A DNA stretch of 37,610 bases. Origin: an uncultured Faecalibacterium sp. GTDB taxonomy: Bacteria > Bacillota > Clostridia > Oscillospirales > Ruminococcaceae. Where the stretch lies: the NCBI GenBank assembly GCA_944385995.1, contig CALWZL010000017.1, positions 1 through 37,610 on the forward strand, read 5' to 3'. Below are positions 1 to 37,610 of the stretch, piece after piece; the stretch's first letter is position 1, and the number at the start of each line of letters is the position of its first letter. The notes below the pieces were generated by a model. It made no database searches. It was not told where the DNA came from and worked only from the letters and a program-made list of their open reading frames with translations. The position numbers and the translations under genes were made by a program.

Positions 1-58
1 GCATGTGTTAGGCGCGCCGCCAGCGTTCGTCCTGAGCCAGGATCAAACTCTTTATAAA
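1..58 (-). rRNA. 16S ribosomal RNA, 5' end only (partial)
   Basis: Read on the minus strand, the first 51 bases carry the universal 16S opening AGAGTTTGATCCTGGCTC followed by GACGAACGCTGGCGGC and GCGCCTAACACATGC. The gene runs off the left edge, so only about 58 bases are present. The mature 5' end is placed about 7 bases before AGAGTTTG by analogy with E. coli and may be off by a few bases. The GCGCCTAACACATGC stretch is typical of clostridial 16S genes. Confidence 0.95.
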
Positions 59-242
59 ATGATATTTAATCACTTATTCAGTGTTTAAATCCAATCCTCA
101 GCACGCAATCGCTTGCGTCCTGTATGAATTACTTTTGGAATTTTAAGTGTTTCCAACACTTTAAAGGTTCCGTTACAAGTATTCGATATTGTTCAATTTT
201 CAAGGTCCTGTGCGTCTCGGCCTCTCGGCCGGCGACCTGCTT

Positions 243-271
243 ATTTTATCACGTCCGGTCCGGTTTGTCAA
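243..271 (-). promoter_or_regulatory. rRNA promoter, proximal
   Basis: On the minus strand there is a -35 TTGACA (266-271) and a -10 TAAAAT (243-248) separated by 17 bases. It lies about 190 bases before the 16S 5' end. A-rich tracts just upstream (about 272-300) resemble an UP element, as is usual for rRNA promoters. Confidence 0.85.
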
Positions 272-358
272 GCACTTTTTTCATCTTTTTTCAAGTGATT
301 TTGAAGTGCTCTCATTTCTCGGACTCTCGCGGAAGTCCGTTCCACAGGGCGCCTGAGT

Positions 359-387
359 ATAATACTACAAAGTCCGACTTCTGTCAA
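359..387 (-). promoter_or_regulatory. rRNA promoter, distal
   Basis: On the minus strand there is a perfect -35 TTGACA (382-387) and a -10 TATTAT (359-364) separated by 17 bases, directed at the 16S gene. The -10 is 111 bases upstream of the proximal promoter's -35 start, giving the tandem arrangement usual for rRNA operons. Confidence 0.85.
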
Positions 388-481
388 GCATTTTCTGGAA
401 ATTTCTTACGCAAAAAATGAAATTCTTTTTTCTTTATCGTTCCACCGTCTTTTTTGTTAGGGCTTTCTTCCCCATGACAGG

Positions 482-507
482 AAAAACCAGGACCCAAGGC
501 CCTGGTT
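482..507 (-). terminator. Intrinsic terminator of the helicase gene
   Basis: On the minus strand AACCAGG (501-507) pairs with CCTGGTT (485-491) and is followed by a T-rich tail TTTTTCC. It begins 13 bases after the helicase stop codon and separates that gene from the rRNA promoters. Confidence 0.75.
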
Positions 508-519
508 CTCGCTTTCCTA

Positions 520-1707
520 TTAAAAATAACTTCTGATCTGGAATTTGTCCCCGCTGTCCTTCTTTTCCTCCACCACAATGTGCTCATGGTTGAAGTCAAA
601 GTGGACCGGCAGGCACAGATCGGTGTTGCGGGTCATTCGCAGCAGCTCATCCACCCGCTTTTTCTCGTCCGGCATATAGAACAAATAGCTGACGCCCTCC
701 TTTTTGGCGCGGCCGGTGCGGCCAATCCGGTGGGTGTAATGTTCATTGTCCGAGGGAACGTCATAGTTGATGACCGCGTCCACATCCGACACGTCAATGC
801 CCCGGGCGGCCACATCGGTGGCCACCAGCACCGACACCTTCCCATCCCGGAAGCTCTGCATAATCCGGTTGCGGTCCTTCTGGGAGAGGTCGCCGTGGAG
901 GCAGTCCACCGAGAAGCCCAGCCGGGCCAGCTGATTGGCCAGGGTGGCGGTGGCGAACTTGGTGTCACAGAACACCATCACCCGCTTGTACCCCTCCCCA
1001 ATGATGAGCTGGGCCAGGTCGGACAGTTTGTTGCGGCCGGAGGTCTCCAGCTTGTACTGGGTGATCTTGGGCTGGCTCTCCTCTTTGGGCTGGACGGTGA
1101 TCTCCTCGGCGTCCCGCTGGTAGAGCCAGCCGATATCCATCACCTCCCGGCTGATGGTGGCCGAGAACATGGACAGGGACTTCCGGTTCTTCATCAGGTC
1201 GATGATGTGCCGCACATCCTTATAGAACCCCATATTCAGCATCTCGTCCGCTTCGTCCAGGACAATCTGGGTCACATGGCTCAGGTCGATGCTGCGGTGC
1301 TTGTAGTGGTCCATCAGGCGGCCCGGGGTGGCCACCACGATCTGACAGCCCTCCGCCAGGCGGCGGGCCTGCTTTTCCATGTTGGCGCCGCCATAGACGC
1401 AGGCCACCTTGACCCCCGGCATGAAATAGGTCAGATCCTCCAGATCCCCTGCAATCTGCTGGGCCAGTTCCCGGGTGGGGGCCAGAATCACTGCCTGGGG
1501 CCAGGTTTTTTCGGGGTCGATCTGTTCGGCCACCGGAATGCCAAAGGCACAGGTCTTGCCGGTGCCAGTGGGGGCTTTGGCGATCACGTCCCGTCCTGCC
1601 ATCATCAGGGGGATCACCTTTTCCTGAATTTCGGTCATCTCCTCGAAGCCCATCCGCTCTACCGCCTGGTGGATGGCTTCGCTGCACTGTAATTCACTGT
1701 AACGCAT
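520..1707 (-). CDS. DEAD-box ATP-dependent RNA helicase
   Basis: A 395-residue ATP-dependent RNA helicase that unwinds or remodels RNA duplexes in the cytoplasm. All helicase motifs are visible in order: a Q motif (GFEEMTEIQ, 20-28), Walker A APTGTGKT (45-52), PTRELA (about 77-82), TPGR (127-130), DEAD (151-154), SAT (182-184), ATDVAARGID and HRIGRTGRA in the second RecA domain. The protein stops soon after the core, so it lacks the long RNA-binding tail of DeaD/DbpA types; it may be CshA-like, but substrate cannot be read from the sequence. The ATG at 1707 was chosen because GGAG sits 7 bases upstream; the frame stays open further upstream but has no ribosome site. It lies beside the rRNA operon, which suits a role in ribosome assembly or RNA decay (inference). 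Confidence 0.93.
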   Translation of the reverse strand: MRYSELQCSEAIHQAVERMGFEEMTEIQEKVIPLMMAGRDVIAKAPTGTGKTCAFGIPVAEQIDPEKTWPQAVILAPTRELAQQIAGDLEDLTYFMPGVKVACVYGGANMEKQARRLAEGCQIVVATPGRLMDHYKHRSIDLSHVTQIVLDEADEMLNMGFYKDVRHIIDLMKNRKSLSMFSATISREVMDIGWLYQRDAEEITVQPKEESQPKITQYKLETSGRNKLSDLAQLIIGEGYKRVMVFCDTKFATATLANQLARLGFSVDCLHGDLSQKDRNRIMQSFRDGKVSVLVATDVAARGIDVSDVDAVINYDVPSDNEHYTHRIGRTGRAKKEGVSYLFYMPDEKKRVDELLRMTRNTDLCLPVHFDFNHEHIVVEEKKDSGDKFQIRSYF

Positions 1708-1755
1708 GATTTTCTCCGTTCCTCTTGGGTCTGCGCATTTTGTCAAATCATTGTT

Positions 1756-1764
1756 AGTATAGCA
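1756..1764 (-). promoter_or_regulatory. Extended -10 promoter for the helicase gene
   Basis: On the minus strand TGCTATACT gives an extended -10 (TG, one base, TATACT at 1756-1761). The matching -35 is poor. It lies about 50 bases upstream of the helicase ATG. Confidence 0.5.
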
Positions 1765-1805
1765 CGCCGCGCGGCTTCTGAAAAGCCTTCTTTCCCTGCT
1801 GCGGC

Positions 1806-1844
1806 ATACAAAAAGGCCGGAACGCCCCTTGACGCCCGGCCTTT
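1806..1844 (-). terminator. Intrinsic terminator of the HU gene
   Basis: On the minus strand AAAGGCCGG (1836-1844) pairs with CCGGCCTTT (1812-1820) and is followed by a T run. It starts 15 bases after the HU stop codon. Confidence 0.85.
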
Positions 1845-1858
1845 CATCTATGGAATTG

Positions 1859-2182
1859 TTACGCCGTCTCTTCCAGAGCCTTGTTTTCGGCTGCTGCGGC
1901 TGCACGGGCAGCCTCCAGCTTCTGTTTGAAGCGGCCGCTTGCCTTGAAGCCGGGAATCGAAGTGGACTCCAGGCGGCTGGACACCTTGGTCTTGGGGTTG
2001 GTGTAAGCCTTGGGCTTGCGGGGACGCATTTCAAACCGGCCAAACCCGGCGATGGTCACCTTTTCGTCCGAACGCAGGCACTCTGCGATCTGGTCAAACA
2101 TAGCGTCCATCGTCATTTCGACCTGGCTCTCGGGGAAGCCGGTCTTGCGGGCAACGGTCTCGATCATCTGGGAACGGGTCAT
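1859..2182 (-). CDS. HU-family DNA-binding protein
   Basis: A 107-residue histone-like nucleoid protein that binds and bends DNA as a dimer. The HU fold is recognisable: the N-terminal helices (MTRSQMIETVARKTGF), the VTIAGFGRFE hairpin (about residues 43-52) and the DNA-minor-groove arm rich in R, K and P. It is longer than the usual 90-92 residues because of a C-terminal Ala/Glu/Lys tail of roughly 15-20 residues. The start is supported by AGGAGG 9 bases before ATG. It is monocistronic, with its own terminator and a probable extended -10 promoter about 110 bases upstream, giving a long 5' leader. The function is sure at family level; HU versus IHF-like is less so, but Firmicutes normally carry HU. 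Confidence 0.93.
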   Translation of the reverse strand: MTRSQMIETVARKTGFPESQVEMTMDAMFDQIAECLRSDEKVTIAGFGRFEMRPRKPKAYTNPKTKVSSRLESTSIPGFKASGRFKQKLEAARAAAAAENKALEETA

Positions 2183-2291
2183 GTATCAATATCCTCCTGG
2201 AACAGCTTGTTATATCCAGAGTTTTCCACTGCGGTTGCGTTGAGCAGGAAACTCATAAAAGTAACGTATTTTTGTAAAATTTTCGTCGTAG

Positions 2292-2300
2292 AGTATAGCA
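2292..2300 (-). promoter_or_regulatory. Probable extended -10 promoter of the HU gene
   Basis: On the minus strand TGCTATACT forms an extended -10 with no good -35. It is framed by an inverted repeat GAGTAT (2291-2296)/ATACTC (2320-2325) that may be an operator. The resulting leader before the HU ATG would be about 105 bases. Confidence 0.4.
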
Positions 2301-2359
2301 AACGACACCTGGCAAAGCGATACTCTGCGCACGAAACAGGCTCTTTTGCACACGAAGCC

Positions 2360-5300
2360 TTATTTTTCCTTATACAGCGTTGCAATGTCCACCAGCGGCA
2401 CATTTTTCAGGCTGTGCTCGCTGCGCAGGCAGTTGACCAGAGCGTTGGCGGTATCCACTGCCGTAATGCAGGGGATGCTCAGTTCCACGGCCTTGCGGCG
2501 CAGGCGGACCGAGTCACGCCGGGGGTCACGCCCCTTGGCACTGGTCGAGAAGACATAGTCCACCAGCCCGCTCTGGAGCAGGTCGACAATATTGGGCGAT
2601 TCGCCCGACATATTCCGCACCTCGTTGCAGGGAACCATGTGCTTGTTCAGCCAGGCACAGGTGCCGGAGGTGCCGTACAGTTTATAGCCCATGCTCTTGA
2701 GCTTCCAGGCGATGTCCACAAATTCGGGCTTGTCGCTGTCCTTGACGGTGAAGATGCAGCAGCTGGCGGGGCCGGGGGTCTTGAAGGTATAGCCCGCGCC
2801 AATCAGGCCCTTGAGCAGGGCGTCATGGTAGTTGGGGGCAATGCCCAGCACCTCGCCGGTGGACTTCATCTCGGGGCCAAACTGGGTATCCACGCCGTGG
2901 AGCTTTTCAAAGCTGAAGACAGGCACCTTGACGGCCACATAGGGCGCATTGGGGTGCAGGCCGGTGCCGTAACCCATATCGGCCAGCTTTTCACCCAGGC
3001 AGCAGCGGACCGCCAGGTCCACCATGGGCACGCCGGTGACCTTGGAGATATAGGGGACGGTACGGGACGAACGGGGGTTCACCTCGATGACGTAGACCTT
3101 GCCGTCCGAAACGGCGTACTGAACGTTGACCAGACCCACCACTTTCAGCTCACGGGCAAAGCGGCCGGTGTAGTCCACCATGGTATCAATGACGCTCTGG
3201 GACAGGTGCTGTGCCGGATAGACACAGATGGAGTCGCCGGAGTGAACGCCAGTCCGCTCCACCTGCTCCATGATGCCGGGAATCAGGAAATCGGTGCCGT
3301 CGCAGATGGCGTCCACCTCGCACTCGGTGCCCTGGATATACTTGTCCAGCAGGACCGGGTGATCCATATCCACATGCTCGGTGATGACGCCCATATACTC
3401 GATGACATCAGCCTGGGTGTAGGCCACGATCATATTCTGACCGCCCAGGACGTAGGAGGGGCGCATCAGGACCGGCAGGCCGATCTCGTCGGCTGCGGCC
3501 AGGGCTTCCTCCAGGGTAAAGACGGTGCGGCCGGGGGCGCGGGGAATCTTGCACCGCTCCAGCAGCTCATCGAACCGCTCCCGGTCCTCGGCCTCGTCGA
3601 TGGCGTCGGCGGGGGTGCCCAGGATGGGCAGGCCCACTTCGTCCATGTGCTTGGCCAGCTTGATGGCGGTCTGGCCGCCGAACTGGACCACGCAGCCGTC
3701 CGGCTTCTCGGTGGCGATGATGTTGTCCACGCTCTCGGGGGTCAGGGGGTCAAAGTACAGGCGGTCGCCGGTATCGAAGTCGGTGGAGACGGTCTCGGGG
3801 TTGTTGTTGACCAGGATGGCCTCGCAGCCGTGCTTTTTCAGGGTCCAGACACAGTGCACCGAGCAGTAGTCGAACTCGATGCCCTGACCGATCCGAATGG
3901 GCCCCGAACCAAAGACCAGAATCCGCTTTTTGTGGGGCTTGCCCGCCTCTTTTTCCGCGATGAATTCGGCGGCCTCGTTGTCGCCGTCATAAGTGGAATA
4001 GAAATAGGGGGTGTTGGCCGAGAACTCGGCGGCGCAGGTGTCAACCATCTTAAAGCCGGCCCGGTAATTCTCAACCGGCAGCTGTTCCACCTGAGCCAGG
4101 CGGCGGATGGTCTTATCCTGGAAGCCGTACTTCTTGGCCTCCTTGTACTGTTCCACGCTCAGGACGCCGTTGCAGCGGGCCAGACCGTTTTCCAGGTTGG
4201 CCAGGTGCTGCATCTTGTCCAGGAACCACCAGTCGATCTTGGTAATATTGTAGATGGTCTGGTGGTCGATGCCACGCTTCAGGGCCTCGTAGACGCAGAA
4301 CACCCGCTCGGAATCCTGCACATGCAGGTGGGCGATGACTTCCTGGTCGTCCATCTCCACAAAGGGCTTGTGGGTCAGGGTGTCCATGCCCAGCTCGATG
4401 GAGGAGACAGCCTTCATCATGGCGGCCTCGAAGCTGTTGCCGATGGACATGACTTCGCCGGTGGCCATCATCTGGGTGCCCAGGGACTTGTCCGCATAGA
4501 CAAACTTGTCAAAGGGCCACTTCGGGTATTTGACGACAATATAGTCCAGCGCGGGCTCGAAGCAGGCGCAGGTCTTGCCGGTGACATCGTTGGTGATCTC
4601 GTCCAGGGTGTAGCCGATGGCGATCTTGGTGGCCACCTTGGCAATGGGATAACCGGTGGCCTTGGAGGCCAGGGCCGACGAGCGGGACACACGGGGGTTG
4701 ACCTCGATGACCGCATAGTCAAAGCTGTCGGGCTTCAGGGCAAACTGGCAGTTGCAGCCGCCCTCGATGCCCAGCTCGGTGATGATATCCAGGGCCGCGG
4801 TGCGGAGCATCTGGTATTCGTGGTCGCTCAGGGTCTGGGAGGGAGCCACAACCACCGAGTCGCCGGTGTGGATGCCCACGGGGTCCAGGTTCTCCATGTT
4901 GCAGACGGTGATGACGTTGCCCTTGTGGTCCCGCATCACCTCATATTCGATCTCTTTCCAGCCGGCGATGCACTTTTCCACCAAAATCTGGTGGATGGGG
5001 GAAAGCCGCAGGCCGTTGGTGCCGATCTCGATCAGCTTGGCCTTGTCCTCGCAGATGCCGCCGCCGGTGCCGCCCATGGTAAAGGCGGGCCGGACGATGA
5101 CCGGGTAGCCGATCCGGTCGGCGCAGGCCAGCGCGTCCTCCAGCGTCTCCACCACCTCGGAGGGGATGATGGGCTGGTGCAGCTTTTCCATCGTCTCCTT
5201 GAACAGCTCGCGGTCCTCGGCGCGGTCGATGGTCTCGGGCTTGCAGGCCAGCAGCCGGATGCCGGTGCGGTCCAGATAGCCGCTGCGGGCCAGCTCCATG

Positions 5301-5596
5301 GACAGGTTCAGGCCCATCTGGCCGCCCAGGTTGGGCAGCACCGAGTCGGGCTTTTCGATGTCCAGGATGCGCTCCACCACCTCCAGGGTCATGGGCTCGA
5401 TGTAGACGTGGTCGGCCACGTCGGGGTCGGTCATGATGGTGGCAGGGTTGGAGTTCAGCAGAACCGTCTCGATGCCTTCCGCTTTCAGGGCGCGGCAGGC
5501 CTGGGTGCCCGAGTAGTCAAACTCGGCAGCCTGTCCGATGATGATGGGGCCGGAGCCAATGACCAGCACCTTTTTGATTCTGGGGTCCTTGGGCAT
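2360..5596 (-). CDS. carB: Carbamoyl-phosphate synthase, large (ammonia) subunit
   Basis: Makes carbamoyl phosphate from bicarbonate, ammonia supplied by CarA, and two ATP; first step of pyrimidine synthesis and a precursor for arginine. The protein has 1,078 residues, matching the usual ~1,070. The two homologous halves each open with a GSGP nucleotide-fold motif (IGSGPIIIGQ near residue 13 and FGSGPIRIGQ near 565) followed by an ATP-grasp domain, and the last ~150 residues form the MGS-like allosteric domain (the region that binds UMP/ornithine in the E. coli enzyme). The ATG follows the carA stop after a single base, with AAAGGAGG inside the end of carA, so the two are translationally coupled. 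It is the last gene of pyrE-carA-carB. No strong terminator was seen downstream. Confidence 0.98.
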   Translation of the reverse strand: MPKDPRIKKVLVIGSGPIIIGQAAEFDYSGTQACRALKAEGIETVLLNSNPATIMTDPDVADHVYIEPMTLEVVERILDIEKPDSVLPNLGGQMGLNLSMELARSGYLDRTGIRLLACKPETIDRAEDRELFKETMEKLHQPIIPSEVVETLEDALACADRIGYPVIVRPAFTMGGTGGGICEDKAKLIEIGTNGLRLSPIHQILVEKCIAGWKEIEYEVMRDHKGNVITVCNMENLDPVGIHTGDSVVVAPSQTLSDHEYQMLRTAALDIITELGIEGGCNCQFALKPDSFDYAVIEVNPRVSRSSALASKATGYPIAKVATKIAIGYTLDEITNDVTGKTCACFEPALDYIVVKYPKWPFDKFVYADKSLGTQMMATGEVMSIGNSFEAAMMKAVSSIELGMDTLTHKPFVEMDDQEVIAHLHVQDSERVFCVYEALKRGIDHQTIYNITKIDWWFLDKMQHLANLENGLARCNGVLSVEQYKEAKKYGFQDKTIRRLAQVEQLPVENYRAGFKMVDTCAAEFSANTPYFYSTYDGDNEAAEFIAEKEAGKPHKKRILVFGSGPIRIGQGIEFDYCSVHCVWTLKKHGCEAILVNNNPETVSTDFDTGDRLYFDPLTPESVDNIIATEKPDGCVVQFGGQTAIKLAKHMDEVGLPILGTPADAIDEAEDRERFDELLERCKIPRAPGRTVFTLEEALAAADEIGLPVLMRPSYVLGGQNMIVAYTQADVIEYMGVITEHVDMDHPVLLDKYIQGTECEVDAICDGTDFLIPGIMEQVERTGVHSGDSICVYPAQHLSQSVIDTMVDYTGRFARELKVVGLVNVQYAVSDGKVYVIEVNPRSSRTVPYISKVTGVPMVDLAVRCCLGEKLADMGYGTGLHPNAPYVAVKVPVFSFEKLHGVDTQFGPEMKSTGEVLGIAPNYHDALLKGLIGAGYTFKTPGPASCCIFTVKDSDKPEFVDIAWKLKSMGYKLYGTSGTCAWLNKHMVPCNEVRNMSGESPNIVDLLQSGLVDYVFSTSAKGRDPRRDSVRLRRKAVELSIPCITAVDTANALVNCLRSEHSLKNVPLVDIATLYKEK

Positions 5597-5597
5597 A

Positions 5598-6704
5598 TCA
5601 GCGAGCCTCCTTTGCGTTCTTTACATTGGTCAGGAAACGGTCGAAGAGGAACTCTGTATCCTTGGGGCCGCCGTTTGCTTCCGGGTGGAACTGGACGGTA
5701 AAGCAGTTCCATTTCTTGTACTGGATGCCTTCACAGGTACCGTCGTTGGCATTGACCTGGGCCACTGTGCCCATCTCGGGGGGCAGCTGGTCCCCCACCA
5801 CCGCATAGCCGTGGTTCTGGCTGGTGATGAAGGTGCGGCCGCTGGCAAAGTCGGTCACAGGCTGGTTGGCGCCGCGGTGGCCGTACTTGAGCTTGGTGGT
5901 CTTGGCGCCGGCGGCCAGGGCCGACAGCTGATGGCCCAGGCAGATGCCGAAGGTGGGGATGTTCAGCGCAAAAATTTCGCGCAGATTCTGGATGGCCTCC
6001 ACCGGCTCGGCGGGGTCGCCGGGGCCGTTGGACAGCATGATGCCGTCCGGGTTCAGGGCGGCCACCTGCTGGGCCGTGGAGAAGGCGGGCATCACCGTGA
6101 CCTTGCAGCCGCGGCGGACCAGGCAGCGGACAATGTTCCGCTTGCAGCCGTAGTCCATCAGGACAATATGGGGCGCGCCGGCAGGGTTGTGAACTTCAGG
6201 CGCAGCACAGGTGACGCTCTTGACGGCGTCGGTGACGGCATAGGCCTTCACCTGGGCCAGCAGGGCGTCGGTCTGCTCTTTGTTGGCGGGGTCGGCGGGA
6301 TCAAAGGTGGTGAGGATGGCGCCGTTCATGACGCCGCTCTCCCGGATCACCCGGGTCAGATGACGGGTGTCGATCCCCTCGATGCCGATGATGTTGTTTT
6401 TCTTCAAAAAGCTGTCCAGCGTCTCTTCCGAGCGCCAGTTGGACGGGGTCTTACAGGCCTCGCGGACAATGTAGCCCCGGGCCCAGACTTTGCCCGACTC
6501 CATATCCCAGTGATTCATGCCGTAATTGCCGATCAGGGGGTAGGTCTGGGTGATGATCTGGCCATAGTAGCTGGGGTCGGTGAGGGTCTCTTCAAAACCC
6601 ACCATGCCGGTGGCAAAGACCACCTCGCCCACCGTGACGCCTTCAGCGCCCACCGACTGGCCCGCAAAAACCATTCCGTTTGCCAAAAGAAGATATGCGT
6701 TCAT
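5598..6704 (-). CDS. carA: Carbamoyl-phosphate synthase, small (glutaminase) subunit
   Basis: Hydrolyses glutamine and passes ammonia to CarB. The protein has 368 residues, normal for the family. The N-terminal CPSase small-chain domain (about 1-140) is followed by a class I glutamine amidotransferase domain: the nucleophile is in GICLGHQ (Cys255) and the catalytic His/Glu pair is in QFHPEA near residue 343. The stop codon is one base before the carB start. pyrE lies upstream in the same direction with about 31 bases between, so pyrE, carA and carB are very probably one transcript. Confidence 0.98.
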   Translation of the reverse strand: MNAYLLLANGMVFAGQSVGAEGVTVGEVVFATGMVGFEETLTDPSYYGQIITQTYPLIGNYGMNHWDMESGKVWARGYIVREACKTPSNWRSEETLDSFLKKNNIIGIEGIDTRHLTRVIRESGVMNGAILTTFDPADPANKEQTDALLAQVKAYAVTDAVKSVTCAAPEVHNPAGAPHIVLMDYGCKRNIVRCLVRRGCKVTVMPAFSTAQQVAALNPDGIMLSNGPGDPAEPVEAIQNLREIFALNIPTFGICLGHQLSALAAGAKTTKLKYGHRGANQPVTDFASGRTFITSQNHGYAVVGDQLPPEMGTVAQVNANDGTCEGIQYKKWNCFTVQFHPEANGGPKDTEFLFDRFLTNVKNAKEAR

Positions 6705-6735
6705 TGCGTTCCCTCGTTCTATCTCGTTGCAGGAC

Positions 6736-7329
6736 TTACAGGGTCTGCTTGGCCTGCTGGTTCATCTTGCGGCTGCCCAGGTGCACCAGGGGCAGCTTGC
6801 CCTCCTTGCACAGGGGGCACTCATCGGGGGCATAGTTGGGCAGATCCAGCTTGAGGGCGCAGGCCAGGATGGGGATGGGAGACGGAGCCTCGGGCTTGGT
6901 GCGGTCCACCACGCAGGTGATGCCCAGGCAGATGCCGCCGGCCTCTTCGATGGCCCGCTTGGTCTCCAGGGAGGAGATGCCGGTGGTGACCACGTCCTCG
7001 GCGATGATGCACTTCTCACCCGGATGGATCACAAACCGCTTGAGGGTCATGACGTTGTCCACACGCTCGGTGAAGATGGCGCGCAGGCCGGTCTGACGGG
7101 CCAGCTCGTAAGCGTAGACGATGCCGCCCATGGCGGGTCCGACGATGACATCGGCGCCCAGCTCCTTGATCTTGGCGGCCACAGGAGCCATCACCTCGGC
7201 GCACCGGTCGGGGTACTGCTGCAGGAATGCCATCTGGCAATAGGCGCTGGAATGGCGGCCCGACGACAGCAGGAAATGGCCCTCCAGGAACGCGTCACAG
7301 CTCTTCAAAATCTCAATCGCTTCACTCAT
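6736..7329 (-). CDS. pyrE: Orotate phosphoribosyltransferase
   Basis: Transfers the phosphoribosyl group of PRPP to orotate, giving orotidine monophosphate. The 197-residue protein has the type I PRPP-binding signature IIAEDVVTTG (about 108-117) and the substrate loops GPAMGGIVYA (64-73) and TERVDN (87-92). The C-terminus continues to a YAPDECPLCKEG segment with two cysteines, as in the longer clostridial/thermophile PyrE group. A GAGGAAGGGAG ribosome site lies upstream of ATG. It is the first gene of pyrE-carA-carB and has a good promoter only about 45 bases upstream. Confidence 0.96.
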   Translation of the reverse strand: MSEAIEILKSCDAFLEGHFLLSSGRHSSAYCQMAFLQQYPDRCAEVMAPVAAKIKELGADVIVGPAMGGIVYAYELARQTGLRAIFTERVDNVMTLKRFVIHPGEKCIIAEDVVTTGISSLETKRAIEEAGGICLGITCVVDRTKPEAPSPIPILACALKLDLPNYAPDECPLCKEGKLPLVHLGSRKMNQQAKQTL

Positions 7330-7372
7330 TGTTTTTACTCCCTTCCTCTTTCCACAGAATCTGTCTCACGGT

Positions 7373-7401
7373 ATTGTAACACGCGAGATAGGAAAATGCA
7401 A
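7373..7401 (-). promoter_or_regulatory. Promoter of pyrE-carA-carB
   Basis: On the minus strand there is a -35 TTGCAT (7396-7401) and a -10 TACAAT (7373-7378) with a 17-base spacer. The transcript would start about 37 bases before the pyrE ATG, leaving no room for an attenuator. A second possible -35 (TTGACA, about 7437-7442) lies upstream. This splits the pyr block into two transcription units. Confidence 0.75.
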
Positions 7402-7454
7402 ATTTATTCGATATATTCTTAAAATAATGTATATATGTCAATTTTAGAGCATAT

Positions 7455-8372
7455 TCACCGGGCGCAGCCGCGGATTTCCTCCAGGCTGGCGACGCCGTGG
7501 GCATCCATCCAGGCGGCCATCTCGTCGGCGATGGTCTCCATGGCCCGGGGATTGGCGAAGTTGGCCGCGCCCACCTGGACTGCGGCGGCGCCCGCCATGA
7601 TGAACTCCAGGGCATCCCGGCCGGTCGCGATGCCGCCCAGGCCCACCACGGGGATCTGGACCGCACCCACCGCCTGCCAGACCATCCGCAGGGCAATGGG
7701 CCGCACCGCCGGGCCGGACAGACCGGCAAAGATGTTGTCAAAGACGGGGCGGCGCTTTTCCAGGTCGATGGCGCAGGCCTGGAAGGTATTGGTCAGGCTG
7801 ATGGCGTCGGCGCCGGCGGCTTCCACCGCCTTGCACATCTCGGGGATGTTCTCAGCCTGGGGGCTGAGCTTGACCATCAGGGGCTTTTTGCAGACGGCAC
7901 GGACCATCCGCACCACCTCGCCGGCGGCGTCGGCCTTGACGCCGTAGGCCATGCCGCCCTGTTTGACGTTGGGACAGCTGATGTTCAGCTCGATGATGTC
8001 CACCGCGCTGTCATTCAGCAGGGCCGCCCCTTCCACATATTCTTCCTCGCTGTGGCCCCCCAGATTCGCGATCACCACCGTGCCGTACTGCTGCTTCAGG
8101 GTGAGCATCTCATGGAGTTCCACATCGATGAAGTGCTGCACGCCGGGGTTCTGGAGGCCGATGCTGTTGATGAGGCCCGAAGGGGTCTCCCACAGCCGCT
8201 CGCCCTTGTTGCCGAACTGGCCGTGAAGGGTCAGTCCCTTGCCCGAAATGCCGCCGATCTTGCTGAAATCGGCCAGGTCCTCATACTCGACCCCATAGCC
8301 CACCGTACCGGACGCGCCGATGATGGGACTGTTCATCTGGAAGCCGAGGAGGTTTGTAGTCAGGTCTGCCAT
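7455..8372 (-). CDS. pyrD: Dihydroorotate dehydrogenase B (NAD+), catalytic subunit
   Basis: Oxidises dihydroorotate to orotate using FMN; in class 1B the electrons leave through PyrK to NAD+, which suits an anaerobe. The protein has 305 residues. It has the class 1 catalytic cysteine in NISCPNVK (Cys133) and the FMN phosphate site near GLGGIATGRDA. The start overlaps the end of pyrK by 13 bases, as expected for two subunits of one heterotetramer. It is the last gene of the pyrC-pyrF-pyrK-pyrD run; a 125-base gap carrying the pyrE promoter follows. Confidence 0.97.
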   Translation of the reverse strand: MADLTTNLLGFQMNSPIIGASGTVGYGVEYEDLADFSKIGGISGKGLTLHGQFGNKGERLWETPSGLINSIGLQNPGVQHFIDVELHEMLTLKQQYGTVVIANLGGHSEEEYVEGAALLNDSAVDIIELNISCPNVKQGGMAYGVKADAAGEVVRMVRAVCKKPLMVKLSPQAENIPEMCKAVEAAGADAISLTNTFQACAIDLEKRRPVFDNIFAGLSGPAVRPIALRMVWQAVGAVQIPVVGLGGIATGRDALEFIMAGAAAVQVGAANFANPRAMETIADEMAAWMDAHGVASLEEIRGCAR

Positions 8373-9139
8373 CCGAACACCTCCGTTCCCGCAAAGACAG
8401 GGCCGTCCTTACAGACGCTCCTGGCGCCCGAGGCGGTCTCGATGGTGCAGCCCAGGCATGCGCCGATGCCGCAGGCCATCTTCTTTTCCAGACTGACCAG
8501 GCAGGGGGTGCCCTTTTCGGCGCAGAGGCGGGCTGCATTTTTCATCATGGGCGTGGGCCCGCAGATCAAAACAACATCGTAGTCGGCCGGGTCATACAGC
8601 TGGGTCACAAACCCATGGAAGCCGAACCGGCCGCTGTCGGTGGAAATTTTGACGATGCCGGCCAGAGAGCGGTACTGCTCCATGCAGTAGGGCTCATCCC
8701 GGAACCCGAAGAACACGTCGGGGGTGCGGCCGCAGGCGGCCAGTTCCCGGGCCAGCTGGTACATGGGAGCAGTGCCGATGCCGCCGCCCACCAGGGCGAT
8801 CTTCTGGTATTTTTGGGCGATGGCGGGCACATCGAAGCCATTGCCCATGGGGCCGGTGAGCTGGATGATGTCCCCTTCGGCCAGAGCGGCCAGCTTTTCG
8901 GTGCCCTTGCCCACAATCTGGTACAGGAACGAGACGGTCAGAGTCTCAGGCTCCCACTTGTGGACGCTAATGGGGCGGGACAGGAAGGGTGCCTCCCCTG
9001 CGCCCCAGCTGCGCAGGGTGAAGAACTGCCCCGCATGGGGGGCGTGGCCGGGATTGGGCCAGAGAACCCGCAGCAGCCGGATATCCGACGCCACGACGCT
9101 GTGACCCAGGACGGTGGCCTCACAGCAGGCTGCACGCAT
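8360..9139 (-). CDS. pyrK: Dihydroorotate dehydrogenase B, electron-transfer subunit
   Basis: Carries electrons from PyrD to NAD+. The 259-residue protein has a ferredoxin-reductase fold: FAD-binding RPISV near residue 55, a nucleotide-binding GGGIGTAP near 118, and a C-terminal [2Fe-2S] cysteine set (CGIGACLGC and a later SVCKDGPVF). The ATG at 9139 was chosen because AGGAGG lies 9 bases before it; a TTG two codons earlier is too close to that site. It overlaps the 3' end of pyrF by 20 bases and the start of pyrD by 13, so the three genes are tightly coupled. Confidence 0.95.
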   Translation of the reverse strand: MRAACCEATVLGHSVVASDIRLLRVLWPNPGHAPHAGQFFTLRSWGAGEAPFLSRPISVHKWEPETLTVSFLYQIVGKGTEKLAALAEGDIIQLTGPMGNGFDVPAIAQKYQKIALVGGGIGTAPMYQLARELAACGRTPDVFFGFRDEPYCMEQYRSLAGIVKISTDSGRFGFHGFVTQLYDPADYDVVLICGPTPMMKNAARLCAEKGTPCLVSLEKKMACGIGACLGCTIETASGARSVCKDGPVFAGTEVFGWQT

Positions 9140-10007
9140 GGGCAATGGCCTCCTTCATGTTGACGCACTCGTTGTAGGCGGCCTCATCGAAGGCCACGCC
9201 GGGCTGTTTCTTGTAGGCCAGCAGGATGCCGCGGCTGGAATTGACGGTGCCGCCGTTGCCCTGGTTCAGATACTGGGCAATGTCTTCGGCCTTGCCGCCC
9301 TGGGCGCCGTAGCCGGGAATCAGGAAGAAGCTGTCTTTGTACCGTGCGCGGATCTCGGCAGCCTCCTCGATGTGGGTGCCGCCGATGACCAGACCGATCG
9401 AGGAGTAGCCGTGCTCGCCCATATAGTTCTTGCCCAGCTCGTTCAGCTTGTCGCCCACCAGGTCATAGACGTGGCGGCCGTCGGCCAGCTTCTCATACTC
9501 GAAGTCCTTGGCGCCGCCGTTGGAGGTGCGGCAGAGGACAAACATGCCCTTGCCGGCCTTTTCGGCGTAGGGCAGATAGGGGCTGATGGAATCCAGACCC
9601 ATGTAGGGGGCCAGGGTCACAAAGTCGGCCTCAAAGTCCCCGGTGAAGTGGCCCATGGCGTACATCTCGGCGGTCTTGGCGATGTCGCCCCGCTTGATGT
9701 CGGCAATGACCGGCACGCCGGCTTCCCGGACCGCCCGGAGGGTCTCGGCATAAGCCCGCAGGCCGTCCAGGCCCAGGGCCTCATAGTAAGCGATCTGCAC
9801 CTTGTAGCAGCCGGCCACCGCCTTGGTGGCGGCAATCAGCGCCTTGTTGAACCGGACAATATTTTCGCCCTTGCTCAGGGTTTCATCCACAAAGTCCCCG
9901 GGCAGATAGGAAAAATCGGTATCCAGGCCGACGCAGACCGGGCCACGGGCCTCGACTGCCTCATACAGCTTATCCATGTTGGTCATCATAACATCATTCC
10001 CTTTCAT
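9120..10007 (-). CDS. pyrF: Orotidine-5'-phosphate decarboxylase (type 2)
   Basis: Decarboxylates OMP to UMP, the last step of the de novo route. The protein has about 295 residues and belongs to the longer type 2 group (about 270-310 residues, unlike the ~235-residue Bacillus/E. coli form), with VGLDTDF near the N-terminus, the catalytic DIKRGD (103-108) and a late IPGYGAQGG motif. The start at 10007 has AAGGAT upstream and lies 8 bases after the pyrC stop; an alternative ATG at 9989 would remove six residues. Its 3' end overlaps pyrK. Confidence 0.94.
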   Translation of the reverse strand: MKGNDVMMTNMDKLYEAVEARGPVCVGLDTDFSYLPGDFVDETLSKGENIVRFNKALIAATKAVAGCYKVQIAYYEALGLDGLRAYAETLRAVREAGVPVIADIKRGDIAKTAEMYAMGHFTGDFEADFVTLAPYMGLDSISPYLPYAEKAGKGMFVLCRTSNGGAKDFEYEKLADGRHVYDLVGDKLNELGKNYMGEHGYSSIGLVIGGTHIEEAAEIRARYKDSFFLIPGYGAQGGKAEDIAQYLNQGNGGTVNSSRGILLAYKKQPGVAFDEAAYNECVNMKEAIAHACSLL

Positions 10008-10015
10008 TGTGATCC

Positions 10016-11203
10016 TTACTCAGCCTGATAGGTAATCCGGCCGCCCTTGATGGTGGCGCAGACCCGGCCATACAGCGAAGCCCCGTGATAGGGGCAGTTC
10101 TTGGATTTGGAGTGGAGCTTTTCCCGGTCCACCGTGTAGGGGGTGTTCAGGTCCACCAGCACCAGGTCGGCGTCGTAGCCGGGCTCCAGGCGGCCCTTGT
10201 TCAGACCCAGAATTTCGGCCGGCCGGCCGCTCATCAGCTCGCTCAGCAGCTCCAGAGGCAGACCCTCACCGCGGCAGAGCTTGGTGTAGCAGACGCCGAA
10301 GGCGGTCTCGCTGCCCACCATGCCGGCGGCGCCTGCCGCCTTATCCTCCTCCGAATGGGGGGCGTGGTCGGTGGAAATGGCATCCACGGTGCCGTCCCGG
10401 ATGGCATCCACCAGGGCCGCCACATCGTCGGCGGTGCGGATGGGAGGATTCACCCGATAATCGCACAGGTCCTCGGTGAACCACAGGTGATGGGGCGTCA
10501 CCTCACAGGTGACGGGGGCACCCCGCAGCTTGGCGATGCGGATGGCCTCGATGGCCCCCCGGGTGGAGACATGGCACATGTGGAGCCTGGTCTGGTAGTA
10601 CTCGCTGAGCCAGCAGTTGCGGAGGGTTTCCACATCCTCGGCCAGCCGGTAATCCCAGGGGCTGATCTCCATGTCCTCGGCGTGGCTCATGATGGTGATC
10701 CCCTTCTGGTGGCAGATGGCAAAAGCCTTGGCCATGACGCTGGCGCTCTGGACCCCGTGGCCGTCCTCGGTCACAAAGTGGACCGACGTGGGCAGGGTTT
10801 TCAGATGGTCCAGGGTGTGGCCGTCAAAGTTCTGGGTGATGGAGACGGTCTGGTTGGCGTCGCACAGCCCCACCCGGGCGGCCTCGTCCTCGATCATGGC
10901 CGCCTGGGCCACCGAAGAACAGACCGGCTTGGTGTTGGGCATCAGATTGACGAAGGTGTAGCCGCCGGCGGCTGCCGCACGGCTGCCGGTGGTGATGTCC
11001 TCCTTGTATTCAAAACCAGGGGTGCGCCAGTGGACGTGCAGGTCCACAAAGGCGGGCAGGACGGCCAGACCGCCCGCGTCCACCACAGGCTCATCCGGGC
11101 CGGCCAGAGCTGCCAGACCCCGGCCCACCGCCTGGATTTTTCCGCCGCTGAGGTAAAGTTCGATTTCTTCTCCATGGATGTCCACTGCATGTTGAATCAG
11201 CAT
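10016..11203 (-). CDS. pyrC: Dihydroorotase (class I)
   Basis: Cyclises carbamoyl aspartate to dihydroorotate. The 395-residue protein belongs to the amidohydrolase superfamily. Metal-binding positions are visible: HVH (56-58) followed by WRTPG, HAED (174-177), CHVST (His211) and STDHAPH (Asp/His around 278-283). The ATG at 11203 is preceded by AAAAAGGAGG at a normal distance. The same frame stays open upstream for 45 more codons, but that stretch is the transcribed leader with the attenuator and has no start signal. It is the first gene of pyrC-pyrF-pyrK-pyrD and is probably controlled by the leader terminator 44 bases upstream. Confidence 0.96.
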   Translation of the reverse strand: MLIQHAVDIHGEEIELYLSGGKIQAVGRGLAALAGPDEPVVDAGGLAVLPAFVDLHVHWRTPGFEYKEDITTGSRAAAAGGYTFVNLMPNTKPVCSSVAQAAMIEDEAARVGLCDANQTVSITQNFDGHTLDHLKTLPTSVHFVTEDGHGVQSASVMAKAFAICHQKGITIMSHAEDMEISPWDYRLAEDVETLRNCWLSEYYQTRLHMCHVSTRGAIEAIRIAKLRGAPVTCEVTPHHLWFTEDLCDYRVNPPIRTADDVAALVDAIRDGTVDAISTDHAPHSEEDKAAGAAGMVGSETAFGVCYTKLCRGEGLPLELLSELMSGRPAEILGLNKGRLEPGYDADLVLVDLNTPYTVDREKLHSKSKNCPYHGASLYGRVCATIKGGRITYQAE

Positions 11204-11245
11204 GACCGCTTCCTCCTTTTTGAAGCCGCACCGGGACGGCGCGGG

Positions 11246-11277
11246 CAAAAAAAAACTTTTCCCGAACGGGAAAAGTT
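11246..11277 (-). terminator. Leader terminator (attenuator) of the pyr operon
   Basis: On the minus strand AACTTTTCCC pairs with GGGAAAAGTT around a GTTC loop (10-bp stem, 11254-11277) and is followed by nine T (11247-11255 region). It is a textbook intrinsic terminator but lies between the pyr promoter and the pyrC ribosome site, so the operon can be expressed only when it is read through. No PyrR-type binding loop was seen in the leader. Confidence 0.85.
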
Positions 11278-11366
11278 CAAATTTTGAAAACGGGGAACAA
11301 ACCGGCTGCGAAAAAACCGGCTGCGAAGCACATCTCAAGCTTTTCAGCGCCGTAGATGGACATCAT
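11277..11366 (-). CDS. Putative pyr operon leader peptide (29 aa)
   Basis: An open frame of 29 codons within the pyr leader, starting at a double ATG (11366 and 11363) with AAAGGGG as ribosome site about 9 bases upstream. It encodes MMSIYGAEKL..., with a repeated FAAG segment from a 14-base direct repeat (11299-11312 and 11314-11327), and ends PVFKI. Its TGA (11279-11277) touches the first base of the attenuator stem, so a ribosome reaching the end would cover the 5' arm and block the terminator. U-rich tracts in the second half could make RNA polymerase pause when UTP is low. This is the arrangement known for E. coli pyrBI and pyrE, here inferred from sequence only. The peptide itself probably has no function of its own. 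Confidence 0.6.
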   Translation of the reverse strand: MMSIYGAEKLEMCFAAGFFAAGLFPVFKI

Positions 11367-11402
11367 GGCATAGTTCCCCTTTCTGCGATTGTCTTTCGGT
11401 TT

Positions 11403-11432
11403 ATTTTATCATAGAAACGCAAAAAGTGTCAA
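11403..11432 (-). promoter_or_regulatory. Promoter of the pyrC operon
   Basis: On the minus strand there is a perfect -35 TTGACA (11427-11432) and a -10 TAAAAT (11403-11408), spacer 18, with an extended -10 TG just before it. The predicted start is near 11396, giving a leader of about 190 bases before pyrC. Confidence 0.85.
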
Positions 11433-11590
11433 TAAGATATCCCCATTTTGTTTGTGAGAAGTCGCACGGTCATGCCCGGAAATTTTTAGTAAAGCTTACA
11501 AAAATTCTGCATAGGCGGTCCCATTTGCCTTTCTTCCGTCCAAAAAGGGCCTTTCCGGCGCCCCCTGCGCTGTACTTTGGCGGCCGGCTG
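11433..11590. other. Divergent intergenic region between the pyr and cysE promoters
   Basis: About 160 bases separate the two divergent promoters. An imperfect inverted repeat lies at 11481-11506: AATTTTT and GTAA mirrored by TTAC and AAAAATT around a 3-base centre with one bulged base. It could be an operator for either side. Nothing else was recognised. Confidence 0.35.
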
Positions 11591-11599
11591 TGCTACAAT
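11591..11599 (+). promoter_or_regulatory. Extended -10 promoter of cysE
   Basis: TGCTACAAT gives TG plus TACAAT (11594-11599) about 50 bases before the cysE ATG. The -35 region is weak, so recognition would depend on the extended -10. No room exists for a T-box leader. Confidence 0.55.
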
Positions 11600-11649
11600 A
11601 AAAACAAAGTCATTTCTTGAAATTGCTTTCGGATAGAAGGAGGTTCTCC

Positions 11650-12333
11650 ATGGGTCTGCTCGACGACGCGCGCAATATTCAGCGCAAAGACCCGGCAGCA
11701 CGCAACGTGATCGAAGTCATCCTGTTGTACCCGGGTTTTCACATTTTGGTCTATCACAAGGTCGCCCACTGGCTGTATCAGCGGGGGCATTTTTTCCTGG
11801 CACGCTGGGTCAGCCAGCGGGGCCGGCATAAGACCGGCATCGAGATTCATCCCGGCGCCACCATCGGCAAAAACCTGTTCATCGACCACGGCATGGGGAT
11901 CGTCTTTGGCGAGACCACCGAGATCGGCGATAACTGCACCATCTACCACGGGGTGACCCTGGGCGGCACCGGCAAAGACACCGGCAAGCGTCACCCCACC
12001 CTGGGCAACAATGTCCTGGTGGGCGCCGGCGCCAAGGTGCTGGGCCCGGTCTACATCGGGGACAATGCCCGTGTGGGCGCCGGCAGCGTGGTGCTCCACA
12101 ATCTCCCGGCCAACTGCACCGCCGTGGGCGTGCCGGCCGAAGTGGTCCGCATCAACAACAAGTCGGTGAACCCCGCCGACGACCTGGACCAGCAGGATCT
12201 GCCCGACATCGTCGCCCAGCGGATCACCGCTCTGGACCAGCGGATCAGCCATTTGGAAAAGGCCGCTCAGGGGGACATCCCGCCCACCCAGGAACAGGTG
12301 GCGGCCCGGTCCAATCCCGATGTCAAACCGTAA
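11650..12333 (+). CDS. cysE: Serine O-acetyltransferase
   Basis: Acetylates serine with acetyl-CoA to O-acetylserine, the precursor of cysteine. The protein has 227 residues. A short N-terminal helical part is followed by a left-handed beta-helix of hexapeptide repeats (from IHPGATIGKN near residue 74 to GVPAEVV near 165). The catalytic loops IDHGMGIVFGE and IYHGVTLGGTG are present. The C-terminal ~50 residues are polar and probably helical. The ATG at 11650 has AAGGAGG 6 bases upstream; the frame is open a little further up without a ribosome site. It stands alone; cysK is not in the window. It converges on glyA and shares the terminator between them, so serine is used on one side and interconverted with glycine on the other. 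Confidence 0.95.
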   Translation: MGLLDDARNIQRKDPAARNVIEVILLYPGFHILVYHKVAHWLYQRGHFFLARWVSQRGRHKTGIEIHPGATIGKNLFIDHGMGIVFGETTEIGDNCTIYHGVTLGGTGKDTGKRHPTLGNNVLVGAGAKVLGPVYIGDNARVGAGSVVLHNLPANCTAVGVPAEVVRINNKSVNPADDLDQQDLPDIVAQRITALDQRISHLEKAAQGDIPPTQEQVAARSNPDVKP

Positions 12334-12338
12334 TCCCA

Positions 12339-12374
12339 AACAAAGGGCGAAGCCGTGCGGCTTCGCCCTTTGTT
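12339..12374. terminator. Shared terminator of cysE and glyA
   Basis: A near-perfect inverted repeat (AACAAAGGGCGAAGCC mirrored, 12339-12374) with a short loop. It begins 5 bases after the cysE stop and ends 11 bases before the glyA stop on the other strand. The outer A/T bases provide a modest T tract in both directions. Confidence 0.85.
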
Positions 12375-12384
12375 GTTTGGAAAT

Positions 12385-13638
12385 TTATTCGTACAGGGGG
12401 AACTGCTTGGTCAGAGCCAGCACACGGGCTGCAATGTCGTCCTTCTTTTCGTCGAAGTTCCAGATGCAGTCGGCGATGCAGTCGGCAATGATCTTCATTT
12501 CCTCGGGGCCCATGCCGCGGGTGGTGACCGCCGGGGTGCCCAGACGGACGCCGGAGGTCACGAAGGGGCTGCGGGTCTCGCCGGGAACGGTGTTCTTGTT
12601 GGCGGTGATATGGACGGCGTCCAGACGGGCTTCCAGCTCCTTGCCGGTGCACTCCTCCTGGCGCAGGTCCACCAGCATCAGGTGGTTGTCGGTGCCGCCC
12701 GAAACCAGCTGGACGCCCCGGGCCTGGAGCTGGGCTGCCATCACCTGGGCGTTCTCCACAATCTTGCGGGCGTACTCCTTGAATGCAGGCTTGAGGGCCT
12801 CGCCAAAGCAGACGGCCTTGCCGGCGATGACGTGCTCCAGCGGGCCGCCCTGGGTGCCGGGGAACACGGCCGAGTTGATCCGCTTGGCCAGGACGGCGTT
12901 GTTGGTCAGAATCAGGCCGCCGCGGGGGCCACGGAGGGTTTTGTGGGTGGTGGTGGTCACCACGTCGGCATAGGGCACCGGGCTCTGATGGACCCCGCCC
13001 GCCACCAGGCCGGCAATGTGGGCCATGTCCACCATCAGGTAAGCGCCGTAGCCGTGGGCAATCTCGGCCAGCTTTTCAAAGTCGATGGCCCGGGGATAAG
13101 CCGAAGCGCCGGCCACCAGCATCTTGGGACGGGTCTTTTTGACGGCCTTTTCCACTTCGGCATAGTCAATCCGGCCGTCCTCCCCCACGCCGTAAGAGAC
13201 AAAGTGGTAATTCTTGCCCGACATATTCACCGGCGAACCGTGGGTCAGATGGCCGCCCTGGGACAGATCCATGCCCATGACGGTGTCGCCCAGGTCCAGC
13301 AGGGCAAAGTAGACAGCCAGATTGGCCTGGGCGCCCGAGTGGGGCTGCACATTGGCGTACTTGGCGCCGAACAGCTCACAGGCCCGGCGGATGGCGATGT
13401 TCTCCACCTCATCCACATAGACACAGCCGCCGTAATACCGCTTGCCGGGCAGGCCCTCGGCGTACTTGTTGGTCAGCACGCTGCCCATGGCCGCCATCAC
13501 CGCCGGAGAGACAATGTTCTCGCTGGCGATCAGCTCGATGTTTTCCCGCTGGCGTTCCAGCTCCCGGCCCATGGCCGCGCCGACTTCCGGGTCGACGCTG
13601 TTGACCAGTCCGATGGTGTCCATCATTTCTTTGTACAT
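12385..13638 (-). CDS. glyA: Serine hydroxymethyltransferase
   Basis: Interconverts serine and glycine with tetrahydrofolate and PLP, supplying one-carbon units for purines, thymidylate and methionine. The protein has 417 residues, normal for bacteria. It has the IASENIVSP segment (about 38-46), the [10 protein letters not shown] loop (125-134), the VDMAHIAGL strand (203-211) and the PLP-binding lysine in [10 protein letters not shown] (Lys233). The ATG at 13638 follows GAGGGG at 7 bases; the frame is open further upstream but would cross the promoter. It is monocistronic. No glycine riboswitch was found in the short leader. Confidence 0.97.
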
Positions 13639-13701
13639 GGTGATACCCCTCTCTCTTTTCAAAAATAAACCCGCCGCTGCACCGATACAGCAGCTGCCTT
13701 T

Positions 13702-13730
13702 ATAATAGCAAAAAAGCGCCGTCTCCACAA
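13702..13730 (-). promoter_or_regulatory. Promoter of glyA
   Basis: On the minus strand there is a -35 TTGTGG (13725-13730) and a -10 TATTAT (13702-13707) with a 17-base spacer, about 65 bases before the glyA ATG. Just upstream an imperfect inverted repeat AAGTTG (13745-13750)/CAACTT (13763-13768) may be a regulator site. Confidence 0.65.
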
Positions 13731-13738
13731 GATGCAGG

Positions 13739-13929
13739 GAAGCCAAGTTGGCACAATCGGAACAACTTCCGCCAAAATTTCTGCATATACCACAAAAACA
13801 GCCCTTCCAAAGTGAATGAAGGCACGCTTTTTATCTTTTGCCCCTTCAAAGGCACTGCTTACATTTTGAATCCGGACGCTTTATGTCAATTCACACGGCA
13901 ATCAAATCAGATTTACTAACACCGCTCTG
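13739..13929. other. Left edge of the AT-rich island
   Basis: Base composition shifts here from GC-rich glyA to AT-rich DNA that continues to about 16,020. No gene, tRNA, transposase remnant or clear direct repeat marking an insertion was found. Confidence 0.4.
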
Positions 13930-13962
13930 TTGCTTTTTACAGCTAAAAGTGTATACTGTAAA
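13930..13962 (+). promoter_or_regulatory. Promoter and possible operator of the endonuclease gene
   Basis: A -35 TTGCTT (13930-13935) and a -10 TATACT (13952-13957) with a 16-base spacer. A perfect 7-bp inverted repeat TTTACAG (13936-13942)/CTGTAAA (13956-13962) covers the spacer and the end of the -10, which is where a repressor would act. The transcript would have about 45 bases before the ATG. Confidence 0.6.
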
Positions 13963-14007
13963 GATGCACACCATAAAATCAGTATTTCGACAAAAGGATA
14001 TACTTAT

Positions 14008-14646
14008 ATGTTAAAACGCAAGTATCTACGTACCGTTCCATTGCCGGAAGATCTTACAAACAATGATATCTTTACGGCCTTACAAGACACACAAGACTTT
14101 TTCACTGCGATTCGTGAAAATGCTGGTATTAATTTGCCCGCGATTATTCAAGCAAACAACTTTAGTGGCATCGTATCGAATGTTTTTACAAAAAAACTAA
14201 GTAACGTGAGTATATATCACTCCTATCATGACCAGCGCTACCCTGATTTGATGCACGCTACCAAAGGAATCGGATTAGAAGTTAAAGCTGCGAACAAGCC
14301 CTTAAAAGGCGGCGAAGGGCACAATGGACACAGTGGTTGGCATATCGTTGTATGCTATCAAATTTTAGAGACTGGTGACATTGAATTCATTCAAGTGGAG
14401 ATCGCCGATTTGATAGGATACGAATGCGATGGCGCTGATTGGAAATACCAAGGAAGCCGCCGAAATAGCAACAATTCGCAACGTACAGAAACCTATGTTA
14501 CGACTAAAGTTGGTACTGCCAAATTGCGTGATGGCACAGTGTACCTTAATCCTCACTTTGTCCAGATCACGCCGGCTCTTTTGGGCAAACGAAAGAAAAT
14601 CTCCGGAAATCTGCCTATTCCGCCTTTTTCCCCTTTTGCTGAATAA
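14008..14646 (+). CDS. Probable type II restriction endonuclease, PD-(D/E)XK fold
   Basis: A 212-residue protein that I interpret as the endonuclease of a restriction-modification pair. It contains YPDLMH...GIGLEVKAANK, i.e. Asp80, Glu91 and Lys93 in a PD-(D/E)XK nuclease arrangement, followed by a Gly/His-rich stretch GGEGHNGHSGWH (102-113). The size is normal for a simple type II enzyme. I do not recognise its specificity family. The ATG at 14008 has AAAAGGA about 9 bases upstream; an upstream in-frame TTG lies inside the promoter and is not used. It converges on the methyltransferase gene, and the last 32 bases of the two genes overlap, coding on both strands. AT-rich codon use unlike the neighbours points to horizontal transfer. 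Confidence 0.75.
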   Translation: MLKRKYLRTVPLPEDLTNNDIFTALQDTQDFFTAIRENAGINLPAIIQANNFSGIVSNVFTKKLSNVSIYHSYHDQRYPDLMHATKGIGLEVKAANKPLKGGEGHNGHSGWHIVVCYQILETGDIEFIQVEIADLIGYECDGADWKYQGSRRNSNNSQRTETYVTTKVGTAKLRDGTVYLNPHFVQITPALLGKRKKISGNLPIPPFSPFAE

Positions 14647-15517
14647 AGGACAATTGCATCGGATATAATTCCGCCAGCCTTGGTATCGAATTCGCAGCCA
14701 TCAGGTAAAATTCTCTGTCTTTCTCAACGCCAATGCTATCAAGATTGCAAAATTCTGCTGCTGCTAAAGTAGATCCACTTCCGGCAAATGGATCTAAAAT
14801 AACACCTTCCCCCAATGGTAATGAGGCAAATACCAGTTTTCTTAAAAAAGACTGGGGCTTGATGCTGGGATGTGGAGCAATTTCTCGTTCAATTTTGGGC
14901 GTTTTCTGACTGACAATCAAATCGCAAAATGGAGAATCTGCACTCTCTCGTCTAAGTGCCCCTGCATGCCATTTCCTTAAATTTTCCGCTACTGTTTTTT
15001 CTGAAATCGGTTTTCTATATAGTCCCCACGGTTCCCACATTCCTTTTGGAATAACTGAAACATCCGAAAACTCCGTTTCAGATCCTTTGGGCCGATCTCC
15101 TCCTCTTAATGTAGATACAGTTCGTATTATTTCTCCACGGCGCTCAAACCCGGCTTTACGCATAGCACTACTCAATATATCAGAAAGCAGTGGAGTGGAT
15201 GCAATAAACATATGGCCCCCTGGGACAAGTATACGCAGCGCCTCCTTCCCCCAGTTATAAAAAAAGGTATATACATTTTCTCTTTCTTTAGGATCATCAT
15301 TAATAACAGAAAATCGTGGCAGTGCCTGCCGTGTGTGGCCATCAAAAGAAGGCGGCAATCTCCATATTCCTCCTTTTCCCTGCCGCTGTTTTTCAATTTC
15401 AATTTCTGTGTATTCTTTTACGCCGTAAGGTGGATCAGTAACAATAGCCGTAATGGAATTTTCCTCTTGCATTGCCATCCAAGTAAAACAATCCTGATTT
15501 ATTAACTTATATGACAT
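14615..15517 (-). CDS. DNA methyltransferase (N6-adenine or N4-cytosine type) of the restriction-modification system
   Basis: Protects host DNA by methylating the recognition site with SAM. The 300-residue protein carries the catalytic motif IV TDPPYG (27-32) near the N-terminus and the SAM-binding motif I LDPFAGSGST (241-250) near the C-terminus, an order found in beta-class amino-methyltransferases. GGDRPKG (139-145) and IAPHPSIKPQ (about 213-222) are further conserved-looking segments, with the target-recognition part probably between motifs IV and I. DPPY does not settle adenine versus cytosine. The ATG at 15517 has GGGGG 6 bases upstream and overlaps the HTH gene by 11 bases, so the two are co-translated. 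Its 3' end overlaps that of the endonuclease gene. Confidence 0.9.
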   Translation of the reverse strand: MSYKLINQDCFTWMAMQEENSITAIVTDPPYGVKEYTEIEIEKQRQGKGGIWRLPPSFDGHTRQALPRFSVINDDPKERENVYTFFYNWGKEALRILVPGGHMFIASTPLLSDILSSAMRKAGFERRGEIIRTVSTLRGGDRPKGSETEFSDVSVIPKGMWEPWGLYRKPISEKTVAENLRKWHAGALRRESADSPFCDLIVSQKTPKIEREIAPHPSIKPQSFLRKLVFASLPLGEGVILDPFAGSGSTLAAAEFCNLDSIGVEKDREFYLMAANSIPRLAELYPMQLSFIQQKGKKAE

Positions 15518-15722
15518 GTCGTTCCCCCACAAAATCAACTACATCAGAAATGTTACACTGGAGATGACCACAAATTCGGTCTAACACTTCCATTGAAACA
15601 TACTCTCCTCGATTCATTTTGTCTATCGTTGATTTTGATATACCAGTTAATTCCATAAATGCTTTTTTCGACATATCCTTATCGATCAACAATTTCCAAA
15701 GCGGTTTGTATGAAAAAGGCAT
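15507..15722 (-). CDS. Small HTH (XRE/Cro-type) regulator of the restriction-modification system
   Basis: A 71-residue DNA-binding protein, almost entirely one helix-turn-helix domain. The segment MSKKAFMELTGISKSTIDKM (about 17-36) matches helices 2-3 of the Cro/XRE fold, followed by a VLDRICGHLQCNISDVV helix pair. Proteins of this size next to methyltransferases often act as controller (C) proteins that delay endonuclease expression; that role is inferred. The ATG at 15722 was chosen because GGAGG lies 8 bases upstream. An earlier ATG (15737) would begin only a few bases after the predicted transcript start. It is the first gene of the HTH-methyltransferase unit. Confidence 0.82.
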   Translation of the reverse strand: MPFSYKPLWKLLIDKDMSKKAFMELTGISKSTIDKMNRGEYVSMEVLDRICGHLQCNISDVVDFVGERHVI

Positions 15723-15747
15723 CTCATTTTCCTCCATTGTTTTTGTC

Positions 15748-15799
15748 CTATTATAAGCCACAAAGTATTGAGATGTCAACACTTTATGGCTTATAATAG
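15748..15799. promoter_or_regulatory. Palindromic control region with two mirror-image promoters
   Basis: An inverted repeat with 19-base arms, CTATTATAAGCCACAAAGT (15748-15766) and its mirror at 15781-15799, with one mismatch and a 14-base centre. On the minus strand it holds TTGACA (15774-15779) and TATAAT (15750-15755), spacer 18, driving the HTH-methyltransferase genes. On the plus strand it holds TTGAGA (15768-15773) and TATAAT (15792-15797), also spacer 18. The -35 boxes lie side by side in the centre and each -10 lies in an arm. This looks like an operator for a dimeric HTH protein. Confidence 0.75.
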
Positions 15800-16022
15800 C
15801 TTACTTTTTCGGATCAATCTTATGATTGCCTTGTGTATTTCTTAAAAGACAATCACAAACACTTCGGTACACTTGTTTGCAAAAGAACACATAGCAGTCA
15901 ATCCAGTCGAAACATAAAAGCTTTCTGGAATCGGTTCTGGCTAATAATTCATGTTACCCCGGTTTTGACTGTCGTCCAATCAATAGCTACTTATCACTTA
16001 GCAAATTGCAAATTAGGTGATT
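15800..16022 (+). other. AT-rich stretch without a clear gene; possible RNA
   Basis: This lies between the plus-strand promoter of the palindromic region and the strong hairpin at 16029-16058. The transcript would be about 250 bases. An open frame of 97 codons from 15833 has no ribosome site and runs through the terminator hairpin, and a second frame of about 42 codons ending at 16020 lacks a start. Neither is convincing. It may be a small RNA, a gene remnant or simply spacer. Confidence 0.35.
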
Positions 16023-16058
16023 ATAAAAACCGCTCCTTCCCGTTCGGGAAGGAGCGGT
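16023..16058 (-). terminator. Terminator of pnp (hairpin works on both strands)
   Basis: A 13-bp perfect stem ACCGCTCCTTCCC with a GTTC loop (16029-16058). On the minus strand five T follow, about 22 bases after the pnp stop codon. On the plus strand CTGTTTTATC follows, so it may also end a transcript coming from the island. Confidence 0.9.
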
Positions 16059-16079
16059 CTGTTTTATCTCAGAATCCCA

Positions 16080-18227
16080 TCAGGACTCTTTGTTCTGATT
16101 GTGCTTGCGGGCCTCCAGCGCGATGATGGCATCGCGGCGGGACAGGTTGATCCGGCCCTGCTGGTCAATGTCGGTGACCTTGACCACGATGGCGTCGCCC
16201 ACGGCCACCACATCCTCCACCCGCTCGACACGCTTGGTGTCCAGCTTGGAGATGTGGACCAGGCCCTCCTTGCCCGGGGCAATTTCCACGAATGCGCCGA
16301 AGTTCATCAGGCGGGTGACCTTGCCCTTGTAGATGGCGCCGATCTCGGGGTCCTCCACAATGGTCTTGATGGTGAAGATGGCCCGCTTGGCGTCCTCCTG
16401 GTCGATGGCCGAGACAAAGACGTGGCCGTCCTCCTGCACGTCGATCTTGCAGTTGCAGTTGGCGCAGATCTCCTGGATCACCTTGCCGCCCTTGCCGATG
16501 ACGTCCTTGATCTTGTCGGTGGGGATGACGATGCTGAACATCTTGGGGGCCCAGCGGCTCAGCTCATGGCGGGGCTCGGCGATGACCGGCTTGATGATCT
16601 CATCCAGGATATACAGCCGGCCCTTGCGGCACTTCTCAAAGGCGTCCGCGATGATGTCGTAGGTCAGGCCGTCGATCTTGATGTCCATCTGGATGGCGGT
16701 GATGCCCTTGCGGGTGCCGCCCACCTTGAAGTCCATGTCGCCGTGGAAGTCCTCGACGCCCTGGATGTCCAGCATGGTCATCCAGCGGTCGCCCTCGGTG
16801 ATGAGGCCGCAGGAAATGCCGGCGACCGGGGCCTTGATGGGGACACCTGCGTCCATCAGAGCCAGGGTGGAGCCGCAGATGGAAGCCTGGGAGGTGGAGC
16901 CGTTGGAGCTCAGGACCTCCGAGACGCAGCGGATGGTGTAGGGGAAGTCCTCCATCGAGGGCAGCACCGGCACCAGAGCCCGCTCGGCCAGAGCGCCGTG
17001 GCCGATCTCGCGGCGGCCGGGGCTGCGGGGAGAACGGGCCTCGCCCACCGAGTAGGGCGGGAAGTTATAGTGATGGATGTAACGCTTGGTCTGCTCGTCG
17101 GTCAGGTCGTCCATCAACTGGCTGTCCTTGGTGCCGCCCAGGGTGCAGGTGGTCAGGACCTGGGTCTGGCCGCGGGTGAACATGCCCGAGCCATGGACAC
17201 GGGGCAGGATGCCCACTTCGGCGGCCAGCGGACGGATCTCGTTGATGCCGCGGCCGTCCACACGCTTGCCCTCGTCCAGCAGCCAGCGGCGGACCACCTG
17301 TTTCTGCATCTTGTAGCTGATGAGATCCAGATCGGCGGCGGTCAGGTCGGGGTACTCGGCGGCAATGTCGTCCAGAATGGGCAGCAGGGCTGCATCCCGG
17401 ACGTTCTTGTCGTCGGTGTCCATGGCGGCCTTGAACCGGTCGAGGTACTTGTCGTGGACCGCATGGAAGATGTTCATGTCGATGCCGGCGGTCTGGAACT
17501 GGACCTTGTCCTTGCCCCGCTCGGCCACGATGCCGTTGATGAAGGCGATGACCTTCTTGATCTCCACGTGGGCCGCCTTGATGGCGTTCAGCATGGTGTC
17601 CTCGTCCACCTCGTTGGCGCCGGCCTCAATCATGACAATCTTGTCCATGGTGCCGGCCACCGTCAGGGCCAGGTCGCTGACCCGGCGCTGCTCATAGGTG
17701 GGGTTGATAACGATTTCGCCGTCCACCAGGCCCACCTGGACGCCGCCGATGGGGCCGTTCCAGGGAATCTCAGACACGGCCGTCACCAGGGAGGCGCCGA
17801 TCATGCCGGCAATCTCGGGGCTGCAATCGGGGTCCAGGCTCATGACGGTCATGGTGATGCAGACATCGTTCCGCATCTCCTTGGGGAACAGGGGCCGCAT
17901 GGGGCGGTCCACCACCCGGCTGGTCAGGATGGCGCGCTCGCCGGGACGGCCCTCACGGCGCATGAAACTGCCGGGAATCCGGCCCGCCGCGTAGAGCTTT
18001 TCCTCGTACTCAACGCTCAGAGGGAAGAAATCGACCCCTTCCCGGGGCTTGGGGCTCATCGTGACGTTGCACAGCACAACGGTCTCGCCGTAGCGAATCA
18101 GCGCACTGGCACTGGACAGCCCGCACATCTTGCCCATCTCAGCTTTAAAGGGGCGCCCTGCCAGTTCCATCTCGTAGACCTTGTAGTTGGGGAAGGTCTC
18201 TTTGCGGGAGCCGAATTCGATTGCCAT
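16080..18227 (-). CDS. pnp: Polyribonucleotide nucleotidyltransferase (PNPase)
   Basis: A 3'-5' phosphorolytic exoribonuclease that degrades RNA to nucleoside diphosphates as a trimer in the cytoplasm. The protein has 715 residues, normal length. Two RNase PH domains (about 1-220 and 310-550) flank an all-alpha linker; the first contains FFPLSVEYEEK and GSFMRREGRPGE, the second GMFTRGQTQVL and the phosphate-site SNGSTSQAS. A KH domain with VIGKGGKVIQ (about 570-630) and a C-terminal S1 domain (GKVTRLMNFGAFVEI) complete it. The start has GGAGG 6 bases upstream. It lies 228 bases downstream of rpsO, with the rpsO terminator between, so it is transcribed by read-through or from its own weak promoter. 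A leader hairpin sits just before its ribosome site. Confidence 0.97.
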   Translation of the reverse strand: MAIEFGSRKETFPNYKVYEMELAGRPFKAEMGKMCGLSSASALIRYGETVVLCNVTMSPKPREGVDFFPLSVEYEEKLYAAGRIPGSFMRREGRPGERAILTSRVVDRPMRPLFPKEMRNDVCITMTVMSLDPDCSPEIAGMIGASLVTAVSEIPWNGPIGGVQVGLVDGEIVINPTYEQRRVSDLALTVAGTMDKIVMIEAGANEVDEDTMLNAIKAAHVEIKKVIAFINGIVAERGKDKVQFQTAGIDMNIFHAVHDKYLDRFKAAMDTDDKNVRDAALLPILDDIAAEYPDLTAADLDLISYKMQKQVVRRWLLDEGKRVDGRGINEIRPLAAEVGILPRVHGSGMFTRGQTQVLTTCTLGGTKDSQLMDDLTDEQTKRYIHHYNFPPYSVGEARSPRSPGRREIGHGALAERALVPVLPSMEDFPYTIRCVSEVLSSNGSTSQASICGSTLALMDAGVPIKAPVAGISCGLITEGDRWMTMLDIQGVEDFHGDMDFKVGGTRKGITAIQMDIKIDGLTYDIIADAFEKCRKGRLYILDEIIKPVIAEPRHELSRWAPKMFSIVIPTDKIKDVIGKGGKVIQEICANCNCKIDVQEDGHVFVSAIDQEDAKRAIFTIKTIVEDPEIGAIYKGKVTRLMNFGAFVEIAPGKEGLVHISKLDTKRVERVEDVVAVGDAIVVKVTDIDQQGRINLSRRDAIIALEARKHNQNKES

Positions 18228-18247
18228 CTAGTTACCTCCTTGTTTGT

Positions 18248-18267
18248 CCGGGCGCCGAGACGCCCGG
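18248..18267 (-). promoter_or_regulatory. Leader hairpin upstream of pnp
   Basis: On the minus strand CCGGGCG pairs with CGCCCGG around a TCTCGG loop, ending about 10 bases before the pnp ribosome site. No T run follows, so it is not a terminator. PNPase genes in other bacteria are autoregulated through leader stem-loops; that this one does so is inference. Confidence 0.45.
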
Positions 18268-18407
18268 CAATATCATCAGGCCGGCCGCCGCGGGCTATAG
18301 CAATAAATCCGACGCCCCAGGAATGCCCCTCGGGCGCCCGATTTACTGCTGCAACACGCAGCGGCGGGCCCGGCTTACCAATACCCGGCCAAAATTCCAC
18401 CCTAAGC

Positions 18408-18444
18408 AAAAAGGCAGGCACCTTTGCATGGCGCCTGCCTTTTT
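18408..18444 (-). terminator. Terminator of rpsO
   Basis: On the minus strand AAAAAGGCAGGC pairs with GCCTGCCTTTTT around a short loop, 11 bases after the rpsO stop. A U tract follows the stem. It lies between rpsO and pnp. Confidence 0.88.
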
Positions 18445-18454
18445 CTCATTGAAA

Positions 18455-18709
18455 TTACTTGCGCAGACCCAGCGTAGCGATCAGGGCGCGGTAGCGCTCC
18501 ACATCCTTCTTCTGCAGGTAAGCCAGCAGATTGCGGCGGCGGCCAACCATCTTCAGCAGACCGCGGCGGCTGTGGTGATCGTTGGGGTTCTTCTTGAGGT
18601 GCTCGTTCAGCTCATTGATGTGAGCGGTCAGCAGAGCAACCTGAACCTCGGGGGAACCGGTGTCCTTCTCGTTGAGGGCAACCTTGGCCATAACTTCCTG
18701 TTTGTTCAT
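18455..18709 (-). CDS. rpsO: 30S ribosomal protein S15
   Basis: A primary 16S rRNA-binding protein that organises the central domain of the small subunit. The 84-residue protein has the family signature [13 protein letters not shown] (16-28), INELNEHLK and the RNA-contacting [12 protein letters not shown] (44-55). It is about five residues shorter than the usual 89, through a shortened first helix. The ATG at 18709 has AGAGG 9 bases upstream; the longer frame upstream lies within the leader. It is monocistronic by its terminator. The ~100-base leader is long for a ribosomal protein gene and may be an S15 autoregulatory site. Confidence 0.96.
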
Positions 18710-18813
18710 GGGAATATACCTCTTTCTCAAATTTCTGCCGTGACAGGGCGGTGGGAAACGGTCTTCCCTTTCAAACGGGCATACTCCCATCGCTGCGCCG
18801 CGGTAACGCTGAT

Positions 18814-18842
18814 AGTATACCAAAAAAATTCACAAAAAGCAA
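18814..18842 (-). promoter_or_regulatory. Promoter of rpsO
   Basis: On the minus strand there is a -35 TTGCTT (18837-18842) and a -10 TATACT (18814-18819) with a 17-base spacer, giving a leader of about 100 bases. Confidence 0.75.
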
Positions 18843-18912
18843 GCGCAAAACCTCCGAATTGTTGAAACAATTTTCAGCCAAAGCGCCGGATATTCTGCCA
18901 CGGAATTTTCAC

Positions 18913-18940
18913 TTGCTTCCGGGGTGGATTTCGCTATACT
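18913..18940 (+). promoter_or_regulatory. Promoter of the carboxylesterase gene
   Basis: A -35 TTGCTT (18913-18918) and a -10 TATACT (18935-18940) with a 16-base spacer, about 30 bases before the ATG. It is divergent from the rpsO promoter, about 70 bases away. Confidence 0.7.
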
Positions 18941-18975
18941 GGTAGGGAGTGCAACCGAAAGGAAGTGGAATCTCT

Positions 18976-20661
18976 ATGAATCTTTCACGGCGCGGCTTTC
19001 TGAAAGCCGGAGCCCTGACGGCGGCGGGTCTGGCCGGCGGTCTGCCGGCCGGGGCCAGCCAGGCGGACACCTCGGCCTCTCCCCTGCGTGGCGCCCTCCG
19101 GCCCACCGCCGGCGGCCCGGTCCAGGGCAAGGAGCTGGAGGAAGGCTGCCTGGTCTGGTACGGGGTACCCTACGGCGCCGCACCGGCGGGAGCGCTGCGG
19201 TGGCAGCCTCCCCAGGACCCTGCATCCTGGTCTGATCCCCTGGACTGCACCGCACCGGCTCCCATGGCGCTCCAGCCCTGCAATGGAATGGCCGCCGGCA
19301 CCGAGGACTGCCTCAAACTGGACATCTGGGCCCCCGACGGCGCCGCCGGTCTGCCGGTGGTGGTCTATTTTCACGGCGGCGGCAACCGCACCGGTTCCCC
19401 TGAGGAACTGCCGGGCACCCGCCTGGCCTCCCGAGCCGGATGCGTCTTTGTATCGGTGGGTTACCGGCTGGGGCTGCTGGGCTTCAACAGCCTGCCCGCT
19501 CTCCAGAACGGTCCCGACAGTACCGGCAACTATGCCCTGCTGGACGCCGCCAGGGCCTTCGACTGGGTCCAGGAAAACATTGCCTCCTTCGGCGGCGATC
19601 CCCGCAACGTCACCGCCATGGGCTTTTCGGCGGGCGGCCGGGATGTGCTGGCCATGCTGGCCAGCCCCTATTTTGCCGGGCGGTTCCAAAAGGCGGTGTC
19701 CCTGTCCGGCGGTCTGACCATGGCCGACCCCGATGCCAGCGCCCGCCAGACCGCCGCAGCCTTTGCGCCCCTGGCGGTGGAGGACGGGCTGTTCTCCGAC
19801 GAGGCCGAGGCCGCCGCCTGGCTTCTCACCAACGGCGAGGATGTCTCCCGCTGGCTCTACGATCTGGACCCGGCCCGGGTTTGCCTGTTGATGCCCGACG
19901 GGGGCGGCATTCGGATGAGCAGCTTCCCCCACCTGTTTGCGGACGGGGTTCTCCTGCCCGAAAATGGTTTTGACGCTCCCCTGGCAAACCCAGTTCCTCT
20001 GATGCTGGTGACCGGCACCACCGAATTCAGCCTCTTCAACCCGCTGGAAGTCCAGTACCAGACCAACGGTCTGAGCGCCCCGGATGCTTCGGCGGCCCGG
20101 GCCTTTGCCACCCGGTACGGCTCCGATCTCTACCGCATCTTCAACGGCGCGGCCAGCGCCGCCGCTTTGACTGCCGGTTCCAATGCCCCCGTCTGGGTCT
20201 GTGAAATCGCCTATGGCAGCCCGGACAGCGCCAGTCCCATCCGGGCCATGGGCCTGGGGTCCTATCACGGCATCAGCCTGCCCCTCCTGTCGGGTGAAAA
20301 CAACCTGAAAGGCATTGCAGATCTGGGCAGCGCCGGATTTGCCGCCCTGTCCGACCAGTTTGTGGGCGCGCTCCAGTCCTTCCTCCAGACAGGCAATCCC
20401 GCCTGTTCCGGTCTGGACTGGCAGCCCTGGACCCAGGCGTCGCCCCGGGCCCTGGTATTGGATGCAGGGGCTGAAGCCGGTTCTGCATCCGCTGTCATGA
20501 AGGACGCCCCTGCGGACGACGCAGCCGTTCTCGACCAGTTGGACGCCGACCATTCGGTTTCGGACGACGTGAAAAATCTGGTGATCCGCCAGGTGCTGAA
20601 CGGGCGGATTTTCAGCGCCGCACTGGACCAGCGCTATCAAAACGAATCCCTCTGGATCTGA
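18976..20661 (+). CDS. Type B carboxylesterase with a Tat-type signal
   Basis: A 561-residue alpha/beta-hydrolase that should cleave carboxylic esters; the substrate is unknown. The N-terminus SRRGFLKAGALTAAGLAGG is a twin-arginine signal, so export as a folded protein is expected. Family motifs are clear: EDCLKLDIW (110-118), the oxyanion-hole YFHGGG (131-136), FGGDPRNVTAMG, the nucleophile in GFSAGG (Ser218), a probable acidic residue in GTTEF, and the catalytic histidine in GSYHGISLP. The ATG at 18976 has AAAGGAAG upstream at a good distance. Own promoter and terminator make it a single-gene unit on the strand opposite to its neighbours. It lies between ribF and rpsO, which are usually adjacent. 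GC content matches the chromosome, so any insertion is old or from a similar genome. Confidence 0.92.
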   Translation: MNLSRRGFLKAGALTAAGLAGGLPAGASQADTSASPLRGALRPTAGGPVQGKELEEGCLVWYGVPYGAAPAGALRWQPPQDPASWSDPLDCTAPAPMALQPCNGMAAGTEDCLKLDIWAPDGAAGLPVVVYFHGGGNRTGSPEELPGTRLASRAGCVFVSVGYRLGLLGFNSLPALQNGPDSTGNYALLDAARAFDWVQENIASFGGDPRNVTAMGFSAGGRDVLAMLASPYFAGRFQKAVSLSGGLTMADPDASARQTAAAFAPLAVEDGLFSDEAEAAAWLLTNGEDVSRWLYDLDPARVCLLMPDGGGIRMSSFPHLFADGVLLPENGFDAPLANPVPLMLVTGTTEFSLFNPLEVQYQTNGLSAPDASAARAFATRYGSDLYRIFNGAASAAALTAGSNAPVWVCEIAYGSPDSASPIRAMGLGSYHGISLPLLSGENNLKGIADLGSAGFAALSDQFVGALQSFLQTGNPACSGLDWQPWTQASPRALVLDAGAEAGSASAVMKDAPADDAAVLDQLDADHSVSDDVKNLVIRQVLNGRIFSAALDQRYQNESLWI

Positions 20662-20675
20662 CCAAATCCATCAAC

Positions 20676-20707
20676 AAAAAGACCTGCCGTCGAGGCAGGT
20701 CTTTTTT
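20676..20707. terminator. Shared terminator of the esterase and ribF
   Basis: AAAAAGACCTGCC mirrored by GGCAGGTCTTTTTT around a short loop. T runs on both strands allow it to end the esterase transcript and, from the other side, the long rimP-to-ribF transcript, whose ribF stop is at 20711. Confidence 0.92.
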
Positions 20708-20710
20708 GGT

Positions 20711-21625
20711 TCACTGGAAATAGGCCACAGCCCGGCGGGCAGCATTTTGGATGCAGGCCCGCAGCTCGTCCAGCGTGTCGAATTTCTTGCTGGGGCTGAG
20801 GTAGGTGTGGAATTCCACCACCGGGTCCGCGCCGTACAGGTCCCCCGAGAAACCAGGGATAAAGGTCTCGCAGGTCACCTTTTCGGGGTCGTTGTTGACG
20901 GTGGGCCGGCTGCCCAGGCCGGTGGCCGAGGGATACGCCCTGCCGCCGATCCAGGTGCGGGTGATGTAGATGCCGTACCGGGGCAGCTGATAGCCGTCAG
21001 GGTAGATCTGGTTGATGGTGGGCACCCCCAGGGTGTGGCCCAGGCCCTTGCCGTGCTGCACCGGGAAGCGGATTGCATAGGGCGCGCCCAGCATCCCGTT
21101 GGCGGCGGGGATGTCGCCGCCTTCCAGCGCCGCGCGGATGCGGCTGGAGGAGACCGGCTTGCCCTCATACTGGGCCATGGGCAGGACGTGCACCTCGACG
21201 CCCAACGGCTGGCAGATTTCCCGCAGAAGGGCGGGATTTCCGGCGGCTCTGGCGCCAAAGGTGAAATTTTCCCCGCAGAAGAAGGCCCGGGCCTGACAGT
21301 CTGCGATCAGACCCCGGACGAACTGGCTGGGGGACATCGCCTGAATGTCCTCAAAGGCAGGGACCAGGTAGTGTTCGACGCCCAGGTCGGCCACCATCCG
21401 ATGCTTGTCCTCGGCGGAAAAGAGGCGGCGGCCCTTCATCTTGCTGCCGGCGGGCAGCTTGAAGGTGAACACCGCCGGGGCTGCGCCGTGGGCCCTGGCC
21501 CAATCGACCGCCCCGCCGATCACCGACCGGTGCCCGATGTGGATGCCGTCGAAATAGCCCAGCGCCACCGCGCTGCCCTGCTTGTCCCCCAGATCAAAGG
21601 GGGACATGGTTGGATAAATCTGCAT
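20711..21625 (-). CDS. ribF: Riboflavin kinase / FAD synthetase (bifunctional)
   Basis: Phosphorylates riboflavin to FMN and adenylylates FMN to FAD. The 304-residue protein has an N-terminal nucleotidyltransferase domain with GYFDGIHIGH (23-32) and a later SSSRIRAALEGG, and a C-terminal riboflavin-kinase domain with GVPTINQ (the family usually has GxPTAN, so Ala is replaced by Ile here) and YGIYIT. The ribosome site is weak (GGGAA upstream of ATG), and a second ATG six codons later is possible. It is the last gene of the rimP-to-ribF operon, 31 bases after truB, which is its common neighbour in Firmicutes. Confidence 0.94.
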   Translation of the reverse strand: MQIYPTMSPFDLGDKQGSAVALGYFDGIHIGHRSVIGGAVDWARAHGAAPAVFTFKLPAGSKMKGRRLFSAEDKHRMVADLGVEHYLVPAFEDIQAMSPSQFVRGLIADCQARAFFCGENFTFGARAAGNPALLREICQPLGVEVHVLPMAQYEGKPVSSSRIRAALEGGDIPAANGMLGAPYAIRFPVQHGKGLGHTLGVPTINQIYPDGYQLPRYGIYITRTWIGGRAYPSATGLGSRPTVNNDPEKVTCETFIPGFSGDLYGADPVVEFHTYLSPSKKFDTLDELRACIQNAARRAVAYFQ

Positions 21626-21656
21626 AGTTTCTGATTCCCAAAATCTTGATGTGGTG

Positions 21657-22541
21657 TCACCCGCGCTCTACAAAGAGTTTTTCCACCCGCAGCACGCCGC
21701 CGGTGACGTTGGCCAGTCCCAGAAATTGCCCTTCCCGGTTTCGGACCCGGTAACGGCCATCCGGGGCCGGGTAATGGCTGGTGGGACAGCCGTTGTAGAG
21801 GTGCTGGGCGGTGCCGGCGTCCACTTCCAGCAGGGGCAGAGGTTCAAACACCCGCTCCACCGGCAGCATCAGCCCTTCCAGCGCGTCGGGCCCGGCCTCT
21901 TTGGCGGCCAGAATCTCCTCCAGCGTGTGGGCGTCGGCCTCGGTGAAAAGGCCCGCCCGGGTCCGGCGCAGGGCGCTCATGGCGCCCAGCTGCCCCATTC
22001 CCTGGGCGATCTCCTCCAGCAGGGTGCGGATATAGGTGCCCTTGGAACAGCGGACGGTCAGGGTGTATTCCCCCGGCACCGGGCTGCCCTCGTAGGCGAT
22101 GTCGTAGACTTCGATGGGGCGGGCCTTCCGTTCCACCGTCAGACCCTGACGGGCGGCCTTATAGAGGGGCTGGCCGTTGACCTTGACCGCCGAGTACATG
22201 GGCGGCACCTGCATTTGCGGCCCCACAAACCGGGGCAAAATCTCCTTCAGTTCCGCCTCGCCGGCGGTGACGGGACGGGTTTCCAGCACCGTGCCGGTGA
22301 TGTCGCCGGTATCGGTCCGGCTGCCCAGCCGGAGGGTGGCCCGATAGGTCTTGTCGTGGTTGAGCTGGAGATCCACTGCCTTGCTGGCCCCGCCGCAGAA
22401 CACCGGCAAAACCCCGGTGGCCATGGGGTCCAGGGTACCGCTGTGGCCCAGCTTCCGGGTGCCCAGCACCCCCCGCATCTTGGCGATGACATCAAAACTG
22501 GTCCAGCCGGCGGGTTTGTCGACAATCAGGATTCCCTGCAT
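21657..22541 (-). CDS. truB: tRNA pseudouridine-55 synthase
   Basis: Converts U55 of tRNA T-loops to pseudouridine. The 294-residue protein has the TruB signature GHSGTLDPMATGVL with the catalytic Asp38, the KTYRATLRLGSRTDTGD block (about 63-79) and YSAVKVNGQPLY (about 116-127). The C-terminal part (about 225-294) is the small PUA-like domain. The start overlaps the end of the nrnA-like gene by 16 bases, so translation is coupled. Confidence 0.97.
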   Translation of the reverse strand: MQGILIVDKPAGWTSFDVIAKMRGVLGTRKLGHSGTLDPMATGVLPVFCGGASKAVDLQLNHDKTYRATLRLGSRTDTGDITGTVLETRPVTAGEAELKEILPRFVGPQMQVPPMYSAVKVNGQPLYKAARQGLTVERKARPIEVYDIAYEGSPVPGEYTLTVRCSKGTYIRTLLEEIAQGMGQLGAMSALRRTRAGLFTEADAHTLEEILAAKEAGPDALEGLMLPVERVFEPLPLLEVDAGTAQHLYNGCPTSHYPAPDGRYRVRNREGQFLGLANVTGGVLRVEKLFVERG

Positions 22542-23506
22542 GATGTGTCCTCCAGAACCGCTTTGGCCTCGGCCAGGACGGCGCTCTTGGCGTTGTCCAG
22601 GGTGCCCAGCAGTTCACAGCCTGCCGCCCGCAGATGTCCGCCGCCGCCCAGGCGCCGGGCCACCGCCACCGCATCCACTCCCTTGACGGTGCGGATGCTG
22701 ACCCGCCAGCTGCCGCTGGGCTGCTGGCGGAAGGTGAGGCCGATTTTGACCCCCTCAATCCCGATGGGCAGCGCCGTCAATTCCTCCAGATCGGAGGGAT
22801 CGGCCTGGCTGGCCTCGATCTCATCCCGGTCCAGCCAGATGATGGCACAGCTGCCATCCAGTGCATATTCCAAATGACTGCGGGCCATCCGCTCGGCCTC
22901 CATCTGTCCGCGGGTCTTGGTGGCGAACAGGATGGTATTCAGCTCCTCCACCCGGGCCCCCGCCTCGATCAGACGGGCGGCAATCCGGTGGGTTTTGGCG
23001 GTGGTGTTGGCAAACCGGAAACAGCCGGTGTCGGTGGCGAGGCCGGTATACAGGCAGTCTGCCATGTGGGGGTCAATCTCCACCCCCATGGCCTCGATCA
23101 CCTCACACAGCAGCTCGGCGGTGGCAGCGGCCCCCGCATCCAGCAGGGTGTACTGGGCATAGCCGTTGTTGCCGGCGTGGTGGTCGATGCACAGGTCCAC
23201 CCGGCGGCTGTAGGCCGGCATCAGGCCGGTGTCGCCGAAAAGCTGTAACCCTGCCACATCCACGGCCACCACCAGGGAGGGCTCAAATTCTCCCCGGAAC
23301 AGCCGGGGCTGGGTGTAACGGAAGCGGCGCGGAATGGGGTCCGCGCACAGGACGGCCGCCGTCTTGCCCAGGGAAGCCAGGGCGTCATACAGGGCGCTGC
23401 CGCATCCGATGGTATCGCCGTCGGGGTTCTTGTGGCAGAGGATCAGAATGTTGTCGGCATCCCGCAGCTTGGCGGCCGCCTGTTCCACATGCAGCGGTTC
23501 GGTCAT
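22526..23506 (-). CDS. nrnA: DHH-family phosphoesterase, NrnA type (oligoribonuclease / pAp phosphatase)
   Basis: Degrades very short RNAs and 3'-phosphoadenosine 5'-phosphate in Firmicutes that lack Orn. The 326-residue protein has CHKNPDGDTIG (24-34), VAVDVA (about 80-85), the DHH triad (108-110) and a C-terminal DHHA1 domain with LGGGGH near residue 290. These are the Mn-binding motifs of the family. The ATG at 23506 has AAAGGA 10 bases upstream and follows the rbfA stop after 31 bases. The position between rbfA and truB is the standard one for nrnA, which supports the name. Confidence 0.92.
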   Translation of the reverse strand: MTEPLHVEQAAAKLRDADNILILCHKNPDGDTIGCGSALYDALASLGKTAAVLCADPIPRRFRYTQPRLFRGEFEPSLVVAVDVAGLQLFGDTGLMPAYSRRVDLCIDHHAGNNGYAQYTLLDAGAAATAELLCEVIEAMGVEIDPHMADCLYTGLATDTGCFRFANTTAKTHRIAARLIEAGARVEELNTILFATKTRGQMEAERMARSHLEYALDGSCAIIWLDRDEIEASQADPSDLEELTALPIGIEGVKIGLTFRQQPSGSWRVSIRTVKGVDAVAVARRLGGGGHLRAAGCELLGTLDNAKSAVLAEAKAVLEDTSCRES

Positions 23507-23537
23507 AAGGTCTTCGTCCTTTCCAGGGGCGGCGGTT

Positions 23538-23921
23538 TTACTCTCCGTCGTTCTCGCTCGGGGCGGCCTCCTGGCCGTCCACATTCAGCTCTTTGAGCAG
23601 TTCATTGATGTGGGCCGCATAGGCTGCGCCGTCGTCCTCCACAAAGACCAGACGGGGCGCCTTGCGGATGTGCATCTTGCGGCTGATCTCGGTGCGGACA
23701 TGACCGGAAGCCCGGTTCAGCGCCTCGATCACCGGCGCGGGGCCGTCGGGATTGCCCAGCACGCTCACATAGACCTTTGCCACATCCAGGTCGGGGGTGA
23801 CATCCAGACGGGTGACGGTCAGCAGACCGCCGGCCAGCCGCGGGTCCTTCAGGCGCGAAATGATCGCGATGATCTCCCGCTTCATGTCCTGCGCCAGACG
23901 GCCCATGTTTTTCTCAGACAT
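23538..23921 (-). CDS. rbfA: Ribosome-binding factor A
   Basis: A small KH-like protein needed for late 30S subunit assembly. The 127-residue protein has the RbfA pattern GRLAQDMKREIIAIISRLKDPRL at the start, VTRLDVTPDLDVAKVYVSV (about 35-53) and ISRKMHIRKAPRLVFVEDDG (about 78-97). It has an acidic tail of about ten residues. The ATG at 23921 was chosen over one six codons upstream because GAAAGGAG lies 6 bases before it. It is 64 bases downstream of infB. Confidence 0.96.
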   Translation of the reverse strand: MSEKNMGRLAQDMKREIIAIISRLKDPRLAGGLLTVTRLDVTPDLDVAKVYVSVLGNPDGPAPVIEALNRASGHVRTEISRKMHIRKAPRLVFVEDDGAAYAAHINELLKELNVDGQEAAPSENDGE

Positions 23922-23985
23922 GGTGTGCTCCTTTCTCACGGATGGTGAAAAAAGCGTATTTTAACATTCCCCCCGGGGGAAAGCA

Positions 23986-26475
23986 TTACTCACGGTACTC
24001 TTCCATTCGGAAGGCCTCGTAGACATCGCCTTCCTTGACATCGGAGAACTTTGCCAGGGTGACGCCGCACTCGTAGCCTTCGGCCACTTCCTTCACGTCG
24101 TCCTTGAAGCGGCGGAGGGAGGCAATCTCGTCCTCCACGATGACGATGCCGTCGCGGACCACACGGATCTTGCTGTCACGGGTGATCTTGCCCGAAGTGA
24201 CGCGGCAGCCGGCGACGGTGCCGACGCTGCTGATCTTGTAGACCTGGCGGACCTGCAGCTCGCCCAGAGCCACCTCGCGGAACTTGGGTGCCAGCATGCC
24301 CTTCATAGCGTCGGACACATCGTTGATGGCGTCATAGATGACCCGGTACATCCGCATCTCCACCTTGGTGGCGGCGGCCTCTTCCTTGGCGATGTTGTCG
24401 GGGCGGACATTGAAGCCGATGATGATGGCGTTGGAAGCATCCGCCAGGTCCACATCCGACTTGCTGATGGCGCCGACGCCGGCATGGATGACCCGGACCC
24501 GGACCTCGTCGTTGGACAGCTTCTCCAGGGACTGCTTGACAGCCTCGGCGGAGCCCTGAACGTCGGCCTTGACCACAATGGCCAGCTCCTTCATGTCGTT
24601 CTGGGCCATCTGGGTGAACAGGTTATCCAGGGTGACCTTCTGGAAGGAGGAGAACTGCTTTTCGCGGGCAGCGGCGGCGCGCTTTTCGGCCAGTTCACGG
24701 GCCAGGCGCTCATCCTCGACGGCCTCGAACAGGTCGCCGGCCTCAGGCACAGCGGTCAGACCGGTGATCTCCACAGGGGTGGAGGGGCCGGCGGTGGTGA
24801 TGGAACGGCCCTTGTCGTCCCGCATGGTGCGGACACGGCCCACGGCGGTGCCGGCAATCAGGACATCGCCTGCATGCAGGGTGCCATTCTGGACCAGCAG
24901 GGTGGCGATGGGGCCCTGGCCTTTGTCCAGGCGGGCCTCCACCACGGCGCCCTTGGCGCGGCGGTTGGGGTTGGCCTTCAGCTCCATGACCTCAGCCTCC
25001 AGGACGATCCGCTCCAACAGGTCGCTGATGCCCTGGCCGGTGAGGGCCGAGACGGGGATGCAGGCGGTATCGCCGCCCCACTCCTCAGCGATCAGGCCGT
25101 ACTTGGTCAGATCTTCCATGACGCGCTCGGGGTTGGCGGTGGGTTTATCCATCTTGTTGATGGCCACAATCACCTTGACGTTGGCGGCCTTGGCGTGGTT
25201 GATGGACTCGATGGTCTGGGGCATGATGCCGTCATCGGCAGCCACCACCAGGACCGCAATATCGGTCATGTTGGCGCCGCGGGCACGCATCGAGGTGAAA
25301 GCCTCGTGGCCCGGGGTATCCAGGAAGGTAATGAGGTCGTCCCCCACCTTGACCTGGTAAGCGCCGATGGCCTGGGTGATGCCGCCGGCCTCACCGGCGG
25401 TGACGTTGGTCTTGCGGATGGCGTCCAGAATGCTGGTCTTGCCGTGGTCGACGTGGCCCATGACGCAGACAACCGGCGGACGGGACACCAGATCGGCCTC
25501 GTTGTCCTCTTCCTGGACGAACAGCCGCTCCTCGATGGTGACGTGGACCTCGTGCTCCACCTTGGCGTGGAATTCCTCGGCGATCAGGGCGGCGGTATCA
25601 AAATCGATCACGTCGTTGATGGCGTGCATCTCGCCCATCTGCATGCACTTGGCGATGACCTTGGTGGCCTGCTGCTTGAGGCGGGCGGCCAGCTCGGCGA
25701 TGGTGATCTCATCGGGGATGGACACCTTCAGCTGGGCATTGCGGGCCTTCTCCAGCTGAATCCGCTGCATCCGCTCGGCCTCGGTCTCCCGCTTGCCCTT
25801 CTGGAACTGCTGGCGCTGCCGCTGGGTCCGCTGGGAGAATTTTTGCTTGTTGCCCTGGGGGGTGGGCTTGCGGCGGTTCTCGGTGTTCTTGGTGGAGGCC
25901 AGGTCGTCATAGCGGGCGTCGAACCGGTCGACGTTGACATCCACGGTGCGGGTGTCCACCGTCACCTGGTTGCTCTCGCGCTTGACCTCCACGGCCTCGG
26001 CTGCCGATGCCTTGGTGCCGGTCTCCCGGGCCAGCTCGCTGAAGGAGACGGTCTTTTCGTCCCGCTTCTTGTGGGGCTGGTTCTGGTTCTTCCGGGGGTT
26101 ATTGCTGCTGCCGCCCTTGCCGGCATTGCCGGCCTGGGGCGCCTGGGCCTGCTGCTTGCCGGCGTTGTCGGCGTTCTGGGCGCTGCCGCCCTTGCCGGCC
26201 CTGGGCTGGCTGGCTGCCTTGGGGGCATTCTTGGGCGCGGCAGCCTTGGGAGCCTCCTTGACGGGCTCGGGCTTGGCGCTGTTCAGGAAGGCCGACAGGT
26301 CCGCCTCGCTGTTGTCCCGGCTCAGGCGGTCCAGCAGGGCGTTCAGGTCCTTTTCCTCCAGCACCGAGCTGTTCTTCTTGCCCTCGATGCCGATGGCAGA
26401 CAGCGTATCGAGGATCTTCCTGACGGGCAGGCCGGTGTCCTTTGCAAAATCGGTCACTTTATATTTTACGATCAT
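23986..26475 (-). CDS. infB: Translation initiation factor IF-2
   Basis: A GTPase that brings initiator tRNA to the 30S subunit and promotes subunit joining. The protein has 829 residues. An N-terminal IF2-N domain (VKYKVTDFAKDTGLPVRKIL) is followed by a low-complexity linker rich in Ala, Gly, Asn, Gln and Lys (about 65-240), a second IF2-N-like domain (about 250-300), and the G domain with GHVDHGKT (340-347), DTPGHEAF and NKMDKP, then domains II, III and the tRNA-binding C2 region at the end. The ATG overlaps the stop codon of the ribosomal L7Ae-like gene by four bases (ATGA). Confidence 0.98.
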   Translation of the reverse strand: MIVKYKVTDFAKDTGLPVRKILDTLSAIGIEGKKNSSVLEEKDLNALLDRLSRDNSEADLSAFLNSAKPEPVKEAPKAAAPKNAPKAASQPRAGKGGSAQNADNAGKQQAQAPQAGNAGKGGSSNNPRKNQNQPHKKRDEKTVSFSELARETGTKASAAEAVEVKRESNQVTVDTRTVDVNVDRFDARYDDLASTKNTENRRKPTPQGNKQKFSQRTQRQRQQFQKGKRETEAERMQRIQLEKARNAQLKVSIPDEITIAELAARLKQQATKVIAKCMQMGEMHAINDVIDFDTAALIAEEFHAKVEHEVHVTIEERLFVQEEDNEADLVSRPPVVCVMGHVDHGKTSILDAIRKTNVTAGEAGGITQAIGAYQVKVGDDLITFLDTPGHEAFTSMRARGANMTDIAVLVVAADDGIMPQTIESINHAKAANVKVIVAINKMDKPTANPERVMEDLTKYGLIAEEWGGDTACIPVSALTGQGISDLLERIVLEAEVMELKANPNRRAKGAVVEARLDKGQGPIATLLVQNGTLHAGDVLIAGTAVGRVRTMRDDKGRSITTAGPSTPVEITGLTAVPEAGDLFEAVEDERLARELAEKRAAAAREKQFSSFQKVTLDNLFTQMAQNDMKELAIVVKADVQGSAEAVKQSLEKLSNDEVRVRVIHAGVGAISKSDVDLADASNAIIIGFNVRPDNIAKEEAAATKVEMRMYRVIYDAINDVSDAMKGMLAPKFREVALGELQVRQVYKISSVGTVAGCRVTSGKITRDSKIRVVRDGIVIVEDEIASLRRFKDDVKEVAEGYECGVTLAKFSDVKEGDVYEAFRMEEYRE

Positions 26476-26849
26476 TCAGTCATTTCCTCCTCGTGTTTGA
26501 TGGTGCCGCACGCATCCAGGCGGTCGTAGCACAGCCGGGCCAGATTGCGGTCTGTCACGGCAAAGACGGCCACCGGACGGCGGCCCAGCGGGGCCAGGCG
26601 GTCCATGGTCAGCGGGGTGGGCAGTACGTCCACCAGATCGCCGACATTCCGGGCCATGCGCTGCACCGTCTTGGGGCTGGCATCCGCTGCGGTGAGAATC
26701 AGCCAGGCGGTGCCCTTGACGGCGGCGTCCTCCACCGCGTCAAAGCCCATCACCAGCTTGCCGGCCTTGCGGCAGAGGCTCAGGGCCTGGAACAATCCGT
26801 CCTCAGGGGGCAGCGTCGGTTTCCGGGGCTCGGTGTTATGCTTTGGCAT
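26472..26849 (-). CDS. ylxQ: YlxQ-like protein of the L7Ae/L30e RNA-binding family
   Basis: A 125-residue protein in the position of B. subtilis ylxQ (rplGA). The core from LFQALSLCRKAGKLVMGFDAV (about 22-42) to AVFAVTDRNLARLCYD resembles the L7Ae/L30e/Gadd45 fold that binds kink-turn RNA; its cellular role is not settled. The ATG at 26849 has GGAGGAGGG upstream; the longer frame is inside ylxR. It overlaps ylxR by 14 bases and infB by 4, a run of coupled genes. Confidence 0.88.
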   Translation of the reverse strand: MPKHNTEPRKPTLPPEDGLFQALSLCRKAGKLVMGFDAVEDAAVKGTAWLILTAADASPKTVQRMARNVGDLVDVLPTPLTMDRLAPLGRRPVAVFAVTDRNLARLCYDRLDACGTIKHEEEMTE

Positions 26850-27129
26850 GGGTTCCCTCCTCCCGGGCGGCGGCCAGCTGGGCAGCCAGCGCCTCATAGA
26901 CTTCAGCGGGCACCGGCTGCTCAAAGCTGCGCTCCAGCGCCTTTTTCTTCTGCGCCTTGGCCAGGCATGCAGGGTCGGGGCAGAGATACGCTCCCCGGCC
27001 CGGCTTTTTGCCTACGGTGTCAATGCTGATGGTCCCGTCGGGACCCCGCACCACCCGCACCAGTTCCTTTTTGGGACGGCTGGTCTGGCAGCCAATGCAC
27101 TGACGCATGGGAATTTTTTTCTGCGGCAT
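26836..27129 (-). CDS. ylxR: YlxR family RNA-binding protein (RnpM)
   Basis: A 97-residue basic protein. The family signature MRQCIGCQTSRPKKELVRVV (8-27) and GRGAYLCPDPACL (about 45-57) with paired cysteines is clear. Members bind RNA, and the B. subtilis protein has been linked to RNase P, but function in this organism is inferred. The position between nusA and ylxQ is the conserved one. Its 3' end overlaps the start of ylxQ. Confidence 0.93.
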   Translation of the reverse strand: MPQKKIPMRQCIGCQTSRPKKELVRVVRGPDGTISIDTVGKKPGRGAYLCPDPACLAKAQKKKALERSFEQPVPAEVYEALAAQLAAAREEGTHAKA

Positions 27130-27146
27130 CCGTTTCCCTCCCCTGT

Positions 27147-28292
27147 TTATTCAGCGGCCTCATCCGGCTGGGCAGCCGTCTCGGCTGCGGGGCTTTCTGC
27201 AGGGGCCTCGGCGGGCTTGTCTTCTTCCTCGCCGTAGTAGCCGCTCTCGGGCCGGATGTCGATGTTGTAGCCGGTCAGACGTGCGCACAGGCGGGCGTTC
27301 TGGCCCTTGTTGCCGATGGCCAGGCTCAGCTGGCCATCCGGCACGGTGACGCGGCAGGAGCGGGTCTCGCCGGGCAGCAGTTCCACCTTCAGAACCTTGG
27401 CCGGGCTGAGGGCCGACGCGATGAAGGCGGCGGGGTCCTCGCTCCACTGGACGATGTCAATCTTCTCGCCGTGCAGGTGCTCCACCACAGCGGCCACACG
27501 GTCGCCGCGGGGGCCGATGCAGGCCGACACGGGGTTGACGTTGGGGTCGCGGGAGGCAACCGCCATCTTGGTGCGGGTGCCGGCCTCCCGGCTGATGGCC
27601 TTGACCTCGACGGTGCCGTCGAAGATCTCGGGGACCTCCAGCTCAAACAGCCGCTTGACCAGGCCGGGGTGGGTCCGGCTAATCATGACCCGGGGACCCC
27701 GCTCGGTGCTGACCACGTCGATGATATACACCTGCAGCTGCTGGCCCTCGGTGTAGGTCTCGCCGGGCACCTGCTCGCTGCGGGGCAGGATGGCCTCGCC
27801 GCCCTTGCCCATATCCACTGCCACAATCCCGCGCTCGTGGTCCACCCGGGTGACGGTGGCCATCACGATGTCATGGCTCTTGGACTGGATTTCGCTGAGC
27901 TGCTGGCTCCGCTCGGCCTCCCGGATGCCCTGACGGATCACGTGCTTGGCGGTCTGGGCGGCGATGCGGCCGAACTCCTTGGTCTTGAGCGGGGTGATGA
28001 CACGGTCCCCCGGCTGGTAAGTCCGGCGGAGGGTCTGGGCCTTGCTGAGGGGGATCTGGGTGTGCTCGTTCTCCCAGTCCTCATCGGCCACCACTTCCTG
28101 CACCAGGGCCACATTGAAGTTGCCCGAGGCGGGGTCGATCTCCACCACTACGTTCTCGTCCTCAACGTCGTAATTTTTCTTGACCGCGATGACAATCGCC
28201 GCACGGATCTTTTCGATCAGGTATTCAGCGGTGATGCCGCGCTCATGTTCCAGCATGGTAAGCGCTTCAAAAAATTCGTTGTTGCCTGCCAT
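27147..28292 (-). CDS. nusA: Transcription termination/antitermination factor NusA
   Basis: Binds RNA polymerase and nascent RNA; modulates pausing, intrinsic termination and rRNA antitermination. The 381-residue protein has the N-terminal RNAP-binding domain (1-130), an S1 domain (about 135-200, GDRVITPLK earlier and KGGEAILPRSEQVPGE), and two KH domains (ACIGPRGDRVAAVV and SLAIGNKGQNARLCARLTG). A 30-residue Ala/Glu/Pro tail ends the protein; the acidic repeats of the enterobacterial protein are absent, as usual in Firmicutes. The ATG at 28292 has GGGAGGA upstream; an ATG 10 codons earlier lacks a ribosome site. A structured 150-base gap separates it from rimP. Confidence 0.97.
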   Translation of the reverse strand: MAGNNEFFEALTMLEHERGITAEYLIEKIRAAIVIAVKKNYDVEDENVVVEIDPASGNFNVALVQEVVADEDWENEHTQIPLSKAQTLRRTYQPGDRVITPLKTKEFGRIAAQTAKHVIRQGIREAERSQQLSEIQSKSHDIVMATVTRVDHERGIVAVDMGKGGEAILPRSEQVPGETYTEGQQLQVYIIDVVSTERGPRVMISRTHPGLVKRLFELEVPEIFDGTVEVKAISREAGTRTKMAVASRDPNVNPVSACIGPRGDRVAAVVEHLHGEKIDIVQWSEDPAAFIASALSPAKVLKVELLPGETRSCRVTVPDGQLSLAIGNKGQNARLCARLTGYNIDIRPESGYYGEEEDKPAEAPAESPAAETAAQPDEAAE

Positions 28293-28443
28293 TTTTAAGT
28301 CTTCCTCCCGGTATGTTCTCATTCAATCAGGCTGATCTATGGTTTCGTCCGGCCCGGACGCCCTGGGCACAGGCCGGACGCCGGCGCCAAAACTGCAGCG
28401 TTTTGGGCCGGGGAAAATCCCGCCCCCGCAAAAGGCGGCGGGT
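28293..28443 (-). repeat. Structured spacer between rimP and nusA (three hairpins)
   Basis: Three inverted repeats follow one another: CGTCCGGCC/GGCCGGACG (28346-28354 and 28372-28380), CCAAAAC/GTTTTGG (28387-28406) and CCCGCC/GGCGGG (28419-28442). None has a long T run, so they are not standard terminators, although the last is followed by ATTTT on the minus strand. The other gene junctions of this operon overlap or are short. Confidence 0.5.
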
Positions 28444-28926
28444 TCAGAACAGGTCCTCGTCATCGCACAGGCGGGCCATGCTGATGGCACTCAGGGCCAG
28501 CTGGGCCGGGCCTGCATCGGTCTCAAGGGTAATGATATCCCCATCCCGCGCTGTCAGGATGCCGGCCAATTCCCGCCGGCCTGCCGGATCGGGGCGGTAC
28601 AGACGCACCCGGATTTTCTGGTGCATCATGGCATCGTAGTGCTCGGGGCGGGTCAGGCGGCGGCCCAGACCCGGGGAACCCACCTCCAGATAATAGCTCT
28701 GGGGAATCGGGTCGGCCTCATCCAGGATCGGGTCCAGCGCATGGGAAACCTCTGCGCAGGTATCGGTATCCATGGTGCCGTCGCGGTCGATCAGGACCCG
28801 CAGATACCAGTCGGGGCCCTCCTTCTCAAAGACCACATCCCAAAGCCGCAGGCCCATGCCCTCCACAATGGGGCGCACCAGGGCCTCGACACGCCGTGCG
28901 GTGTTGCCGCCAGCTTGTTTCGCCAT
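28444..28926 (-). CDS. rimP: Ribosome maturation factor RimP
   Basis: A 30S assembly factor acting early on the head region. The 160-residue protein has the N-terminal alpha/beta domain with LRVLIDRDGTMDTDTCAEVSH and a YYLEVGSPGLGRRL motif (about 79-92), the family hallmark, and a C-terminal Sm-like beta-barrel. The ATG at 28926 has GGAGG 7 bases upstream. It is the first gene of the rimP-nusA-ylxR-ylxQ-infB-rbfA-nrnA-truB-ribF operon and has its own promoter about 80 bases upstream. Confidence 0.96.
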   Translation of the reverse strand: MAKQAGGNTARRVEALVRPIVEGMGLRLWDVVFEKEGPDWYLRVLIDRDGTMDTDTCAEVSHALDPILDEADPIPQSYYLEVGSPGLGRRLTRPEHYDAMMHQKIRVRLYRPDPAGRRELAGILTARDGDIITLETDAGPAQLALSAISMARLCDDEDLF

Positions 28927-28949
28927 GCTCAAACCTCCATATCAAACAA

Positions 28950-28977
28950 GAAAAGCGGACCTTGCGGCCCACTTTTC
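28950..28977 (-). promoter_or_regulatory. Leader hairpin of rimP (possible attenuator)
   Basis: On the minus strand GAAAAGTGG pairs with CCGCTTTTC (with G-U pairs) around a CCGCAAGG region, followed by TTGTTTG. It lies between the promoter and the rimP ribosome site. The shape is like a weak terminator; nusA and rimP leaders are often sites of feedback. Confidence 0.55.
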
Positions 28978-29003
28978 ATTCAATCGTGTATTCGTACTAT
29001 CAG

Positions 29004-29032
29004 AATATACCACACATCGGCGGAATATGCAA
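29004..29032 (-). promoter_or_regulatory. Promoter of the rimP-to-ribF operon
   Basis: On the minus strand there is a -35 TTGCAT (29027-29032) and a -10 TATATT (29004-29009) with a 17-base spacer. The transcript starts near 28997, about 70 bases before the rimP ATG. Confidence 0.8.
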
Positions 29033-29141
29033 GTATTTTGGAAGAAAAGGAGCTGCTGCCTGCCAAAACGCCCGCTCCCCGCCCCCAAACAAAGGGGATG
29101 AAAGGGAGCGTTTCCCTCGCATCCGCCGGGGCGGAATCGGA

Positions 29142-30386
29142 TTAAGCCAGGACCCACTCGCCCCCTTCAAACAGGGGGACGGTGCGGCCGTCCCGGGTCA
29201 GGCCGGTGATGCGGGTGTCGGCGGCGCCGATCATCACATCTTCGTGGATGAGGGACTGATTCATGCCGCGGGCGGTCAGCTCTGCCTCGGACAGGCTGTT
29301 GCCGCCCCTGGTGGTGCCGGGATAGCTGGCGCCGAAGGCAATGTGGCAGGAGGCATTCTCATCGAACAGGGTGCTGTAGAAAATCACGCCGCTGCGGTTG
29401 ATGGGGCTGGAGGCGGGCACCAGGGCCACCTCGCCGATGTGGCGGGCGCCCTCATCGGTGTCCAGCACCTCGCCCAGCAGGGCCTCGTTTTCCTCGGCGC
29501 CGTACTCCACAATCTTGCCGTCCTTGAAGGTCACATGGAAGCCCTTGATGGCCTGGCCGCCGTGGATATAGGGCTTAGTGCCGTAGACCACGCCGTTGAC
29601 CCTGTCCTTGTGGGGCGCGGTGAAGATTTCCTCGGTGGGGATGTTGGGCAGGAATACATAGCCCTTTTCGCTGACGCTGGAAGCGCTCTCCCAGACGGCG
29701 CCGTCGGCCAGCCCCACCGTCAGGTCGGTGCCGTTGGCGCTCTCAAAATGGACCGACTCCAGATCCAGGGCGTTCATCTTGTCCTGGAGGGTCTTGAGGC
29801 GTTCCAGATGGGCCTGCCAGGCGTGGACCGGGTCGCCGCCGGTCACCCGGCAGGTGTCAAAGATCAGCTGCCAGAGTTTTTCGACGGCCTCGTCCTCGGG
29901 CAGATCGGGGAACAGCTTTTTGGCCCAGGCCGGGGAGGGCATGGCCGCAATAGACCACTGGACCCGGTCGTTCATGGTGTAGTCCCGCCAGGGGCGGAGG
30001 GCCTTCCGGCGGGCCGCCGACACCCGGCTGACCTTGCCGGCATCCAGGCCGGCCATGGCCTCGGGGTCATTGGCCAGAATGCTCAGGACGCAGACGCTCC
30101 CCTCGCTCTCGGCGTAGTCCAGATAGCTGCGGAGCACATAGGGCTTGACATCGCAGAGGGCCTCCTCGCTGCCCAGCTCCATCCGGGTGCGGGTGACCTC
30201 GTCGTCGCTCCAGTCCACCCGGACATCCCGGGCGCCGGCCTCGAAGGCGCTGCGGACGCACAGGCGGGCCAGGGGGGCCGCTGCCAGGGGTGCGCTGATA
30301 ATCAAAGTCTGGCCCGGCTGGACGTTGCAGCCCACCCGGACGATGAAATCGGCGTATTGTTTCAGCAGATGTGCAAAGTTTTCCAT
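29142..30386 (-). CDS. Aminopeptidase, M29 family
   Basis: A cytoplasmic metallo-aminopeptidase (AmpS/PepS-like) that trims N-terminal residues from peptides. The protein has 414 residues, near the family norm of ~410. Probable metal-binding residues are in PTEEIFTAPH, DENASCHIAFG and NQSLIHEDVMIG, the usual order. The ATG at 30386 has AAAGGA at a suitable distance. It stands alone, divergent from glyS, about 95 bases upstream of the rimP leader region on the same strand. Specificity cannot be read from sequence. Confidence 0.92.
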   Translation of the reverse strand: MENFAHLLKQYADFIVRVGCNVQPGQTLIISAPLAAAPLARLCVRSAFEAGARDVRVDWSDDEVTRTRMELGSEEALCDVKPYVLRSYLDYAESEGSVCVLSILANDPEAMAGLDAGKVSRVSAARRKALRPWRDYTMNDRVQWSIAAMPSPAWAKKLFPDLPEDEAVEKLWQLIFDTCRVTGGDPVHAWQAHLERLKTLQDKMNALDLESVHFESANGTDLTVGLADGAVWESASSVSEKGYVFLPNIPTEEIFTAPHKDRVNGVVYGTKPYIHGGQAIKGFHVTFKDGKIVEYGAEENEALLGEVLDTDEGARHIGEVALVPASSPINRSGVIFYSTLFDENASCHIAFGASYPGTTRGGNSLSEAELTARGMNQSLIHEDVMIGAADTRITGLTRDGRTVPLFEGGEWVLA

Positions 30387-30497
30387 GGTTGTAAATCCTT
30401 TCCCGGCCGCAGGGCCGGATCTCGTTGATGATCTGGTACCAGTATAGCCCAATCGGCCGCCCTTGTCCACCGCCGGCCCAAAAAGCGGCCCGGGCCC

Positions 30498-30526
30498 TTG
30501 TCATTTTGGGCGGAACATGGTAAAGT
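30498..30526 (+). promoter_or_regulatory. Promoter of glyS
   Basis: A -35 TTGTCA (30498-30503) and a -10 TAAAGT (30521-30526) with a 17-base spacer. The leader is about 75 bases, too short for a T-box. Confidence 0.6.
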
Positions 30527-30607
30527 AGAGGGGTACTGCGCCCGGGGCTGGCCCGGGCCGAGACAACGACACGGCAAACCAGCCGCGGACGGAAAGGATG
30601 TATTGTT

Positions 30608-32029
30608 ATGGAACACAGCGAAAAGACCCTTGATATGATTGTCGCCCTGTGCAAGAACCGCGGGTATATCTTCCCCGGCTCCGAGATTTACGGCGGCCTG
30701 GCCAACAGCTGGGACTACGGCCCCCTGGGCGTGGAATTTAAGAACAACGTCAAGAAGGCGTGGCTGAAGAAGTTCGTCCAGGAGAGCCCCTACAACGTGG
30801 GCCTGGATGCAGCCATCCTGATGAACCCCCAGACCTGGGTGACCACCGGCCATGTGGCCAGCTTCTCGGACCCCCTGCTGGACTGCCGTGCCTGCAAGGC
30901 CCGCCACCGGGCCGACAAGCTGATCGCGGACGAGTTCCCCGACGTCAACGTGGACGCCATGAGCTTTGACGAGATGGACCAGTTCATCGCCGAGCACGAG
31001 CAGGTGGTCTGCCCGGTGTGCGGCAAGCACGACTTCACCCCCATCCGCAAGTTCAACCTGATGTTCAAGACCGCCATCGGCGTCACCGAGGACAGCTCCT
31101 CGGTCTGCTACCTGCGGCCCGAGACCGCCCAGGGCATCTTTGTCAACTTCGCCAACATCCAGCGCACCACCCGCCGCAAGCTGCCCTTCGGCGTCTGCCA
31201 GGTGGGCAAGGCCTTCCGCAACGAGATCACCCCGGGCAACTTCACCTTCCGCACCCGCGAGTTCGAGCAGATGGAGTGCGAGTTCTTCTGCAAGCCGGAC
31301 ACCGACCTGGAGTGGTTCGCCTACTGGAAGGACTACTGCAAGAACTGGCTGCTCAGCCTGGGCATCAAAGAAGAGCACCTGCGCCTGCGCGACCACGAGC
31401 CCGCCGAGCTGGCCTTCTACAGCCGCGCCACCACCGACATCGAGTACGCCTTCCCCTTCACCGACTGGGGCGAGCTGTGGGGCATTGCCGACCGCACCAA
31501 CTACGACCTGAGCCGCCATCAGGAGGCCTCGGGCAAGAGCCTGGAGTACTTCGACCCCGAGACCGGCGAGCACTATATCCCCTACGTCATCGAGCCCTCC
31601 CTGGGCTGCGACCGCGTGGCCCTGGCCTTCCTGTGCGAGGCCTACGACGAGGAGCGCCTGGTGGACGCCAAGGGCAAGGAGGACGTGCGCACCGTGCTGC
31701 ACCTGCACCCGGCCCTGGCCCCCTTCAAGTGCGCCGTGCTGCCCCTGAGCAAGAAGCTGGGCCCCAAGGCCATGGAGATCCGCAACGAGCTGTCCAAGTA
31801 CTTCATGGTGGACTACGACGAGACCGGTTCCATCGGCAAGCGCTACCGCCGCGAGGACGAGATCGGCACCCCCTACTGCATCACGGTGGACTTTGACACC
31901 GTGGGCGACGAGGCCAAGGGCATTGCCGCCGACAACTGCGTCACCGTCCGCGACCGCGACACCATGGAGCAGGTCCGCATGCCCATTTCTGAGCTGCGCG
32001 GCTGGCTGGAAGAGAAGGTCGCCTTCTAA
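30608..32029 (+). CDS. glyS: Glycyl-tRNA synthetase (dimeric alpha2 type)
   Basis: Attaches glycine to tRNA-Gly. The 473-residue protein is the single-chain type shared with archaea, eukaryotes and many Firmicutes, not the alpha2beta2 GlyQ/GlyS of E. coli (some annotations call it glyQS). It has the N-terminal [15 protein letters not shown] (27-41), class II motif 2 [21 protein letters not shown] (about 197-217), motif 3 GCDRVALAF (about 334-342) and an anticodon-binding domain from about 365. A CxxC...CxxC pattern (CRACKAR and CPVCGKH) may bind zinc. The ATG has AAAGGA upstream. Codon use here is strongly biased to C/G-ending codons, as expected for high expression. Confidence 0.97.
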
Positions 32030-32058
32030 TAATCCAACCCCATCCTGAACCCATAGCA

Positions 32059-32108
32059 CAAAACGCGCCCCTGTCTTTCCCGTATGGGAGAGGCAGGGGC
32101 GCGTTTTT
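32059..32108. terminator. Shared terminator of glyS and rlmH
   Basis: A long stem, AAACGCGCCCCTG mirrored with a partly mismatched inner part around GTAT, followed on the plus strand by TTTTTAT. It begins about 30 bases after the glyS stop, and the rlmH stop on the other strand is at 32117, so it may serve both genes. Confidence 0.9.
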
Positions 32109-32116
32109 ATTGTCGT

Positions 32117-32602
32117 TTATTTGTGGTACTTCATGCCGGCGTTGATGGTGCAGGCCCGGTAGAGCTGTTCGGTCAGCACCAGCCGGGCCAGCTGATGGGG
32201 CAGGGTGATTCGTCCCAGGCTGATCCGGGCCGAGGCGGCCCGCTTGACCTCATCCGAAAGCCCGTGGGAGGAGCCAATCACAAAGGCGATGTCCCCGGCG
32301 CCGCTGCCGGCCTTCTGGGACAGCAGGTCGGCCAGCTCCTCGCTGGAAATCTGCTTTCCCTCCACACAGAGGGCCACCAGATTTTCGCCCCGGCGGACGT
32401 TGGCCAGGATGGCCCGGCCTTCCTTTTCCAGAGCCCGGGCCACCAGGGTCGGGGAAGCGTTTTTCTCCTCGATTTTTTCCTCCGGCAGCTCGATGATTCT
32501 GAAATGCACAAAGGCCGACAGACGCTTGGCGTATTCCGCCACCCCTTCGGCATAGTATTTGGCATTCAGCTTGCCCAGACAGATCAGGTCAATATTCTGC
32601 AT
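32117..32602 (-). CDS. rlmH: 23S rRNA (pseudouridine-1915-N3)-methyltransferase RlmH
   Basis: Methylates pseudouridine 1915 in helix 69 of 23S rRNA. The 161-residue protein is a SPOUT methyltransferase: the SAM-binding knot includes FVIGSSHGLSDEV (about 107-119) and the last residues are INAGMKYHK, typical of the family. AAAGGAG lies 5 bases before the ATG. It follows the parC-like gene by 27 bases and is probably co-transcribed with the topoisomerase pair. Confidence 0.95.
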   Translation of the reverse strand: MQNIDLICLGKLNAKYYAEGVAEYAKRLSAFVHFRIIELPEEKIEEKNASPTLVARALEKEGRAILANVRRGENLVALCVEGKQISSEELADLLSQKAGSGAGDIAFVIGSSHGLSDEVKRAASARISLGRITLPHQLARLVLTEQLYRACTINAGMKYHK

Positions 32603-32629
32603 CGAAAACTCCTTTCCGGCCGGCGCGCC

Positions 32630-34879
32630 TCACAACAGGCTGGTCTGCTCGGCGATGTCCTCGCCCCGCAGCAGAGCGCCCATGGCCGGCAGGGTCCGAA
32701 CCCGGTACCGGTGGGGGTCGGCCAGGTCCAGCCCTTCCGCCGGGCGGACCGAGGTGATGGACTGATTCTTTTTCAGGGTCACCACCGCCACGCCCTGGCT
32801 GTCCCGGGTGGCCTTTTCGGCAATCTGGGCCGAACCCACCAGCAGCAGACGCCCGGCACTGGTGCGGATGGCAATTTCGGTCTCCTCCGGCAGGAACAGC
32901 AGGGCGGAAAGGGGTTCCTTGTCGCTGTAGGCCCGCAGCAATTTGCGGCGGTTCTGCTTGGTGGCGTAGGCCGACAGGGGAATCTTGGCGCACTTGCCGC
33001 TGGCAAAGAAGAAGAGCATCCAGCCAGAGTAATCCCCGGTCAGGACCATCGAGAGGATGTTCTCCCCTTCCTCCATCCCCAGCCGGGTGGGCAGATAAAT
33101 GCCCATCTGGCCCACCTTGCCGTCCTCAAACTCGGCCAGACGGGCCTTGTAGACCTGGTGCCGGTCGGTGAAAAAGAGGGCTTCCAGATTGTTCCGGGCC
33201 TCGGCCTGGACGATGATCTCGTCCCCCTCCTTGAGCTTGTGGGCGCCGGCCGTCCGCAGGCTCTGGGGGGTGATCTTCTTCAGATAGCCTTCCCGGGTAA
33301 AGAACACCGTCACCGGATAGTCGGGCACCGTCTCCTCGGCGGTGGCGGTTTCCTCCTCGGGCAGGTCGTAGAGGATTTCGCTGCGGCGGGGCTGGCCGTA
33401 TTTCTTGGACACCGCCGTCAGTTCCTGGATGATGATTTTGCGGATGCGGGCGGGCTTGGCCAGGATATCGTTCAGGTCGTCGATCTCCTTTTTCAACTGG
33501 TCGATCTCCCCGGTCCGCTTGAGGATATATTCCCGGTTCAGGTGGCGGAGCTTGATCTCGGCCACATAGTCGGCCTGCACCTCATCGATGCCGAAACCGA
33601 TCATCAGGTTGGGGACCACCTCGTCCTCCTCCTCGGTCTCCCGGATGATGCGGATGGCCTTGTCGATGTCCAGCAGGATGGCCGCCAGACCTTCCAGCAG
33701 GTGGAGGCGTTTTTCTTTCCCGTGCAAATCGTAGTAGGTGCGGCGGCGGACGCATTCGGTGCGGAAGGCCGTCCACTCCTGCAAAATCTCCCGGACTCCC
33801 ATCACCCGGGGCTGACCCGACACCAGGATATTGAAGTTGCAGCTGAAGCTGTCCTCCAGAGGGGTCAGCTTGAACAGCCGGGTCATCACCTTGCTGGGGT
33901 CGGCGCCCCGCTTGAGGTCCAGGGTCAATTTGAGACCGTTCAGGTCGGTCTCGTCCCGCATGTCGCTGAGTTCCTTCAGCTTGCCGGTCTTGGCCAGCTC
34001 CGAGATTTTGTCCATGATGGCTTCCACCGTGGTGGTGGGCGGGATCTGGGTGATCTCGATCATGTTTTCACCGGGAACGGTCCGCCAGCGGGCCCGGACC
34101 CGGACACTGCCCCGGCCGGTCTCGAAGATGTCCCGCATCTGGGCGGCGTCATAGAGAATCTGGCCGCCTCCCACAAAGTCGGGGGCCGGCATGGTGGTCC
34201 CGATGTCGTGCTGGGGGTCCTTGATGAGGGCGATGGTGGTGGCGCACAGCTCGGACAGGTTGAAGGAGCAGATGTTGCAGGCCATGCCCACCGCGATGCC
34301 CAGGGTGTTGTTGGCCAGAATGGTGGGGAAGGTCACCGGCAGAAGGGTGGGCTCGGTGGTGGTGCCGTCGTAGTTGGGCACAAAGTCCACCGTCTCTTTG
34401 TCGATGTCCCGGAACAGTTCCTCACACACCGGCTCCAGCCGGGCCTCGGTGTAGCGGGCCGCCGCACAGGACATATCCCGGCTGTAGGCCTTGCCGAAGT
34501 TGCCCTTGCTGTCCACAAAGGGAACCAGCAGGCTCTCGTTGCCCCGGCCCATGCGGACCATGGTGTCGTAGATGGCGGCGTCGCCGTGGGGGTTCAGGTG
34601 CATGGTGGCGCCCACAATGTTGGCCGACTTGGTCCGGGCCCCTTTCAGCAGGCCCATCCCGTACATGGTGTAGAGCAGCTTCCGATGGGCCGGCTTGAAG
34701 CCGTCAATCTCGGGCAGGGCGCGGCTGACGATGACGCTCATCGCATAGGGCATATAGTTGGTTTCCAGGGTGCGGGTGATGGGGTCCTCCAAAACGCTGC
34801 CCGCGTTCAGAATCTCCACCCCTTCCCCCAGCTGGGGCCGCACCGGTTTGGGTTGCTTTTTGGTTGCTTTTTTCGCCAT
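32630..34879 (-). CDS. Type IIA topoisomerase subunit A (ParC-like)
   Basis: The DNA-cleaving subunit of a type IIA topoisomerase. The 749-residue protein has the cleavage domain with the catalytic tyrosine in AAARYTEAR (Tyr143) and the NPHGDAAIYDTMVRM segment (96-110) that forms the quinolone site. The C-terminal part has beta-propeller-like strands (about 500-740), and I see no gyrase box (Q-R/K-R-G-G-R/K-G), so topoisomerase IV activity (decatenation) is more likely than supercoiling. The N-terminal 10 residues are Lys-rich. The ribosome site is weak (GGGAG about 15 bases away). It lies 36 bases after the parE-like gene. A symbol is withheld because the pair is divergent. Confidence 0.88.
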   Translation of the reverse strand: MAKKATKKQPKPVRPQLGEGVEILNAGSVLEDPITRTLETNYMPYAMSVIVSRALPEIDGFKPAHRKLLYTMYGMGLLKGARTKSANIVGATMHLNPHGDAAIYDTMVRMGRGNESLLVPFVDSKGNFGKAYSRDMSCAAARYTEARLEPVCEELFRDIDKETVDFVPNYDGTTTEPTLLPVTFPTILANNTLGIAVGMACNICSFNLSELCATTIALIKDPQHDIGTTMPAPDFVGGGQILYDAAQMRDIFETGRGSVRVRARWRTVPGENMIEITQIPPTTTVEAIMDKISELAKTGKLKELSDMRDETDLNGLKLTLDLKRGADPSKVMTRLFKLTPLEDSFSCNFNILVSGQPRVMGVREILQEWTAFRTECVRRRTYYDLHGKEKRLHLLEGLAAILLDIDKAIRIIRETEEEDEVVPNLMIGFGIDEVQADYVAEIKLRHLNREYILKRTGEIDQLKKEIDDLNDILAKPARIRKIIIQELTAVSKKYGQPRRSEILYDLPEEETATAEETVPDYPVTVFFTREGYLKKITPQSLRTAGAHKLKEGDEIIVQAEARNNLEALFFTDRHQVYKARLAEFEDGKVGQMGIYLPTRLGMEEGENILSMVLTGDYSGWMLFFFASGKCAKIPLSAYATKQNRRKLLRAYSDKEPLSALLFLPEETEIAIRTSAGRLLLVGSAQIAEKATRDSQGVAVVTLKKNQSITSVRPAEGLDLADPHRYRVRTLPAMGALLRGEDIAEQTSLL

Positions 34880-34915
34880 AGTTCTATCGTTTCATCTCCC
34901 GGTTTTTCCGGTCTG

Positions 34916-36907
34916 TCAGGACAGATCCAGTTCGTCCAGATATTCCGCCCCGTGGGCGGCAATGTGGTCCTTGCGCCCTGCCAGATTGTCTCCCAACAGC
35001 ACGTCAAATACCCGGGCCGTCTCGGCCGCATCGGTGGGCATCACCTTAATCAGCCGGCGGCTCTCGGGGTTCATGGTGGTCAGCCACATCATCTCGGGGT
35101 CGTTTTCGCCCAGACCTTTGGAGCGCTGAATGGTGTACTTTTTGTTCCCGATCTTCTTGAGGAAGGCCGCCTTCTCCGCCTCGGTGTAGGCAAAGCAGGT
35201 CTGGTCCTTGGTATTGATTTCATACAGCGGCGATTCGGCGATATACACATATCCCTTTTCAATCAGGGTGGGCGTCAGCCGGTAGAGCATGGTCAAAACC
35301 AGGGTCCGAATCTGGTAGCCGTCCACGTCGGCGTCGGTACAGATGACAATTTTGTTGAACCGCAGGTTGTCCAGGCTGAAGGTGGCCAGCTCCTTGTTGT
35401 ACTTGCCTCCCAGCTCGATGCCGCAGCCCATCACCTTGATGAGGTCCACAATGACATCCGACTTGAAAATCCGGGCGTAGTCGGCCTTGAGGCAGTTCAG
35501 AATTTTGCCCCGGATGGGCATGATGGCCTGGAACTCACTGTCCCGGCTGGTCTTGACGGCGCCCATGGCCGAATCGCCCTCCACGATATACAGTTCCCGG
35601 CGGGCGGGGTCCTTGGTGCGGCAGTCCACAAATTTCTGGACCCGGTTGGCCAAGTCGATCTGGGTGGCCAGGGTCTTTTTGATGCTCTGGCGGGTCTTTT
35701 CGGCGTGTTCCCGGCTCTGCTTGTTCACCAGGACCTGCTGACAGATCTTCTGGGCCTCGTCCGGCTTTTCCAGGAAGTAGACTTCCAGATAGTGCTTGAG
35801 GAAGTCGGTCATGGCCTGGGAGATAAACTTGTTGGTGATGGCCTTTTTGGTCTGGTTTTCGTAGCTGGTGCGGGTGGAGAAGCTGGAGGAGACATACACC
35901 AGGCAATCCTGAATGTCCTGAAAGCTGATGCTGCTCTCGCCCTTCTTGTACATCCCCTTTTCTTTCAGATACTTGTTGATCTGGTAGACAAAGGCGGTGC
36001 GGACGGCGTGCTCGGGGCTGCCGCCGTGTTCCAGCCAGGAGGAGTTGTGGTAAAACTCCAGCATCTGGACTTTATTGGAAAAGCAGAAGGCGGCGCTCAT
36101 CCGCACCTTGTAGTCGGGCTGGTCCTCCCGGTCCCGGCCGGTGGCCTCCGACTCGCAGCTGTAGACCGGGGTCAGGGGTTCTTCCCCTGCCACCTCCTGG
36201 ACATAGTCCGAAATGCCGTTCTGATAGCAATAGCTCTCCTGCCAGGCCTTGCCGGTGGCGGGGTCGGGCTCCTTTTCGTCGGTGAAGGTCAGGGTCAGGC
36301 CGGCATTGACCACTGCCTGACGGCGGAGCACATCTTTGAAATAGCTGGCCGGCACGTCGATGTCGGTAAAGACCTCGTCATCCGGTTTCCAGTGGATGAT
36401 GCTGCCGGTCCGGCGGCCCTTGTAGGGCTCCTTTTTCAGGCCGCCCACGTTCTCGCCCCTGGCGAAGTCCAGATGGTAGTGGAAACCGTCCCGATAGATG
36501 TCGGCCGTCATCCAGGCCGAGGCGTACTGGGTGGCGCACAGGCCCAGGCCGTTGAGGCCCAGACTGAACTCGTAGTTGTCCTCCCCTTCGCCGTACTTGC
36601 CGCCGGCGTACATCTCGCAGAACAGCAGCTCCCAGTTGTAGCGGTTCTCGCCGCTGTTCCAGTCCACTGGAATGCCCCGGGCAAAGTCCTCCACCCGGAT
36701 GCTCCCATCTTTGCAGCGGGTGACGTTGATGATCTTGCCGTAGCCGTCCCGGGCCTCGTCGATGGAATTGGAAATGATCTCAAAGATGGAGTGGGCGCAC
36801 CCCTCCACCCCGTCTGAACCAAAGATGACCGCCGGGCGCTTGCGGACCCGGTCGGCCCCCTTTAAGGAAGTAATGCTTTCATTGCCGTATTCCTGTTTTT
36901 TTGCCAT
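34916..36907 (-). CDS. Type IIA topoisomerase subunit B (ParE-like)
   Basis: The ATPase subunit partnering the ParC-like protein. The 663-residue protein has a GHKL ATP-binding domain with NSIDEA (47-52), a modified VRKRPAVIFG in place of the usual VRKRPGMYIG, AGGKYGEGED and GLNGLG in place of GGLHGVG, a transducer domain, and a TOPRIM domain with EGDSAMGA (usually EGDSAGGSA) and TDADVDGYQI. The QRSKGLGE motif of the family is near the end. Differences from standard GyrB/ParE are many, but catalytic residues are kept. GGAGGAACAAC precedes the ATG. The topoisomerase operon is parE-like, parC-like, rlmH. Confidence 0.9.
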   Translation of the reverse strand: MAKKQEYGNESITSLKGADRVRKRPAVIFGSDGVEGCAHSIFEIISNSIDEARDGYGKIINVTRCKDGSIRVEDFARGIPVDWNSGENRYNWELLFCEMYAGGKYGEGEDNYEFSLGLNGLGLCATQYASAWMTADIYRDGFHYHLDFARGENVGGLKKEPYKGRRTGSIIHWKPDDEVFTDIDVPASYFKDVLRRQAVVNAGLTLTFTDEKEPDPATGKAWQESYCYQNGISDYVQEVAGEEPLTPVYSCESEATGRDREDQPDYKVRMSAAFCFSNKVQMLEFYHNSSWLEHGGSPEHAVRTAFVYQINKYLKEKGMYKKGESSISFQDIQDCLVYVSSSFSTRTSYENQTKKAITNKFISQAMTDFLKHYLEVYFLEKPDEAQKICQQVLVNKQSREHAEKTRQSIKKTLATQIDLANRVQKFVDCRTKDPARRELYIVEGDSAMGAVKTSRDSEFQAIMPIRGKILNCLKADYARIFKSDVIVDLIKVMGCGIELGGKYNKELATFSLDNLRFNKIVICTDADVDGYQIRTLVLTMLYRLTPTLIEKGYVYIAESPLYEINTKDQTCFAYTEAEKAAFLKKIGNKKYTIQRSKGLGENDPEMMWLTTMNPESRRLIKVMPTDAAETARVFDVLLGDNLAGRKDHIAAHGAEYLDELDLS

Positions 36908-36951
36908 GTTGTTCCTCCGGCAAATTGCTGATGGATTCTTTTCAAATGTTC

Positions 36952-36981
36952 ATTTAACCATATTCACCGGCCAAAAGTCAA
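36952..36981 (-). promoter_or_regulatory. Promoter of the topoisomerase operon
   Basis: On the minus strand there is a -35 TTGACT (36976-36981) and a -10 TTAAAT (36952-36957) with an 18-base spacer, about 45 bases before the parE-like ATG. Confidence 0.55.
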
Positions 36982-37060
36982 ATATACGCCCCGGCCGCTC
37001 CCAAGAAGCAGCGATGCAGCGTCAGTTTGCAAATTCTTTGAAAAAATTTGCAATTTCCTC

Positions 37061-37088
37061 TTTACAAATCTGGATTTTGCGGTATAAT
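37061..37088 (+). promoter_or_regulatory. Promoter of the tRNA cluster
   Basis: A -35 TTTACA (37061-37066) and a perfect -10 TATAAT (37083-37088) with a 16-base spacer, ending 16 bases before tRNA-Phe. Confidence 0.75.
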
Positions 37089-37104
37089 AATCAACGTCCG
37101 GTGC

Positions 37105-37180
37105 GCCTCTGTAGCTCAGTTGGTAGAGCAGGGGACTGAAAATCCCCGTGTCATTGGTTCGATTCCGATCGGAGGCACCA
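37105..37180 (+). tRNA. tRNA-Phe (GAA)
   Basis: A 76-base cloverleaf. The acceptor arm GCCTCTG pairs with CGGAGGC, followed by A and an encoded CCA. The anticodon loop CTGAAAA carries GAA (37138-37140). The T arm has TTCGATT. It is the first gene of the cluster. Confidence 0.97.
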
Positions 37181-37183
37181 TAT

Positions 37184-37259
37184 GCGGCCGTAGCTCATCT
37201 GGTAGAGCGCCACCTTGCCAAGGTGGAGGTAGCGAGTTCGAGCCTCGTCGGCCGCTCCA
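37184..37259 (+). tRNA. tRNA-Gly (GCC), copy 1
   Basis: A 76-base cloverleaf with acceptor GCGGCCG/CGGCCGC, discriminator T and encoded CCA. The anticodon loop TTGCCAA gives GCC. It is identical, base for base, to the copy at 37434-37509. Confidence 0.97.
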
Positions 37260-37261
37260 TG

Positions 37262-37288
37262 GGAGTGACAAGCATCACTCCTTTTTTT
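37262..37288 (+). terminator. Intrinsic terminator inside the tRNA cluster
   Basis: GGAGTGA (37262-37268) pairs with TCACTCC (37275-37281) around CAAGCA, followed by seven T. It lies between tRNA-Gly and tRNA-Asp, and the Asp gene begins at the very next base. Confidence 0.85.
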
Positions 37289-37365
37289 GGCCCGGTAGCT
37301 CAGTTGGTTAGAGCACCAGCCTGTCACGCTGGGGGTCGTCGGTTCGAGCCCGATCCGGGTCGCCA
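37289..37365 (+). tRNA. tRNA-Asp (GTC)
   Basis: A 77-base cloverleaf with acceptor GGCCCGG/CCGGGTC (one G-T pair), discriminator G and encoded CCA. The anticodon loop CTGTCAC gives GTC (37323-37325). No separate promoter was found; the upstream space is a terminator, so transcription would come through it or from within the Gly gene. Confidence 0.97.
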
Positions 37366-37433
37366 ACAAATCCTACTCCGGTAACACGGAGCGCCCTTCG
37401 CCGGGCGGACGCAGGGACAAATGCGTCAAACAT

Positions 37434-37509
37434 GCGGCCGTAGCTCATCTGGTAGAGCGCCACCTTGCCAAGGTGGAGGTAGCGAGTTCGAGCCTCGTCG
37501 GCCGCTCCA
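37434..37509 (+). tRNA. tRNA-Gly (GCC), copy 2
   Basis: A 76-base tRNA identical to the Gly gene at 37184-37259. The 68-base spacer before it holds two small inverted repeats (CTCCGGT-type and GACGCA/TGCGTC). Confidence 0.97.
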
Positions 37510-37536
37510 GAACGGAGCAGATTTTCTGCTCTCTAT

Positions 37537-37610
37537 GGTGGCGTGGCCAAGTGGTAAGGCAAAGGTCTGCAAAACCTTCATTCACCAGTTCAAATCTGGT
37601 CGCCACCTCC
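37537..37610 (+). tRNA. tRNA-Cys (GCA), 3' end cut by the window
   Basis: The acceptor arm GGTGGCG pairs with CGCCACC, followed by T and CC; the final A of CCA lies beyond the window. The anticodon loop CTGCAAA gives GCA (37569-37571). A GAGCAGA/TCTGCTC hairpin without a T run lies in the spacer before it and may be a processing site. Confidence 0.95.

Follow-up and report, generated by a model that had tools for sequence, protein, structure and literature searches.

Translation of a short leader open reading frame (ORF) probably works a transcription attenuator in front of the pyrimidine operon of an uncultured Faecalibacterium sp. The leader lies in a window of 37,610 nucleotides, the whole stretch of DNA that was analyzed. 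The best reading of its anatomy is a ribosome-coupled attenuation that replaces PyrR in a clade of Firmicutes, with UTP as the likely signal and with an RNA helix that may serve as a gate on the ribosome site of the leader. In Firmicutes, pyrimidine genes are usually regulated by PyrR. The first-pass annotation had proposed the logic of the pyrBI and pyrE attenuators of E. coli, and this proposal is supported comparatively, not functionally, by an ORF frame that is kept and by the absence of both a PyrR site and PyrR. Judged by its anatomy, the leader appears to work like pyrBI and pyrE attenuation.

The operon has the gene order pyrC-pyrF-pyrK-pyrD-pyrE-carA-carB and runs on the minus strand from 11203 to 2360, with the leader upstream. 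The following genes were assigned (window coordinates):

10016..11203, minus strand: pyrC, dihydroorotase, first gene of the operon (TIGR00857, 308.5 bits, cut-off 279.05)
9120..10007, minus strand: pyrF (TIGR02127)
8360..9145, minus strand: pyrK, dihydroorotate dehydrogenase electron transfer subunit (NF000798)
7455..8372, minus strand: pyrD (NF005574)
6736..7329, minus strand: pyrE (TIGR01367)
5598..6704, minus strand: carA (TIGR01368)
2360..5596, minus strand: carB (TIGR01369)

Downstream of carB, on the same strand, is a gene for a DEAD-box RNA helicase (window 520-2040, minus). The leader itself is made up of the following features:

11427..11432, minus strand: -35 element TTGACA (consensus scan)
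11403..11408, minus strand: -10 element TAAAAT, preceded by TG (consensus scan)
11373..11380, minus strand: leader ribosome site AGGGGAAC, upstream of the ATG, and predicted strand 1 of the ribosome-site helix (sequence)
11277..11366, minus strand: leader ORF of 29 codons plus TGA with the peptide MMSIYGAEKLEMCFAAGFFAAGLFPVFKI, kept in 30/30 readable Faecalibacterium leaders
11280..11330, minus strand: U-rich 3' part of the leader ORF, T fraction 0.39 (base composition)
11286..11298, minus strand: tract GTTCCCCGTTTTC, predicted partner of the leader ribosome site (duplex prediction)
11253..11278, minus strand: terminator hairpin, first stem base within the leader stop codon (terminator scan and genus comparison)
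11247..11255, minus strand: nine-T tract of the terminator (sequence)

The consensus promoter reported ahead of the leader was recovered by the scan as TTGACA-18-TAAAAT at 11432..11403 on the minus strand, with 11/12 consensus matches, and was the sole site found in the region. Transcription is expected to start near 11396. Coordinates and letters of the 29-codon ORF with its good ribosome site (AGGGGAAC before ATG) had been read correctly; the start is ambiguous, with in-frame ATGs at 11366 and 11363, which corrects the earlier description. The terminator was likewise found as described, with a 10-bp stem that begins within the stop codon and is followed by nine T, the stem measuring 10 bp if counted from the A of TGA and 11 bp if counted from the G. 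The T tract ends about 43 nt from the start of pyrC. The leader RNA with its terminator (11397..11205) folded better than shuffled sequences (z -2.81), 2 of 200 shuffles being equally good. A simple terminator scan of the region gave one terminator against 1.3 expected in shuffles and was not significant alone. The terminator pattern occurred once in the own assembly, and the reversed-pattern control did not occur. No Rfam family was matched in a scan of the leader region. A tandem pair of GCAGCCGGTTT-T/G-TTC was observed in the leader (window 11295-11324, minus strand), encoding AAGFFAAGLF; the tandem copies are common to close relatives and missing from other Faecalibacterium.

Leaders were readable in 30 of 31 Faecalibacterium genomes; G018, in which the end of pyrC alone was matched, was left out. 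An ORF of 24 to 33 codons preceded by a Shine-Dalgarno (SD) sequence and a terminator of the form CTTTTCC..GGAAAAG were present in 30/30 leaders. The stop codon was located on the stem base in 29 of them, starting 4 or 5 nt before TTTTCC, which equals -2 when measured, as for ordinary genes, from the end of the stop to the start of the stem. The exception is G025 (L018), where the stop falls in the terminator loop. Among the 27 distinct leaders the ORF frame was free of stops (0/775 codons), compared to 33/748 and 18/748 in the shifted frames, and dN/dS was 0.55 in the ORF versus 0.72 and 0.81 in the shifted frames (95 pairs). The stop-free frame together with a dN/dS of 0.55 indicates that the ORF is kept and that the peptide is weakly constrained. 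The leaders are related by descent, and the counts are therefore not independent. Conservation of frame, stop position and terminator in relatives, which the first-pass annotation had named as a check, was observed: no stop in 775 codons, and a stop position that is retained even between unrelated peptides. The stem CTTTTCC..GGAAAAG, or one nearly identical, is kept across most genera examined (L004-L033, L183-L206), which exceeds the needs of a terminator.

Leaders of the same design were found beyond the genus. A family search identified a close PyrC (E <= 1e-100) in 43 of 298 genomes, 6 of them Faecalibacterium, and 36 of the 37 others were readable, the contig of G266 starting inside pyrB. 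A leader ORF and terminator were present in 34 of these 36 genomes, in 24 before pyrC and in 10 before pyrB; the leader precedes pyrB in pyrB-pyrC operons, where pyrB comes first. Non-ATG starts were required in L184, L188 and L190 (TTG) and in L053, L054 and L227 (GTG). Of the 34 leaders, 27 have the stop on the stem base, one (L206) has it 10 nt upstream of the stem and four (L221, L222, L224, L225) have it inside the hairpin, while two (L227 and L230, read by eye) cross the terminator and end just before pyrB. No such leader was found ahead of pyrB in L223 (G184) and L229 (G142). Upstream of pyrB these two hold a purine-rich and then a pyrimidine-rich stretch with U runs, perhaps an attenuator of a different kind. 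Between genera the leader peptides are unrelated, and the ORF, the stop position and the terminator persist. Leaders were also seen in the named genera Gemmiger (L053, L054, L057), Fournierella (L059) and Anaerofilum (L055, L056), which overlap with the family genomes and were left out of the 34/36 count.

The first-pass annotation had seen no PyrR binding loop at the leader, and a covariance search with RF00515 agreed, as the PyrR RNA site was absent from the window and from all 31 Faecalibacterium genomes. A genome search for pyrR, foreseen there as a check, gave no PyrR protein (NF003549) over the cut-off in any of the 31 genomes, 30 of which had weak matches below 30 bits; the best match in the own genome, an assembly that is 88% complete, scored 26.2 bits against a cut-off of 138. 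In the family sample, PyrR was over the cut-off in 85/198 genomes and the Rfam PyrR RNA was detected in 68/198 at E <= 0.001, with 11 over the gathering score. The sample included 24 of the 37 non-Faecalibacterium genomes of the leader search, and PyrR was over the cut-off in 0/24. Many family genomes are without both PyrR and a close PyrC.

A stop codon at distance zero or less from a terminator stem was seen at 0/55 ordinary terminators of G006 (a Faecalibacterium), 2/23 of G221, 0/18 of G195, 1/31 of G143 and 0/14 of E. coli, in samples of 14 to 55 terminators per genome taken from mechanical gene calls. A scanner for short SD-preceded ORFs whose stop overlaps a terminator stem, which recovers 29/30 known Faecalibacterium leaders, gave no match in 800 kb of G006 and one match, not U-rich, in 400 kb of the relative G221. 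As possible genome-wide signs of coupling, the share of terminators starting no more than 12 nt after a stop and the coding purine fraction were compared. The share was 18% in G006 and 52% in G221, both members of the clade that has the leader; two genomes with PyrR gave 17% and 58%, and E. coli gave 29%. Closeness of terminators to the stop does not follow PyrR status. In G143 and G221 (stretches L251-L290) over half of the terminators lie within 12 nt of a stop, unlike in G006 and G195. The coding purine fraction was 0.50-0.51 in all five genomes (G006, G221, the two PyrR genomes and E. coli). Clostridium and Paenibacillaceae loci had purine fractions of 0.594 and 0.523, with 1 and 3 terminators, respectively, which are too few to use.

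The U-rich tracts reported in the leader were confirmed as a property of the genus. Over the final 51 nt of the ORF the T fraction was 0.409 (range 0.25-0.51; 27 distinct Faecalibacterium leaders), compared to 0.204 (sd 0.069) in background windows, and 24/27 leaders were above the background 95th percentile. The enrichment was restricted to the 3' half of the ORF (T 0.416, against 0.22 in the 5' half). Points against the attenuator reading are that the longest U run is 3 in 7/67 leaders, that G184 and G142 lack the leader and that some leaders need TTG or GTG starts. T was also frequent at the third position of codons other than those for phenylalanine (108/307, or 0.352, versus 0.190 in the background), and the TTT:TTC ratio was 82:41 in leaders versus 1671:1995 in the background. 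A need for phenylalanine alone is thus insufficient to explain the U-richness, because T is enriched at these third positions too and TTT is favoured. The U-rich 3' half looks like a zone in which polymerase may be slowed in response to UTP.

The leader ribosome site is complementary to the 3' part of the ORF. Complementarity of GGGGAAC (11379-11373) to GTTCCCC (11298-11292) had been pointed out in the first-pass annotation and stands as described, but the predicted helix extends beyond 7 bp (GAAAGGGGAAC with GUUCCCC..UUUC). Pairing was analyzed in 64 distinct sequences of 67 leaders (30 Faecalibacterium, 33 other and 4 of the named genera). The 20 nt before the start paired with the own ORF 3' part at -18.4 kcal/mol, compared to -15.4 kcal/mol for swapped partners, and 0/5000 permutations were as good. 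Against shuffled tracts the ribosome site gave a mean z of -1.58 with a 57-nt tract (34/64 below -1.64) and -1.40 with a 42-nt tract (31/64 below -1.64). Controls were near zero: -0.02 for the ribosome site with the 5' half, -0.12 for an upstream segment with the tract, -0.13 for the shuffled ribosome site with the tract and +0.08 for the pyrC ribosome site with the tract (27 leaders). With codon-order shuffles the mean z was -1.51 and 30/64 leaders were below -1.64, whereas 400 ordinary Faecalibacterium genes gave +0.14, with 22/400 below -1.64; the complementarity thus extends across the clade. Pairing between the ribosome site and the final 50 nt of the ORF had a predicted probability of 0.84, compared to 0.42 in codon-shuffled sequences, and this probability was higher than codon-shuffled in 27/27 Faecalibacterium leaders.

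Two Faecalibacterium clades differ at two positions of the tract, with G-C (10/10) versus A-U (10/10) at position -16 and G-C (8) or G-U (2) versus A-U (10) at position -13. The pairs were drawn from the best duplex of each sequence itself and are therefore biased towards the structure. When one leader was drawn from each of eight groups, which hold 45 of the 64 leaders, matched partners were better than swapped ones by a mean of 3.43 kcal/mol, in 300/300 draws. Within groups, B to F favour matched pairs, in clade A swapped pairs were slightly better (-17.68 vs -16.92), and G and H were equal; the outcome in A, G and H would be predicted for interchangeable sequences inside a group and adds no support for the helix. 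RNAalifold on a MAFFT alignment of 23 Faecalibacterium leaders, with the terminator left out, gave no pairs and no consensus structure. Support for the helix comes from per-sequence tests, because the spacing of the ribosome site shifts the register in an alignment. By eye, pairing of the terminator arms with the ribosome site or the tract was short and was dropped. The ribosome-site pairing is non-random, and comparison argues for the helix, which may have the role of a gate.

The following mechanism is suggested by these features. Polymerase would initiate upstream of the leader, and a ribosome may load at the leader ribosome site. At low UTP, polymerase would slow in the U-rich 3' half of the ORF and the loaded ribosome would catch up. 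A ribosome reaches about 12 nt beyond the first base of a stop codon. Judged from the geometry, the 5' arm of the terminator would be masked by a ribosome that has arrived at the stop or close to it, no hairpin would form, and read-through into pyrC would result. With ample UTP, polymerase would stay ahead, the hairpin would form and transcription would end. The tract near the 3' end of the ORF, once transcribed, would pair with the leader ribosome site and could shut out late ribosomes. As helix formation must wait until polymerase has cleared the tract at the ORF end, the leader would close to late ribosomes, and a ribosome would count if loaded early or granted time by a slow polymerase. 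The helix could be such a timing gate or simply a silencer of finished leaders.

A bolder reading, entertained here as a real possibility on the doubtful side, is that of a self-closing attenuator replacing PyrR in this clade of Firmicutes. The nascent RNA would set a timed loading window, its length given by polymerase speed across the U-rich half of the ORF, and UTP would be read as ribosome-loading time and not solely as how far the ribosome trails polymerase. In Faecalibacterium much of the tract would also be covered by a ribosome at the stop; both the translated and the untranslated state would then be self-sustaining, and the leader would be a switch in this genus.

Whatever the cause of polymerase slowing, the geometry demands that a ribosome be near the stop, and across the clade the ribosome-site helix is conserved; both would suit a translation-dependent attenuator that answers to ribosome loading or general growth state, the U-richness merely aiding pausing and UTP being no signal. 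This was judged unlikely, as just the 3' half of the ORF is enriched in U and no other operon so arranged was found in 800 kb of G006. The leader of E. coli pheA senses phenylalanine by ribosome stalling, and sensing of an amino acid, chiefly phenylalanine, was considered here because phenylalanine makes up 15.9% of residues (mean of 64 distinct leaders), compared to 3.7% in ordinary ORFs. Such a sensor is very improbable. Neither the minimum-energy and centroid folds nor the alignment fold (the latter without the terminator) showed an alternative hairpin overlapping the terminator, and a ribosome stalled upstream would leave the terminator free, which is the wrong sign. Furthermore, T is enriched at the non-phenylalanine third positions too, phenylalanine is scarce in L205 (1/23 codons) and L228 (4/34), and the downstream genes are those of pyrimidine synthesis. 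An RNA element read by a metabolite (a riboswitch) or by some protein that is not PyrR, with the ORF incidental, would agree with the better-than-shuffled fold of the leader (z -2.81) and the closed domain between ribosome site and tract. The chance of this seems slight indeed, given that no Rfam family was found in the region and no consensus structure in 23 Faecalibacterium leaders, that the frame is stop-free, and that between genera just the ORF, the stop position and the terminator persist. A small protein gene with a terminator of its own, the pyrimidine genes using another promoter, would account for the good ribosome site and the dN/dS of 0.55 but seems just as improbable, as the T tract lies about 43 nt from pyrC, the sole promoter match is upstream of the leader, and the peptides are unrelated between genera, yet the stop stays on the stem.

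UTP-sensing, ribosome-coupled attenuation, the reading preferred here, has counterparts in known systems. In the E. coli rph-pyrE attenuator the frame ends just before the terminator, and the terminating ribosome blocks the hairpin. The geometry of the frame end is similar in Faecalibacterium, but rph is an enzyme gene and the leader here has 24 to 33 codons. In E. coli pyrBI a U-rich translated leader ORF, pyrL, is likewise followed by an intrinsic terminator and then by pyrimidine genes. Tight coupling across this leader is needed to prevent the terminator, according to a passage in PMC5021804. The relatives L227 and L230 share with pyrL a leader that crosses the terminator to near pyrB. The leader ends of L227 and E. 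coli pyrL (L311) are alike (NRGVFFLPAARR, NRGAFFCPGVRR), which is probably imposed by the hairpin arm and the T run. What sets the clade apart from pyrL is the stop, placed on the stem base in most leaders, together with unrelated peptides and a different phylum. Unlike the clade leaders, E. coli pyrL had no pairing between ribosome site and ORF (four windows, z -0.44 to 1.17). The PyrR attenuator of Firmicutes (RF00515) is also a terminator-based control of the same operon, whereas 31/31 Faecalibacterium genomes are without PyrR over the cut-off or a PyrR site.

Two things about this attenuator appear to be new: within a clade of Firmicutes it occupies the position of PyrR, and it has the ribosome-site helix, which may add a new element to the design of attenuators. 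The authors of a survey from 2010 wrote that they knew of no demonstrated leader-peptide system beyond Proteobacteria and Actinobacteria, apart from the atypical leader of ermC, until their own histidine case in bacilli (PMC2965389). In a literature search no Faecalibacterium pyrimidine leader was found; subscription journals were mostly outside its coverage, and absence in print is not proven. For B. subtilis, Johnson et al. (2020) reported that transcription outruns translation, as summarized in the review PMC7858274. If common gut Firmicutes have a conserved control that works only when a ribosome follows polymerase closely, this control would report naturally on coupling in the phylum. The clade would also be a case of one regulator occupying the place of the other regulator of its relatives, in pyrE-like and pyrBI-like forms.

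The presence of the same leader at the aspartate carbamoyltransferase genes of Faecalibacterium was ruled out, as no terminator was found in about 600 nt upstream of the best-scoring copy at 30 loci. For the second copy of this gene, no leader was seen in the 10 loci viewed by eye; L161 and L162 look like broken copies or copies of the first type. The own genome has two aspartate carbamoyltransferase genes, L153 (G000:C12) and L144 (G000:C4), both without the leader. Judged by eye from motifs, one copy presumably lies between purA-like and pyrI-like genes and the other after a GntR-like regulator.
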